NCBI GenBank assembly: GCA_016872495.1
Contig: VGZT01000012.1
Span: forward strand, 1-52,509
Reading direction: 5' to 3'
Length of the DNA: 52,509 nucleotides
From: SAR202 cluster bacterium
GTDB lineage: Bacteria; Chloroflexota; Dehalococcoidia; Lucifugimonadales; Lucifugimonadaceae
Below are positions 1-52,509 of the stretch, piece by piece (positions within the stretch are counted from its first letter, which is position 1; each line of letters opens with the position of its first letter). The position numbers and the translations under genes are program-made. Under the pieces are notes generated by a model. That model searched no databases. It worked only from the letters and a program-made list of their open reading frames with translations, and was not told the origin of the DNA.

Positions 1-2
1 AG

Positions 3-284
3 AAGATCTCGCCGCTCGAAGTGGACGCCGTCCTGCTCAAGCACCCGGCGGTGGCGGAGGCGGTCTGCTTTGCGTTTCCCGACCAGAAGTACGGCGAGGT
101 CGTGCACGCGGCCGTTGTACTGAAGTCGACGGCGCGGCCGGAGGACATCCAGGCTTTCTGTCGTGAACAGCTGGCGGCCTTCAAGGTGCCGGAGCGAATT
201 CACGTGGCGGACAAGTTGCCCCGGACGGCGACCGGCAAGATCCAGAGGCGTCACGTGGCCGCGGCATTCGCGGAAAAGGCCTGA
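3..284 (+). CDS. Acyl-CoA synthetase/AMP-dependent ligase, C-terminal fragment
   Basis: The frame is already open at the window edge, so only about the last 93 residues are present. They resemble the C-terminal lid domain of adenylate-forming acid-CoA ligases: a KISPLEVD entry, a HPAVAEAVCF strand and ATGKIQRR near the end, whose lysine is the adenylation-step catalytic residue in this family. A GTG at 21 could pass for a start, but the homologous segment begins upstream of it, so the gene is cut by the window rather than short. The carboxylic acid substrate cannot be read from this piece. Family assignment is firm; function beyond ligase is unknown. Confidence 0.85.
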   Translation, partial: KISPLEVDAVLLKHPAVAEAVCFAFPDQKYGEVVHAAVVLKSTARPEDIQAFCREQLAAFKVPERIHVADKLPRTATGKIQRRHVAAAFAEKA

Positions 285-290
285 AGCCGG

Positions 291-625
291 GAATAGCCCC
301 GTCAGTGGGTTCCAGGGCCGCCTGCCGGTCACGGCCTCCAGCATCGCCTGGATGTAGCCCTGGGCGAAGATCCGTGAACGATAGCGTTTTCGCAGGCGAC
401 GAGTTTCAGTCCGAACGCCGCGTTGCGCGTGCGTAGCGCGACGTAATCGTCACATGAGCTTCGGGCCTTGCCGTGCGACTGGTCGGTGCCTGTTAGCATC
501 CCGGTCCCGTGGCCCGGGTACACCACGATGTTCCTGACGCCCAGCTGAGCGGAGGTCTTCAGCGCCTCGTTGGTCGCGTTCCTGACGGCCCATGCGGCCT
601 TCGTCTATGCCCTGCCTCGATCTGG
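291..625 (-). pseudogene. Possible decayed gene remnant downstream of mgtE
   Basis: No intact gene fits this 357-base gap. On the minus strand one frame reads as protein-like text (NEALKTSAQLGVRNIVVYPG ... GHGTGMLTG ... DDYVALRTRNAAFG) from about 590 to 375. The protein-like reading then moves to another frame (IFAQGYIQAMLEAVTGRRPW) at about 370-310. The upstream end runs into a stop codon, and the downstream frame continues antisense into the ligase gene. This suggests the 3' part of a gene broken by at least one frameshift. I do not recognise the family; it is loosely reminiscent of sugar-phosphate isomerases but not convincingly. It could also be chance. Confidence 0.3.
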
Positions 626-641
626 TGCGGTCGTAGGCGGA

Positions 642-2024
642 CTAGGCCACCCCGCGGAAGAAGCCGAGGAACAGCGTCGCGAGGCCCAGGTAGACGACCA
701 GCCCGAAGATGTCGGTAACCGTGGTGATCAACACTGCCGATGCGGTGGCGGGGTCGATCTTCACAGCCTTGAGCCCCATGGGCACGAGCACTCCGCTCGC
801 GCCGGCCACGAGCAGGTTCAGCATCATGGAGCCGGCCAGGACCGTAGCAAGGTAGACGTCGTGGCGCCATAGCCAGCACACGATCCCGAGGATGGCCGCG
901 GTGAGGAGGCCTTGCGTCATGGCGAGCGCGCCCTCGCGCAGGATCATGCGCCGGGTGTCGCGCCCGGTCACTTCTTGAAGCGCGAGTGAGCGTACGACCA
1001 CCGTGACGGTCTGGACACCGGCAATGCCGGCCTGGCCGACGATGATGGGGATGAATACGGCCAGGATTGCCAGCTTGGAAATGGCCGGCTGGAAAATACT
1101 CACGACAAAGCCGGCCGCGATCACCGAGGCCAGCTGAACCATTAGCCACGGGAAGCGGTTCTTGATCGACGCCCACAGCGGCCCGATCGGGCGGTCCTGC
1201 CCGTCGATGCCCACCATGCGGTACATGTCCTCGGTCGCTTCCTCTTCGACGACCTTCACCATGTCCTCGACCGCGATCACGCCCTGCAGGCGCCCGGCCG
1301 CGTTTACGACCGGGACGCTGCCGAGCTGGTAGCGCTCCATCAGCCGTGCGCACTCTTCCTTGTCGGTGCCCGTGAGGACGGAAACGACCTCGGTGTCCAT
1401 GATGTCGACGAGGCGGGCGTTGGGCGCGGCGATGATCAGGTCGCTCAGTTCAAGCCGGCCGACAAGCTTCCCCTGGCTGTCGACCACAAACAGGTTGTGC
1501 ATCAACCGTGGCCGGTATCCGGACGATTTCACGACCTGGAGAGCATGTGACGCGTTCAGCGTCTCGCGCAGGCCCAGGACCTCCGGCGTCATGAGGCCGC
1601 CAGCTTCATCCGCCCGGTAGGTCAGGAGGTCGCTCACGACATTCGAGTTCCGCATGCCGGCCATGATCTGCGAGGCTTCAGATAGCGACATGCCGCGCAA
1701 GACGTCGGCGGCCACGTGTGGGGGGGCGCTGTCCAGGGCAACGGTGAGCCGCGCGATATCGACCGCGCCCGACGTCAGCACGTCCTTCCGATCATGAACG
1801 TGCTGGAGGAGGGACATGAGCACGTCCGGGGCAAGCGACCCGAGGATCACACGCCGCGTCTTATCGTCCATCTCTTCGATGACGCTGGCACGATCCGGGG
1901 CGGGGAGGCCTTCGAGCCTGGCGACCGCCCCCTCGCTATCGCCCTGTTTTACTTCGCGCGCGATGGAACGCTGAATGACATCAAGGTTGTTACCGGCAAC
2001 AACGGCCCCGGCGGCGTCCGCCAT
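642..2024 (-). CDS. mgtE: Magnesium transporter MgtE
   Basis: Inner-membrane Mg2+ channel/transporter of about 460 residues, the usual family length. Order of domains: N-terminal superhelical MgtE_N region (about 1-130), tandem CBS domains that sense Mg2+ (about 135-260; note LMTPEVLGLRE and YQLGSVPVVN), a connecting helix, then a C-terminal membrane domain of five helices including the conserved PIIVGQAGIAGVQ and later DIFGLVVYLGLA. The start is placed at ATG 2024 because it follows a GGAG Shine-Dalgarno and begins where the family begins; the open frame extends about 60 codons further without homology. It stands alone on the minus strand, and no Mg-riboswitch pattern was recognised upstream. 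Confidence 0.93.
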   Translation of the reverse strand: MADAAGAVVAGNNLDVIQRSIAREVKQGDSEGAVARLEGLPAPDRASVIEEMDDKTRRVILGSLAPDVLMSLLQHVHDRKDVLTSGAVDIARLTVALDSAPPHVAADVLRGMSLSEASQIMAGMRNSNVVSDLLTYRADEAGGLMTPEVLGLRETLNASHALQVVKSSGYRPRLMHNLFVVDSQGKLVGRLELSDLIIAAPNARLVDIMDTEVVSVLTGTDKEECARLMERYQLGSVPVVNAAGRLQGVIAVEDMVKVVEEEATEDMYRMVGIDGQDRPIGPLWASIKNRFPWLMVQLASVIAAGFVVSIFQPAISKLAILAVFIPIIVGQAGIAGVQTVTVVVRSLALQEVTGRDTRRMILREGALAMTQGLLTAAILGIVCWLWRHDVYLATVLAGSMMLNLLVAGASGVLVPMGLKAVKIDPATASAVLITTVTDIFGLVVYLGLATLFLGFFRGVA

Positions 2025-2320
2025 AGAGGTCTCCACTGAAATACACGGGCGGCCTGGCGAGGGTCGACAACTACTGAGTCCCGACAGGCCGGTTCCTGAC
2101 CGCATCAATCGAATGCGACGACGATAGTAGGGCTGATACAGCCGTGTAACGCTAGACGTTTCCGGGCGCGGTTTTGGCTGTTTTCGTGCGGGCGTCCCCA
2201 GATAGGAAGTCAAATCTGGGCGAGGCCCGATGTGCCATCGATTTCATAGCCCTACAACTGACCGCGATCATGGTCCGCGGGACCACAACCAGTTGAGGAA
2301 TTAGCCAGACGAGTTAGCGG
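2025..2320. other. Intergenic region between mgtE and tauE-like gene
   Basis: About 296 bases without a recognisable gene separate two minus-strand genes. A perfect inverted repeat, TGGTCC-gcg-GGACCA at 2271-2285, lies 36-50 bases past the stop of the tauE-like gene and could act as a weak terminator hairpin, but no T tract follows. The mgtE promoter should lie between about 2040 and 2200; I could not fix a convincing -35/-10 pair. Confidence 0.4.
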
Positions 2321-3169
2321 TCAAAACGCGAGAACCGTCCGATAGATGATCAGCGGCAACATTGCGGTGAGAATCAGCGCGATGACGAGCCGCAGGAGGT
2401 TCGGGCGGAGGCGCCCGGTAAGGCTGGCGCCTGCGCCTGCGCCCACCATTGCCGCGATGCCCATGACCAGCAGCAGCACTGGATCGAAGCTGCCGTGCAG
2501 GGCGTGGCCGGCAAAGCCGGCGACCGCCGTGAGAAGGCTGATCATGGCATTGGTACCCACCGCGTACCAGGGGTTCATCTTGAGGAACGAGACCAGGATT
2601 GGCAGCCGCAACGCTCCCAGGGTCATACCGGCGGCGCCCCCCAGCGCACCGATCGCGCCGCTCGCCGATCCATCGACCAGAAATGTTCTTGCCCGCAGGT
2701 AGGCCGTACCGGTCGGGTCCGTCCGCTGGAAGATCGGATTGTGCCGGACTGGCCTGAGAGGCGGGTGCGCCCGTTTCCAGGCGCCCTGGTAGGTGATCAC
2801 GGTCAGAATTGCGAGGATGACCGAGACCAGCGCGAGGAGGATCCAGGTCGGCACCAGGTTTGCGAAGACTGCGCCGCCGAACGTGCCGAGCATGGTGGGA
2901 AGGCCGAATATCACGACGACGCGCGGCACGACCCTGCCAGCCTTGAAATGGGGATAGATTCCCGCGATAGAGCCCAGCAGGATCACGCCCAGGCTGGTGC
3001 CTGCAGATACCAGCGGATCGAAGCCAAGCGCCAGCATCACCGGCAGCTGCACGATGCCCATCGCGGCGCCGGTCATGCCGGCGACTACGCTGACCAGGAG
3101 TGAGAGTACGCCCAGGCCGACGATCTGGAGGCCGCTGGCGTTAACCGATGAGGCAAAGCCGAGGTCGAT
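2321..3169 (-). CDS. TauE/SafE family sulfite/anion exporter-like permease
   Basis: Integral membrane protein of the TauE/SafE (DUF81) family, whose members move sulfite, sulfoacetate or related organosulfur anions out of the cell. Two homologous halves are visible: an N-terminal one opening with LLVSVVAGMTGAAMGIVQLP and a second with GAIGALGGAAGMTLGALRLP, each followed by hydrophobic helices (about eight in all). The start is a problem. No ATG, GTG or TTG lies in frame near the expected N-terminus. The best-placed codon is an ATC at 3167-3169 preceded by AGGA; a CTG at 3220 is the other option, and an ATG pair at 3211-3216 is out of frame. It is divergent from the aminotransferase at 3306. 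Substrate is not established. Confidence 0.75.
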   Translation of the reverse strand: MDLGFASSVNASGLQIVGLGVLSLLVSVVAGMTGAAMGIVQLPVMLALGFDPLVSAGTSLGVILLGSIAGIYPHFKAGRVVPRVVVIFGLPTMLGTFGGAVFANLVPTWILLALVSVILAILTVITYQGAWKRAHPPLRPVRHNPIFQRTDPTGTAYLRARTFLVDGSASGAIGALGGAAGMTLGALRLPILVSFLKMNPWYAVGTNAMISLLTAVAGFAGHALHGSFDPVLLLVMGIAAMVGAGAGASLTGRLRPNLLRLVIALILTAMLPLIIYRTVLAF

Positions 3170-3265
3170 GGCCGTCCTGCCCTGGAACTGTGAGCGCTGA
3201 CCCGAGGCCGCATCATACAGGCCGTTTCGGGTTTCCCGGGCGCAGGCTGGAGTCGAGTGCTTCGA

Positions 3266-3271
3266 TATACT
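3266..3271 (+). promoter_or_regulatory. Candidate -10 box for aminotransferase gene
   Basis: TATACT lies in the short divergent spacer, about 35 bases before the TTG start at 3306 and before its GGGAG ribosome site. The -35 position (about 3243) matches consensus poorly, so this is only a suggestion. Confidence 0.25.
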
Positions 3272-3305
3272 CGTGCCGTTTAGGCAACCGAGCGGGAGAA
3301 ACCAC

Positions 3306-4694
3306 TTGCCCAAAAACGTCCGCGTTCCGATCGCAAACGACAGCGTTGGGCTCCATTTCGCGGCGGTTGAGCACCTGTTCGTCGGCATGACGAACGCGGC
3401 CCAGCTGAAGGAGGAAGGCGGCCCGCTGATCCTCGTTGACAGCAAAGGGATCTGGGTCAAAGACATCGAGGGCCGGGAGTTCATCGACGGCATCTCGGGC
3501 ATGTACTTCAGGAACGCGGGCCACGGCAGGGAGGAGATCGCGAAGGCCGTCTACGAACAGCTGGCAAAAGTGAGCATGCACGTATACGCGGGGAGCACGC
3601 CTTCGACGGTACGCCTGGCGACCAGGCTGGCGGAGCTCACGCCGGGCTCGTTGAGCCGGACCTTCTTCACGCAGGGAGGGTCCGAGGCGAACGAGACCTC
3701 GATGAAGATGGCGCAGTCGTATCACAACCGCACGGGCGGCAAGGGTCGCTACAAGGTGATCTCTCGCCGCGGGTCGTATCACGGCGGCACCTACGGGACG
3801 CAATGGCTGGGCGACCACCCGGGCTTTCCGAGGACCGAGTTCCAGCCGGTGCCGGCCCACGTAGTACACGTGCCACAGCCTAACCCGTACCGGTGCGAGT
3901 TCGGCAGCAGGACGCCCGAGGAGTGCGCCGAGAAGTGTGCCAACGCCATCGAGCAGGCGATCCTCATGCACGGGCCAGACTCGGTTTCAGCCGTGCTTGG
4001 CGAGCCGGTTTCACAACCCCTTGGAGGGGTTGTCCCTCACGATTCATACTGGCCCCGGGTCCGCGAGATCTGCGACCGGTACGGCGCCCTGCTCATATTT
4101 GACGAGGTGATCACCGGGTTCGGGCGCCTCGGCACGTGGTTCGGCGCCGACTTCGTCGGCGTCGTCCCCGACATAATGAGCTTCGCCAAGGGCGTCACGA
4201 GCGGGTACTTCCCGATGGGCGGCTCGATCGCTCGCAAGGAGATCGCCGACGTATTCAACGGGGGCCCCGAGGCGACCTTCAAGCACATGTTCACGTACAC
4301 CGGGCACCCGGCCGGCGCGGCAGCCGCGCTGAAGAACCTGGAAATCATCGAGCGCGAAAAGCTGGTCGAAAACGCGCGGGCGCGCGGAGAACAGTTGCGC
4401 GCGCGCCTGCACGAGATGAAAGAGAAGCACCCCATCATCGGCGACGTGCGGGGCACCGGGCTCATCCAGGGCATCGAATTCGTCAAGGACCGCGCCACAA
4501 AGGAACATTTCGACCCGAAAGTGAAGCTGAACGCGCGGCTCACGGCGGCGCTTTCAAAGCGCAAGGTCTGGATCCGCGTCCCGGCGTTCATCCTCCCGAT
4601 TGCGCCCCCCCTGGTCATCTCGTCCGATGAGCTGGATCAGCTTGCGACCGCCATCGACGAATCGATCACTGAGGTCGAACGCACCGTCCTCTAG
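3306..4694 (+). CDS. Class III (omega) aminotransferase
   Basis: PLP-dependent fold-type I aminotransferase of about 462 residues. Visible landmarks: FFTQGGSEANETSMKMA (cofactor phosphate region), ISRRGSYHGGTYGT, the PLP-ring aspartate in DEVITGFGR (about D266), and the Schiff-base lysine in SFAKGVTSGY (about K295). It transfers an amino group from a terminal amine or omega-amino acid to pyruvate or a 2-oxo acid. TTG 3306 is preferred as start because GGGAG lies eight bases before it; a GTG at 3273 has none. The divergent TauE-like exporter makes taurine:pyruvate aminotransferase a reasonable but unproven guess; beta-alanine or 4-aminobutyrate type activity is equally possible. Confidence 0.9.
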   Translation: MPKNVRVPIANDSVGLHFAAVEHLFVGMTNAAQLKEEGGPLILVDSKGIWVKDIEGREFIDGISGMYFRNAGHGREEIAKAVYEQLAKVSMHVYAGSTPSTVRLATRLAELTPGSLSRTFFTQGGSEANETSMKMAQSYHNRTGGKGRYKVISRRGSYHGGTYGTQWLGDHPGFPRTEFQPVPAHVVHVPQPNPYRCEFGSRTPEECAEKCANAIEQAILMHGPDSVSAVLGEPVSQPLGGVVPHDSYWPRVREICDRYGALLIFDEVITGFGRLGTWFGADFVGVVPDIMSFAKGVTSGYFPMGGSIARKEIADVFNGGPEATFKHMFTYTGHPAGAAAALKNLEIIEREKLVENARARGEQLRARLHEMKEKHPIIGDVRGTGLIQGIEFVKDRATKEHFDPKVKLNARLTAALSKRKVWIRVPAFILPIAPPLVISSDELDQLATAIDESITEVERTVL

Positions 4695-4758
4695 CGGCCC
4701 GCCCCTTGTACCGGGCGAATCAGGAACGCGCGCCGCGCCCTCGAATGGCTCGGGAACC

Positions 4759-5118
4759 GTGGCCGGACTACTGGCCGGCTCATGCGGCGTGCTTTACGAC
4801 GAACGGATATCCAGGGCGGTCGATGTCTGGAACGCCCTGCCGTTCCTCTCAATCGCGATCCCGGCTGAAATGACCCTCGGCCAGGGCGTGGGAGTCGTCA
4901 CGGCACTCCTCGCCTTCGCCGCCTGGGGGAACATGGTGTCCGAGGGTCGGGAGTACCTGGGCGCGGCCTGGTGGATCGCCTTCTTCCCGGGGCTCGCGAT
5001 CTTCCTGGCGGTCATGCCGTTCAATTTCTTGGGCGGCTGGATGCGGGACCGCCCTCCCCCGCGGCTCTGGCAGGTGCAGTCGACCCATTCCGCAAGTTCG
5101 TGCAGAATAGGCGGCTGA
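4759..5118 (+). pseudogene. Internally deleted dipeptide ABC transporter permease (DppC/OppC-like) remnant
   Basis: One frame retains two separated pieces of a DppC/OppC-type inner-membrane permease. The first (AGLLAG ... ISRAVDVWNALPFLSIAI, about 4760-4865) corresponds to the early transmembrane part. The second (WGNMVSEGREYLGAAWWIAF ... FPGLAIFLAVMPFNFLGG, about 4925-5065) is the typical C-terminus. The central EAA-loop region that contacts the ATPase is missing, so they are joined by a deletion of well over 100 codons. There is no plausible start or ribosome site, and the reading frame continues past the family's normal end. It follows the aminotransferase and precedes a peptidase wreck, suggesting a dying peptide-use cluster. 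Confidence 0.75.
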
Positions 5119-5380
5119 ACGATGGCAATTCCAGCGGCACATACACACACGCCATCCGGCAAGAAGCGAGCCAGCGGCCGAGACCAGCGCCGTCACCTCC
5201 GCCATGTTCTTGCCCGATGAGCAGATCGAACCTATTTTCACCGAGACGGTATGCGCCACCGATGAAGCGATCATCAACGCGGTGGTGGCCAACGCGAGCA
5301 TGACTGGGCGCGAAGGCCACGTGGTGCTCTCGCTTCCACACGAGGAGCTAAAGCAAGTGATGCGAAGGAACGACCGATGA
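5106..5380 (+). pseudogene. P1 family (S58, DmpA-like) peptidase C-terminal remnant
   Basis: From 5203 an open stretch reads MFLPDEQIEPIFTETVCATD, then DEAIINAVVAN, ASMTGREGHVVLSLPHEEL and a normal stop at 5378-5380. This matches the C-terminus of S58 peptidases/D-aminopeptidases (DmpA, beta-peptidyl aminopeptidase), N-terminal-nucleophile enzymes that trim N-terminal residues. Just upstream in another frame is NDGNSSGTY (5118-5144), resembling the conserved GNGSGD segment of the same family, so there is at least one frameshift. The rest of the enzyme, including the self-cleavage serine, is absent. Its stop still overlaps the MFS start as ATGA, a fossil of operon coupling. Confidence 0.7.
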
Positions 5381-6645
5381 CGGTGCGCAGCCGGCAAGCC
5401 GCTGCACCTCCGGCGCCCGCGACTGGTGAGGAACAGGTGGTCCGGCGCGAGTCGCCGAAGCTGATGTTCGGGCTGTCGGCCGGGCACGCCGTCAAGCACT
5501 TCTGCCAGAGCTCGTTCCTGGTACTGCTCCCGAGCATCAGGAACACGCTGGGACTGTCCGACGTCGCGGTCGGGGGCATGTACACGGCCCAGCAGGTCGC
5601 GGGCGGTTCGGCCAACGCGCCCGCGGGCGTGCTCGCAGATATGTTCAGACGACGGGTCGCATTGATCCTGACGGCGAGCATGGCCATGGTCGCGCTGGGG
5701 TACTTCCTGGTCGGAATAACCCCGTGGTACCCGTTGTTGCTGGCAGCCGTGGTTTTAACCGGCGCCGGTACGTCGCTCTGGCACTCGCCGGCCTTCGCCA
5801 CGTTGGCCGCGCGCTACCCGGACCGCAAGGGGCTGGCGATGGCCGCCCACCTGACCGGTGCCCAGATCGGCGACACCCTTGCGCCCGTCCTGACCGGGCT
5901 GGCACTGGGCGGCATCGCGCTGATCGGCTTTCAATGGGCGGGCGTCCACTGGCGCACGATCGCGTTGTTCCTGGTGATCCCCGCCGGCGCGACCGCCCTT
6001 TCAGTCTTCACGTTGTTCAAGACCGGCTCGGTCGGCGCCCCGCCGAAGGTCTCGGTGCGCCAGTACCTCGGCGCCGTCCGCAGGCTCGGGAAGAACCCGG
6101 GAGTGCTGGGCATGGTCGCCCTGCACGCGATGCGGGGCGCTACTCACACGTCTTTCCAGGTGTTTCTTGTCCTGTACATGAGCGACGTACTGGGCTTCTC
6201 GCCGGTCCGCGTAGGCGTGCATATATCGCTGCTGACGCTTGCCGGAGTCATTTCCACGCCCGTCTTCGGGTCGATCTCCGACCGGATCGGCCGTAAGCCG
6301 GTCATTCTCTTCAATATGACGGCCGTAATGCTGATCGTCCTGTCTTTCGTGTGGATCGAGTCCGGGTGGCCATTCACCCTCATGATCACCCTGCTGGGAG
6401 TCGTCCTGTTCTCCGTGATGCCCACGATTACCGCGGCCGCGATGGATGTGACCGAGAAGGGGAGCGAGGGCACGTCGATCGCCATGATGTTTGCGGGCGG
6501 ATCCGTGATCGGCGCAGTCGCGCCGGTATTCGCAGGTGCCATCAACGCCCGCTGGGAGTTCCAGGGCGTGGTGATCTTCGCGGCGGCGATTGCTGCGGCC
6601 GGCGTCCTTGCCGCGCTGGTGGTCCCGATCGGCCGCCGCCGGTAA
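5377..6645 (+). CDS. Major facilitator superfamily transporter
   Basis: About 422 residues with roughly twelve hydrophobic helices in two six-helix halves and a central cytoplasmic loop, so an inner-membrane secondary transporter. The second-half loop motif GSISDRIGRKPVILF is the standard MFS signature. The N-terminal half carries VLADMFRRRVALI at the equivalent place. ATG 5377 overlaps the stop of the degraded S58 peptidase (ATGA), so it was probably once translated with it. The gene itself is full length and undamaged. Substrate is unknown; the decayed peptide-transport neighbours hint at an amino-acid, peptide or drug-like substrate but do not prove it. Confidence 0.87.
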   Translation: MTVRSRQAAAPPAPATGEEQVVRRESPKLMFGLSAGHAVKHFCQSSFLVLLPSIRNTLGLSDVAVGGMYTAQQVAGGSANAPAGVLADMFRRRVALILTASMAMVALGYFLVGITPWYPLLLAAVVLTGAGTSLWHSPAFATLAARYPDRKGLAMAAHLTGAQIGDTLAPVLTGLALGGIALIGFQWAGVHWRTIALFLVIPAGATALSVFTLFKTGSVGAPPKVSVRQYLGAVRRLGKNPGVLGMVALHAMRGATHTSFQVFLVLYMSDVLGFSPVRVGVHISLLTLAGVISTPVFGSISDRIGRKPVILFNMTAVMLIVLSFVWIESGWPFTLMITLLGVVLFSVMPTITAAAMDVTEKGSEGTSIAMMFAGGSVIGAVAPVFAGAINARWEFQGVVIFAAAIAAAGVLAALVVPIGRRR

Positions 6646-6660
6646 GTCCCGGCCTGCCGG

Positions 6661-7269
6661 CTAACCGCCCGCTGCGACCCCCGCCAGCTGCGCCTGCTCG
6701 GCCCGCTCAGCTTCCAGCCATGGGAGGAATGGTCGCCAGCTGTCGCGCATCTGCCCGACGTGAAAGAAGGCGTAGGGGTTGGGCCGCGGCGGGGCAGGCT
6801 CTCGCATGAGCTTCATGCGGGCCTCAGACGGGGTGCGGCCGGCCTTGTGGTGGTTGCACTCCGTGCAAGCGCTGACTACGTTCGTCCAGCTCTGCTGTCC
6901 TCCGCGTGAGCGGGGGATAACGTGGTCCAGGGTGAGGTGCCTGGTCTGCGTACCGCAGTACTGGCAACGGTACCCGTCGCGCACGAAGATCTCGCGCCGG
7001 GAAAGGCGCCGCTGGTGGAGCGGGCGGCGGACCATGTAGACCAGCCGGATCACCGCCGGCGCGGGCATTGCAGCGTAGGCGCTGCGAACGAAGGTCTCTG
7101 TGACATCGAGGGTTTCGGCCTTGCCACGTCCCAGCAGCGAGATCGCACGGCGAACATCGCAGATGTTCAGCGGCTGGTAATTCTGATTAAGAACCAGCAC
7201 GGGGGATCGGGTGGCCAACCTTGGAGCCGGTTGGTCACCCTCCCTGGCGTCGTTGCCCTCAGTCGTCAT
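6661..7269 (-). CDS. HNH endonuclease family protein
   Basis: About 202 residues with a C-terminal HNH domain: CQYCGT (first CxxC zinc pair), LTLDHVIPRSRGG (catalytic His), NVVSACTECNHHKAGRTPSE (second CxxC and the Asn/His). The N-terminal part (SPVLVLNQNYQPLNICDVRR) is the conserved lead-in of a widespread chromosomal HNH family found in many bacteria, whose role is not well defined; probably DNA nicking in repair rather than a homing enzyme. ATG 7269 is chosen because the AGGATGG ribosome site overlaps the stop of cvpA just upstream. It is convergent with the MFS gene 15 bases away. Confidence 0.88.
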   Translation of the reverse strand: MTTEGNDAREGDQPAPRLATRSPVLVLNQNYQPLNICDVRRAISLLGRGKAETLDVTETFVRSAYAAMPAPAVIRLVYMVRRPLHQRRLSRREIFVRDGYRCQYCGTQTRHLTLDHVIPRSRGGQQSWTNVVSACTECNHHKAGRTPSEARMKLMREPAPPRPNPYAFFHVGQMRDSWRPFLPWLEAERAEQAQLAGVAAGG

Positions 7270-7279
7270 AGCTACCATC

Positions 7280-7885
7280 CTACCGGTTGTCGATACGCGA
7301 CTCCAATATAGCGAACGCGGTCCTGAAATCGGCCGGGACAAGGCCCAGCGCGTTGGCAGGGAGCAAGTTTGAAACTTCGACCAGCACGGGAACCAGGGAC
7401 GCGCCCGTAAGCATCTCGTCGATCCTGGTACGAACGCCGCCCTTGAGGTGGTCCTCGACCGCCTGTTCGACGCGGTTCTTGTCAACGTGGTCGCCGGTCT
7501 CAAACACATAGGCGAGCCGGGCCAGCAGCATTGTCATGGCAAGCGAGATCAGGACGCCCACCGCGAGGCCAACGCCTACCCCGAGGAGGCGGTCGATCCA
7601 GCCGGTAAGGGTCACCTTCATGACGGCCTTGGCCACGCTGGTGAGGATCGACACCGCGATGAACACCGCAACGAAGATGATCACGTAGCCGATTACAGTG
7701 ATCAGGGCCTCGTTGGCTATCGAGTCGGTAAAGATCGGGACGATCCGCCCGGCGAACTGTCCGCTGAGCAGCATGGCGACGAAAACGCCTGCGACCGTCA
7801 GGCCCGTCTTCACGGCACCGCTCTTCAGCCCGTAGAGCAGGGCTGCAAGAACCAGTGCCAGAATTATCCAGTCGAAGAAGCCCAT
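7280..7885 (-). CDS. cvpA: CvpA family membrane protein
   Basis: About 201 residues with four N-terminal hydrophobic segments (from FDWIILALVLAALLYGLKSG to VGVGLAVGVLISLAMTMLLA) and a soluble amphipathic C-terminus, the CvpA layout. In Enterobacteria CvpA is needed for colicin V export and envelope stress tolerance; its molecular role is not settled. ATG 7885 puts the start directly before the first membrane helix, as in the family; upstream in-frame ATGs would add unrelated residues. It is the first gene of a two-gene unit with the HNH nuclease, and is divergent from cmk. Confidence 0.85.
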   Translation of the reverse strand: MGFFDWIILALVLAALLYGLKSGAVKTGLTVAGVFVAMLLSGQFAGRIVPIFTDSIANEALITVIGYVIIFVAVFIAVSILTSVAKAVMKVTLTGWIDRLLGVGVGLAVGVLISLAMTMLLARLAYVFETGDHVDKNRVEQAVEDHLKGGVRTRIDEMLTGASLVPVLVEVSNLLPANALGLVPADFRTAFAILESRIDNR

Positions 7886-8019
7886 GAACCGTCCCGGCGC
7901 GAACATTGTTGAATCGTGCCTGCCGGCAGCAAAAACAGGGCCGAGTTTACCATAGGACACAGGTATGATCTGGCTTTGACCGGACGTACCGCCTGGGCCC
8001 GCAAGTCCTGGGAGGCCGA

Positions 8020-8697
8020 TTGAAAACCCCGAACCGAATCCAGATCGCGATCGACGGTCCCGTCGGCGCAGGCAAGACGACCGTGGGCCGGCGGCTCGCG
8101 CAGGTTCTCGGGGTCCGATTCCTGGATACCGGACTGACCTACCGGGCGGTCACACGCGAATGCCTGGCGCGTGGGATCGATCCGTCCGATGCCGGGGCGG
8201 TCGGAAGGGTGGCGTTGTCCATAAAGCTTTCCGTCGGGATATCGGACACCGGGGACCCGGTCGTGATCGTGGACGGGAAAGACGTGACCGAGGAGTTGCG
8301 CTCGGTCGACATCGACCGGACGGTATCGGCCGTGTCGGCAATACCGGCCGTTCGCCAGCACATGGTGCGGGCACAACGAGCGATCGCCAGCTCCAGCGCC
8401 ATCGTGATGGTCGGGAGGGACATCGGCACGGTCGTGCTGCCTGGCGCCCACCTGAAGATCTTCCTCACGGCCAGCGACGCTACCCGGGCCCGTCGACGGC
8501 ACGCCGAGCTTTCGGCACAGGGATCGAAGGTCACATATGACGCCGTGCTCGACGCATTGCGAAGCCGGGACCGCATCGATTCGGAACGGGAAACCTCCCC
8601 GCTGCGCCCGGCACGGGACGCACGGATCGTAGACACTGACAACATGAGCCTCGAGGAAGTGGTCAATACGATCGTTCGCCTGGTACCAGCCGTCTGA
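8020..8697 (+). CDS. cmk: Cytidylate kinase
   Basis: About 225 residues. Phosphorylates CMP/dCMP with ATP in the cytosol, feeding CTP and dCTP pools. The P-loop reads GPVGAGKTTVGRRLA near the N-terminus; the CMP-binding insert (DVTEELRSVDIDRTVSAVSA) and MVGRDIGTVVLP, then the lid arginines (ATRARRR), follow in the expected order. The TTG start at 8020 is supported by GGGAGG seven bases upstream. Its TGA stop overlaps the ATG of the acyltransferase by one base, and the cmk-plsC pairing is common in bacteria. Confidence 0.95.
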   Translation: MKTPNRIQIAIDGPVGAGKTTVGRRLAQVLGVRFLDTGLTYRAVTRECLARGIDPSDAGAVGRVALSIKLSVGISDTGDPVVIVDGKDVTEELRSVDIDRTVSAVSAIPAVRQHMVRAQRAIASSSAIVMVGRDIGTVVLPGAHLKIFLTASDATRARRRHAELSAQGSKVTYDAVLDALRSRDRIDSERETSPLRPARDARIVDTDNMSLEEVVNTIVRLVPAV

Positions 8698-9434
8698 TGG
8701 CCTTCCGCTTCTGGTGGTACAAGGCCTGCAATGCTGCCTTCAGGGGGACGCTGGCGGCATTTTGCGACTACCGGGTCGAGGGACGAACGCTGATCCCCGG
8801 GCACGGTCCGCTCCTGGTCGTGGCCAACCACCAGAGCAACATGGACCCGCCCATCATGGGCGTGAGCCTGACCCGCAACTCCCGCTTCCTGGCCAAGGAC
8901 GGCCTCTTCCGATTCCCGCCCGCCTCCCTCTTCCTCAAGGCGTACGGCGCACACCCGGTGAAGCGCGACCAGGTTGACGTCGGGGCCTACCAGTGGGTAC
9001 TGAGCCAGCTGGGGCATTCGAACGGAACCGTGACCATCTTCCCCGAGGGGACGCGTAGCCCCGGTAAGATGCGAAAGGCGCGGCCGGGGATCGCCAGCCT
9101 GGCCATCCGAAGCGGCGCGACCCTGTTGCCGGTCGGCATTGCCGGGACCGAAAACTACAGGTCTTATTTGCGCGTGTTCATTCCCACCGGTTGGATCCAC
9201 GTCCGGGTCGGAAGGCCATTCCGGGTCAAGGCATCTGAGCAAGCGCTGGGCAAGCAGGGCATGGAAGAAGTGACGACTGAGATCATGCTGCGTATCGCCG
9301 AGCTTCTGCCGGGCCGCTATCACGGCCACTACGCGGGCAGCGTGGGGCAGCCGTGGAAGTACACCGACGAAGTGGACCTGGCGGACGGTGGAAAGGCTTC
9401 GACGCCTCCGGCCGCGGCCGTCCTGGAGCGCTGA
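8697..9434 (+). CDS. plsC: 1-acyl-sn-glycerol-3-phosphate acyltransferase-like (PlsC family)
   Basis: About 245 residues. Membrane-associated acyltransferase adding the second acyl chain to lysophosphatidate in phospholipid synthesis. Motif I (NHQSNMDPP, the H-x4-D catalytic dyad), motif II (FLAKDGLFRFP), motif III (IFPEGTRSPG) and motif IV (LLPVGIAGTE) are all in order. The C-terminal 40 residues after the domain are low-complexity and probably dispensable. The ATG overlaps the cmk stop and glmS follows after three bases, so cmk-plsC-glmS is one transcript. Acyl acceptor specificity is inferred from the family. Confidence 0.9.
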   Translation: MAFRFWWYKACNAAFRGTLAAFCDYRVEGRTLIPGHGPLLVVANHQSNMDPPIMGVSLTRNSRFLAKDGLFRFPPASLFLKAYGAHPVKRDQVDVGAYQWVLSQLGHSNGTVTIFPEGTRSPGKMRKARPGIASLAIRSGATLLPVGIAGTENYRSYLRVFIPTGWIHVRVGRPFRVKASEQALGKQGMEEVTTEIMLRIAELLPGRYHGHYAGSVGQPWKYTDEVDLADGGKASTPPAAAVLER

Positions 9435-9437
9435 GGC

Positions 9438-11279
9438 ATGTGCGGAATCATCGCCTACACCGGCCGGCAGCAGGCAGCTCCAATACTGATTGAGGCCCTC
9501 AAGACGCTCGAATATCGCGGCTACGACAGCGCGGGCATAGCGGTAGCTGCGGAAAAAGGGATGAATACCGCGAAGGTGGCGGGCCGGGTCGAAGCGCTCG
9601 CGTCCAGCGTGAAGAAGAGGGACGTGCGCGGCACAACAGGGATCGGGCACACCCGGTGGGCGACGCACGGGGGAGTTACCGACCGCAACGCGCATCCGCA
9701 CGTCAGCACCGATGGCAGCATGGCCATCGTCCATAACGGGATCGTCGAGAACTACCTCGAATTGAAAGCTGGCCTGGTCGCACGCGGCTACCGGTTCGCC
9801 TCCGATACCGACTCGGAAGTCATCGTTCACATGATGGATGGGTTCATGAAGGACGGCGACAACCTGGAGACGGCGCTGCGCAAGACGGCTCGCATGATTC
9901 GGGGCGCGGCTGCGATCGTGGCCCTCGCCACGGACGATCCGGGCAAGGTGGTTGGACTAAGGCTCGGAAACGCGGGTGGGCTCGTGTGCGGGTTTGGTGA
10001 CGGCCAGAACTTGCTCGCCTCTGACCTGCTGGCTCTCCTGCCCCATACCAACCGGGTTGCGTACCTGGAGAGCGGAGAGGTGGCCATTGCCACACGCACC
10101 GGGCTCAGTTTTATCGACCTTGAGGGGCGGGCCGTCAATAAGCAGGAGATCGTGGTAGAGCGCACCCGTGAAGCGGCCGCGCGCGGCAAATTCCCGCATT
10201 TCATGGCGAAGGAGATCGCGGAGCAGCCGCAGGCCGCGACGGCCTGCCTGCGGCAGAGGATCGACTTCGAACGTGGAAGGATCGAGCTGCCCGAACTCAA
10301 GCTGACCGCCGGCGAGGTCAGGAAGCTGCGCCAGGTGGTGCTCATCGGCATGGGAACGAGCCTTCACGCTGCGATGGCGGGCGCCCATGCCATCGAGGCG
10401 ATCGCCCGAATTCCAGCGAGGGCCGAGAACGCTTCGGAGTTCCGTTATCGCGAGCCCGTGATCGGGCCAGAGACCCTGGTCGTCGCCGTGACCCAGTCGG
10501 GGGAGACGGCCGATACGCTCGCGGCGATGGACGAAGCGCGTCGCCGGTCGGCTCGCCAGTTCGCCGTAACTGAAGTCGACGGCTCGCAGGCCACGCGCAT
10601 CGCCGACGCCACCCTCCTGCTGCGGGCGGGCCAGGAGATCGGAGTGGCCTCGACCAAGACCATGACCTGCTCGATGGTCGTGCTCACATTGCTGGCGCTT
10701 TACCTTGGACGCCTGCGCGGTGAACTGGCGCCCGATCGGGAACGTGCCGCGGTCGAGCAGCTGGCGGCCTTGCCGAGACTGCTTTCAGCGATGACCGAGC
10801 TCGAGGACGGATATCGGACGTTGGCCGAGCGCATCAAGTCCACGGACCACCTTCTCTACCTGGGCCGCGGTCCGCTGTTTCCGCTTGCGCTGGAAGGCGC
10901 CCTGAAGATGAAGGAGATCGCCTACATCCACGCAGAGGGCTACCCGGCCGGCGAGATGAAGCACGGGTTCATAGCACTCATCTCCGACAGGGTACCGACG
11001 ATCGTGCTGGCGCCCCGGAACGGGCTTTACGAGAAGATGCTGTCGAACGTGAACGAGGTCAAGGCACGGGGCGGCGAGGTGATCGCGATCCTGACCGAAG
11101 GTGACGAGGGCATAGCGAAGATCGTCGACCATGCGCTGTATGTGCCGGACGCGCCGGAGCTGATCCAGCCGATGCTGTCACTGGTGCCCATGCAGCTGCT
11201 CGCCTATCACGTTGCGGTCGGACTCAACCGCGATCCCGACAAGCCGCGCAACCTGGCAAAGACCGTAACCGTCGAGTGA
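9438..11279 (+). CDS. glmS: Glutamine--fructose-6-phosphate aminotransferase (isomerizing)
   Basis: 613 residues, full length. Makes glucosamine-6-phosphate from fructose-6-phosphate and glutamine, the entry to cell-wall amino sugars. MCGIIAYTG gives the N-terminal nucleophile Cys2 of the glutaminase domain (to about 240). Two SIS sugar-isomerase domains follow, with VAVTQSGETADTLAA and the C-terminal EGYPAGEMKHGFIAL, ending KTVTVE as in the family. GGAG in the end of plsC serves as ribosome site. No glmS ribozyme is visible upstream, in keeping with its position as third gene of an operon. Confidence 0.97.
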   Translation: MCGIIAYTGRQQAAPILIEALKTLEYRGYDSAGIAVAAEKGMNTAKVAGRVEALASSVKKRDVRGTTGIGHTRWATHGGVTDRNAHPHVSTDGSMAIVHNGIVENYLELKAGLVARGYRFASDTDSEVIVHMMDGFMKDGDNLETALRKTARMIRGAAAIVALATDDPGKVVGLRLGNAGGLVCGFGDGQNLLASDLLALLPHTNRVAYLESGEVAIATRTGLSFIDLEGRAVNKQEIVVERTREAAARGKFPHFMAKEIAEQPQAATACLRQRIDFERGRIELPELKLTAGEVRKLRQVVLIGMGTSLHAAMAGAHAIEAIARIPARAENASEFRYREPVIGPETLVVAVTQSGETADTLAAMDEARRRSARQFAVTEVDGSQATRIADATLLLRAGQEIGVASTKTMTCSMVVLTLLALYLGRLRGELAPDRERAAVEQLAALPRLLSAMTELEDGYRTLAERIKSTDHLLYLGRGPLFPLALEGALKMKEIAYIHAEGYPAGEMKHGFIALISDRVPTIVLAPRNGLYEKMLSNVNEVKARGGEVIAILTEGDEGIAKIVDHALYVPDAPELIQPMLSLVPMQLLAYHVAVGLNRDPDKPRNLAKTVTVE

Positions 11280-11299
11280 TGCCGGCCCTGTCGGCATCA
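11277..11299. terminator. Hairpin at convergent glmS/trpF ends
   Basis: An 8-bp perfect inverted repeat (TGATGCCG, 7-base loop, CGGCATCA) begins in the glmS stop codon. It lies between convergent glmS and trpF and may serve both strands. There is no clear T tract, so intrinsic termination is uncertain. Confidence 0.4.
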
Positions 11300-11355
11300 T
11301 TCTGAGCCCGAGAGGCCGGGCGCGAAGGGTCTACCGAGACGTCCCGGCGTGGCCC

Positions 11356-12018
11356 CTAGCCGCGTGGGGCCACCCGCACCGCCCGGATGAAGGCGCGGAT
11401 CTTCTCCGGGTCCTTTTGCCCGTCGGTCTCGACTCCGCTGGATATGTCGACCCCCCAGGGGGAAAGGCGGCCCAGCGCCGCTCCTACGTTCGACGGGGTT
11501 AGTCCGCCTGCAAGCAGGACCTTCTCGAGGCTGGCGACGCCTTCAGCGGCTGACCAATCAAAGACTACGCCCCCGCCGCCCGGGACCCGCGGGTCATCCC
11601 GGTCGAGGAGCACAATCTCGCCCGCGTCGAGCGCGCGCAGGGCGCGCACGCGCACTGTCTCAGGGGTGTCGGAGGGCTTCACCCGGACCTGCCGCAGCAC
11701 CGGCACGCGCAACGATTTGCCGTAGTCCTGGGTCTCCTCGCCGTTCAGCTGAGCGATATCCAGGCAGCAGGCTTCGATGACCTCCGAGACCCATTCCAGG
11801 GGCTGATTGCGGAACAGTCCGACGAGGCGCGGCCCTGGCCCGGCGCCGGCGTGGGACCATTCGTGGCGAAACCGCTCGATGATCGCCCTGGCCTGCGGCA
11901 CGAGTAGCTGGCGCCGTACGCCCTCCACGAAAACGAACCCGAGGTAGTCGGCACCCGCGCGCGCCGCGACCATGGCGTTGTCGCAGTCGCGCATGCCACA
12001 GATCTTGACGCGCGTCAT
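11356..12018 (-). CDS. trpF: Phosphoribosylanthranilate isomerase
   Basis: About 220 residues, single TIM barrel. Carries out the Amadori rearrangement of phosphoribosyl-anthranilate, third step of tryptophan synthesis. TRVKICGMRD at the N-terminus holds the catalytic cysteine. LGFVFVEGVRRQL, VGLFRNQP, AQLNGEE, FDWSAAEG, LLAGGLTPSNV and VDISSGVE follow in family order. The ATG overlaps the trpC stop (ATGA). It is the last gene of the operon in the window; trpB and trpA do not follow, as glmS is met head-on 76 bases later, so those genes must be elsewhere. Confidence 0.95.
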   Translation of the reverse strand: MTRVKICGMRDCDNAMVAARAGADYLGFVFVEGVRRQLLVPQARAIIERFRHEWSHAGAGPGPRLVGLFRNQPLEWVSEVIEACCLDIAQLNGEETQDYGKSLRVPVLRQVRVKPSDTPETVRVRALRALDAGEIVLLDRDDPRVPGGGGVVFDWSAAEGVASLEKVLLAGGLTPSNVGAALGRLSPWGVDISSGVETDGQKDPEKIRAFIRAVRVAPRG

Positions 12019-12866
12019 CGACCGGTCCGCCCGGCGCGTCTGCCCGGGTTCACCGGGAGCGCGGAGAGTTGACGGGCCAGGTCGGCCACTCCGGCCCCGG
12101 CACGCATCAGGGACTCGCCAACCAGCACCGCCCGCGCGCCCGCGCGGGCCATTCGCTCGACGTCGGCGACGCCCTTCATCCCGCTCTCGGCGATGAGCAG
12201 GCGATCTGCCGGCACCCTGGGAGCAAGCCTCTCGAACACTTCTAAAGAGGTCACCAGCGTTCGCAGGTTCCGGTTGTTGATGCCGATCAGCGGGGCTCCG
12301 GCGCCAATTGCGACCTCAAGCTCCGCTTCGTCGAACGACTCCACGAGCACCCCCAGCCCGAGACCGGCCGCGAGGTCGTGCAGGGCCCTGACCCGGGCCG
12401 GCTCCAGAATCGTGACGATCAGCAGGATCGCGTCAGCCCCGGCGGCACGTGCTTCGTATACCTGGTAGTCATCGAAAACGAAGTCCTTCTGGAGCACCGG
12501 AACGCCGAAGTCCCGGGCGACGCGCTTGGCCGAAACCATGTCGGTCAGCGTTCCAAGGAAATGCTTCTCTTCGGTCAGCACCGAGAGCGCGGCCGCGCCC
12601 GCTCTGCAGTAGATCTCCGCCTGCCGGACCGGATCGAGGTCCAGCTGGAGCTCGCCGCCTGATGGTGAAGCCCGCTTCATTTCGGCGATCAGCGCGACCC
12701 CGCCACGCTGCAGACCGGACTTGAAGTCCGAGGGGGGTGGCATGTCGGCGATGCGGGCACGAAGCTCCTCGAGAGGCACGTCGACCTTCTGGCGGGCGAC
12801 GACGTACTCCTTGATCGCCATGATGCGGTCGAGCACGGTGCCGGTCTTCTGCGGCCGGGAGCTCAC
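12015..12866 (-). CDS. trpC: Indole-3-glycerol phosphate synthase
   Basis: About 283 residues, TIM barrel. Closes the indole ring from carboxyphenylamino-deoxyribulose phosphate. Key segments: VALIAEMKRASPSGG (catalytic Lys), SVLTEEKHFLGT, FGVPVLQKDFVFDDYQVYEA (general acid Lys), LIGINNRNLRT, LLIAESGM and VLVGESLMRAG. The GTG start overlaps the trpD stop (GTGA) and its own stop overlaps trpF, consistent with translational coupling. The protein is monofunctional, not fused to TrpF. Confidence 0.95.
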   Translation of the reverse strand: MSSRPQKTGTVLDRIMAIKEYVVARQKVDVPLEELRARIADMPPPSDFKSGLQRGGVALIAEMKRASPSGGELQLDLDPVRQAEIYCRAGAAALSVLTEEKHFLGTLTDMVSAKRVARDFGVPVLQKDFVFDDYQVYEARAAGADAILLIVTILEPARVRALHDLAAGLGLGVLVESFDEAELEVAIGAGAPLIGINNRNLRTLVTSLEVFERLAPRVPADRLLIAESGMKGVADVERMARAGARAVLVGESLMRAGAGVADLARQLSALPVNPGRRAGRTGR

Positions 12867-13915
12867 GAAAGTGCCTGGCTCAACGCGATCAGTGCGTCCA
12901 GCTTCGCCGCCGCGGCGCCGGAGTCTATCGAACGCATGGCAAGTTCGGCGCCCTCCTGGAAGCTGCCCGCGGCACCGCCGGCGACCAGCGCGGCAGCCGC
13001 GTTGATCACCACCGCGATCCGTTGCGAGCGCTCCTGTCCAGGTGGGTGGTTGTGTCCGCCGCCCTTGCCTGCCAGGACGGACCGAACGACCCGGACCGAC
13101 TCGTCGACGCTCTTGACCGTGAGGTGCTCGGGCGAGCCGTCAGGGAGCCCGAACGCGGCTGGATCGGCGCGGCGCCTCTTGATCTCCCCGCCCTTCACCT
13201 GCCAGACGGCCGACTGGCCGCTGACCGCGATCTCGTCGCCGCCGTCGGCGCCGTGCACGATGAAGGCATGCGAGGCGCCCAGCAGCGCGAGCGCCTTCGC
13301 CACGCGGTCGACGAGTGATTCGTCGGCGATGCCAATCAGCTGCGCGCTGGCGCCGGCCGGATTCGTCAGCGGTCCGAGCAGATTGAAGACGGTCCTGATG
13401 CCGATCTCGCGGCGCACCGGTCCGACGAATTTCATCGCCGGGTGAAAAGTCTGCGCAAACAGGAACCCGACACCTGTCTCGCGCATGCAACGTGCGACGC
13501 CTTCCGGACTGAGGGCGATCTTCACGCCAAGCTTCTCAAGCACATCGGCGCTCCCCGAGGAGCTCGACGCCGCCCGGTTGCCATGTTTGGCCACTGTGAG
13601 GCCAGCCCCGGCAACAACGAACGCCGCCGTCGTCGAGATGTTGAAGGTGTGGCGGCCGTCCCCGCCGGTCCCGCACGTGTCTACTACCGGCCCGTCGAAT
13701 GCCACGTGGAGCGACTTCTCGCGCATGACGCGCGCCATCCCGGCGATCTCTTCCGCGGTTTCACCCTTCATGCGCAGCGCCGTGAGGAAGGCCGCAACCT
13801 GCGCGGGCGTTGCCTCGCCCGTCATCAGTTGTCGCATCGCGTCGGCGGCTTCATCTGCGGTCAGGTTTCGACCGCCGACCACTGCCTGCAGCGCCTCTCT
13901 GATCGTAGTCGTCAT
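12863..13915 (-). CDS. trpD: Anthranilate phosphoribosyltransferase
   Basis: About 350 residues, homodimer of the nucleoside phosphorylase type II fold. Transfers the phosphoribosyl group of PRPP to anthranilate. The PRPP loop reads DTCGTGGDGRHTFNISTTAA; VAKHGNRAASSSSGSADVLE, TFHPAMKFVGPVRREIGIRT and FNLLGPLTNPAGA follow as expected. The C-terminal TVKSVDESVRVVRSVLAGKG contains a short His/Gly loop but otherwise looks normal. It starts nine bases after the trpG stop. Confidence 0.95.
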   Translation of the reverse strand: MTTTIREALQAVVGGRNLTADEAADAMRQLMTGEATPAQVAAFLTALRMKGETAEEIAGMARVMREKSLHVAFDGPVVDTCGTGGDGRHTFNISTTAAFVVAGAGLTVAKHGNRAASSSSGSADVLEKLGVKIALSPEGVARCMRETGVGFLFAQTFHPAMKFVGPVRREIGIRTVFNLLGPLTNPAGASAQLIGIADESLVDRVAKALALLGASHAFIVHGADGGDEIAVSGQSAVWQVKGGEIKRRRADPAAFGLPDGSPEHLTVKSVDESVRVVRSVLAGKGGGHNHPPGQERSQRIAVVINAAAALVAGGAAGSFQEGAELAMRSIDSGAAAAKLDALIALSQALS

Positions 13916-13924
13916 GGTCGTGCC

Positions 13925-14488
13925 CTACATCTTCAGAAAATTGGAGAGCAATGCCTTGCCCGGTTCGGTGAGGATCGACTCCGGGTGGAACTGGACCCCT
14001 TCGACCCTCAAGCTGCGGTGCCGCACGCCCATGATCACGCCGTTGTCGGTTCGGGCCGTTACTTCGAGGTCCGCGGGTACCGATTCGGGCGTGATCGCGA
14101 GCGAATGGTAGCGAACGGCATTGAACGGATTGGGCAGGCCCTGGAACACGCCCTTGCCGTCGTGCCTGATTTGCGAAGTCTTGCCGTGCCTTATCTCGCC
14201 CGCCCCTGCGACGACTCCGCCGTAGGCCACCCCGATGCACTGGTGGCCCAGGCACACGCCGAGGACCGGCACCGAGCCGCCGAAGTGGCGTATCGCGCCG
14301 ACCGACACGCCGGCATGCTCCGGCGACGACGGCCCGGGCGAGACGACCACCCGCTCCGGCTTCATCAGGGCAAGGTCCTCGACCGTCGCATGGTCGTTTC
14401 GGACCACCTCGACTTCGGCACCCAGTTCGCTCAGGTACTGATACAGGTTGTACGTAAAGCTGTCGTAGTTGTCGATAAGCAGCAACAT
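13925..14488 (-). CDS. trpG: Anthranilate synthase component II (glutamine amidotransferase)
   Basis: About 187 residues. Class I glutaminase that supplies ammonia to TrpE. MLLLIDNYDSFTYNLYQYL is the classic N-terminus. VVSPGPSSPEHAG gives the oxyanion loop and VLGVCLGHQCIGVAYGG the nucleophilic Cys. GVQFHPESILTEPG provides the catalytic His and Glu. It lies nine bases after trpE. As elsewhere it may also serve p-aminobenzoate synthase, but its place in the trp operon makes anthranilate synthesis the main role. Confidence 0.96.
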   Translation of the reverse strand: MLLLIDNYDSFTYNLYQYLSELGAEVEVVRNDHATVEDLALMKPERVVVSPGPSSPEHAGVSVGAIRHFGGSVPVLGVCLGHQCIGVAYGGVVAGAGEIRHGKTSQIRHDGKGVFQGLPNPFNAVRYHSLAITPESVPADLEVTARTDNGVIMGVRHRSLRVEGVQFHPESILTEPGKALLSNFLKM

Positions 14489-14497
14489 GACCGCCCC

Positions 14498-16018
14498 CTA
14501 TCGCCCTGCGGCCAGTTCGGCCTCTTCGATTGCTCGCAGAGGGGCACGCATCTTATGAAGGGACTCCTCGTATTCACCTTCCGGCGTGCTGTCGGCCACG
14601 ACCCCGCCGCCGGCCTGCAGGTGAGCGACGCCGTCCTTCATGACGATCGTGCGGATGGCGATTGCCGTCTCCATATTGCCGGTGTACGAGAAGAAGCCAA
14701 CGCCGCCCGCGTACGGCCCCCGGCGGTCGGGCTCCAGCTCGGCGATCAGCTCCATCGCCCGTACCTTGGGGGCACCTGAGACCGTCCCCGCAGGGAACCC
14801 GGCCCGGAGTGCATCGAAAGCGTCGAGTCCCGGGCGCAGCTTCCCGGTCACATGCGAGACCAGGTGCATCACGTGGGAGTACTTCTCCACGTCCATCTTC
14901 TGGACTACCTTGACCGAGCCGGGGAGGCTGACCCTCCCGATGTCGTTGCGGCCGAGGTCGAGCAGCATGACGTGCTCAGCCCGCTCCTTCTCGTCGTTGC
15001 GCAACTCGGTTTCCAGGCGCTGGTCTTCTTCCGGGGTGACCCCGCGCGGCCGCGTACCGGCGATGGGATGCACCGCAACCTCGCCGTCAACCGCCTTCAC
15101 GAGCAGTTCCGGCGATGCGCCGATGATCTGGAACCCGTCGAGCTCGAAGAAGAACATGTAAGGCGACGGGTTGACCGTCCTGAGCGAGCGGTAGATATCG
15201 AATGGACCGACAAAGGTCGGGCGCTCGAGCCGTTGCGAAAGCACCACCTGGATGACTTCGCCTTCGAAGATCGCTCGTTTGCCCGCGTCGATCATTGCCT
15301 GGTAGGCCTTCCGGGTCATGTTCGGCCTGGTCGACTCGAAACCCGACGCCACGGTGCGTGGGTAAGCTGTGTAGTCTGTCCCGCCCAGCGCCGATACCGC
15401 CTGGACGCGCCTCGGATCGGGACGCCTGCGAGCGTTATCGGGCAGCGGTCCATCCAGGCGCTCTATCAGGGCCTCGACCCGCCGGATCGCCCCGTCGTAC
15501 GCCTGGCGCGGGTTCCCATCGACGCTTGCATGGGCCACCACTGAGATGCTGTGTTTCACGTGGTCGAACACCAGCAAGCCGTCGGTCATCAGGAAGACGG
15601 CCTCGGGCACGCCCACGCCTTCCCCGCGCAGCTCTGGCACGCGTGTCTCGAAGTGTCGAACGGCGTCGTAGGAAAGGAACCCGACCGCGCCGCCGTGAAA
15701 CAGCGTCGGCAGTCCAGGCACGCGGCCGTACTTGAAGCGCCCCATCTTCTTCCGGAGCAGCTCGAGCGGATCGACCGCCCCGTCGGGCTCGCCGCGGCCG
15801 GTCCGAAGCACCTCGGCAGGTTCGGTCCCGATGAAGCTGAAGCGTGCGACCTGTTCGCCGCCCTCTACCGATTCGAGCAGGAAGGAGTACGGGCCGCGCG
15901 CCGTCTTCAGGTAGGCCGAGACCGGAGTCTCCAGGTCTGCCGAGATCGTGCGGTAGACCGGTATCAGGTTGAACTTCTTAGCTACCGCCTCGAAGGTCTT
16001 GAAATCTGGGGTGTACAT
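14498..16018 (-). CDS. trpE: Anthranilate synthase component I
   Basis: About 506 residues. Converts chorismate to anthranilate with ammonia from TrpG. The N-terminal domain keeps the tryptophan feedback motif LLES-x10-S (residues 47-61), so allosteric inhibition is likely. The C-terminal chorismate-binding domain shows IEGEVIQVVLSQRLER, PSPYMFFFELDGFQIIGASP, PIAGTRPRG, DLGRNDIGRVS and FPAGTVSGAPKVRAMELI. The ribosome site AGGA sits at 16023-16026 with a short spacer to ATG 16018, and ten bases separate the ATG from the stop of a Trp-rich short ORF. The Shine-Dalgarno region is perfectly complementary to a segment of that ORF (see the separate entry), suggesting controlled translation. Confidence 0.97.
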   Translation of the reverse strand: MYTPDFKTFEAVAKKFNLIPVYRTISADLETPVSAYLKTARGPYSFLLESVEGGEQVARFSFIGTEPAEVLRTGRGEPDGAVDPLELLRKKMGRFKYGRVPGLPTLFHGGAVGFLSYDAVRHFETRVPELRGEGVGVPEAVFLMTDGLLVFDHVKHSISVVAHASVDGNPRQAYDGAIRRVEALIERLDGPLPDNARRRPDPRRVQAVSALGGTDYTAYPRTVASGFESTRPNMTRKAYQAMIDAGKRAIFEGEVIQVVLSQRLERPTFVGPFDIYRSLRTVNPSPYMFFFELDGFQIIGASPELLVKAVDGEVAVHPIAGTRPRGVTPEEDQRLETELRNDEKERAEHVMLLDLGRNDIGRVSLPGSVKVVQKMDVEKYSHVMHLVSHVTGKLRPGLDAFDALRAGFPAGTVSGAPKVRAMELIAELEPDRRGPYAGGVGFFSYTGNMETAIAIRTIVMKDGVAHLQAGGGVVADSTPEGEYEESLHKMRAPLRAIEEAELAAGR

Positions 16019-16117
16019 CGAATCCTCGTTAGTCCTCGTCCAGGTGTCGCCAGCCGGGCCAGGCGCGGACGCGCGTAAGCCACGCGCGGCGCGCCCCGGG
16101 CCAGGACCAGGATTCGA
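16018..16117 (-). promoter_or_regulatory. Anti-Shine-Dalgarno pairing upstream of trpE (candidate translational attenuator)
   Basis: On the transcript, AGGATTCGA (16026 down to 16018) contains the trpE Shine-Dalgarno and the A of its ATG. TCGAATCCT (16117 down to 16109) in the upstream short ORF is its perfect 9-nt complement. The upstream arm overlaps codons 28-31 of that ORF, ending in its first Trp codon. A ribosome held at Trp codons 31 or 33 would cover this arm and free the trpE ribosome site. The complementarity and codon positions are seen directly; the regulation is inference. Confidence 0.5.
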
Positions 16118-16199
16118 ACGGGCTGATGCCTGCGCGGTCCGGCTGGCGCTCCAGCAGCGCTACCACCGCCGGTGTCGAAGTCAACCGCGTTAATTCCAT
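16029..16199 (-). CDS. Trp-rich 56-residue ORF between trpS and trpE (putative leader peptide)
   Basis: A short ORF fills the trpS-trpE gap. It opens with an ATG overlapping the trpS stop (ATGGAATTAA) and ends ten bases before the trpE ATG. Third codon positions are mostly G or C, like neighbouring genes. Five Trp residues fall at 31, 33, 40, 47 and 50 (segments ESWSWPG, RAWLTR, AWPGWRH); a 56-residue protein would normally have none or one. It has no recognisable domain, signal peptide or membrane helix, and no Shine-Dalgarno of its own, so reinitiation by ribosomes leaving trpS is likely. I infer a regulatory leader whose translation senses charged tRNA-Trp, but a small functional protein is possible. 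Confidence 0.6.
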   Translation of the reverse strand: MELTRLTSTPAVVALLERQPDRAGISPFESWSWPGARRAWLTRVRAWPGWRHLDED

Positions 16200-17215
16200 G
16201 TGCTTGTGTAGGTGTCGATTCGCATGGCAGCACGCGTCTCGCGCATCGTTTCCGCTGCCAGTAGCCGGGCGCGCCGCGTGCCTTCCATCAACGCTTCTTC
16301 GACCAGCTTCGGCCTGGCCTGGAATGCCGCACGACGTTCACGAATCGGGTCGAGGAACTGGTTCAAGGCCTCGACCAGCGCACGCTTGACCTCGACGTCG
16401 CCGACCGTGCCAGCCCGGTAGCGAGCCTTGAACTCGTCCACCTGCGCCTTGTTCGGGTTGAAGGCGTCGTGATAGTCGAATACTGGATTTCCTTCGACGT
16501 GCCCCGGGTCGGTTGGCTTGAGGCGCGTTGGATCCGTGTACATGGACATGACCTTCCGCTTCACGGTCGCGGCGTCGTCGCCCAGCTCGATCACGTTCCC
16601 CCTGCTCTTGCTCATCTTGGGCGCGCCGTCGGTCCCACGCAGCCTTGGTACACGCCCGATTAACGTCCCAGGGTCCGGGAAGACCTCGCGGAACATGCGG
16701 TTGAACTTGCGGGCAACCTCGCGGGTCATCTCGACGTGCGGGGCCTGGTCGTCGCCCACGGGCACAAGGTGCGCACGTGGCAAGAGAATGTCGGCGACCT
16801 GGCTCATCGGGTAGTTGAAGAATCCGACGCTGCGTCGTTCAACCGGCAACGAGTCGATCTCCGACTTCAATGTCGGGTTGCGCTCCAGCATTCCGAGGGG
16901 CGTGATGAAGCTCAGCAGCATCGTCAGCTCTGCGTGTTCCGGCACGTAGCTCTGGATGACGAACGAAGACCGCTGCGGATCCAGGCCCACCGCGAGCCAG
17001 TCGAGCGCCACGTCGGTCACCGACTTGCGAATCAGGTCAATGTCGTGGAAGTGATCGCCCAGTGCCTGGTAGTCGGCGATCAGGAAGTAGCACTCGTACT
17101 GGTCCTGCAGCCGGAGCCAGTTCTCGAGCGCTCCGACGTAGTGGCCGACGTGCAGTGCGCCGGTCGGACGGATGCCGGTCAGGATGCGCTTCTTCGTCTG
17201 CGCTGCTGCTGCCAA
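16190..17215 (-). CDS. trpS: Tryptophan--tRNA ligase
   Basis: About 341 residues, class Ic synthetase that charges tRNA-Trp. The HIGH-type motif is TGALHVGHYVGAL near the N-terminus and the KMSKS motif is GAPKMSKSRGNVIEL. The Trp-binding region MSQVADILLPRAHLVPVGDD lies between them. The start is a TTG at 17213-17215 with GGAGG seven bases before it. It is the first gene after a tRNA-Trp-sensing T-box and heads the trpE-G-D-C-F genes on the same strand, so charging and synthesis genes should rise together when Trp runs short. Confidence 0.95.
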   Translation of the reverse strand: MAAAAQTKKRILTGIRPTGALHVGHYVGALENWLRLQDQYECYFLIADYQALGDHFHDIDLIRKSVTDVALDWLAVGLDPQRSSFVIQSYVPEHAELTMLLSFITPLGMLERNPTLKSEIDSLPVERRSVGFFNYPMSQVADILLPRAHLVPVGDDQAPHVEMTREVARKFNRMFREVFPDPGTLIGRVPRLRGTDGAPKMSKSRGNVIELGDDAATVKRKVMSMYTDPTRLKPTDPGHVEGNPVFDYHDAFNPNKAQVDEFKARYRAGTVGDVEVKRALVEALNQFLDPIRERRAAFQARPKLVEEALMEGTRRARLLAAETMRETRAAMRIDTYTSTWN

Positions 17216-17238
17216 GGGACGCCTCCACGAAAAACGAG

Positions 17239-17521
17239 CAAAAAAAAGCCTCGCCCATCAGGGGCGAGGTTCTCGCGGTGCCACCCTTGTTATCCCTCGA
17301 CGCATCGGGGGACATCTCTTGACGGACGCTCCAGAAACCTGGAAGGCCCTGGGCTCTGATAACGGTGCCCAATCCGGCGCTGACTACTCGGGACTACCTT
17401 TTGCCAGGCGGCTCCCGGGACCATTCGGCAAGATCCGTAGGTGCCGGGATTTCACCACCCCCGGCTCTCTAACCCTCGTGATCTGGCTTACTTTTCCCGT
17501 TCATAGCCTTCAGCTATCAAC
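17239..17521 (-). ncRNA. T-box riboswitch, tRNA-Trp specific
   Basis: Leader of the trpS-trp operon. In transcript order: an AGTA element (AAAAGTAAGCC), the AGAGAG box at about 17477-17482 followed by the GGTGGTGAAATCC apical region, and a specifier loop GAATGGTCC in which UGG (17421-17423) is the Trp codon read by the tRNA-Trp anticodon. Then come the T-box consensus AACAAGGGTGGCACCGCG (about 17274-17291), which binds the free tRNA CCA end, and an intrinsic terminator. Uncharged tRNA-Trp should stabilise the antiterminator and allow trpS expression. All elements are directly visible; Trp specificity agrees with the downstream genes. Confidence 0.95.
17240..17269 (-). terminator. T-box intrinsic terminator
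   Basis: The transcript folds CCTCGCCC (17269-17262 on the minus strand) with GGGCGAGG (17256-17249) around a 5-base loop, followed by C and eight U residues (17247-17240). It is the terminator arm alternative to the T-box antiterminator. Confidence 0.92.
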
Positions 17522-17527
17522 CTGACC

Positions 17528-17533
17528 AGTATA
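17528..17533 (-). promoter_or_regulatory. -10 box of the trpS-trp operon
   Basis: TATACT on the minus strand, placing the transcript start near 17521, just before the T-box leader. The -35 region seventeen bases upstream (CAGGTT) is a poor match, so confidence rests on position relative to the leader. Confidence 0.5.
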
Positions 17534-17637
17534 TCAGGGGGGATGGAACAAACCTGCGCTGGCCCACGTCAATAGTTCGTAACAGCCATCCAGCGCGCGG
17601 GCAGATGATGCCTTCGGCAAGAAGAGTGAGGACTGAA

Positions 17638-18420
17638 ATGGGCACCACAGGGATGCGCCTGCTTGCGGCGAGCGCCGCCACGATCACGCTGCTTGCGCTC
17701 GCATGCGCGCGAGGTACAAACGCCAACCTGACGCCGGCGCCGACCGCCGTCGCCACCCCAATGGCAGCTGCAGTGAAGCGCGTCACCGCGCCGATCGACG
17801 GCATCACGATCGACAGGACCGGGACCGCGCCGCTCACCTACGCGGCGCGCGTGAAGTCGGGGCTGCCCAACGGCTGCATCAGTTTCGGCGATTACAGGGT
17901 CGATCGTTCCGGAGATCGAATTGAGATCACGGTCATGAACCTTGCGCCCGCCGATCCCGACGTGATGTGCACGATGATCTACGGGATCGTCAGGAAAGAC
18001 ATCCCGCTGCCGGGTGAGTTTGTCGAGGGGACCCATTACACGGTCGCCGTGAACGACAAGGCGGTCAGGTTGGTTGGCGGCCAGAAAGGCACCGCCGTGG
18101 GCGACTACCGCTTCGTGCCGGCGCCTATCGAGGGTGTGGATGTTCAGATCCTGGAGTCGTTCCCAGTGCAGTACCGAGTCGCGGTGACCTCCGGGTTGCC
18201 GGACTCATGCCACGAGTTCGATTCCTGGCAGGTCCACCGGGACGGGAACACGGTGAGGATCGACCTCCGAAACCGGGTACCGTCGGCGCCGATGGCGTGC
18301 GCGCAGGTTTACCGTACCGAACTCCACTCGATCGCGATCGGTAATGGAAACGACTACCAGAAGGGGGCTTCGGTCACGGTCCAGGTGAACGACCGTTCGG
18401 CGACTTTCGTTGCGCAGTAG
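17638..18420 (+). CDS. Putative lipoprotein with two tandem homologous domains
   Basis: About 260 residues. The N-terminus is a lipoprotein signal (hydrophobic stretch ending LLALAC, Cys23), then a Thr/Pro/Ala-rich linker. Two copies of an approximately 95-residue unit follow. Each starts PI[DE]G, contains SGLP..C (Cys80, Cys191), a second cysteine about 30 residues later (Cys111, Cys221) and ends with a [AV]..VND.[AS]..[LF]V strand, implying one disulfide per unit and a beta-rich fold outside the membrane. ATG 17638 is chosen for the upstream GAGGA. I do not recognise the family or function. It is divergent from the T-box operon and precedes pheS. Confidence 0.8.
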   Translation: MGTTGMRLLAASAATITLLALACARGTNANLTPAPTAVATPMAAAVKRVTAPIDGITIDRTGTAPLTYAARVKSGLPNGCISFGDYRVDRSGDRIEITVMNLAPADPDVMCTMIYGIVRKDIPLPGEFVEGTHYTVAVNDKAVRLVGGQKGTAVGDYRFVPAPIEGVDVQILESFPVQYRVAVTSGLPDSCHEFDSWQVHRDGNTVRIDLRNRVPSAPMACAQVYRTELHSIAIGNGNDYQKGASVTVQVNDRSATFVAQ

Positions 18421-18476
18421 CGGGCGGCGCCGGGTGAAGCTGGCTACATGGCAGGCCAGGTGCCTGCGAAGGTGGA

Positions 18477-18482
18477 TATAAT
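18477..18482 (+). promoter_or_regulatory. -10 box of pheS-pheT-moeA
   Basis: A perfect TATAAT lies 46 bases before the pheS ATG and after the lipoprotein stop. No good -35 is seen seventeen bases upstream. The leader would be about 40 bases, too short for a T-box, so no tRNA-Phe control is visible here. Confidence 0.45.
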
Positions 18483-18528
18483 TGGCGCTTCGTCAGAGCT
18501 GAATCTGAATCTGGACCACACTCGCCTG

Positions 18529-19536
18529 ATGGGCAACCCGAAAATCGACGTCCCGCTCGCGGAGCTACGTGCCGAGGCCCTGCGCGCGCTCGGGGCCTGC
18601 ACGGCTGCCGACATCGACGGCTGGCTGGCCCGCTACCTGGGCCGCAAGGGCGAACTTACGCTGGCACTGCGCGGTATCGCCGAGCGCCCGGCGGACGAGC
18701 GCCGTGATTTCGGCGCCGCCGCCAACGCGCTGAAGGATGAGCTCGAAGCCGCCCTGGCCCGCCGCGTCGAGGAACTGGGTGGCCCTGCGAAAGGATCGGT
18801 CGAGGCGCTCGACGTCACCCTGCCAGGCCGGCGCAGCCTGCAAGGGAGGCTCCACCCGACCACCCGGACGATTCGCGATATCACGTCGGCTTTTTCGAGC
18901 ATGGGCTTCCAGGTGGTCGAAGGTCCGGAGGTCGAATACGACCACTACAACTTCTCGGCGCTGAACATCCCCGAGGACCATCCGGCACGCGACATGTGGG
19001 ACACGCTGTGGGTCGATCGTGCGGACGCCGATGGCAGGCGACGGATGCTCATGCGAACGCACACCTCCCCGATGCAGGCGCGCATCATGGAGCGCCAGAA
19101 ACCGCCGGTGAGGGTGGTCGTCCCGGGCCGCTGCTACCGGTATGAAGCCACCGATGCAACGCACGAGTGGCACTTCCACCAGGTGGAAGGCCTGGCCGTG
19201 GCCGAGGGCATAACGTTCGCTGATCTGAAAGGCACGCTCCTCGAATTTGCCCGGCGGATCTTCGGCGCCGATCGCAAGGTCAGGTTCCGCTGCGACTACT
19301 TCCCGTTCGTCGAGCCGGGCGTCGACATGGCGATCGACTGGAAAGGCCGCTGGCTCGAGATCATGGGCGCCGGGATGGTCCACCCGCGCGTCCTGTCTGG
19401 AGTCGGCTACGACCCGGAGCGCTACACCGGTTTCGCCTTCGGCATGGGCGTCGAGCGAATTGCGATGCTACGGCACGGCATCGACGACATCCGGCAGTTC
19501 GCGGCCAACGATCTCCGTTTCTTGAGCCAGTTCTGA
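18529..19536 (+). CDS. pheS: Phenylalanine--tRNA ligase alpha subunit
   Basis: About 335 residues, catalytic subunit of the alpha2beta2 enzyme. An N-terminal coiled coil (about 1-95, rich in Ala/Glu/Arg) binds tRNA. The class II core starts at [20 protein letters not shown] with motif 1 ([20 protein letters not shown]), motif 2 ([20 protein letters not shown]) and motif 3 ([20 protein letters not shown]). ATG 18529 gives the normal length; the frame is open further upstream but those codons overlap the promoter. The Shine-Dalgarno is weak. pheT follows after two bases. Confidence 0.95.
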
Positions 19537-19538
19537 CG

Positions 19539-21947
19539 ATGCTGGTACCCCTTTCCTGGCTTCGCGAGTACGTGCACATCGACGCCACCGTCGAAGATGT
19601 CGCCCACCGGCTGACGATGGCCGGGCTGGAGGTCGAATCGGTCGAGCGCACCGGCGGCACGTGGGAGCAGGTCGTCGTCGGGCTGGTCAAGGCCGTGAAT
19701 CCTCATCCGAACGCCGATCGCCTGCGTCTCGTGACGGTCGACACCGGCCGTGAAGAGGTCGAAGTCGTGTGCGGCGCTCCCAATGTCGCCGAAGGCCAGA
19801 AGATCGCATACGCGGCTGTCGGAGCGAACCTGATCGACGGACATACTGGCAAGCCGACAACCCTCAAGCCGGCCAAAATTCGGGGCGTCGTCTCCCAGGG
19901 CATGGTTTGCTCAGAGCGAGAGCTGGGGCTATCGGGCCAGCACGAGGGGATCCTGGTGCTGGATCCGTCGTCGCCTACCGGGCGGCCACTGGCCGATGTA
20001 CTCGGCGACACGGTCCTGAATATCAAGGTGACGCCTAATCGCCCCGACTGCCTCGGGATCCTCGGGGTCGCACGCGAGCTGGCCGCACTGACCGGCTCCA
20101 GGGCGACGCCGCCCGATGTGACCTACCAGCAGGCCCGGACGCCGGTCACGTCCCGCGCAACCGTCCGGATCGAGGCGACAGATCTGTGCGCCCGGTACAC
20201 GGCGACCGTCATAACCGGGGTCAAGGTGGGCCCGTCCCCGGACTGGCTCGTTCAGCGCCTCAAGCTCATCGGGCAGCACGCGATCAATAACGTGGTCGAT
20301 ATCACCAACTACGTGATGTTCGAGTTCGGGCAGCCACTCCATGCCTTCAACCTGGGGGAGGTGCGTGGCAACACGGTGATCGTGCGGCGCGCACAGGCCG
20401 GCGAGAAGCTGACCACGCTCGACGGAATCGAGCGGACGCTCACGCCCGACATCCAGGTAATTGCCGACGCCGAACGGCCGCTGGGCATCGCAGGCGTGAT
20501 CGGAGGCCTTCGCTCCGGGATCCACGAGTCGACGACCGACATCTTGCTGGAATCGGCGACCTTCGCTGCGAGCAACAACCGGCGTACCCAGGCAGCGCTG
20601 GGTATCAAGACCGAAGCCACCCTCAGATTCGAGAAGGGGTTGCGCCCTGAGCTCGCGGAAGTCGCACTGCGCCGTGCGACAAGACTGATCAAAGAAATTT
20701 GTGGCGGCGAGGTAGCGGCCGGAGTGATCGACGAGTGGCCGAATCGCCGCGCCCATGACCCGACCGTGCCTGTTACCGCTGCTCGTCTCACGCAGGTACT
20801 CGGTATCACCTTTCCCGAGGCACAGATCCTGGCGACCCTGCAGAGTCTCGGCTGTGAGCTGGGCCCGTACCAGGGCGGGTGGCGGGTCACCCCCCCTTAC
20901 TGGCGCGCCGACATCACGTTGGCCGAGGACGTGGCCGAGGAGCTGGCCAGGGTGATCGGCTATGAGTCGATCCCGACCACCGCGATCTCCGGTGTGCCGC
21001 CTCGCTGGGAACCGAACCCGGCCCGCGATCTTCGGGAACGTTTGCGGGACGCGCTGGTCGCCGAAGGCATGCAGGAGATCGTTACCTACCCCCTCAGCAC
21101 GGAAGAGTCCCTGGCCTCGGCCGGCGCCCCGGCGAGCCCCAGGCCACTTCGCCTGGCGAACCCCATGTCGGCCGACCACGCCGTTCTGAGGACCACGCTC
21201 CGTGAGGCGGTCCTGCGGGTGGGCATGCGCAATACCAGGACCTGGCGAGGGCCGGTGGCAATGTTCGAGTGCGCCAGGGTGTACTTCGACGGCGGAGAGG
21301 GTCTGCCCGACGAGCGGGACATGTGCGCCGGCGTCCTCGCCGGGCCCGCTAATCCCCCGCACTGGTCGGGCGAAGGCGCTCAGTTTGGTTTCTACGAAGC
21401 CCGGGGAGTCGTCGAAAGCCTGTTCGAGCGGCTGGACCTGACACCCGCCTTCGTGGCTGTGGACGAGCCTGCCTTTGCCAGCGGCCGCTGCGCAGCGATC
21501 GCGGTCGGCAAGAAGCGGATCGGCTTCGTCGGCGAGGTTGCCCGCTCTACCGTGGCGGCGTTTGATGGCGAAGTCACGCCGGTCGCGTTATTTGAGATCG
21601 ACCTGACGACGTTGGCGTCACTGGCGGGGTCCGGAGCACCACCACACGTCCAGTACCAGCCGTTCGGACGATTCCCCGAATCGGTGCGCGACCTGTCCGT
21701 GGTGGTCGACGCCAAAGTTCCGGCCGCGCGGCTGCTAGAGATCGCCAGCCGATCAAAGTTGGTCGTCGACGTGACTGTATTCGACGTCTATCGAGGCAAA
21801 GGCCTGCCGGAAGGGACCAGGGCGATCGGCCTGCGCATGGTCTACCAGTCCCCCGAGCGCACGCTGACCTCGGAGGAGATCGATCGCGCTCACGATGGCA
21901 TCTTGAAGGGTTTGCAAAAGGAGTTCGACGCCCGGTCGAGGGCGTGA
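19539..21947 (+). CDS. pheT: Phenylalanine--tRNA ligase beta subunit
   Basis: About 802 residues, full length. Domains in order: N-terminal core with MLVPLSWLREYV; EMAP/OB tRNA-binding domain (VVGLVKAVNPHPNADRLRLV to SQGMVCSERELGL, about 45-150); B3/B4 editing domain (TDLCARYTATVITGVKVGPS, with TNYVMFEFGQPLHAF); B5 domain (about 410-480); catalytic-like region; C-terminal ferredoxin-fold anticodon-binding domain (PFGRFPESVRDLSVVVD to SEEIDRAHDGILKGL). It acts with PheS to charge tRNA-Phe and clear mischarged Tyr-tRNA. The stop overlaps the GTG of moeA. Confidence 0.96.
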   Translation: MLVPLSWLREYVHIDATVEDVAHRLTMAGLEVESVERTGGTWEQVVVGLVKAVNPHPNADRLRLVTVDTGREEVEVVCGAPNVAEGQKIAYAAVGANLIDGHTGKPTTLKPAKIRGVVSQGMVCSERELGLSGQHEGILVLDPSSPTGRPLADVLGDTVLNIKVTPNRPDCLGILGVARELAALTGSRATPPDVTYQQARTPVTSRATVRIEATDLCARYTATVITGVKVGPSPDWLVQRLKLIGQHAINNVVDITNYVMFEFGQPLHAFNLGEVRGNTVIVRRAQAGEKLTTLDGIERTLTPDIQVIADAERPLGIAGVIGGLRSGIHESTTDILLESATFAASNNRRTQAALGIKTEATLRFEKGLRPELAEVALRRATRLIKEICGGEVAAGVIDEWPNRRAHDPTVPVTAARLTQVLGITFPEAQILATLQSLGCELGPYQGGWRVTPPYWRADITLAEDVAEELARVIGYESIPTTAISGVPPRWEPNPARDLRERLRDALVAEGMQEIVTYPLSTEESLASAGAPASPRPLRLANPMSADHAVLRTTLREAVLRVGMRNTRTWRGPVAMFECARVYFDGGEGLPDERDMCAGVLAGPANPPHWSGEGAQFGFYEARGVVESLFERLDLTPAFVAVDEPAFASGRCAAIAVGKKRIGFVGEVARSTVAAFDGEVTPVALFEIDLTTLASLAGSGAPPHVQYQPFGRFPESVRDLSVVVDAKVPAARLLEIASRSKLVVDVTVFDVYRGKGLPEGTRAIGLRMVYQSPERTLTSEEIDRAHDGILKGLQKEFDARSRA

Positions 21948-23293
21948 TCCCGGATGAGAGCGCCAGGGGTGGCCAGACCTTGACACACCAGCACGAGGAC
22001 AGGCCGCGCCACCGGCACTACGGCGCTGAGATGTTGAGCGTCGAAGATGCGCGGGCCCGGATCCTCGCCTGCTTCGCGGTCCTCGAGTCGGAGTCCAGGC
22101 CGCTTCTCGAATGCCTCGGGCAGGTGCTCGGCCAGGACGTGGTCGCAGGGTTCGACATACCGCCGTTCGCCAATTCCGCCATGGACGGCTATGCGGTCGT
22201 GGCGCGGGACGTCGCCAGGGCGGGGCCCCAGTCCCCGATCGAGTTGCGGGTAATCGGCAAGGTGGCGGCGGGCGAGGTACCGGATGTCCGGGTCGAGCCC
22301 GGATGCGCCGTGCGGATCATGACAGGTGCCCCGATCCCGCCTGGCACCGAAGCCGTCGTCCCATTCGAGGACACCGACGAGGACGAGCGTCGCCGTACCC
22401 GGGCGGGCCAGGATCGCATCGGGGTTCGGCACCCCACCGCCCAGGGCCGCAACCTGCGACCTGCTGGTACTGACGTAAGGAAGGGCTCGGTCGTCCTGCG
22501 ACGCGGCGTCCTTCTACGGCCCGGCGAGATCGGCCTTGCGGCGTCGCTCGGCCGCAAGTCGCTGGACGTGATCAGGCGTCCCACGGTAGGCATCGTCGCC
22601 ACCGGTGACGAGATCCTTGAGCCCGGCGAACCGATCGCCCCCGGAAAGATCTACAACAGCAACAGCTTCACCGTTGCTGCTCTCGTGAAGAGGTACGGGG
22701 GCATCCCAAAGGTCGTGGGCATCGCGCGGGACACGATCGAGTCGCTAAACGCCGCGCTCGACGGGGTCCTTGACTGCGACCTGGTGATTACGTCTGCCGG
22801 TGTGTCGAAGGGCGACTACGATGTCGTGAAGGACGTCCTGGCCGAGCGAGGCCAGATCGCGCTCTGGTCGGTAAGGATGCGGCCCGCGAAGCCGCTCGCG
22901 TTCGGGGCACTCAGGGGCCCTGACAAGCGCGCCGTTCCTCTGCTCGGACTCCCCGGAAACCCGGTGAGCGCGGTCGTGGCCTTCGAGCAATTTGCCCGGC
23001 CCGCGATTCACCTGATGATGGGCAAGTCGAACATTGAGAAGCCGACGATCATCGCGGTCATGGACGACGCAATCGTCAATCACGACGGCCGGCGGGTCTA
23101 TGCACGCGTCACGGTGAGCCGCGCACCGGACGGCGCCTACCACGCGCGACTGACGGGGGACCAGGGGTCGAACATCCTCTCCTCGGTGGCCTCAGCTAAC
23201 GGACTGGCCATCTGCCCGGAGGACCGCGGCCAGGTCTCAGCCGGGGAGTCAACTCAGGTTCAGATGCTAGACTGGCCCGAAGAATTTTTTTAG
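21944..23293 (+). CDS. moeA: Molybdopterin molybdenumtransferase
   Basis: Up to 449 residues. Inserts molybdate into adenylylated molybdopterin, the last common step of Mo-cofactor synthesis. Motifs: DIPPFANSAMDGYAVVARDV, RIMTGAPIPPGTEAVVPFED, VGIVATGDEILEPGE, ITSAGVSKGDYD, LLGLPGNPVSAVVAFEQF. The GTG at 21944 overlaps the pheT stop (GTGA), suggesting coupling. TTG 21980 and ATG 22031 (MLSVEDARARIL, where homology begins) are alternatives, the last giving the most typical N-terminus. moaA lies 6 kb away. A molybdoenzyme is not seen in the window. Confidence 0.92.
   Translation: MIPDESARGGQTLTHQHEDRPRHRHYGAEMLSVEDARARILACFAVLESESRPLLECLGQVLGQDVVAGFDIPPFANSAMDGYAVVARDVARAGPQSPIELRVIGKVAAGEVPDVRVEPGCAVRIMTGAPIPPGTEAVVPFEDTDEDERRRTRAGQDRIGVRHPTAQGRNLRPAGTDVRKGSVVLRRGVLLRPGEIGLAASLGRKSLDVIRRPTVGIVATGDEILEPGEPIAPGKIYNSNSFTVAALVKRYGGIPKVVGIARDTIESLNAALDGVLDCDLVITSAGVSKGDYDVVKDVLAERGQIALWSVRMRPAKPLAFGALRGPDKRAVPLLGLPGNPVSAVVAFEQFARPAIHLMMGKSNIEKPTIIAVMDDAIVNHDGRRVYARVTVSRAPDGAYHARLTGDQGSNILSSVASANGLAICPEDRGQVSAGESTQVQMLDWPEEFF
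23269..23274 (+). promoter_or_regulatory. Candidate extended -10 before the orphan at 23309
   Basis: TAGACT preceded by TGC (extended -10 form) lies inside the end of moeA, 34 bases before the orphan ATG. No -35 is required for extended -10 promoters. It suggests the orphan can be transcribed separately from pheS-pheT-moeA. Confidence 0.3.
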
Positions 23294-23308
23294 GCACGGC
23301 GGGAATTT

Positions 23309-23752
23309 ATGGCCAAGCGTAGAGCGGATCCCAAAGTCCAGAGAAACACCAGGTCGGATGCCCGGCCCGACGAACTGCGATATGCGGTCGACTTTGACGC
23401 GATGGAAGCGTCAGGCAAGTCGGCAGCCTACTTCGTCAGGTCCCGTATCTGCGCAGATGCATCCGCACGTGCCGGCGGTTCCGGTGGCGATCAACTCAAG
23501 GATTTGCTGAAGATCATCGCTACCGACTGCAAGGGCAAGCCGGACTACATCGGAGCGGCAACACCGCTTTCGGAGGCGATCTTTCGCATCCTCCTGGCTT
23601 CCGGGAACCGTCCGCAGTCGATTCGGAACATCCAGGATGGCCTGACCGAGGCCTGGGCGACCGTCATATACATGAAGGACCTGTCGCCGGAGTTGCTGTC
23701 GCGGCTCCTCGACCGGCCGAACGCCTACTTCATGAAGCAGGTGGCCGGCTAG
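23309..23752 (+). CDS. Conserved-looking hypothetical protein
   Basis: 147 residues, not recognised. The N-terminal 25 residues are basic and polar (KRRADPKVQRNTRSDARPDE). The rest looks globular and helical with amphipathic segments (LKDLLKIIATD, PLSEAIFRILLASGN, IQDGLTEAWATVIYMKDLSP, LLSRLLDRPNAYF). No signal peptide or membrane helix. Codon use is like its neighbours, and GGCGGG before the ATG can serve as ribosome site. It follows moeA by 15 bases and faces the cox operon. A DNA- or RNA-binding role is possible from the basic tail but unproven. Confidence 0.75.
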   Translation: MAKRRADPKVQRNTRSDARPDELRYAVDFDAMEASGKSAAYFVRSRICADASARAGGSGGDQLKDLLKIIATDCKGKPDYIGAATPLSEAIFRILLASGNRPQSIRNIQDGLTEAWATVIYMKDLSPELLSRLLDRPNAYFMKQVAG

Positions 23753-23771
23753 CCAGCACTTCCGTCAAGTT

Positions 23772-23798
23772 AGACAGGCAGGCTCGTTCCGTCTGTCT
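23772..23798. terminator. Hairpin in convergent gap (orphan / ctaF)
   Basis: AGACAGGC pairs with GTCTGTCT (one G-T pair) around an 11-base loop, in the 232-base gap between two convergent genes. It is a plausible bidirectional terminator, though the T-rich stretch on the plus strand is a few bases away. The rest of the gap (to 23984) holds nothing I can name. Confidence 0.35.
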
Positions 23799-23984
23799 GT
23801 ATCTGATTTTCATCATGCAGACCGCGCGGCCTGTTCTCGGCTGTCGGAGTTCCCACCAGGTCTGCCAAGACTCGTCCTGTCTACAATTTCAGACATGAAC
23901 AGCTATGACAGCGCCGGAAGTTAGGACTGGCTTCCTGCTTCGAAGGTCTTGGCCATCCAGGAAAGTGAACGGGCGGTCGATCTC

Positions 23985-24452
23985 CTAGCCGTTTAGCTTG
24001 AAGAACAACGCGAGCAACGAGAGAGAGATCGCTATCGCGAGGATCAGGCCGGCGGCGAAGACCCGCGTGAACAACGGGTGCTCGAACCGCAGGTGCATGA
24101 AGAAACCGATGACCATGACGAACTTAACTGCGGAGAGGGCAAGCAGGATCGGGTTGATCACGGCCTTCCCGAACGGCCATGTGAACGCCCACACCTCGAT
24201 CGCCGTGATCACCGTGAGTACCACACCCACGATCACGTAGAAGCCCGCGGTGGGGTGCCGGTCGCCGCTGGACAACCGGACCCACATTCGGCTCATCCGG
24301 TCGACGAGGCGGCCGAACGGGTTCTCATACTTTCGAGCCGGCGACTCCGCTTCGGCGTACGTCTTGGGCAACTGGAAATAGCGGTCGGAGCTCTGCCAGA
24401 AGAGGCTTCCCAGCATCCCTGGCTTGTCCTGAGATTTGCCAGTCTTTGCCAT
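23985..24452 (-). CDS. ctaF: Cytochrome c oxidase subunit IV (prokaryotic type)
   Basis: 155 residues. The soluble N-terminal half is followed by three hydrophobic helices (GFYVIVGVVLTVITAIEVWA, NPILLALSAVKFVMVIGFFM, VFAAGLILAIAISLSLLALF) and the HLRFEHP loop, the pattern of prokaryotic Cox4/CtaF small subunits that stabilise the CuB site during assembly. It is the last gene of ctaC-D-E-F, 16 bases after ctaE. The N-terminal part is longer than in many homologues, which are near 100 residues. Confidence 0.85.
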   Translation of the reverse strand: MAKTGKSQDKPGMLGSLFWQSSDRYFQLPKTYAEAESPARKYENPFGRLVDRMSRMWVRLSSGDRHPTAGFYVIVGVVLTVITAIEVWAFTWPFGKAVINPILLALSAVKFVMVIGFFMHLRFEHPLFTRVFAAGLILAIAISLSLLALFFKLNG

Positions 24453-24468
24453 TCGCTCTCCCCGCGTC

Positions 24469-25332
24469 CTAATGGCCCAGGCCCTGTGCGAGCCCGAGGC
24501 CGTCGTTAGCTGATATCAAGTAGACGACCGTGAAGATCACGATCCAGACGATGTCGACGAAGTGCCAGTAGAGGCCGGTGATCTCGAGGTTCTCTGACAC
24601 CGCTTTCACGTTCCGCACCGCGGCGGGCTTGGCCAGCAGGTAGCCGCCGCCAGCCATGGCCGCGAGCCCCAGCGCTGTGATGACGAAAGCGGGAGCGCCC
24701 ACGATGGGCGGGATTATCTTGAAGAAATGGGCAAGCAGGGCGACCCCGACGGCATAGAACCCGCTGACCGCCAGGACGAGGCCCAGCTTTTCACGGCCAC
24801 TCCGGGAGAAGACGAAGGCCATGATCAGGAGGAGGACCACGCCAAGCGTCACGTGAGCGCCGTGGAACCCGGTCAGCGTGAAGAAGGTCGTGCCGAAGAG
24901 GTTTGTGCGGGGCGTCAGGCCGTGGATCGCAAACTCATGGAATTCGAAAACCTGGAAGAAGAGGAAGACCGATCCCAGGGCCGCCGTCATGAGGGTCCAG
25001 AACCGCCCCAGCCTGGGCTTGTTGCGCTGGATGCCATTGAGCGCCAGGACCATCGCGAGCGAACTCATGAGCAGGACGAAGGTACTCAAGGACGTGATCG
25101 GCACGTCGATGATTTCGCTCGGGTAAGGTCCGTTCAGGTTCTGATTACGATAAACGAGATAGGTCGCGATCAGCGAGCCAAAGAACATGCACTCGGACCC
25201 GAGGAAGGTCCACATGAGCAGCTTGCGGTGGCCGAGCCCGGTGCTCGTGTTTTCCGCGTGACCGGAGGCGTGGCTCTCCGCCGGCAGGTTAGCCTGCCCG
25301 TGCGGGTACGTGGCAGCTGGTGCTTGCGCCAA
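24469..25332 (-). CDS. ctaE: Cytochrome c oxidase subunit III
   Basis: 287 residues, polytopic inner-membrane protein. Diagnostic segments: HRKLLMWTFLGSECMFFGSL, FFQVFEFHEFAIHGLTPRTN, FFTLTGFHGAHVTLGVVLLL and, at the end, YWHFVDIVWIVIFTVVYLIS. The N-terminal 35 residues are polar and His-rich, upstream of the first helix. An unusual insertion with two extra helices (GFYAVGVALLAHFFKIIPPI to LAAMAGGGYLLA) sits between the HGAHV helix and the YWHFVDIVW helix. The start is TTG 25332 with GGGAAGG upstream. It lies between ctaD and ctaF. Confidence 0.92.
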   Translation of the reverse strand: MAQAPAATYPHGQANLPAESHASGHAENTSTGLGHRKLLMWTFLGSECMFFGSLIATYLVYRNQNLNGPYPSEIIDVPITSLSTFVLLMSSLAMVLALNGIQRNKPRLGRFWTLMTAALGSVFLFFQVFEFHEFAIHGLTPRTNLFGTTFFTLTGFHGAHVTLGVVLLLIMAFVFSRSGREKLGLVLAVSGFYAVGVALLAHFFKIIPPIVGAPAFVITALGLAAMAGGGYLLAKPAAVRNVKAVSENLEITGLYWHFVDIVWIVIFTVVYLISANDGLGLAQGLGH

Positions 25333-25352
25333 CTAGCTATATCCTTCCCGGC

Positions 25353-27299
25353 TCAGTGGCCGTCATTTGCCGCGGCCGGTTCGTTGACGGGCTCGAATGC
25401 CCAGCCCAGCCCTGAGACGAACGCGAATGTGAAACCGATGGCCGGCAGGATCCAACGGAGGATCACCGGCTCCTGGATCAAGAGCGTCCCGACCCCGAAG
25501 GTCAGCCCGGCCGCCACCAGGATCGGGTAGTACGACTTGTCGGGCATGTGAACGCCGTGGCCGCCAGTATCCCCGTGCTCGCCGGTGATTCCGGGTGGCA
25601 TGTCCGCGGCGCCCGAGATCGTCTTGTGACCGGCAGAGCCGTGACCGCCATGCCCTTCCATTTCGGCGACCAGTTCCGGGTGCTTCGTGTACCAGAAATC
25701 GTCGCGGTACTTGACGTGAGGGATCACTTTGAAGTTGTACTCGGGCGGCGGCGACGGGATCGTCCACTCAAGCGTGCGGCCGTCCCAGGGGTCGGCGCCG
25801 GCGACCGCCCCGCGCTTGCGTGAGTAGAAGACGTTGAAGATGAACACCAGCACCGCGACGGCGATCAGGTAAGAACCGATCGTCGCCCAGTAGTTCGACG
25901 AATCCCAGCCCATGCCCGTGGCATACGTAAAGATGCGCCGTGGCATGCCATCCAGGCCAAGCCAGTGCATCGGGAAGAAGGTCAGGTTGAACCCGACCAG
26001 CATCAGCCAGAAGTGGACCTGGCCGATCTTCTCGTTCAGGAAACGACCGGTGAACTTAGGCCACCAGTAGTAGGCGCCCGAGAAGAGGCCCAGCATCGAT
26101 CCACCGAACAAGACGTAGTGGAAGTGGGCGACTATGTAGTACGTGTCCTGCTGCTGGGCGTCGGTAGGAGGCGACGCGTGGGTGACCCCGCTCATGCCTC
26201 CGACCACGAACATCGTCACGAAGCCGATCGCGAACAGCATCGCCGTGTTAAGGCGCAGATGCCCCTTATACATCGTGCCGACCCAGTTGAAGATCTTGAT
26301 GCCGGTCGGCACCGCAATCGCCATGGTCGACAGGGAGAATGCTGCGGTGGCGGCAGGGCCCAGGCCGACCGTGAACATGTGGTGGCTCCAGACGAAGAAG
26401 CCCATGAACGCGATCGACACGCCGGCAAACACCACGAACGGATAACCGAAGAGCGGCTTGCGCGAAAACGTGGGCAATACTTCGGAAACGATGCCCATCG
26501 CCGGCAGGATCAGGATGTAGACCTCGGGGTGCCCGAACAGCCAGAACATGTGCTGCCACATGACAGGGTCGCCACCAGCCTCCGGCCTGAAGAAGTTGAG
26601 GCCGTACAGGCGGTCAAACTGAATCTGGATCAGCGCGACCGTGATGATCGGGAAGGCGAAGATGATCAGCACACCAACGACCAGAGTCATCCAGACGAAC
26701 ACGGGGAGCTTCATGAAGCTCATGCCCGGGGCGCGCAGGTTAACGATCGTGATGATGAAGTTGAACGAAGCTGCGAGGGAGGCCACCCCGAGCACCTGCA
26801 GGCCCAGGATCCAGTAGGTCACCCCGTGCCCGATTGAGTACGGCTTTTCGGTCAGGTTGGCATAGCTGAACCAGCCGGCGTTGGGCGCCTCTCCGGTCAG
26901 CCAGCCGACGTTGAGAAGGATGCCGCCAAACAGGAAGAGCCAGTAGCTGAACGCGTTCAAACGGGGGAATGCGACGTCGCGGGCGCCGATTTGCAGCGGT
27001 ATTAACCAGTTAAAGAAGGCGGCCGACAACGGCATGATCACGAGGAACACCATCGTGGTGCCGTGCATCGTGAACAGCTGGTTGTAGACCTCCGGAGAGA
27101 CGAAGTCGTTCTCGGGACTCATCAACTGCGTACGCATGATCAGCGCTTCGACGCCGCCGATGAGGAAGAAGACAAAGGCGGTCACCCCGTACAGGGTGCC
27201 TATGCGCTTGTGGTCTATGGTGGTGATCCAGCTCCACAGGCCGTGCTCGGCGCGCGGCCGTGCAATGAATGTCGGGAACTTAACCGCTGTAGATGTCAT
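25353..27299 (-). CDS. ctaD: Cytochrome c oxidase subunit I with C-terminal extension
   Basis: About 648 residues. The haem-copper core carries the ligands: MHGTTMVFLVIMP (low-spin haem His), FGHPEVYILILPAMG (CuB His and cross-linked Tyr), WSHHMFTVG (CuB His pair), AHFHYVLFGG (haem His pair). It reduces O2 to water and pumps protons. After the twelve-helix core comes a His/Gly-rich hydrophilic linker (HGGHGSAGH, GEHGDTGGHGVHMPD) and two added hydrophobic helices. ATG 27299 has GAGAGG upstream and starts close to the core; the open frame 17 codons longer lacks support. It is 22 bases after ctaC. Confidence 0.96.
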   Translation of the reverse strand: MTSTAVKFPTFIARPRAEHGLWSWITTIDHKRIGTLYGVTAFVFFLIGGVEALIMRTQLMSPENDFVSPEVYNQLFTMHGTTMVFLVIMPLSAAFFNWLIPLQIGARDVAFPRLNAFSYWLFLFGGILLNVGWLTGEAPNAGWFSYANLTEKPYSIGHGVTYWILGLQVLGVASLAASFNFIITIVNLRAPGMSFMKLPVFVWMTLVVGVLIIFAFPIITVALIQIQFDRLYGLNFFRPEAGGDPVMWQHMFWLFGHPEVYILILPAMGIVSEVLPTFSRKPLFGYPFVVFAGVSIAFMGFFVWSHHMFTVGLGPAATAAFSLSTMAIAVPTGIKIFNWVGTMYKGHLRLNTAMLFAIGFVTMFVVGGMSGVTHASPPTDAQQQDTYYIVAHFHYVLFGGSMLGLFSGAYYWWPKFTGRFLNEKIGQVHFWLMLVGFNLTFFPMHWLGLDGMPRRIFTYATGMGWDSSNYWATIGSYLIAVAVLVFIFNVFYSRKRGAVAGADPWDGRTLEWTIPSPPPEYNFKVIPHVKYRDDFWYTKHPELVAEMEGHGGHGSAGHKTISGAADMPPGITGEHGDTGGHGVHMPDKSYYPILVAAGLTFGVGTLLIQEPVILRWILPAIGFTFAFVSGLGWAFEPVNEPAAANDGH

Positions 27300-27321
27300 T
27301 TCGCGCCTCTCGCGGTCCGGA

Positions 27322-28773
27322 TCAAGGCAGGGTCTCCAGGTAAGCGACAAGTGCGTCGATGTCGGCTGCGGTCAGTGTCTGACCAAAGTTGCCAGGCATA
27401 ACGGGGGAGAAGCCCTGAACGATGTATGCCGTGGGGTTAACGATCGATTCGTGTAAGTAATCACTGGCGCTCATGCCAGACTTGCGGTTGGCGGCGCGCT
27501 GGGCGATCCCACCCAGACCCGGACCAAGGATCGCGTCCGAGCCTGTCGAGTGGCACCCGGAACAGCCGGCGGACGCGAAGATCTGTTTGCCCCTCGCAAC
27601 CGGGTCAGCGGATGGCGCGGGCGGCAGGCTGCTCTCGCCCGGGGGCGCCGGCTTCAAGGTCATCAGGTAGGCGACGACCGCCTTGATCTGGTCATCTGAC
27701 AGTCCGCCGGCCCGATAAACCTGCGCAAGGGCCTCCATCCGGTTGCCTGGCTTGACGCTGCCGGGATCCTTTATCCAGGCCGTCAACTCTGCCTCATTGA
27801 AGTCAACCAGCCCTGCGCCCAGCGTGAGGCGCGTCGCGAGGTGGGTCAGGTTGGGCGCAGAGATGATCCGGGTCCCCTTGGGATCTGCGAGAAACGCCGC
27901 CTGGCGCGTATGCTGAACGGAACGTTCGGCGCGCGCCGAACGAGCATCGGCAGTGCTGGCTGAGTGGCACATGCTGCAGTTACCGGCGAAAATGCCCTGC
28001 CCGGTCGCGGCCAGGCTGCCCGGCTCAGGCGCCAGCGCGGGCCGCCGCATGCCGTCGAGCCAGGCCCGGAAGTCGTCGGGCTGGTGAGCAACGACCCGGA
28101 AGCGCATCAGGGCGTGCGCTTCGCCACAGAACTCGGCGCACTGGCCGAAAAATACCCCTGGTTCGGACGCCTCCATCACGAGCTGATTGGTCCGGGTTGG
28201 GATCAGGTCGACCTTGCCCGCAAGCTTGGGGACCCAGAAGCTGTGGATGACATCATCGGACTCGAGGACTACCCGGACCGGGACTCCGACCGGGATGTGG
28301 ACCTCGTTGGCGCTAACCACGTCCTCACCGGTGTACTGGACCTCCCACCACCACTGGTGGCCGGTCACGACCACTTCGAGGTTACCGGCTGCCGACGTGG
28401 CCTCCCTGTCGAGGCTGAAGATCATGCTGACCGTCGGGATGGCGATCACGGCGAGGATGAGCGCCGGGGCGATCGTCCACGCGATTTCCAGCCGCTGGTT
28501 ACCGTGTGTCTGCTCGGGCACTCCGGTGGTAGAGGCGCGGCGACGGAACTTCAAAGTCAGGACGATGATCACCGCTTCAACGACGACCAGCACCGCCATG
28601 GCGACCCAGAAGATAAGGACGAAGAGGTCCTTTTGCCGTTCGGCGATCGGACCGGCTGGGCCAAACGTCGACTGGCCATGGTGCGGGGTGCACGCCGCGA
28701 GCGCCGTCATGACGGCGCCGAATATGGCAAGTAGCAGTAACGGACGAACGCGTTTCAAATTGCGCATTGGCAT
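27322..28773 (-). CDS. ctaC: Cytochrome c oxidase subunit II with two fused cytochrome c domains
   Basis: 483 residues. Lipoprotein-type signal (LAAC, Cys28), two membrane helices (about 50-72 and 99-120), then the periplasmic CuA cupredoxin with HQWWWEVQY and ligands His177, Cys212, Cys216, His220, Met223 (GQCAEFCGEAHALM). Two class I cytochrome c domains follow: CSMCH at 266-270 and CSGCH at 404-408, with Met ligands likely in NRMEAL and SPVMPGN. caa3 oxidases usually carry one such domain; here there are two. It accepts electrons and passes them through CuA to CtaD. First gene of the operon; no strong Shine-Dalgarno. Confidence 0.95.
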   Translation of the reverse strand: MPMRNLKRVRPLLLLAIFGAVMTALAACTPHHGQSTFGPAGPIAERQKDLFVLIFWVAMAVLVVVEAVIIVLTLKFRRRASTTGVPEQTHGNQRLEIAWTIAPALILAVIAIPTVSMIFSLDREATSAAGNLEVVVTGHQWWWEVQYTGEDVVSANEVHIPVGVPVRVVLESDDVIHSFWVPKLAGKVDLIPTRTNQLVMEASEPGVFFGQCAEFCGEAHALMRFRVVAHQPDDFRAWLDGMRRPALAPEPGSLAATGQGIFAGNCSMCHSASTADARSARAERSVQHTRQAAFLADPKGTRIISAPNLTHLATRLTLGAGLVDFNEAELTAWIKDPGSVKPGNRMEALAQVYRAGGLSDDQIKAVVAYLMTLKPAPPGESSLPPAPSADPVARGKQIFASAGCSGCHSTGSDAILGPGLGGIAQRAANRKSGMSASDYLHESIVNPTAYIVQGFSPVMPGNFGQTLTAADIDALVAYLETLP

Positions 28774-28848
28774 TACTGTGCCCAGCTGTGCTACCGCGCT
28801 GCCGGAGGCGGTGCTCTGTGGAGTGCCCGGCTAACCCTTAACAAGCAC

Positions 28849-28868
28849 GCGCGCCAGCAAAGGCGCGC
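28849..28868. repeat. GCGCGCC/GGCGCGC inverted repeat upstream of ctaC
   Basis: A 7-bp perfect inverted repeat with a 6-base loop lies 76-95 bases before the ctaC start, inside the transcribed leader if the promoter below is right. It could be an RNA hairpin in the 5' leader or an operator. Nothing further supports a choice. Confidence 0.35.
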
Positions 28869-28902
28869 ACCATTAGTGCAATCTGTAACAATCCGAATTT
28901 GA

Positions 28903-28932
28903 AGCATAACATCACCGTTTCGACAGGCGCAA
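28903..28932 (-). promoter_or_regulatory. Candidate promoter of the cox operon
   Basis: Minus strand: TTGCGC (28932-28927), 18-base spacer, TATGCT (28908-28903). It lies in the 190-base divergent gap between ctaC and rdgB and would give a leader of about 120 bases before ctaC. Confidence 0.4.
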
Positions 28933-28963
28933 CCTGAGCAGATAGACCAACACGTCGACTACC

Positions 28964-29566
28964 TTGAAGCACCACAGGCTGGTCATCGCGACCCACAACA
29001 AGGGCAAGATCCGTGAGTTCCGGAGGCTTCTCTCGGCTCTGCCTGCCGACCTGTTCTCGTTGGACCAGGTCGGGGTGACAGTCACGGTCGCCGAGACCGG
29101 CACAACCTATGAGGAGAACGCGTCTGTGAAGGCAACGTCGTACGCCCGCGCTTCGGGCATCACGACGATCGCCGATGACTCAGGCATCGAGGTTGATGCG
29201 CTCGACGGCGCGCCCGGCGTTCAATCGGCGGTGTTCACGGGACCAGGCCAGACAGATGAGCAGCGGACCGGCCGGCTGCTCGAGCTGGTCGACCACGTCT
29301 CCGACCCCCACCGAACCGCGCGCTACCGCGCGATCCTGGCCGTGGCCCGGCCGGGTGGCGACTGCCGCACCTTCGAGGGCGTCTGCGAGGGTCGCATCAT
29401 CCGCAGGCCGCGCGGCGAGGGCGGCTTCGGCTACGACCCGATCTTCCTGATTCCGGAACTCAGCAAGACGATGGCGGAACTGACTGGCGAAGAGAAGGAC
29501 CGGATCAGCCACCGCGGCATGGCCGCCCGGGCTGCACTGCCCTACTTGCAGTCGCTGCTGAAGTAG
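28964..29566 (+). CDS. rdgB: XTP/dITP diphosphatase (RdgB/HAM1)
   Basis: 200 residues. House-cleaning pyrophosphatase that hydrolyses ITP, dITP and XTP to keep deaminated purines out of nucleic acids. LVIATHNKGKIREFRRLL, TYEENASVKATSYA, TTIADDSGIEVDALDGAPGV (metal-binding Asp), GGFGYDPIFLIPE and KDRISHRGMAARA are the standard landmarks. The TTG start at 28964 lacks a clear Shine-Dalgarno but fits the normal N-terminus. It is followed 55 bases later by moaA, which has its own promoter-like box. Confidence 0.95.
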   Translation: MKHHRLVIATHNKGKIREFRRLLSALPADLFSLDQVGVTVTVAETGTTYEENASVKATSYARASGITTIADDSGIEVDALDGAPGVQSAVFTGPGQTDEQRTGRLLELVDHVSDPHRTARYRAILAVARPGGDCRTFEGVCEGRIIRRPRGEGGFGYDPIFLIPELSKTMAELTGEEKDRISHRGMAARAALPYLQSLLK

Positions 29567-29609
29567 CGGGGCCACATCAGGCACCCCGTCCCCGGTACAC
29601 GGTCGCCGA

Positions 29610-29615
29610 TACAAT
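29610..29615 (+). promoter_or_regulatory. -10 box immediately before moaA (candidate leaderless mRNA)
   Basis: TACAAT ends exactly six bases before the moaA ATG, which would put the transcript start at the ATG itself. There is no Shine-Dalgarno in the intervening bases. The -35 is not convincing. Confidence 0.4.
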
Positions 29616-29621
29616 ACGAAC

Positions 29622-30665
29622 ATGGCTGTCGCCGCGCCTTCCACAATCGACGACGTCTTCGGACGGCCGCTCCGCGACCTCCGGATCTCGGTAACCGACC
29701 GCTGTAACTTCCGTTGCCCGTACTGCATGCCGGCCGAGATCTACGGCGAGCGCTACCAGTTCCTCCCCAAAGATCAGATCCTCAGTTTCGAGGAGATCGC
29801 CCGGTTGGCCGGGATCTTCGCGAGCCTCGGGGTCGTCAAGCTTCGACTTACTGGCGGGGAACCGACGATCCGGGCCGAACTGCCGACGCTCATTGAGATG
29901 TTGTCGGGGATCGAAGGGGTCGAAGATCTGACCCTGACCACCAATGGGTATCTGCTCGCCAGGATGGCTGATGCCTTGAAGAAGGCGGGCTTGCAGCGGA
30001 TCACCGTGAGCCTGGACAGCCTGGACGAAGAGACCTTCAAGAAGATGAACGGCAGGAACTTTGGGACACGGCCTGTCCTGGACGGTATCGCCGCGGCAGA
30101 GAAGGCCGGGCTCAGTCCGATCAAGATCAATTGCGTCGTCCAGCGGGGGGTCAACGACCACACCATCCCCGACCTGGCCGCGCACTTCAGGGGCACAGGT
30201 CATATCGTGCGATTCATCGAGTTCATGGACGTTGGCACGCTGAACCGCTGGGACATGAAGCAGGTCGTGACGGCCGAGGAGATCGTGGCGCGGATCGGGA
30301 GCGTCTTCCCGCTCGAGGCAGTGACGCCCGCCTACCGGGGCGAGACCGCGCTCAGGTACCGCTATGCAGATGGCAAGGGTGAGATCGGCGTCATCGCATC
30401 AGTCTCGAAACCGTTCTGTGGCGACTGCACGCGCGCGCGCCTGTCTACTGATGGGCGTCTCGTTACCTGCCTCTTCGCCGCGGGAGGCAAGGACCTGCGG
30501 GCGCCGCTAAGGACGGGGGCGTCCGATGACGAGCTCCGGTCGATCATCCGAGGGGTCTGGTCAAAGCGTCGCGACCGGTATTCGGAGGAACGGGCCGGTA
30601 TCTCGGGTTCAGGCACCGGCAAGCGCGGGCGACGCAAGATCGAGATGTACCAGATCGGCGGCTAG
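29622..30665 (+). CDS. moaA: GTP 3',8-cyclase MoaA
   Basis: 347 residues. Radical SAM enzyme starting molybdenum-cofactor synthesis from GTP. The N-terminal cluster motif is RCNFRCPYCMP (CxxxCxxC), followed by RLTGGEPTIR (SAM binding) and TTNGYLL. The second 4Fe-4S site that binds GTP is C-terminal: FCGDCTRARLSTDGRLVTC (CxxC-x13-C). The last residues are basic and Gly-rich (GTGKRGRRKIEMYQIGG), ending in the conserved GG tail needed for activity. Together with moeA it shows the organism makes Mo-cofactor; moaC and moaE are not here. Confidence 0.96.
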   Translation: MAVAAPSTIDDVFGRPLRDLRISVTDRCNFRCPYCMPAEIYGERYQFLPKDQILSFEEIARLAGIFASLGVVKLRLTGGEPTIRAELPTLIEMLSGIEGVEDLTLTTNGYLLARMADALKKAGLQRITVSLDSLDEETFKKMNGRNFGTRPVLDGIAAAEKAGLSPIKINCVVQRGVNDHTIPDLAAHFRGTGHIVRFIEFMDVGTLNRWDMKQVVTAEEIVARIGSVFPLEAVTPAYRGETALRYRYADGKGEIGVIASVSKPFCGDCTRARLSTDGRLVTCLFAAGGKDLRAPLRTGASDDELRSIIRGVWSKRRDRYSEERAGISGSGTGKRGRRKIEMYQIGG

Positions 30666-30701
30666 CCGGGCCATTTTCTGGCGTCGGGCGGGAAGCTGGA
30701 G

Positions 30702-30778
30702 TGGTACCCCGGACGGGATTCGAACCCGTGATCTTCACCTTGAAAGGGTGACGTGCTAGGCCGCTACACCACCGGGGC
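30702..30778 (-). tRNA. tRNA-Glu (UUC)
   Basis: Minus-strand cloverleaf starting GCCCCGG at 30778 with a D-arm (GTGTAGCGGCCTAGCAC). Anticodon stem TCACC/GGTGA encloses loop CTTTCAA with anticodon TTC. The T-arm is CGGGTTCGAATCCCG and the acceptor end CCGGGGT plus discriminator A. G1-U72 is a wobble. The CCA end is encoded (30702-30704). Confidence 0.95.
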
Positions 30779-30847
30779 GCACGCTGCGGGCGGGCAGGCT
30801 CCCAGCTTATCAGGCCACTTATCGGAACCGGCCGGCGCGCATGAGCC

Positions 30848-31867
30848 CTACGGGTAGATTGCCAGCTGTTCGAGGCCCATCGTCTCTGGCAAGCCCATCA
30901 TTACGTTCATGTTCTGCACGCCCGACCCTGCCGCACCCTTGACCAGGTTGTCGAGCGCAGTGACCACGACCAGCCGCTTCTTGCGTTCGTTGACCGTGGG
31001 GTAGATCAGGCAATCGTTACTGCCCCATGTCTGTTTAGTGGACGGTGATTTACCGGCGATCGACACGAACGGGGCATCCCGGTAGAACTCCCGGAACAGC
31101 CCAACAACCTCCTGCTGGGAGTGCGACCCGGTCAACGTCGCGTAGCAGGTGCCCAGGATTCCACGCGTCATCGGGACCAGGTGGGGTACGAATGTGACTG
31201 AGACTTCGCCGCGCGGGGCCAGGGCACTCAGCTCCTGTGTCATCTCCGGCTCATGACGGTGCCCGCCAAGGCCGTAGGCGGAGGAGTTGTCGTTCAACTC
31301 CGAGAAGCCGTAGGCGGCGTCAGAGGTTCGCCCGGCGCCGGAAATCCCGGTCTTGGAATCGACGATCACCGCCGGCTCAACCCACCCGGCCTTGACCACC
31401 GGGGCGAGCCCCAGAATCGCTCCCATTGGAAAGCAGCCCGGATTGGCCACGAGCCGGGTCTTTGCGATCTTGTCTTTATGCAGCTCGGTGATGCCGAACA
31501 CGGCCTCTTCGATCAACTCCGGGTGCGGATGTTTGACCTTGTACCAGGATTCGAAGTCGGTGACGCTCTTGAGCCGGAAGTCGGCGCTGATGTCAACCGC
31601 CTTGACCCCGCCCTTGACCAGGGGGCCGAGCGCCTCAGCGCTGGCCGCGTGCGGGAGCGCTGAGAACACGACATCGACCGAACCGTCGATTTCCGGAGTA
31701 ATAGTCAGATCGAGCGAGCGCAGGTGCGGAAAGGCATCGCCCAGCTTCTGACCCGCCAGGGAGCGACCGGTCACCGTAGTCAGGCGCGCCTCCGGGTGAC
31801 GGTGGAGGATTCTCGCCAGCTCCATCCCTGCGTACCCGGTGACGTTGATGATGCCGACTTTCAACAC
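30848..31867 (-). CDS. argC: N-acetyl-gamma-glutamyl-phosphate reductase
   Basis: About 339 residues. NADPH-dependent third step of arginine synthesis. The N-terminal Rossmann fold has GIINVTGYAGMELARIL. The catalytic Cys lies in LVANPGCFPMGAIL, and the substrate region is VDSKTGISGAGR with the later conserved His in GGHRHEPEM. The GTG at 31867 is chosen because AGGAG lies eight bases before it; a TTG at 31873 sits almost on top of the Shine-Dalgarno. No other arg genes are adjacent; tRNA-Glu lies just beyond its 3' end on the same strand. Confidence 0.94.
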   Translation of the reverse strand: MLKVGIINVTGYAGMELARILHRHPEARLTTVTGRSLAGQKLGDAFPHLRSLDLTITPEIDGSVDVVFSALPHAASAEALGPLVKGGVKAVDISADFRLKSVTDFESWYKVKHPHPELIEEAVFGITELHKDKIAKTRLVANPGCFPMGAILGLAPVVKAGWVEPAVIVDSKTGISGAGRTSDAAYGFSELNDNSSAYGLGGHRHEPEMTQELSALAPRGEVSVTFVPHLVPMTRGILGTCYATLTGSHSQQEVVGLFREFYRDAPFVSIAGKSPSTKQTWGSNDCLIYPTVNERKKRLVVVTALDNLVKGAAGSGVQNMNVMMGLPETMGLEQLAIYP

Positions 31868-31948
31868 GGCCAAACTCCTGGAGTGCTCCGCTCGCTGTGG
31901 CGGGGGTCCGAAACGAAAATCTTACTACGGTGGACTCGCCGACCAGAG

Positions 31949-32608
31949 TTACGACTTGAATGACCTGCGGGCGGGGCAGCGCGCACTCAGCGCGCAGGAT
32001 CCGCACAACGGCGACCGCGCCCGGCAGGTCTTGCGGCCATGCTGAATCAACAGAACGTGGAAGCGGAAGACGTCACCGGGCGGAACCATCCGTTCAAGGA
32101 CGTCGTGCGCGTCGTCGACGGATGTCTTCTTTCTGATCAGGCCGAGCCGCCCCGCCACACGGTAGATGTGGGTGTCAACAGGCATTGCGGGCATGCCGAG
32201 CGAGAAGGCAAGGGTCACCGCCGCGGTCTTGGGTCCGACTCCGGGCAGTGCGGTCAGCCACGCCTTGGCCTTCGGCAAAGGCATCAACCCCAGGAACCGG
32301 AGGTCGAAACCGCCCGCCTTCGCGCGAATTTCAAAGAGAATTTGCTGGATTCGAACCGACTTCTGGTTCGCCAGCCCGCCGGTACGAATGACTTCCGCCA
32401 GCTCTTCCGGCCTGGCGGCCATCACCTCTTCCCAGCTTCGATAGCGCCCCCTCATCTTCTGGAACGCCCTTTCGGCGTTGAGGTCGGAGGTGTGCTGAGT
32501 CAGAACGGTGAAAATGAGCTCGTCAATCGGCTCCAGGCGCGGCGACCAGACGACCGGGCCATACGCCGCTGAAAGCTGCTCGATCACGAACGACGGGTCG
32601 GCCTTCAC
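31949..32608 (-). CDS. nth: Endonuclease III-like DNA glycosylase
   Basis: About 219 residues. Base-excision repair glycosylase/AP lyase. The helix-hairpin-helix LPGVGPKTAAVTLAFSLG contains the catalytic Lys; the catalytic Asp is in MPVDTHIYRVAGRLGL. The C-terminal 4Fe-4S cluster is C-x6-C-x2-C-x5-C (CRARSPLCGSCALSARC). GTG 32608 is preferred (AGAGATGGA upstream, normal N-terminus); the open frame extends into the divergent amidohydrolase. The two genes share a spacer of under 50 bases with back-to-back -10 boxes (TAGAAT here, TATTCT there). Confidence 0.9.
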   Translation of the reverse strand: MKADPSFVIEQLSAAYGPVVWSPRLEPIDELIFTVLTQHTSDLNAERAFQKMRGRYRSWEEVMAARPEELAEVIRTGGLANQKSVRIQQILFEIRAKAGGFDLRFLGLMPLPKAKAWLTALPGVGPKTAAVTLAFSLGMPAMPVDTHIYRVAGRLGLIRKKTSVDDAHDVLERMVPPGDVFRFHVLLIQHGRKTCRARSPLCGSCALSARCPARRSFKS

Positions 32609-32639
32609 TTCACTCCATCTCTTGGGGGCGGTGGCCGGG

Positions 32640-32646
32640 TATTCTA
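32640..32646. promoter_or_regulatory. Overlapping divergent -10 boxes (nth / amidohydrolase)
   Basis: TATTCTA reads TATTCT on the plus strand (nine bases before the amidohydrolase ATG) and TAGAAT on the minus strand (about 32 bases before the nth GTG). Overlap suggests mutually exclusive polymerase binding. -35 elements are weak on both sides. Confidence 0.3.
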
Positions 32647-32654
32647 GCCATTCG

Positions 32655-34175
32655 ATGGACGGTGAGCGGCTGATTCTCGAATGTGTCCGGATCGCGCGGC
32701 CCGGCCTGCCGCCGCTGGAAGGCACCGTCGTGCTCGAAGACGGGCTAATCTCCGCGGTGCAGCATGGGCGGCTCAGAGACCGGGTCTCGAACGCCGAACG
32801 CGTCGACTGCCGGGGGGGCGTGCTCTTCCCGGGCTTTGAGGATCCTCACTGCCACCCGCTTGCGCTTGGCTCGGCCCTCCTCTCGGCGGACTGTCGGCCA
32901 TCTGCGGTGCCGGACATCGCAGGGCTGCGGCGGGCCCTCACCAACTGGTCCGCCGAGAACCCCGGCGAACCCATCGTGCGCGGGTCTGGCTATGACGAGC
33001 TCGCTCTGCGGGAAGGACGACATCCCGACCGTGGCGATCTCGATGCCGCGGTTGCCGATCGACCGGTCGTGCTAACGCATTCGAGCGGCCATGCTCACGT
33101 CCTCAACACCGCCGCGCTTCGCCTGGCAGGCATAACTGCCGCCACCGACGAGCCTGACGGTGGATACATCGACCGTGAACCCGGTTCCGGGGAGCCATCC
33201 GGCCTGTTGCTGGAGATGTCGCAATGGCTCGATGAGCACCTCACAGATTCAGTAGCGGGCAAGGCGGATCGGTACGCCCGCGCGGCGAGCACGGAGTTTC
33301 TGCGCAACGGTGTGACATCGGTCACGGACGCCGGCCATCTCAACGACGTCAGAACGCCCGCCATCTGGGAGCGACTCGCCAGCTCGCAGGTCTTTGTGCC
33401 GCGGGTTACGGCCATGATCGGTTACCGCGCGGGAGCTCCATCGCGCAGGACCGGGGAAGCCTCCGAACACGGAACAGTGAAGGTGATGTTGACTCTGACG
33501 GGGGGCCGCCTGGAGCCCGGCATTGAGACACTCGTCGAGATCATTGCCGGTGCGTCGAAGGCAGGCTCCGAAGTAGCGGTACATGCGGTCGAGCGCGAGG
33601 CGATCATGGCCGTGTGTGAGACGGTCCGTTCGGCACGAGGCCGGGGGCTGGGCCTGCCGGCCGTGAGAATCGAGCATGCATCGGAATGCCCGGCCGAAGT
33701 CTCCAGGGCGCTCAAGGCCGCGGGAGTCAAAGTCGTGACCCAGCCGGGGTTCATTTTTGCGAGGGGGGATCGCTATTTAACTGCACGCACGCGTGGGCAC
33801 GGCGTCCCGGCACGGTACCTCTACCCGTTCCGGCGTTGGCAATCGGACGGTGTGCCGGTGGTCGCCAGTTCGGACGCGCCGTTCGGGCCGGTCTCGCCCT
33901 TGGTCGGCATCGGCGCTGCGGCAACGCGACGGACCACCACGGGCAAGACGCTGGCGCCGTCAGAGCGGATTCCGGTCGCCGACGCGATGAAGCTATACCT
34001 TCGCGCCTCCGGATCGCCAGAGGGTGGCCCGGCATGGCTGGGTCTAAACGCCGGCCAGCCTGCAGATCTTGCGTTGCTGGACTCGGACCCACAGGAGGTG
34101 GCAGCAACCGCGATCGGAAGGATCAAGTGCCTGATGACCGTGGTGAGCGGGCAGGTCGCGTGGACGGGCCTGTGA
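32655..34175 (+). CDS. Amidohydrolase family protein (YtcJ-like)
   Basis: About 506 residues of the amidohydrolase-3 group: a small beta-sandwich made from both ends around a metal-dependent TIM barrel. Metal ligands: FEDPHCHPLALGSA (HxH), VAVHAVEREAI, VRIEHASECP and SSDAPFGPVSPLVGI (Asp). The C-terminal AGQPADLALLDSDPQEV is typical. Such enzymes hydrolyse C-N bonds in amides, ureas or formamides; the substrate is not predictable. ATG 32655 matches the domain start and has a -10 box nine bases upstream without a Shine-Dalgarno. Cytosolic, no signal peptide. Confidence 0.85.
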   Translation: MDGERLILECVRIARPGLPPLEGTVVLEDGLISAVQHGRLRDRVSNAERVDCRGGVLFPGFEDPHCHPLALGSALLSADCRPSAVPDIAGLRRALTNWSAENPGEPIVRGSGYDELALREGRHPDRGDLDAAVADRPVVLTHSSGHAHVLNTAALRLAGITAATDEPDGGYIDREPGSGEPSGLLLEMSQWLDEHLTDSVAGKADRYARAASTEFLRNGVTSVTDAGHLNDVRTPAIWERLASSQVFVPRVTAMIGYRAGAPSRRTGEASEHGTVKVMLTLTGGRLEPGIETLVEIIAGASKAGSEVAVHAVEREAIMAVCETVRSARGRGLGLPAVRIEHASECPAEVSRALKAAGVKVVTQPGFIFARGDRYLTARTRGHGVPARYLYPFRRWQSDGVPVVASSDAPFGPVSPLVGIGAAATRRTTTGKTLAPSERIPVADAMKLYLRASGSPEGGPAWLGLNAGQPADLALLDSDPQEVAATAIGRIKCLMTVVSGQVAWTGL

Positions 34176-34190
34176 TGCCGGATCCCCGGT

Positions 34191-35204
34191 CTAGCTCTGG
34201 CGGGTCCCGGCGAACTCGGCGAGGGCCGTGAGCGACTCCAGTTCGGCCGATGGGGCAAAAGTCGATAGCGAAGCCTGGGCGGCCCGAACGTAGCCTTCCA
34301 CGACGCTGCGGCATTCGTCCAGGATCCCTCTGCTGCGGATCTCTCGGATCGCTCGCTCCATTTCGAGTTTGCGGTCGTCCGGGCTGGAGGCGAGGAACTT
34401 CGCGATCGGATTCTCAGGACCGATCCGTTCCATGAGGATGATCGCGGGCAGAGTAAGCACACCGTTAGCCAGGTCGTGCCCCGCCGGCTTGCCAAGCTGT
34501 TCGCGCGTCGAGTCGAAGTCGAGGAGGTCGTCCATGACCTGGTACGCCATGCCCAGGTTGTACCCGAACTCTCGGAGGTGTTTGGCTCTTTCCGGGTCGG
34601 CGCCGCCAAGGACGGCGCCGCTTTCTGAGGCGGTCATGAACAGCGATGCCGTCTTGTTGAAGATCCGGTCCAGGTAGGCTGCTCGGCCGACCCCAGGGTT
34701 GCCGGCATCGAGCAACTCGGTCAGCTCACCCTTGGAAAGTTCCATGATGGTTGCCGCGAAGCGGTCGACCACCTGGACGTTGCCGGTGGCACACACGAAC
34801 CTTGCGGATGCGGCGAACAGGTAATCACCGAGCAGTATCGCCACGTTGCGACCCCAGAGGTTGCTTGCGGTCGCCCTGCCCCGACGGAGATCGGCACTAT
34901 CCACCGTGTCGTCGTGCACCAGCGTCGCGATGTGCAGCAGTTCGACTGCGGTCGCCATCGTGATCGCCTTCGGGGGGTCCTGGTTTCCGCTGACGCGCGC
35001 GCTCAGAAGAGTGATTGCGGGCCGGACGCGCTTGCCCGGAACCCCGAGGATGTGCTCGATCTGAGCCGCCAGAGCGTCCGATCCTGCCGAGCGCGCAACT
35101 GATTCGTCCGTACTGGCGACCATGCCGAGCGTGGCGATCACCTGGGTCAGTTCATCCTCGACCGGTGTAAAAAGCGAGGAATAGGAGATCGGACGTGGGA
35201 TCAT
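34191..35204 (-). CDS. Polyprenyl (trans-isoprenyl) diphosphate synthase
   Basis: About 337 residues. Elongates allylic diphosphates with isopentenyl diphosphate to make quinone or carotenoid side chains. First Asp-rich motif: LVHDDTVDSADLRRGR; second: YQVMDDLLDFDST; GKRVRPAITLLSARV and GNPGVGRAAYLDRIFNKTAS also fit. A small residue set before the first motif suggests a long-chain product such as octaprenyl, but chain length is not certain. The ATG overlaps the metG stop (ATGA). The likely quinone product would serve the oxidase-based respiratory chain seen at 24-28.8 kb. Confidence 0.9.
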   Translation of the reverse strand: MIPRPISYSSLFTPVEDELTQVIATLGMVASTDESVARSAGSDALAAQIEHILGVPGKRVRPAITLLSARVSGNQDPPKAITMATAVELLHIATLVHDDTVDSADLRRGRATASNLWGRNVAILLGDYLFAASARFVCATGNVQVVDRFAATIMELSKGELTELLDAGNPGVGRAAYLDRIFNKTASLFMTASESGAVLGGADPERAKHLREFGYNLGMAYQVMDDLLDFDSTREQLGKPAGHDLANGVLTLPAIILMERIGPENPIAKFLASSPDDRKLEMERAIREIRSRGILDECRSVVEGYVRAAQASLSTFAPSAELESLTALAEFAGTRQS

Positions 35205-36895
35205 GAGTTGGCCGGGATCCCTTCGCCGCTCATCCTGGACACCTCTTCATCGACGATCGTAGGTTCGAGCTTCTTAAAGAGCGCCAACGGCGCTGGCATC
35301 TTCCGGCCCACTTCCGGCTCTACACGCCGCCAGCCGGTTTCGAGGACGGTACCTGGTTCGGCCAGGAGGGCGTGCATCTTCTCGGATGAGAACGGAATGT
35401 ACGGATAGCTTACGGTGCGGAGCGTGGCGACCATGTTAAGGCCGACCCAGAGCGTGGTCGCGGTACGGATGCGGTCCTGCTTGATCGTCTGCCACGGCGC
35501 CTTGCCGTCAACATAGCGGTTGCCGGCCTGGGCGAGCTCCATGAGCGCGCGCAGGCCATCGCGGAACCTCCGTCCGGACAGCCCTGCGGCGGCATCCTTG
35601 AGAGCCGTATCGCAGGCGGCCAGCGCCGCCCGGTCCGCGTCGTCCAGTGCTGCGGGCTCCGGCACTCGGCCGTCGAAATGCCGGGCGATGAGCGAGAGCA
35701 CGCGGTGGACGAAGTTGCCGAGCGTCCCGACCAGCTCGTCGTTGTTTCGGCTGTGAAAGCCGCCCCACGTGAAATCACTGTCGGAGGTCTCTGGCATCAC
35801 CGCCGCGAGGTAGTAGCGGAGAGGATCCGGATCGTAGCGAGTGAGGTAGTCGCGCAGCCATACCGCATTCTTGAGGCTCTTGGACTGCTTCTTCCGGTCG
35901 ATGGTCAGCCACTCGCAGGCCGGCACGTCCCAGGGAAGATTTAGCTCCGGCTTGCCGGCGTAGCCCATTAACATGGCTGGCCACAGGATCGTGTGAAAGG
36001 TGATGTTGTCCTTGCCAAGGAAGTAGACGCTGCGTGCCGAGCGATCGTGCCACCACTTCTTCCAGGCGTCGGGATCGCCACTGGACCGCGACCACTCCTT
36101 CGAGGCTGACAGATAACCAGAGAGCGCCTCGAACCAGACGTAAATCCTTTTCTGCTCGTACCCTGGCACCGGCACGGGCACCCCGTATTCGATGTCGCGC
36201 GTGAAGGCGCGGTCGATGAGCCCCTCCCGCAGAAGTCCCAGAGACAAGTTATGGACGGTCGGTCGCCAGTGCTCCTGGGGTCCGATCCAGTCCTCAAGCT
36301 GCTTCTGGAAGTTCGTCAGTTTCAGGAAGTAGTGGGTGGTGTCCCTGAACTGCGGAGTGGAGCCGTCGCGCTTGCAGCGGATCCGCTTTAGCTCAATCGG
36401 ATCAAGGGTCCGATTGCAGTTGTCGCACTGGTCGCCCCGGGCATCCGGGAACCCGCAGTGGGGGCATTCACCCTCCACGAAGCGGTCGGTCAGGAAGCGC
36501 TCTTCCCTTTCGCACCAGGGCATCTTGATCGTTCTTTCGTACAGGTGCCCGTTGCGCAGCAGCGTGTGGAAGATGTCCTGCGCGACCTCACGGTGGTTTT
36601 CGGTCGCCGTGGTCGTGTACAGGTCGTACGAGATGCCCATGCGCGTATAAGCGTCGTAATGGATCTCGTGGTAGCGCTGTGCGATGGTTGAGGGCGGGAC
36701 ATTTTCCTGGAGGGCGCGTAGCGCCGTCGGGGTGCCGTGCATGTCGCTTCCGGAGACCATCAGGACGTGGTCGCCGACCAGTCGGTGGTAGCGCGCGAAG
36801 ATGTCGGCCGGCAGACAGTTCCCGGCGAGGTGTCCGAGGTGCGGTTCGTCGTTTACGTAGGGCCAGGCGACCGCTACGAGAATGTGTTCGGGCAA
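35201..36895 (-). CDS. metG: Methionine--tRNA ligase
   Basis: 564 residues, class I synthetase. The HIGH-type motif is EPHLGHLAGNCLPADIFARY. The zinc knuckle lies in GECPHCGFPDARGDQCDNC (two CxxC pairs). The KMSKS loop reads DRKKQSKSLKNAV, i.e. KQSKS rather than KMSKS. The anticodon-binding helical domain includes NRYVDGKAPWQTIKQD. No C-terminal EMAP-type tRNA-binding domain, so this is the shorter form. The start TTG 36895 fits the family N-terminus although no clear Shine-Dalgarno precedes it. Translationally coupled to the polyprenyl synthase. Confidence 0.95.
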   Translation of the reverse strand: MPEHILVAVAWPYVNDEPHLGHLAGNCLPADIFARYHRLVGDHVLMVSGSDMHGTPTALRALQENVPPSTIAQRYHEIHYDAYTRMGISYDLYTTTATENHREVAQDIFHTLLRNGHLYERTIKMPWCEREERFLTDRFVEGECPHCGFPDARGDQCDNCNRTLDPIELKRIRCKRDGSTPQFRDTTHYFLKLTNFQKQLEDWIGPQEHWRPTVHNLSLGLLREGLIDRAFTRDIEYGVPVPVPGYEQKRIYVWFEALSGYLSASKEWSRSSGDPDAWKKWWHDRSARSVYFLGKDNITFHTILWPAMLMGYAGKPELNLPWDVPACEWLTIDRKKQSKSLKNAVWLRDYLTRYDPDPLRYYLAAVMPETSDSDFTWGGFHSRNNDELVGTLGNFVHRVLSLIARHFDGRVPEPAALDDADRAALAACDTALKDAAAGLSGRRFRDGLRALMELAQAGNRYVDGKAPWQTIKQDRIRTATTLWVGLNMVATLRTVSYPYIPFSSEKMHALLAEPGTVLETGWRRVEPEVGRKMPAPLALFKKLEPTIVDEEVSRMSGEGIPANS

Positions 36896-37011
36896 GGCTC
36901 GGTCCGGTCGTCGCTTGGTAAGCGCCGCCCGGAGAAGGTCAGAACAAGGGGCTGCGCAGGAAAAAGTCTATCACGCAAGCGGCCGAAACCAGGTTGGAAA
37001 GAGCGGTGTCA

Positions 37012-37839
37012 CTACGGTGATCCGGTTGACGGTCCGGATACCGCCAGGCGATATACCCGGCTGCGTGGAGCGCCAGTTTCCTCACGGGCAGCATCGACCA
37101 GGCGGCGGCCGGCGAGTCCGGTGCCGCGCAACCTGGCCAGGACCTCGGCGATGCGCTCGTCCGATACCCGGCCCGCGCCGGTGGCGCCTTCGACGACGAT
37201 CACGAACTCGCCGCGGGGTTCAGTGAAGTATTTCTCAGCGGCCGAGAGTGTCCCGCGAAATGTCTCCTCATAGACCTTGGTCAGCTCCCGGCAAACCGCG
37301 ACCCTGCGGTCGCCCAGCGCGGCCCGCATCGCAGCCAGCGACTCGAGGAGGCGGTGTGGGGCTTCAAACGCGACCAGGGTGTGCCCGAGCCCGGCCGCTT
37401 CTTCCAGCGCGGCCAGGCGCTCGCCTGCTTTGCGCGGAAGGAAACCCAGAAAGGTGAAGGTGTCACCGCTGAACCCCGACACCGCGAGGGCGCTGGCAAC
37501 GGCAGACGGCCCCGGAACTGAAAGGACCTCGTGTCCGGCGCTGGTTGCCGCGCCCACCAGGTGCATGCCGGGATCGCTGATGCCCGGCGTTCCTGCGTCG
37601 GTTACGTACGCCACATCCCCGTCGTCGAGCAGCCTGGCCAACCTTTCGAGATCGCTCTGGCTGCTGTGGGCGTGATAGCTGTGCACCGGAGTGGAGGCGC
37701 CGAGATGGTTCAGCAACTTTCTGGTTTCGCGGGTGTCCTCGCAGACGACCGCCTTCACTTCCCGCAGGACGCGCGCTGCCCTGACGGAGATGTCCTCAAG
37801 GTTCCCGATCGGAGTGGCAACGATGTACAGGCGTCCCAT
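37012..37839 (-). CDS. rsmI: 16S rRNA (cytidine-1402-2'-O)-methyltransferase
   Basis: About 275 residues, tetrapyrrole-methylase fold. Methylates the ribose of C1402 in the ribosomal P site. GRLYIVATPIGNLEDISVRA, CEDTRETRKLLNHLG, YVTDAGTPGISDPG, SVPGPSAVASALAVSG, FTFLGFLPRK and VAFEAPHRLLESL are diagnostic. ATG 37839 starts the conserved block directly. TAAACT, a -10-like hexamer, lies eight bases upstream and there is no Shine-Dalgarno, so a leaderless transcript is possible. It is 116 bases before metG on the same strand. Confidence 0.94.
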   Translation of the reverse strand: MGRLYIVATPIGNLEDISVRAARVLREVKAVVCEDTRETRKLLNHLGASTPVHSYHAHSSQSDLERLARLLDDGDVAYVTDAGTPGISDPGMHLVGAATSAGHEVLSVPGPSAVASALAVSGFSGDTFTFLGFLPRKAGERLAALEEAAGLGHTLVAFEAPHRLLESLAAMRAALGDRRVAVCRELTKVYEETFRGTLSAAEKYFTEPRGEFVIVVEGATGAGRVSDERIAEVLARLRGTGLAGRRLVDAAREETGAPRSRVYRLAVSGPSTGSP

Positions 37840-37944
37840 TGCCCGAGAGTTTAGCCCCCGTAGTAGGATTCGGTGAGTCGGTGCCATCTCCATGGCGGTC
37901 GACGCGGATCTGAATCAGCGCCCGCGGGGGTCCTGACAAGACCA

Positions 37945-38064
37945 ATGCCTGGCATTCCAACCGGTACAAAATTCTTCTGCACCGTGTGCAAGTCGGAGTT
38001 CATCGCCACTAAGGGTGGCGATGCGAAGCTCAGTTGCTGCGGGAAGCCCGTCGAAAAGAAGTGA
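37945..38064 (+). CDS. Desulforedoxin-like mini-protein
   Basis: 39 residues, too short for usual gene calls. It reads PTGTKFFCTVCKSEFIATKG, then GDAKLSCCGKPVEKK. C-x2-C followed fourteen residues later by CC-G-x-P is the pattern of desulforedoxin and of the N-terminal domain of desulfoferrodoxin, which bind one Fe(Cys)4 centre. A redox or oxidative-stress role is possible; zinc binding is the alternative. The ATG has only a weak purine stretch upstream. A second Cys-rich ORF follows after eleven bases, and rsmI is divergent. Confidence 0.7.
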   Translation: MPGIPTGTKFFCTVCKSEFIATKGGDAKLSCCGKPVEKK

Positions 38065-38075
38065 CGGGGGCGTGA

Positions 38076-38219
38076 TTGGCTAACGAACTCGGCAAGCGAT
38101 ACGAGTGTTCCATTTGCGGGCTAAACGTACTGTGCACGCGGCCCGGAACCGGCCAGGTCACGTGCCACGATCGCCCGATGGACCTGCAGGCGCCGCGGAA
38201 ACTGCCGTCTTCCGACTAG
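38076..38219 (+). CDS. Second Cys-rich mini-protein, desulforedoxin-like
   Basis: 47 residues from a TTG start. It reads KRYECSICGLNVLCTRPG, then TGQVTCHDRPMDLQAPRK. The first CxxC and the G.....C..PM. spacing match desulforedoxin domains, but the second Cys pair is C-H (TCHD) instead of CC, with an extra Cys in CTRPG. A mononuclear Zn or Fe site of altered ligation is likely. A G-rich stretch before TTG 38076 can act as ribosome site. Its last codons overlap the convergent end of mazG by four bases. It looks like a diverged duplicate or partner of the preceding ORF. Confidence 0.6.
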   Translation: MANELGKRYECSICGLNVLCTRPGTGQVTCHDRPMDLQAPRKLPSSD

Positions 38220-38977
38220 CTGCGGACTCCTTTCCAGATACGAGCGCGCGCGCGTTCAGACAGTTCGGCAAGGGGCCGCCCCGCGACCCGTTCGGCCTCG
38301 TTAAGCCGATCCCGTAGCCGGTAGGCGGCGGACCGCAGCGCCGTTTCTGCGTCTACACCTGCCTCCCTCAACTCTGTAACCGCGTCCTCGAGGATCTGGC
38401 CGGCGAGCCGTTCCTTCGTATCCCGGTCATTCTCCTTCGCCAGCGCCGCGAGCCGTTCCGGCCTGATCGCCGGAGCCTGATCCTGGGACTTGATACCCGC
38501 TGCCGCGGCCCGTTTCTGGAGTGAGGCGGTCAGCGAGAGGGCAGGCAGCGTGCCAGGCACGCCGTCCGTGACGCCCCTGGCCCCTCTCTCGGCGGTCTTC
38601 AGGGCCTCCCACTGCCCCACGACCTCCTCAGCTGATGCCATCTGGGGGCCGTCGGTGAAGACGTGCGGGTGCCTTCGTACGAGCTTCAGTGCGCTCCGCC
38701 GGACCAGGTCCGCAGCCGTCCAGCTACCGGCGCGCGACGCGATGTCGGCGTGGAATGCGATATGGACGAGCAGGTCGCCTAGTTCCTCCACCAGGGACTC
38801 ACCCTCGCGACGATCGATCGCTTCGAGTGCCTCGTGGCACTCTTCCAGCAGGTACTGTCTCAGCGACACGTGCGACTGCGCACGGTCCCAGGGGCAGCCG
38901 CCGGGGTCCCGCAGCAGTCGGACGATTTCGAGGAGGTCTTCAAAGCGATCGGTCCGGCCGGGAGGTGACTTCGGCAT
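38216..38977 (-). CDS. mazG: Nucleoside triphosphate pyrophosphohydrolase MazG
   Basis: 253 residues, two MazG domains. Hydrolyses NTPs and dNTPs to monophosphates, removing non-canonical nucleotides and modulating stress alarmones. The first domain has CPWDRAQSHVSLRQYLLEEC (CPWD signature) and EELGDLLVHIAFHADIA with the metal-binding EExxD motif. HPHVFTDGPQMASAEEVVGQ links to the second domain, where ENDRDTKERLAGQILEDAVT is degenerate in the metal motif. It is convergent with the Cys-rich mini-protein; rdgB elsewhere in the window has a related cleaning role. Confidence 0.93.
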   Translation of the reverse strand: MPKSPPGRTDRFEDLLEIVRLLRDPGGCPWDRAQSHVSLRQYLLEECHEALEAIDRREGESLVEELGDLLVHIAFHADIASRAGSWTAADLVRRSALKLVRRHPHVFTDGPQMASAEEVVGQWEALKTAERGARGVTDGVPGTLPALSLTASLQKRAAAAGIKSQDQAPAIRPERLAALAKENDRDTKERLAGQILEDAVTELREAGVDAETALRSAAYRLRDRLNEAERVAGRPLAELSERARARIWKGVRS

Positions 38978-39000
38978 CGAGGACTACTCCGTTCGATGTT

Positions 39001-39029
39001 TTGACCATGGACAAGCCCAGACGTACGAT
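39001..39029 (+). promoter_or_regulatory. Promoter of DUF1461-like gene (candidate leaderless)
   Basis: TTGACC (39001-39006), a 17-base spacer and TACGAT (39024-39029) form the best-looking sigma70-type promoter in the window. Only eight bases separate the -10 from the GTG start at 39038 and no Shine-Dalgarno fits between, so the transcript probably begins at or a base or two before the start codon. Confidence 0.6.
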
Positions 39030-39037
39030 AGACCACC

Positions 39038-39754
39038 GTGACCACCGGCAAGCCGCTCGACCTGCGCGCACGACTCCTCGTTGCAGCTTTCGCGGCCGCC
39101 TTGCCGGTCCTGCTGATCGCCGGGAGCGTGCGGGTCATCTCGACGACCGCCACCCTGTACGACTACGGCTGGTGGCGCTACGACATCTCGGGTCGCACCG
39201 GTCTCCCGGCCGACCAGCTCGACCGCGTGTCGCTCCAGTTCCGCGACTACTTCACCAACGACGCCGAACTACTCGACCTGGAGGTAGTCGCCGGAGGCAG
39301 GACTGAAACGTTGCTCACCGAGCGCGAGGTCCGTCACATGCGCGACGTGAAGGTCCTGATCAGGAACGTCTTCCTTGCCGAATGGATCGCCGCGGCGGTC
39401 GTGATCGGCAGCATCCTCTTGGGATTTGCCTGGCTCAAGAGCTGGTTCTGGAGGGCGCTGCGGGCCGGCACAAGGTACTCCGCCTACGCGACGCTGGCGG
39501 CGGTAGCCGTGATTGCCGTGGCCGCGATCGTGGACTTCGACGGCGCGTTCACACTGTTCCACCGGATCAGTTTTCGGAACGACCTCTGGCAGCTGAATCC
39601 GTACGAAGACTACCTGCTGCTGCTCTTCCCGGAGTCGTTCTTTTTCGATGCCACGATGGCGATTGCGATCATGACGACGCTCGAATTCGCAGCCGTGTGG
39701 CTGGGCACGTCGTGGTTCGAGCGGAAGTTCGGCGCAGGCCGCCTCGCGGCGTAG
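39038..39754 (+). CDS. DUF1461-type integral membrane protein
   Basis: About 238 residues with an N-terminal helix (LLVAAFAAALPVLLIAGSVR), a roughly 75-residue external loop, then three helices, the middle ones flanking a conserved FHRISFRNDLWQLNPYEDYL and LLFPESFFFDATMAIAIMTT block typical of DUF1461/TIGR01906 membrane proteins. Function is unknown in this family; lipid or lipoprotein processing has been discussed for relatives. The start is GTG 39038. Location is the cytoplasmic membrane. It is divergent from mazG. Confidence 0.82.
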   Translation: MTTGKPLDLRARLLVAAFAAALPVLLIAGSVRVISTTATLYDYGWWRYDISGRTGLPADQLDRVSLQFRDYFTNDAELLDLEVVAGGRTETLLTEREVRHMRDVKVLIRNVFLAEWIAAAVVIGSILLGFAWLKSWFWRALRAGTRYSAYATLAAVAVIAVAAIVDFDGAFTLFHRISFRNDLWQLNPYEDYLLLLFPESFFFDATMAIAIMTTLEFAAVWLGTSWFERKFGAGRLAA

Positions 39755-39809
39755 CCCGACAGGTGACGCCGGGGCAGGCCCAGGAGCTCGTCAGGGGAAG
39801 GCGGACAGC

Positions 39810-40052
39810 CTAACCCGCCCCGCAGGAGCCCCCGCAGCACGCGGCGCCACCGCCGCAGCCCCCGCCCGCTGCCGGCAGGGCGCTGGATTCGCCGGTCTGG
39901 CCATCCTTGCGGAACGCCGCGAACACAGAGAGCACCTTCTTCGACGGCTGACTGCAGGACGGGCAAGGAGCATCCCGGTCGGAGAACTCCATCGGGCGCA
40001 ATTGTTCAAAGCGTCGCTTGCAGGACTTGCAGTGGTACTCGTAGATCGGCAT
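39810..40052 (-). CDS. FmdB-type zinc ribbon protein
   Basis: 80 residues. The N-terminal ribbon MPIYEYHCKSCKRRFEQL ... PCPSCSQPSKKVLS has two CxxC pairs binding one zinc, the FmdB/CxxC_CXXC_SSSS family often annotated as a regulatory protein without firm evidence. The tail is Gly/Ala/Cys-rich (GGGCGGGAACCGGSCGAG) with four more cysteines, which may bind metal or crosslink. ATG 40052 has AGGAG ten bases upstream. It stands between DUF1461 and the HAD gene. Confidence 0.85.
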   Translation of the reverse strand: MPIYEYHCKSCKRRFEQLRPMEFSDRDAPCPSCSQPSKKVLSVFAAFRKDGQTGESSALPAAGGGCGGGAACCGGSCGAG

Positions 40053-40127
40053 TGGTCAGGTCTCCTGCACCCGGGCCGGCGCGGCATGTCCGGATGCCTT
40101 CAAGTCTAAGGAGGACTATCGAATGAA

Positions 40128-40880
40128 TCAATCTCGCCGGGCCTTGCGCCACTGCCTGACGACGCCCGGCAGCTCGACCAGTTCGTCAATGACGAAATCA
40201 GGCGGCGTGCGGGGTTCGCCCTGCCGCCCCGACCTGACCCAGACAGTGGACAGTCCGGCGGCGTGGGCGCCATCGACGTCGTGGTGTCCGCTGTCCCCAA
40301 CGTGGAGCGCTTCCGCCGGGGCCACACCCATGGCGGAAAGGGTCGTCTCGAAGATCCTCCTGGTCGGCTTGGCGACCGCCAGGTCATTGGAGAAGCTCGT
40401 CACATCGAAAAAGGCGAGCCAGCCCAGCCTCTCGAGCCAGGTCCGGTAGACGGCCGCGGAGGTGAATCCTGTATTGGAGATCAGGGCGATGGCATGCCCG
40501 CGGTTCCTCAGCTGGACCAGCACTGCGCGCGCGCCTTTCACAGGCTTCGGGGGGTGCATTAAAAAGGGCTGGTCCACCGCCGCAAGGACGCTGGCAAACT
40601 GCCTGTCGTCGAGCTGATCAGGCAACTCTGGACTGACGTACGCCAGCATGTGACGTACGCGCTCCCCAAACGATATATCCAGCCCACGGTCGTGGTCTGA
40701 ATCGAAGTCGGAGCGTACCTTCAGCAGGGCCGCATCGACGCGTTCAGCGGCGATTGGATGCCCGAACGACGCGAGTTCAGATCGGACCCCCGCCACGCGT
40801 GCGTGGTGACGGGCGTGCCCGGGCCAGCCCTGGCCCTCTGTGATCAGCGTCTGCCAGAGGTCGAGCGTTATCGCGCGCAC
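40128..40880 (-). CDS. HAD family hydrolase
   Basis: 250 residues. HAD motif I: TLDLWQTLI (the nucleophile Asp and a DxxxT variant in which the usual second Asp is replaced); motif II: ALISNTG; motif III Lys: DLAVAKPTRRIFE; motif IV: HVGDSGHHDVDGAHAAG. A helical cap is inserted after motif I. Likely a small-molecule phosphatase. Replacement of the second Asp of DxDxT by Trp/Gln is typical of some dehalogenase-like members, so phosphatase activity is not assured. GTG start with GGGAG upstream; 40 bases downstream of apt on the same strand. Confidence 0.85.
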   Translation of the reverse strand: MRAITLDLWQTLITEGQGWPGHARHHARVAGVRSELASFGHPIAAERVDAALLKVRSDFDSDHDRGLDISFGERVRHMLAYVSPELPDQLDDRQFASVLAAVDQPFLMHPPKPVKGARAVLVQLRNRGHAIALISNTGFTSAAVYRTWLERLGWLAFFDVTSFSNDLAVAKPTRRIFETTLSAMGVAPAEALHVGDSGHHDVDGAHAAGLSTVWVRSGRQGEPRTPPDFVIDELVELPGVVRQWRKARRD

Positions 40881-40920
40881 GCACCAGCTCCCGGGGTTCG
40901 CCGAGCCAGGTCGGTGCCGC

Positions 40921-41433
40921 TCAATACTGCACCAGGGAACTGACGCTCAGGTTGCCGAGCGCGGCCCGACCGTTCAGAAATGTGAGCTCGACGACGAACG
41001 CAGCCCCGGCCGCACGGGCCCCGCGCCCCTCGATGAGGCGGAGGGCCGCGGCCGCCGTGCCGCCAGTCGCCAGCAGGTCGTCAACGATGAGGACCCGCTG
41101 ATCGGGCACGAGCGCGCCCGCGATCATCTCAATGCGGGCCTTGCCGTACTCGAGCATGTAGTCGACTCCCACCGTTTCAGGCGGCAGCTTGTTCGCTTTC
41201 CTAAGCGGTATCAAGGGCACTCCGAGGGCCAGCGCCACGGGTGCCCCGAACAGGAAGCCGCGCGCGTCGATGGCGGCGACCGCATCGATCGACTGGTCGC
41301 GGTAGGTGCCGGTGATCCGCTCGACTGCGTCGCGAAAGGCGGGCGGGTGGGCGAGCAGCGGGGTCAGATCTCTGAAAAGGATCCCCTTCTTAGGGAAGTC
41401 CGGTATGTCCCTGATCCAGTCCTTCAGATTCAA
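40921..41433 (-). CDS. apt: Adenine phosphoribosyltransferase
   Basis: About 170 residues. Salvages adenine to AMP using PRPP. NLKDWIRDIPDFPKKGILFR is the standard N-terminus. IDAVAAIDARGFLFGAPVAL and VPLIPLRKANKLPPET follow. The PRPP loop is VLIVDDLLATGGTAAAALRL. TTG 41433 is chosen because GGAG lies eight to nine bases upstream and the family begins there; an upstream ATG at 41493 would add a basic, unrelated tail. It probably heads a short unit with the HAD gene and is divergent from recF across a 350-base gap. Confidence 0.93.
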   Translation of the reverse strand: MNLKDWIRDIPDFPKKGILFRDLTPLLAHPPAFRDAVERITGTYRDQSIDAVAAIDARGFLFGAPVALALGVPLIPLRKANKLPPETVGVDYMLEYGKARIEMIAGALVPDQRVLIVDDLLATGGTAAAALRLIEGRGARAAGAAFVVELTFLNGRAALGNLSVSSLVQY

Positions 41434-41784
41434 ATCAGGACTCCGTTTTCGGCGGTCGTTCCGCGACCGGGCCGGTCGCCGCGCGGTAGACATACGATAA
41501 CCGCGCGCGCAGATGCGCCAGAGCCGCGTCGGGAGCGCAGGACTGCGCGACTTCTGGGCGCCCGTGCAATTGGGTGGCTCGCAACTGCCGGGCCAGCTGG
41601 CCACCCGTCAGATATACGATGGAAAGCAGAAACTGTATCTCGCGATGCTAGAATCCCCGCACTCACTGCCGATCCCCTCCACACGACGCCACCGGGCCGC
41701 GGCGATCGACCGGCGCCAGGAAACCCCGCGCGGGGCCAACTCCCAGCCCGGCGCCCTATTAGGTTCGGCTTCAGGAGCAGACCG
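41434..41784. other. Divergent intergenic region apt/recF
   Basis: About 351 bases without a convincing gene. It holds a likely extended -10 for recF (41646-41654) and a possible TATACGAT box at about 41612-41620. Several GC-rich inverted repeats lie near recF, for example CCCCGCGCGGGG at 41727-41738, a perfect palindrome about 45 bases before the recF start that could fold or bind a regulator. Confidence 0.4.
41646..41654 (+). promoter_or_regulatory. Extended -10 promoter upstream of recF
   Basis: TGCTAGAAT matches the extended -10 form (TGnTANNNT). It would give a leader of about 125 bases containing the palindrome at 41727-41738. No clear -35. Confidence 0.4.
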
Positions 41785-42960
41785 ATCCACCTCGCGAAAC
41801 TCACACTCCTGAATTTCCGGAACCTCGCGGATACGGCCGTGGAGCTTAGTCCTGGCCTCACGATAATTCAGGGTTCCAATGGGCAAGGGAAGTCGAATCT
41901 GCTCGAAGCAGCCTTCCTGCTCTCGGTGGCCAAGTCGCCCCGCGCCGGAGTCGATCGAGAGCTCATTCGGTGGGATCTGCTGCAGACCGGTGGGCATGCC
42001 CAGGTAGGCGGATTCGCCCGGCAGGCGGATAACACGATCCACGCGCAGATCGATTTCGAGGTCGCGGCCCAGGGCGATCTGCAGGCGGCGCCCAACCTGG
42101 TTCGCAAGTCGTTGCGGGTCAACGGCGTGGTCACGCCGGCGGCCGACTTCGTGGGAACGATAAATGTGATCGCGTTCGCCGCCGAGGACATCAGCCTGGT
42201 CGTCGGCGCGCCGGGCGAGCGCCGGCGGTACCTCGATATCCTGATCTCGCAGACGGATCCGGCTTACCTGAGGACTCTCCAGCGCTACGGAAGAGTAGTG
42301 ACTCAGCGCAACCACCTCCTGCGTCAGGTCAGGGAACGCCGCGCCTCCGACGAGGAGCTTGAGTTCTGGGACCAGCGCCTGGCAGCAGAAGGCGCCGCCA
42401 TCGTCGACCGCCGCCGCCGGGCGGTCGAGCGCCTGCTGATCTACGCGGTCCCAGCGCACCAGGAACTCGCGGGCGTCGGACAGCCGCTTGGAGTCGAATA
42501 TCTGCCCAAGTTGGACGACCAGAATCGTGCGATTCAACCCCTGCCCGTTCGCGAACTGGCGGATCGATTGCTCAAGGCCATGCGGTCGATGCGGTCGCGT
42601 GAGCTCGGCCAGGGGGTGTCGGTTGTCGGTCCACATCGAGACGAGCTGGTGATTACGCTGGGCGGCCAGCCTGCGGGGACGTTCGCATCACGCGGTCAGG
42701 CCCGGACTATCGCGCTGGCGCTCCGCATCGCAGAGGCGTCATTCGTCGAACAGGCGACCGGCCGGAAGCCTGTCCTGGCGCTGGACGACGTGCTTTCGGA
42801 ACTGGACGAGGACCGGCGTAACCGGGTACTGGAAACGAGCCGTCGCTACGACCAGACGCTGCTGACGACGACGGACGAAGAATTCGTCGGAGAGCCTTTT
42901 CGACGCGCGGCTTCTCACCTGTCGATATCTTCGGGCGTCGTCAAGCGTTCCAATGGCTGA
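41785..42960 (+). CDS. recF: DNA replication and repair protein RecF (apparent ATC start)
   Basis: About 391 residues. SMC-like ATPase loading RecA at gaps. Walker A: IIQGSNGQGKSNLLEAAFLL; signature-like FASRGQARTIALALRIAEAS; Walker B: KPVLALDDVLSELDEDRRN. The normal N-terminus (M-x-L-x-x-L-x-L-x-N-F-R-N) is met as IHLAKLTLLNFRN, with ATC where Met is expected and AGGAG seven bases before it. No ATG, GTG or TTG lies in frame for well over 100 bases upstream, and the longer open frame is antisense to apt and HAD. So recF seems to use AUC, or the sequence has an error. Not next to dnaA/dnaN; its end overlaps the sirtuin. Confidence 0.9.
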   Translation: MHLAKLTLLNFRNLADTAVELSPGLTIIQGSNGQGKSNLLEAAFLLSVAKSPRAGVDRELIRWDLLQTGGHAQVGGFARQADNTIHAQIDFEVAAQGDLQAAPNLVRKSLRVNGVVTPAADFVGTINVIAFAAEDISLVVGAPGERRRYLDILISQTDPAYLRTLQRYGRVVTQRNHLLRQVRERRASDEELEFWDQRLAAEGAAIVDRRRRAVERLLIYAVPAHQELAGVGQPLGVEYLPKLDDQNRAIQPLPVRELADRLLKAMRSMRSRELGQGVSVVGPHRDELVITLGGQPAGTFASRGQARTIALALRIAEASFVEQATGRKPVLALDDVLSELDEDRRNRVLETSRRYDQTLLTTTDEEFVGEPFRRAASHLSISSGVVKRSNG

Positions 42961-43756
42961 GGCCCGGGGCGCGATCGATCAGGCGGTCGAACTGATCCTT
43001 GCCAGCCGCAATGTGATCGCGATGACCGGCGCGGGTATGTCCGTGGAGAGCGGGATCCCGCCGTTTCGCGGCGAAGGTGGGCTCTGGACGCAATTCGGCG
43101 GGCCGGACGCCAACCAGTATCAGCGATTCCTGGCCGACCCCGACGCGTTCTGGGCACGTGAGCTGCAACAGGCGAACGAGCCCTACATCGTCGAACTCAG
43201 AAAAACGATCTCGGTTGCCGCTCCGAATCCGGGGCACGTTGCCCTGGCGTCGCTGGAATCGGAGGGGGTACTGACGACAGTCGTGACCCAGAACATCGAT
43301 GGGCTGCACCAGGCTGCCGGAAGCAAGTCAGTGATCGAGATGCATGGCAGCCGGCACAAGATGCGTTGCGTCGATTGTGGCGACCGTTCGCCCAGAGAAG
43401 CGATGTTTCTGCAGGTGCGACCAGCGCCGTGCGTTCGGTGCGGCGGACGGGTGAAGTACGACTCCGTGCTGTTTGGCGAGCCGATTCCCAGGAGCGTTTT
43501 GGAGGAGGCCCGCGCCGCGACCGACCGAGCGGACTGTGTACTGGTCGTCGGTACCTCCGCGACTGTTCGCCCTGCCGGCGGCCTTCCACGGATCGCGAAG
43601 TCGAACGGGGCTCGCCTGATCGAGGTGAATCCTGATTCCACGGCTATCACCGAAACCTGCGATGTGGTGCTGCGTGGCCGCGCGGCCGCGATCCTGCCGG
43701 AGCTAGTCGCAGAGATCGGTCTCGTGCGTCCCGGTCACACGCCTCGGCAGCGGTGA
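42953..43756 (+). CDS. Sir2 family NAD-dependent protein deacylase
   Basis: About 267 residues. Rossmann core with TGAGMSVESGIPPFRGEGGL (NAD binding), TQNIDGLHQAAGS, catalytic His in IEMHGSRHKMRC, zinc pairs CVDC and CVRC, and VVGTSATVRPAGGLPRIAK, IEVNPDSTAI at the end. It removes acyl groups from lysine using NAD+. Lacking the Ala/Tyr/Arg desuccinylase signature in obvious form, plain deacetylation is the safer call. The ATG overlaps the last eight bases of recF, so the two are co-translated. Confidence 0.92.
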   Translation: MAEARGAIDQAVELILASRNVIAMTGAGMSVESGIPPFRGEGGLWTQFGGPDANQYQRFLADPDAFWARELQQANEPYIVELRKTISVAAPNPGHVALASLESEGVLTTVVTQNIDGLHQAAGSKSVIEMHGSRHKMRCVDCGDRSPREAMFLQVRPAPCVRCGGRVKYDSVLFGEPIPRSVLEEARAATDRADCVLVVGTSATVRPAGGLPRIAKSNGARLIEVNPDSTAITETCDVVLRGRAAAILPELVAEIGLVRPGHTPRQR

Positions 43757-43820
43757 ACACCCCGCGCCGTGCGGGGTAAGATTGGCGCACAACCGCCTGA
43801 AGACGACACGGAGCTCGTTG

Positions 43821-45170
43821 ATGTCGAACATCTTGAAGGCCGCGCTCGACCGTGAGATCGAACGGTATGTTGCGGAGAACCCGAAATCCCGCGCCATCCA
43901 GGAGCGCGCCGAGCGTTCCCTGCCCGGAGGCGACTCCCGGAACAGCATCTGGTGGGCACCGTTCCCTACCTACGTGACCCGCGGTGAGGGCTCTCGCCTG
44001 CACGACGTCGACGGTCACGCCAGGGTCGACCTCATCAACAACATGACGACCCTGATCCTCGGGCACTCCCATCCGGCCGTCGTGAAGGCGGTGACCGAGC
44101 AGGCGGCCCGAGGGCTGTCCTTCCCCGCACCATCGGAGCTGGTGGTCAGGTGGGGGGAGATCATCGTCGATCGAATCCCCTCGATCGACAAGGTCCGCTT
44201 CGTGAACTCGGGTACCGAGGGGACGCTGAACGCCATCCGGGCGGCCAGGGCGTTCACCGGCAAGGACAAGATCGGCAAATTCGAGGGCGGGTACCACGGA
44301 GCCCACGACGACGTTGCGGTGAGCGTTGACCCGCCTATCACAAAGGCGGGCGAAGCACGCGCTCCGACGCCGGTGGCCGACTACCTCGGCGTTCCCAGGA
44401 AGTCGCCTGCCGAAACGATCGTGATGCCCTACAACGACCTTGAAGCTTCAGCTGCGATCATCGAGCGTCACAAGTCGGACCTTGCCGCGGTGATCGTGGA
44501 ACCGGTCATCGGGCGGCTGGGAATGGTCCCGGCCGACGTCGAGTTCCTGAAAGGGCTGCGTGACCTGACGCAGCGCCTGGGCATCGTCCTTATCTTTGAC
44601 GAAGTGATCGCGCTGCGCGTCGCTCGCGGCGGCGCCCAGGAACGCTTCGGAGTCATCCCCGACATGACCGCCATGGGCAAGATTATCGGGGGGGGCATGC
44701 CGGTTGGAGGATTCGGCGGCCGCGCGGACATCATGGAACTGTTCAATCCCAAGTCCGGTCCGAAGGTCAAGCACGCCGGTACCTTCAACGGCAACCCGAT
44801 GACCGCCGCCGCCGGGGTGGCCACACTGGAAGCTCTGACGCCAGCGGTCTATCAGCGGCTCGAACAGCTGGGCGAGTCGGTCCGCAAGAAACTGTCTGCG
44901 CTCATCAAGGAACGCGAGACGCCGATGGGCGTGACCGGGATCGCGTCCCTTTTCTCGCTGCAGTTCACGTCGGAGACGATTCGCGACTACCGCTCAGTGC
45001 AGTCCAACGACAAGACATTCCAGCGCTTGATGTTCATCGGCCTGCTGAACGAGGGCTTCGCCCTGTCGCCATCTTGCGCTGGGAACGTCTCCGCGGCGAT
45101 CAACGAAAAGGACATCGACGCGTTTGTCGCAGCGGTAGGACGCGTTATGGAGCGGGCCGGCTACGGTTAG
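43821..45170 (+). CDS. Aspartate aminotransferase family protein (GSA-aminomutase-like)
   Basis: About 449 residues, class III PLP enzyme closest in layout to glutamate-1-semialdehyde aminomutase: AERSLPGGDSRNSIWWAPFP, the FVNSGTEGTLNAIRAARAFT phosphate loop, FEGGYHGAHDDVAVSV, DEVIALRVARGG (PLP Asp about 260), MGKIIGGGMPVGGFGG (Schiff-base Lys about 287) and HAGTFNGNPMTAAAGVATLE. No heme genes are nearby, so a different substrate (beta-amino or other aminotransfer) is likely. The usual GSA-AM motif GGLIGGGLPVGA is altered. ATG 43821 has GGAG upstream; an in-frame TTG at 43782 lacks it. Confidence 0.85.
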   Translation: MSNILKAALDREIERYVAENPKSRAIQERAERSLPGGDSRNSIWWAPFPTYVTRGEGSRLHDVDGHARVDLINNMTTLILGHSHPAVVKAVTEQAARGLSFPAPSELVVRWGEIIVDRIPSIDKVRFVNSGTEGTLNAIRAARAFTGKDKIGKFEGGYHGAHDDVAVSVDPPITKAGEARAPTPVADYLGVPRKSPAETIVMPYNDLEASAAIIERHKSDLAAVIVEPVIGRLGMVPADVEFLKGLRDLTQRLGIVLIFDEVIALRVARGGAQERFGVIPDMTAMGKIIGGGMPVGGFGGRADIMELFNPKSGPKVKHAGTFNGNPMTAAAGVATLEALTPAVYQRLEQLGESVRKKLSALIKERETPMGVTGIASLFSLQFTSETIRDYRSVQSNDKTFQRLMFIGLLNEGFALSPSCAGNVSAAINEKDIDAFVAAVGRVMERAGYG

Positions 45171-45214
45171 TTGCCGGGGCCCATGGCTGGCCTTGCGCTG
45201 AACGGCGGCGCCAG

Positions 45215-46081
45215 CTAACGGTCCTCGAACGGCAGCCCCACGGCCTGCTCCAGGTCGGGTGTGGCGGCCACAAGGCTTCGCTCCTCCACGGCTGGCTTCC
45301 CGCGCGGGTTGTCCTCTTCGTCGAACTCACCGACGACGTCGCGTCGCAATGCGCGCCGGTCCAGGAACAACTCCGGGCGGACCTCGTCTTCTAGAGAAGC
45401 GTCTTCCGTCCGGTTGTCGCCGAAGATCGCGGGCGGGAAGGAAGTGATATTCGCCTGGGCCTGCGATCGGTAGCTCTCCCGAACGAATACGGAAACCGAT
45501 TGGTTGGCGAATCCGGCCACGGTGGCTTCATACCGGTTGCCGCCTCCGGTCAGGCGCGTTACTCGCCGCGCGATGCGAGCGTCAAGGAGCCCGAGGTAAT
45601 CGCCTGACGGGCTGGTGACGGTTACGTCGGTGCCCCTGGATTCGAGGGTTACCCGGTCCCCTGCGGTCACCTTCGCGAGGATCCTGGGCGGCGCGGATTT
45701 CTTGAGCTCGCTCAGAACGGCGCTACCACGCGCGGCCATGAAGACCGCCGGATTTGCCTTGGCAGTGCGATTGACGATGGCGACGGTGGAGTCTGCGTTC
45801 TCGAGCTGCTTGAGTCGCTCGAGGTTGCGGGTCGCGATCGGGTTGCCGGGCCGAAGGTCCATGCTCCGCTGGAAAGCGCTGATGGCTTCCTTGACCTTGC
45901 CGACCTCGGAAAGAGCCTTGCCGAGGCGGTTGTGCGCTTCGACGTCGCCGGGGGACTGCGCAATGAGCTCGCGATTCGTGTGAATCGCGTCGTCCCATTG
46001 CCCCGTTCGTGCATGGGAAACGGCGCGATTTGCCAGTTCCGCGAGGGGATTCGTAGCTATCAGGGTCTTGTGTTGCTGCAT
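45215..46081 (-). CDS. TPR-repeat protein with C-terminal beta domain
   Basis: About 288 residues. Two TPR repeats near the N-terminus (LAELANRAVSHARTGQWDDA to DVEAHNRLGKALSEVGKVKE, about 13-85). A mostly beta region follows (VTAGDRVTLESRGTDVTVTS, SGDYLGLLDARIARRV, FANQSVSVFVRESYRS, about 120-215), then an acidic tail (about 225-288). No signal peptide. ATG 46081 follows a GAGAG stretch and starts just before the repeats. I do not recognise the C-terminal domain; a protein-interaction scaffold is the most that can be said. Preceded by its own promoter-like pair. Confidence 0.75.
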   Translation of the reverse strand: MQQHKTLIATNPLAELANRAVSHARTGQWDDAIHTNRELIAQSPGDVEAHNRLGKALSEVGKVKEAISAFQRSMDLRPGNPIATRNLERLKQLENADSTVAIVNRTAKANPAVFMAARGSAVLSELKKSAPPRILAKVTAGDRVTLESRGTDVTVTSPSGDYLGLLDARIARRVTRLTGGGNRYEATVAGFANQSVSVFVRESYRSQAQANITSFPPAIFGDNRTEDASLEDEVRPELFLDRRALRRDVVGEFDEEDNPRGKPAVEERSLVAATPDLEQAVGLPFEDR

Positions 46082-46137
46082 TCCTGTACTCTCGGGCTCA
46101 AGTTCTGTGGCCGGCAACTGATCCGTCCGGCGCCCGG

Positions 46138-46166
46138 ATGTTAGGTAGCGGGGCTTGCCCTTGCAA
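46138..46166 (-). promoter_or_regulatory. Candidate promoter of the TPR-protein gene
   Basis: Minus strand TTGCAA (46166-46161), 17-base spacer, TAACAT (46143-46138), in the 208-base gap upstream of the TPR gene and about 57 bases before its ATG. Nothing else is recognised in that gap. Confidence 0.4.
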
Positions 46167-46289
46167 GGTGATTTCACTGAGTCTTCGGGTGGATTTACAC
46201 GGAAACGGAACATGTGTGTTTCACGCCAGCATCCTGCCTCAGGCTGCATGACGGGAGTCTTACGGGATGCGTGGAGCGGTTGGTCGCGC

Positions 46290-47036
46290 TCAGGTCCGGC
46301 GGTGGCGACGGTGGAAGCGCAGCGGGAGCAGGGTCCAGATCGCCTCGATCACGATTCCACCGGACATCTTGGACTTGCCCGAGCGCCGTTCAGCGAATGC
46401 GTAGGCGTGCTCGACGATCGTCATTCGATGGAACTCACACCAGTGCGCCACCTCGGCCTGGAACCCGTACCCGGACGTTTGGAAGCGGGTAAAGTCCAGC
46501 CTCGCCAGCGCCTCCCGGCGGAACACCTTGAATCCTGAGGTAGCGTCGTGGACCTTGAGCCCGACCAGCCACTTGATGCCCAGGTTGCCGACGCGGCTGA
46601 GGGCTCGACGCCCGATGTTCCAGCCGGGATCTACCGCGCCGCCCTTGATGTACCGCGAGCCGGCCACGACATCGGCCGACCGGGCCCTGGCCAGCATCAG
46701 CGGCACCTGCGCCGGCGGGTGCGAAAGGTCGGCATCCATCTCGACGATGTAGGCGGCGCCCGAGTCCAGTGCGGCCTTGAACCCGACGGCATACGCCTTG
46801 CCGAGGCCTTCCTTCCTGGTCCGGTGAATCACGGTGAAGTGGCCTGGATACGTCTTCTTCATGGATTCGGCGACCTCACCCGTGCCGTCCGGGGAACCGT
46901 CGTCGACGATGATGAAGCCGAGACCGTCGATGCCCAGCGCGATCAGTTCGCTCACAACGGCAGGCAGGTTTTCAGCCTCGTTGTAGGTGGGGATGACCAC
47001 CACAACGGTCGGTCGTTCGGCCACCTCAGCGTGCAC
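46290..47036 (-). CDS. Polyprenol-phosphate mannosyltransferase-like GT2 glycosyltransferase
   Basis: About 248 residues of the GT2/DPM1 type. VVVVIPTYNEAENLPAVVSE opens the nucleotide-sugar fold; IIVDDGSPDGTGEV and VEMDADLSHPP (DxD metal motif) follow, then VAGSRYIKGG and DATSGFKVFRREAL. No C-terminal membrane helices, so a soluble single-domain Dpm1-like enzyme acting at the membrane face on a lipid carrier. GTG 47036 overlaps the preceding GT2; GTG 47024 is an alternative. Last gene of thrB-lysC-GT2-GT2. The sugar is inferred, not shown. Confidence 0.85.
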   Translation of the reverse strand: MHAEVAERPTVVVVIPTYNEAENLPAVVSELIALGIDGLGFIIVDDGSPDGTGEVAESMKKTYPGHFTVIHRTRKEGLGKAYAVGFKAALDSGAAYIVEMDADLSHPPAQVPLMLARARSADVVAGSRYIKGGAVDPGWNIGRRALSRVGNLGIKWLVGLKVHDATSGFKVFRREALARLDFTRFQTSGYGFQAEVAHWCEFHRMTIVEHAYAFAERRSGKSKMSGGIVIEAIWTLLPLRFHRRHRRT

Positions 47037-47799
47037 CCTTGTCGGGTGGAGCCGAAGCGGGCGCGTTGATGCCCCGGTAGCGCCTCGCAAGGTCGTTCAA
47101 ACGGACCCGCACGATGTCGATAAAGGCGAGGCCGCCCTTTCGGAAGGTCATCGAACTTCCGCCGTGGAAGTACCAGTCGATCGGGATCTCCACCAGCTTC
47201 ATTCGGCTTTTCCTGGCGAGGAAAAGCACTTCGACGTCGAATCCGAATCCGTGCAGCCGTTGGACCTTGAAGATCCGATCCGCCGCGGCCCCGCTGAACA
47301 TCTTGAAGCCGCACTGAGTGTCGTCCAGGCCCCTGACCGCCAGGATCCTCACCGCGCGATTGAAGAGCCGGCCGAACAGGTGGCGACGGAAAGGCTCGTT
47401 GAAGCGGCGAGCGCCCGGGGCCTCGCGCGAGCCCAGCCCCACGTCGTATCCGTACTGGGCAGCCGGTATCAGGAACCGATCGATCTGCTCGGGGGGCATC
47501 GACAGATCGGCGTCACATAGAAACCGCCAGGGGGCCTGCGAGGCGAGCATGCCACGGCTGACCGCCCATCCCTTCCCGCCATGCTTCAGGTCGAGCATGC
47601 GGACCCTCGGCTCGGCGATCGCGACCCTTCGCACGGCCTCGATAGTCCCGTCCGAGCTTCCGTCGTTGGCGACGATGATCTCCCAGGCAAAGGGTTTCGT
47701 GGACAGGTGGCGGATGACCCGTCCGAGCGAGTCGGTGATCCGCGCTTCTTCGTTGTAAGCCGGGATCACGACCGTTAGGTATGGCCCGTTGCTTGCCAA
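47026..47799 (-). CDS. GT2 glycosyltransferase, dolichyl-phosphate glucosyltransferase-like
   Basis: 257 residues. TVVIPAYNEEARITDSLGRV, WEIIVANDGSSDGTIEAVRR, RMLDLKHGGKGWAVSRGM, RFLCDADLSMPPEQIDRFL (DxD), VGLGSREAPGARR and DTQCGFKMFSGAAADRIF are characteristic of the ALG5-like branch of GT2. It probably adds a hexose to a polyprenyl phosphate. The start is TTG 47799, four bases after the lysC stop, with a weak Shine-Dalgarno. Its stop lies within the start region of the Dpm1-like gene, so the two enzymes are made together. Confidence 0.87.
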   Translation of the reverse strand: MASNGPYLTVVIPAYNEEARITDSLGRVIRHLSTKPFAWEIIVANDGSSDGTIEAVRRVAIAEPRVRMLDLKHGGKGWAVSRGMLASQAPWRFLCDADLSMPPEQIDRFLIPAAQYGYDVGLGSREAPGARRFNEPFRRHLFGRLFNRAVRILAVRGLDDTQCGFKMFSGAAADRIFKVQRLHGFGFDVEVLFLARKSRMKLVEIPIDWYFHGGSSMTFRKGGLAFIDIVRVRLNDLARRYRGINAPASAPPDKGAR

Positions 47800-47802
47800 C
47801 GA

Positions 47803-49035
47803 TCAGCCGGCCGATGCCTCGTGCAGGCCGAAGGCCCGGTGGAGTGAGCGGGCGGCTTTTTCTACCAGGGGGGCATCGATGATGCAGGTGATTCGAATCT
47901 CGGAAGTCGTGATCATGTCAATGTTGACACCGGCGGCAGAGAGCGCGCGAAACATGCGTGCGGCGTAGCCCGGGCTGTTAGTCATCCCGGTGCCGACAAT
48001 GCTGACTTTCGAAAACCCTCGCCCGCCGGTCACGCCGCCTGCCGAGCACGACTGGCATCGCTCGGTGATGGCCAGCGCACGGTCCAGGTCGCCTTCGGCC
48101 ACAGTAAACGAAATGTCGGCTTTACCATCGGCGCCGGCGTTCTGGACGATCACGTCCACGCTGATTCCCGCCTCGGCGAGCGGTTCAAAGATCTCCGCAG
48201 CCACGCCTGGCCGGTCTTCGACGCCCCGAACCATGATCTTGCCCACGTTTCGAGTGACGGCAACGCCTGTCACCGCCTTGCGAACTTCCATCATGCGCGA
48301 CTCTCCATGAATCAGCGTACCCGGCTTGTCTTCAAAGGTTGAGGCGACCAGGATCTCGACGTCGTACACAGCGCCCAGCTCGATCGACCGGGGGTTCATC
48401 TTGGCGCCCAGGCTTGCCAGCTCGAGCATCTCCTCGTACCCGATCTCGCGCAGCTTTCGGGCATCCGGGACGAGCCTTGGGTCGGTTGTGTAGATACCAT
48501 CGACATCGGTGAAGATTTCGCAGCGGGACGCCTTCAGCCCGGCCGCAATCGCTACCGCCGTGGTATCGGAACCACCGCGGCCCAGCGTAGTGACGTCCTC
48601 AGTTTCCGCCAGGCCCTGGAACCCGGCTACGATCACGATCTTTCCTGAGCCGAGCTCCCGTTTCAGCCGAGTCGTGTCGATGTCGGCAATGCGGGCGGAG
48701 CCGTGCCGGGAATCGGTCCTCACCCCTGCTTGCGGACCGCTCAGGCTTACGACGTCGTGGCCCATCGAGCGGATTGCGATCGCCATCAAGGTCGCGGTCA
48801 CCAGTTCGCCCGTCGAGAGAAGGGTGTCCATTTCGCGCGGGTCGGGTACATGCGAGGGTCCCGAGGCCAGGCGCGCCAGAGCTATCAAGTCATCGGTCGT
48901 GTCCCCCATGGCCGAAACGACGACGACAAGGTCGACACCCGATGACCGCCGCGCGCATATCTTCCCGGCTACGACTCGGATCTTCTCGGCGGTGGCGAGA
49001 GACGAACCTCCGTACTTCTGAACAACTACTGGCAT
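47803..49035 (-). CDS. lysC: Aspartate kinase
   Basis: 410 residues, monofunctional. Phosphorylates aspartate, first step to Lys, Thr and Met. VVVQKYGGSSLATAEKIR at the N-terminus, VVVSAMGDTTDDLIALA, STGELVTATLMAIAI, TLGRGGSDTTAVAIAAGL and TDVDGIYTTDPRLV belong to the kinase domain. Two ACT regulatory domains follow (from about 265: DRPGVAAEIFEPLAEAGISV and VSIVGTGMTNSPGYAARMFR), so allosteric end-product control is expected. The ATG overlaps the thrB stop by one base (TAATG). Confidence 0.96.
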   Translation of the reverse strand: MPVVVQKYGGSSLATAEKIRVVAGKICARRSSGVDLVVVVSAMGDTTDDLIALARLASGPSHVPDPREMDTLLSTGELVTATLMAIAIRSMGHDVVSLSGPQAGVRTDSRHGSARIADIDTTRLKRELGSGKIVIVAGFQGLAETEDVTTLGRGGSDTTAVAIAAGLKASRCEIFTDVDGIYTTDPRLVPDARKLREIGYEEMLELASLGAKMNPRSIELGAVYDVEILVASTFEDKPGTLIHGESRMMEVRKAVTGVAVTRNVGKIMVRGVEDRPGVAAEIFEPLAEAGISVDVIVQNAGADGKADISFTVAEGDLDRALAITERCQSCSAGGVTGGRGFSKVSIVGTGMTNSPGYAARMFRALSAAGVNIDMITTSEIRITCIIDAPLVEKAARSLHRAFGLHEASAG

Positions 49036-49949
49036 TACGCCTTCACCACGTGGGCACCCTTGATTGTCGGCATGACGACGCGCGTCTTCCCGGCGACGCC
49101 GAAGAGCCGCGCCGCCTCCGTCATCTCGTAAGCAACGGTCATCTCACGCGCGCTCGCCAGCGCGATGACAGAAGGCCCGGCCCCGGAGAGAAACCCGCCG
49201 TGGGCACCGGCAGCGAGCGCGGCCTTGATCACGTGGTTTAGATAAGGAAACAGGCTGCTGCGCGCCGGCTGGTGCAGGCGATCTTCCGTGGCCACCTTCA
49301 GGGCGTCGAAGTTCCGGTTCGCAAGCGCGTTCACGAGCAGCGCGGCGCGTCCGATGTTGTAGACGGCGTCTGATCGAGACACCTCGGCGGGCAAGGCCAG
49401 CCGGGTCTCCATGGTGCTGCCCTTCGACGACTGGTCGGGGACGAAGATCACTGCTTTCAACTCGGGCGGGAGGCTGACCGGATCGGTGTACCAGTGCGCC
49501 CCGTGCTTGACGCCGATCTGGCAGCCGCCGAGGAGGGCTGGCGCCACGTTGTCCGGGTGACCCTCGATAGAGGCCGCGAGGTCAAGCAGCTCCCTCATCT
49601 CGAACCGCCTGTCGAGGAACGAGGCGCCCGCCAGGATCCCGGCCACGATGGCTGCGGAGCTGCTCCCGAGTCCACTGGCTACAGGGACCGAATTCCTGCA
49701 GCGGTAGGCGAACTCGTCTGGCTTGACGCCGGCCGCGCGGAAGGCTGACATGAGCCCGGTGATGACCAGATTGCGCGAGTCGCGCGGAAGCGAGGCCTCG
49801 CCCTCGCCTTCGATCTGAAAACCGAAAGGCGCGCGCTCGACCGTGGTTTCATTCCAGATGTCGAGAGCGAAGCCTATGCAGTCGAATCCGGGACCGATGT
49901 TGGCAGTAGTCGCCGGGACCCGGACAGTGACGCGGCGGACCGAATTCAT
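49035..49949 (-). CDS. thrB: Homoserine kinase
   Basis: 304 residues, GHMP kinase. Makes O-phosphohomoserine for threonine. VRVPATTANIGPGFDCIGFA is the N-terminal GHMP signature, SVPVASGLGSSSAAIVAGIL the phosphate-binding loop, and AHGGFLSGAGPSVIALAS the third motif. GHPDNVAPALLGGCQ also fits. First gene of the operon with lysC and two GT2 genes; thrC and hom are not adjacent. The divergent partner is a hydroxyacid dehydrogenase, which shares the promoter region. Confidence 0.96.
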   Translation of the reverse strand: MNSVRRVTVRVPATTANIGPGFDCIGFALDIWNETTVERAPFGFQIEGEGEASLPRDSRNLVITGLMSAFRAAGVKPDEFAYRCRNSVPVASGLGSSSAAIVAGILAGASFLDRRFEMRELLDLAASIEGHPDNVAPALLGGCQIGVKHGAHWYTDPVSLPPELKAVIFVPDQSSKGSTMETRLALPAEVSRSDAVYNIGRAALLVNALANRNFDALKVATEDRLHQPARSSLFPYLNHVIKAALAAGAHGGFLSGAGPSVIALASAREMTVAYEMTEAARLFGVAGKTRVVMPTIKGAHVVKA

Positions 49950-49988
49950 CTTTACCGGTGCCGTAGCAGTGAAAAGCCCAACCGTAAA

Positions 49989-49996
49989 AGTATAAT
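49989..49996. promoter_or_regulatory. Overlapping divergent -10 boxes (thrB operon / dehydrogenase)
   Basis: AGTATAAT contains TATAAT on the plus strand (49991-49996) and TATACT on the minus strand (49994-49989). The plus box lies 54 bases before the dehydrogenase ATG, the minus box about 40 before thrB. -35 elements are weak on both sides; the two promoters cannot be occupied at once. Confidence 0.45.
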
Positions 49997-50050
49997 CCCG
50001 CGGCAGCGCAAAGCCACCGCATCGCGGATCGGAAACAGAAGGGCGTGACC

Positions 50051-51052
50051 ATGCCGGGTGTTCAAGTTGTTGTGCTGGGACCAGCTTCAGACAAGCGCAC
50101 TCAGGCTTCCGTCGAGCGGTATGGGCGGCTGGCTGCCCAGCAAGGCGGCGTAGTTTCGATCAAATTCATAGACTCGGCTCTGCCGGAGGAGAAGGTCGCA
50201 GCTGAGGCCAGGGACGCGATCGCGCTCATACCTGCCTCGACCAGGGTCTTCAAGACCAGCCTGATCAAGCGGCTTCCAAAGTTGAAGCTGGTGCAGGTCA
50301 CGAGTGCCGGTACGGACTGGATCGACAAGGCGGCCCTGGGTGAGCTGGGGGTCAGGGTAGCCAACAACGGAGGCGGCAATGCTCCCGCGGTGGCCGAGCA
50401 CACCATCGCACTTATCTTCTCCGTCTACCGCAAATACGAGCACCAATTGAATAGCGCGCGCGGCCGCAAGTGGGCGACTGACATTCCTGGCGAACTGGAA
50501 GAGTTCCACACCCTGGTCGGAAAGACGGTGGGAATCGTTGGCCTCGGCCGGATCGGCTCAAGAGTCGCGGCGCGACTTGCCGGCTGGGAGTGCGATCTGA
50601 TCTATCACGACGTGGCTCGCATTTCACGCGAGACCGAAAAGGCCCTGAAGGTAACGCGTGTACCTCTCGATGAGCTATTGAGGACCTCGGATGTCGTTAC
50701 GCTCCACGTGCCCCTCGAGCGCACCACGTATCACATGATCGGTGCCAGAGAACTGAAGCTGATGAAGCCAACGGCGATCCTGATCAACGCCTGCCGGGGG
50801 CCGGTGGTTGACGAGACCGCCCTCATCCAGGCGCTCAAAGACCGGGTCATCTTTGGCGCAGGCCTGGACGTGGTGGAAGTCGAACCAACGCCCGACGACA
50901 ACCCCCTGTTCGACCTTCCGAATGTGACGATCACGCCACACACGGCGTCGCGCTCTGTCGAGTCGAGCCTTGCCAGCACCGAATTCGCGATCCAGAACGT
51001 GACCCGGCTGGCGAAGGGCCAGGAGCCGGAGTCGATCGTTCCGCCGGTTTGA
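50051..51052 (+). CDS. D-isomer specific 2-hydroxyacid dehydrogenase
   Basis: About 333 residues. Substrate-binding segment LKLVQVTSAGTDWIDKAAL, NAD Rossmann VGIVGLGRIGSRVAARLAGW, TLHVPLERTTYHMIG, the catalytic Arg in LINACRGPVVDETALIQALK, Glu in AGLDVVEVEPTPDDNPLF and catalytic His in VTITPHTASRS. Acts on a 2-oxo/2-hydroxy acid; phosphoglycerate, glycerate or formate type cannot be distinguished here. Without an ACT domain it is unlikely to be a regulated SerA. ATG 50051 is preferred over GTG 50045 as AAGGG lies seven bases before it. Confidence 0.9.
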   Translation: MPGVQVVVLGPASDKRTQASVERYGRLAAQQGGVVSIKFIDSALPEEKVAAEARDAIALIPASTRVFKTSLIKRLPKLKLVQVTSAGTDWIDKAALGELGVRVANNGGGNAPAVAEHTIALIFSVYRKYEHQLNSARGRKWATDIPGELEEFHTLVGKTVGIVGLGRIGSRVAARLAGWECDLIYHDVARISRETEKALKVTRVPLDELLRTSDVVTLHVPLERTTYHMIGARELKLMKPTAILINACRGPVVDETALIQALKDRVIFGAGLDVVEVEPTPDDNPLFDLPNVTITPHTASRSVESSLASTEFAIQNVTRLAKGQEPESIVPPV

Positions 51053-51122
51053 GGTTCGCGGGCGAGCCCTTTCGGGCGCATCCTGCGGCAGCTTCGCCCG
51101 TATAATGCGAAGGTTGTGCCGT

Positions 51123-51198
51123 CGGGGAGTAGCGCAGCTGGTAGCGCGCAGCGTTCGGGACGCTGAGGTCCCGGGTTCGAATCCCGGCTCCCCGACCA
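51123..51198 (+). tRNA. tRNA-Pro (CGG)
   Basis: Plus-strand cloverleaf. Acceptor CGGGGAG/CTCCCCG, D-arm GCGCAGCTGGTAGCGC, anticodon stem CAGCG/CGCTG with loop TTCGGGA giving anticodon CGG. T-arm CCGGGTTCGAATCCCGG, discriminator A, and an encoded CCA. Sequence composition changes just downstream. Confidence 0.96.
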
Positions 51199-51384
51199 AT
51201 CTATGCCAGATTCGGCCGATCGCTGCCTGACAAAACGTTTTGACAGCAATTGGCTTCCGAACCGGATGTCAGCAGATTCTGTAGCAACCGGGCGGATGCT
51301 GACGACAGCCGAGCCGAGTGAGTCGGCGAAATGCCATACCGAGCCGATGTCGTGCGTCATTCATGGGCGGACCACGAAGGTTCT

Positions 51385-52113
51385 TTATCTACGGAGAATC
51401 TTTTCGCTCTCTCTGGCTACCTTGAAGAGCGACTCAACGTCTTGCCGGCAATAGGCTTCCAGCAGCGCGCTATCCTCATCGGTACCGTCCCCGGTCCGCA
51501 ACCTTTTCAGCAGTTCAAGGATTTTCATATTTCCAGTGGCCTGGTCGGCGTAGGTGCAGTCATGACCGCGCAAATCGGGACAACGGCGTATTCCGAACTC
51601 CCACTCAAGGGCTTCCAGCGAATAGTGCGCCATCTGCCTGCCGATTTTTCGCACGTAGCGGTGATCCCTGACAGACCTTTTCATTTCGCTCGATTTCCGT
51701 AAGACCACATGCATGTTCACCCACGTCTTCTGAGCCAGAACGTGGTTCTTGCCGAACACCTCCCTGAACCGATGAAGTTCATCACTCTCGATTTCGCCGC
51801 CCGAGAAGACGACGACCGAGTTCACTTCTGAGCAGGCGCAATGCAGATCTTCCAGTGCGTATTTGAGGCCGGTCGCACTAAGCGGACGGTCATCATCGCC
51901 ACTGAGCAAGAGCCGGAAACGCTCGGTTCCCTTACGTTGCGGCCAATACAGACCAAGAGCGGCCTCATGGCCAGCACCACTTCCTTCGAAATCCAGGTAC
52001 AGCGATTTGGTGGGTCTGAAGCCGTCGTGCAGATCGAACAGCTTGCTGGCGAACTGTAGTTTGGCTGACTCGGAGGCCGGCGGGAATTGACGTCTTGACC
52101 CTCGGAATTTCAT
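51385..52113 (-). CDS. RNase H-fold (YprB-like) predicted 3'-5' exonuclease
   Basis: About 242 residues. SLYLDFEGSGAGHEAALGLY gives the first Asp/Glu pair of a DEDD-type nuclease; SVVVFSGGEIESDELHRF occupies the second-motif region with ligands that look altered; HYSLEALEWEFGIRRCPDL and LLEAYCRQDVESLFKVARES (last Asp) match RNase_H_2/YprB-type proteins, predicted nucleases tied to helicase or CRISPR-like systems elsewhere. Base composition is clearly less GC-rich than the rest of the window, suggesting acquisition. ATG 52113 is one start option, TTG 52140 another; an overlapping frame at 52213 may mean a shifted or longer N-terminus. Confidence 0.55.
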   Translation of the reverse strand: MKFRGSRRQFPPASESAKLQFASKLFDLHDGFRPTKSLYLDFEGSGAGHEAALGLYWPQRKGTERFRLLLSGDDDRPLSATGLKYALEDLHCACSEVNSVVVFSGGEIESDELHRFREVFGKNHVLAQKTWVNMHVVLRKSSEMKRSVRDHRYVRKIGRQMAHYSLEALEWEFGIRRCPDLRGHDCTYADQATGNMKILELLKRLRTGDGTDEDSALLEAYCRQDVESLFKVARESEKILRR

Positions 52114-52509
52114 CGGCAGATCTCGTATGACTAGTTGCAAGAACTGTCAGAACATCCGGAGTGCCGTGAATAGCCTCGAGAATACGCTCGTCGACATGCG
52201 ACGCCATTGACATCTACCGTCGGAGAGGCTGTCGGGCGTTACTCTACGGCATTGTCACCCCGCGGAGGGTTGCCCCACGACTTCGACCTGGGACTTCATA
52301 CGCTCAAAATATGAGCAACGGATCAGCTCCGCGGTGGCCGAAGTATCGGAAGCCCGTGCGCCTGATCGAGCGAGGCCTGCCGTCTACCCGGGCAGCCGTC
52401 CCGAGCTGAGTCTCGGTCGCTCTGATGAGCACACGCCCCGAGTTCAGTGGCGGCTGGACGCTGCCACTGCGCCCTTGCGCGACCTGTGCTCCGACACGTA
52501 CTGGTAAGC
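52114..52509. other. Unassigned low-GC tail of the window
   Basis: About 396 bases upstream of the nuclease with no gene I can support. A minus-strand frame from 52213 reads MASHVDERILEAIHGTPDVL and continues into the nuclease region in a different frame, possibly its true N-terminus if a frameshift is present. A 32-codon plus ORF at about 52311 has no recognisable features. No integrase, repeat or attachment copy of the tRNA end is seen before the window ends. Confidence 0.35.

Follow-up and report, generated by a model that had tools for sequence, protein, structure and literature searches.

Does a single tRNA sensor set the expression of both the tryptophanyl-tRNA synthetase and the tryptophan biosynthesis genes in this SAR202 cluster bacterium, or is trpE subject to a second one? 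The window, i.e., the whole 52,509-nt contig stretch VGZT01000012.1 (GCA_016872495.1), carries on its minus strand a trpS-trp operon, and the initial annotation had proposed that the synthetase and the biosynthesis genes could both be under the control of one tRNA sensor. The first half of that proposal, a Trp T-box in front of the operon, held. The single-sensor half is probably incomplete, because a second element, a Trp-codon leader, is conserved in the family, and trpE is therefore very likely subject to an additional gate not shared by trpS. We consider it probable that two sensors act in series on this operon, the T-box on transcription and then the Trp-codon leader, which would gate the translation of trpE.

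The T-box and the operon behind it

The T-box leader, from stem I to the antiterminator, occupies positions 17257..17513 of the minus strand, where a search with the covariance model RF00230 (Rfam, cmscan), the check suggested in the initial annotation, scored 102 bits (E 1.9e-21), above the gathering score of 93 for this model. The landmarks that had been read by eye are all present on the same strand: AGTA (17489-17492), AGAGAG (17465-17470), the specifier triplet UGG for Trp after GAA (17421..17423, from the sequence and the cmscan alignment), the T-box sequence AGGGUGGCACC (from 17287) and an intrinsic terminator found by a terminator scan (17240..17269), with an eight-pair stem (17269-17249) and T8. 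To these can be added the T-box bulge UGGC (17280..17283), complementary to the GCCA of tRNA-Trp. The terminator stem reuses the 3' arm of the antiterminator, i.e., the two are competing structures, and its fold is no better than that of shuffled sequences (z -0.92). The tRNA-Trp of the genome (anticodon CCA, discriminator G, encoded CCA, end CGCTCCT-G-CCA) fits both the specifier and the bulge; it was the single tRNA-Trp seen in the 28 loci scanned around tRNA matches, out of 39 matches. Judged by these sequence features (score above gathering, cognate specifier, NCCA-complementary bulge and competing terminator), the element is a standard member of the RF00230 family, for which tRNA-dependent readthrough is predicted. 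A non-Trp specifier or an independent promoter before trpE would have spoken against the initial reading; the triplet is UGG, and when 15900-17750 was scanned with simple consensus patterns there was no promoter-like site (0.4 expected), and the T-box terminator was the single terminator-like site.

Behind the T-box follow trpS (16190..17215; TIGR00233, 277 bits vs. a cut-off of 177), trpE (anthranilate synthase component I, 14498..16018; TIGR00564, 537 bits vs. a cut-off of 518), trpG (13925..14488; TIGR00566), trpD (12863..13915; TIGR01245) and trpC (12015..12866; NF001377), the last three also above cut-off, and trpF (11356..12018; NF002298, 162 bits, below the cut-off of 215). The trpF reading frame was matched by 13 NCBIfam families, 11 of them trpF models and two trpF-containing fusions. 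All six genes lie on the minus strand, and after trpE they are separated by 9-nt gaps or overlap by 4 nt, so the order trpS-(leader ORF)-trpE-G-D-C-F and its tight spacing, as first annotated, agree with the family names and coordinates, with trpF below cut-off. The trpB gene of this genome is on a different contig. Adjoining the T-box there is a divergent ORF of 271 aa (17605-18420, plus strand) that had no NCBIfam match at E 0.001 and shows partial, often repeated similarity to sequences near trpS in several relatives.

We compared this locus with others of the same family, sampled as 76 genomes including that of the window. A trpS match was found in 69, from which 61 loci (the window and 60 further regions) were picked for side-by-side trpS and trpE matches; of the eight not included, some are truncated at contig ends and the others were left unselected. 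The genome of the window itself has five T-box matches, three of them over the cut-off, and the four other than the Trp T-box (L001, L003, L004 and L005) precede ORFs that, judging from their translations by eye, presumably resemble ilvB, ileS, valS and a citramalate/isopropylmalate synthase. T-boxes at trpE and at a trpB-like gene of two Dehalococcoides strains were listed in a 2008 survey, as far as the part of it used here goes (PMC2494555), and 59 of 60 relatives have a T-box match (E <= 0.1; over the cut-off in 53), so that a Trp T-box before a trpS-trp operon is ordinary.

The 61 loci fall into two classes by the length of the gap between trpS and trpE. The long-gap class (80-313 nt) comprises 46 loci from eight genera, and the T-box core AGGGTGGCACCGCG precedes trpS in 43 of them, the other three holding just 0-49 nt of upstream sequence. 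The short-gap class (-8 to 33 nt) comprises 15 loci from four small-genome genera, none with the core before trpS. Downstream of the core, 36 of the 43 family T-boxes have a run of at least five T, and the specifier pattern was GAATGG in 31 and GAATTGG in six; in the remaining six, four from genus g11 and two cut by contig ends, no pattern was found. The specifier loop of genus g10 (L068, L070-L074) reads GAAUUGG, with one extra U, in all six readable T-boxes, and this is also the genus lacking a Trp-Arg leader. In genus g3 (L107-L110) trpS is of a distant type, 37-39% identical, within a retained order T-box-trpS-leader-trpE, as if the synthetase gene had been replaced in place. Of 60 regions upstream of trpE from outside the family, 24 have trpS as the immediately preceding gene, and in 16 of the 60 the T-box core lies 62-105 nt before trpE without trpS (e.g., L209, L212, L216, L222, L223 and L225).

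A Trp-codon leader between trpS and trpE

In the window, the stretch between trpS and trpE holds an ORF of 56 codons, five of them Trp (16029..16199, minus strand; translation MELTRLTSTPAVVALLERQPDRAGISPFESWSWPGARRAWLTRVRAWPGWRHLDED). It shares 10 nt with the end of trpS, has no obvious Shine-Dalgarno (SD) sequence at its start, and stops 10 nt upstream of trpE. The first two Trp codons form TGG TCC TGG (16101..16109) and the others are at 16080-16082, 16059-16061 and 16050-16052. Around 16095-16100 the window reads TGG CCC GGG GCG CGC where its congener L066 has TGG CCC TGG GCG CGC TGA; the third Trp codon and the stop of L066 have been lost, and this is why the ORF of the window extends to 10 nt before trpE. 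A protein search for the peptide in 60 relatives gave no convincing relative (best non-self E 0.0048); given how short and divergent the leaders are, we compared the trpS-trpE gaps instead. Scanning 15950-16300 against Rfam below threshold gave just one chance-like microRNA match.

An ORF with Trp codons was present in 36 of 39 gaps from seven genera, window included; the three without it (L089, L093 and L094) are all from g12. Leaders of the congeners of the window end in IHWYWPWAR and SEWSWRWAR, those of g9 in RWVWRS and variants, those of g11 in RLWRRHWRS and others, and those of g3 in RWRSLD and variants, while in g12 they have 15-23 residues, mostly with WRS, and a single Trp codon each. 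Trp-Arg-Ser occurs in 27 of the 36 (manual count). Where an Arg codon follows the leader TGG, it is CGA in 25 loci, CGG in five, and CGT and CGC in one each. Two leaders (L079 and L083) have their stop codon within trpE, and the start codon is GTG or TTG in three. The WRS and WAR endings may resemble those of the trp leader peptides of E. coli and Sinorhizobium.

A T-box alone is the usual arrangement, and the T-box could be the sole regulator here too, with the ORF as a by-product of the spacing between trpS and trpE. The four small-genome genera, with no room for a leader in their gaps, would agree with this, and so would g10, the eighth genus, where a Trp-codon ORF was found in one of seven gaps and Trp-Arg in none, and where the T-box is retained. 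Trp-Arg leaders are missing from three of 18 gaps in g12 and all seven in g10, and among these 10 the T-box core precedes trpS in all nine with upstream sequence. However, such ORFs are much rarer in shuffled gaps. A strictly defined leader (ATG start, TGG at -110 to -45 from trpE, stop before trpE) is found in 31 of the 39 gaps, whereas 500 dinucleotide shuffles gave 2.4 on average and at most eight. A strict ORF with an Arg codon directly after the TGG is found in 28, vs. 0.3 on average and at most three in the shuffles. The regions upstream of 30 family trpB genes (of 70 matches; several starts were guessed) also argue against a mere by-product, having neither the T-box core nor a Trp-Arg ORF, with an ATG ORF containing a Trp codon in four. 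In nine trpS-trpE gaps of 50-350 nt from outside the family there was no Trp-Arg ORF, and one ATG ORF with TGG. Among the loci examined, the leader is specific to the trpS-trpE gap of this family. We therefore regard the T-box as sole regulator as unlikely.

The conserved stretch UGGCGAAG holds the most conserved columns of A1, as might be expected if it were a structured RNA or a protein-binding element rather than part of a peptide. The reading frame and the position of the stop codon favour the peptide: read upstream from the TGG, its frame reaches an ATG uninterrupted in 33 of 36 loci vs. four and six for the other two frames, and a stop follows within nine codons in 30 of 36 vs. seven and six, a comparison that is partly circular, both the loci and the Trp codon having been selected for the ORF. 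Moreover, g1 and g2 retain Trp codons while the RNA surrounding them is different. An RNA or protein-binding element in place of a peptide appears very unlikely to us.

A short conserved ORF with codons for the amino acid of the pathway, placed before the regulated gene, is what characterizes a leader-peptide attenuator, and the ORF described here fits this description. The gap might be a classical transcription attenuator with leader peptide, terminator and antiterminator, possibly Rho-dependent. Hairpins do follow soon after the Trp codons in several relatives (GGCGCGC/GCGCGCC in L066 and L067, CGAAGC/GCTTCG in g9), but no T-run follows them in the gap sequences inspected, and the simple consensus scan of the window revealed no intrinsic terminator after the leader, the only terminator-like site in 15900-17750 belonging to the T-box. 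Transcription attenuation in the gap is accordingly rather improbable. The second element resembles a leader-peptide attenuator that lacks a terminator, and most likely it acts on the translation of trpE.

Predicted pairing with the trpE Shine-Dalgarno region

Translational control would require that the trpE start be masked, and folding of the window predicts a candidate helix. The SD region of trpE, ACGAGGAUUCG (16019..16029, minus strand), is predicted in the minimum free energy (MFE) fold to pair with the arm CGAAUCCU (16109..16116), the exact 8-bp complement of 16019-16026, forming the helix CGAAUCCU/AGGAUUCG. A duplex test of the arm region against the SD region gave p = 0.007, and in the MFE fold the helix extends across the first two Trp codons (z -2.84; two of 200 shuffles were as good). 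The pairing probability of the SD with the ribosome footprint on the Trp codons was 0.43 vs. 0.07 in shuffles (p 0.07). Folding gives moderate support for the SD helix in the window.

In genus g12, RNAalifold gave, unprompted, a helix between the Trp codon and the SD, and no other, from 15 sequences. The Trp codon and the bases preceding it would pair with the trpE SD as UUCCUGG/CCAGGAA, or as UUUCUGG/CCAGAAA in L092 and L101. With the inner hairpin, this helix had a covariation score of 0.149 vs. 0.102, not reached by any of 500 shuffles, with all slid versions lower, although related sequences can beat shuffles even without structure. Weaker measures were less distinctive: of 500 shuffles, 65 reached the number of pairs changed on both sides and 35 the number of further pair types. 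In g3 the predicted helix is CCUCGACU/AGUCGAGG or CCUCAAC/GUUGAGG, from four sequences only, and its covariation rests on one pair (95 of 500 shuffles were as good). In g11, three loci have a candidate helix CCUCUUGA/UCAAGAGG or a modified form of it. In g9 no helix pairs changed on both sides, and the support from folding for this genus is weak.

Averaged across 36 loci, the probability that the SD pairs with the region covered by a ribosome on the Trp codons was 0.45 vs. 0.12 in shuffled sequences (single-base shuffles, 60 per locus; the Wilcoxon value of 1.8e-5 is indicative only, the loci being related). It exceeded 0.5 in 18 of the 36, i.e., nine of 15 in g12, four of five in g11, two of four in g3, one of three in g1, the single locus of g2, one of seven in g9 and not in the single locus of g7. 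The plain duplex test reached p <= 0.05 in 12 of 39 gaps and in none of the seven in g10; Fisher's p for this test assumes independence of related sequences and carries no weight here. In a model of the stalled ribosome, opening of the SD amounted to 1 kcal/mol or more in 17 of the 36 loci, and in eight the SD became harder to open; this model compares the best Trp codon with a sliding median and is biased toward the leader reading, so that its p of 2.6e-5 carries no weight. In the window the SD hardly opens (2.6 to 2.5 kcal/mol), as would be expected if the T-box were the only regulator; the predicted helix, with its covariation, the RNAalifold result and the footprint pairing, points the other way.

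Two proposed sensors in series and their known counterparts

The reading that we prefer, with the T-box and the leader acting one after the other, would work as follows. The UGG specifier and UGGC bulge of the T-box would read uncharged tRNA-Trp and let the polymerase pass the terminator before trpS, a switch expected from the T-box family for motifs and a tRNA match that are observed here. The Trp-codon ORF, itself observed and conserved, would be translated after trpS, starting at or near its stop codon. The RNA around its Trp codons, predicted to pair with the trpE SD in most leader-bearing genera, would form this helix in the cell. When charged tRNA-Trp is scarce, a ribosome waiting on the Trp codons would keep the arm open and trpE would be translated; when Trp is plentiful, the ribosome would depart and the SD would be masked again. 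In the window, the leader stop lies so close to trpE that a ribosome terminating there could cover the SD as well; the same proximity would permit re-initiation at trpE, which is the opposite effect.

The T-box would sense uncharged vs. charged tRNA and the leader the speed at which Trp codons are decoded; reading different quantities, the two could make trpS answer to a mild and trpE to a stronger Trp shortage. For this family of Chloroflexota (Dehalococcoidia, in part labelled SAR202 cluster), we lean toward two independent Trp sensors on one trpS-trp mRNA, with different set points, a stalled ribosome that unmasks the trpE start, and a helix shifted or re-invented in each genus. If so, synthetase and pathway would have different thresholds. 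T-boxes, which respond to uncharged tRNA, and leader peptides, which respond to ribosome speed, tend to be seen as two different answers to the same need. An operon that uses them in series, the second among the genes themselves, raises directly the question of what is gained by sensing tryptophan two times. A further gain is a small ORF that is conserved in a lineage known without cultures.

A literature search, mostly of non-subscription literature, found, among the papers listed, no report of a trpS-trpE operon with T-box and leader peptide, and to that extent the leader between trpS and trpE is unreported. A second analogue is given by the cysteine-codon leaders before mycobacterial cys operons (PMC1262725), also reportedly described by Canestrari in 2020, a work cited in PMC9094748. 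These likewise have a run of codons for the amino acid of the pathway and no obvious terminator, but concern cysteine in Actinobacteria, and a T-box goes unmentioned in the part of the source used here (PMC1262725). According to the same part, the classical trp attenuators of Corynebacterium and Streptomyces also place a short UGG-containing leader ahead of trp genes, but with poly-U terminators, of which none was found in the trpS-trpE gap of the window (PMC1262725). The Dehalococcoides T-boxes share with the window a Trp T-box at a trp biosynthesis gene within the Dehalococcoidia; the window differs, on what the consulted part of that survey gives, in having trpS as first gene and then a second, Trp-codon leader (PMC2494555).

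The closest published arrangement among those found is rtpA (anti-TRAP) of B. subtilis, as described in the portion of the source used (PMC2311275). There, too, transcription is set by a Trp T-box, and translation is modulated by RtpLP, a leader with three Trp codons immediately ahead of the gene, complete translation of the leader preventing that of rtpA (PMC2311275). The B. subtilis pair controls a regulator and not trpE, whereas the leader described here sits inside the operon, behind trpS, and is predicted, in the window and in the family, to be accompanied by a helix that would mask the SD of trpE (PMC2311275 for the B. subtilis system).
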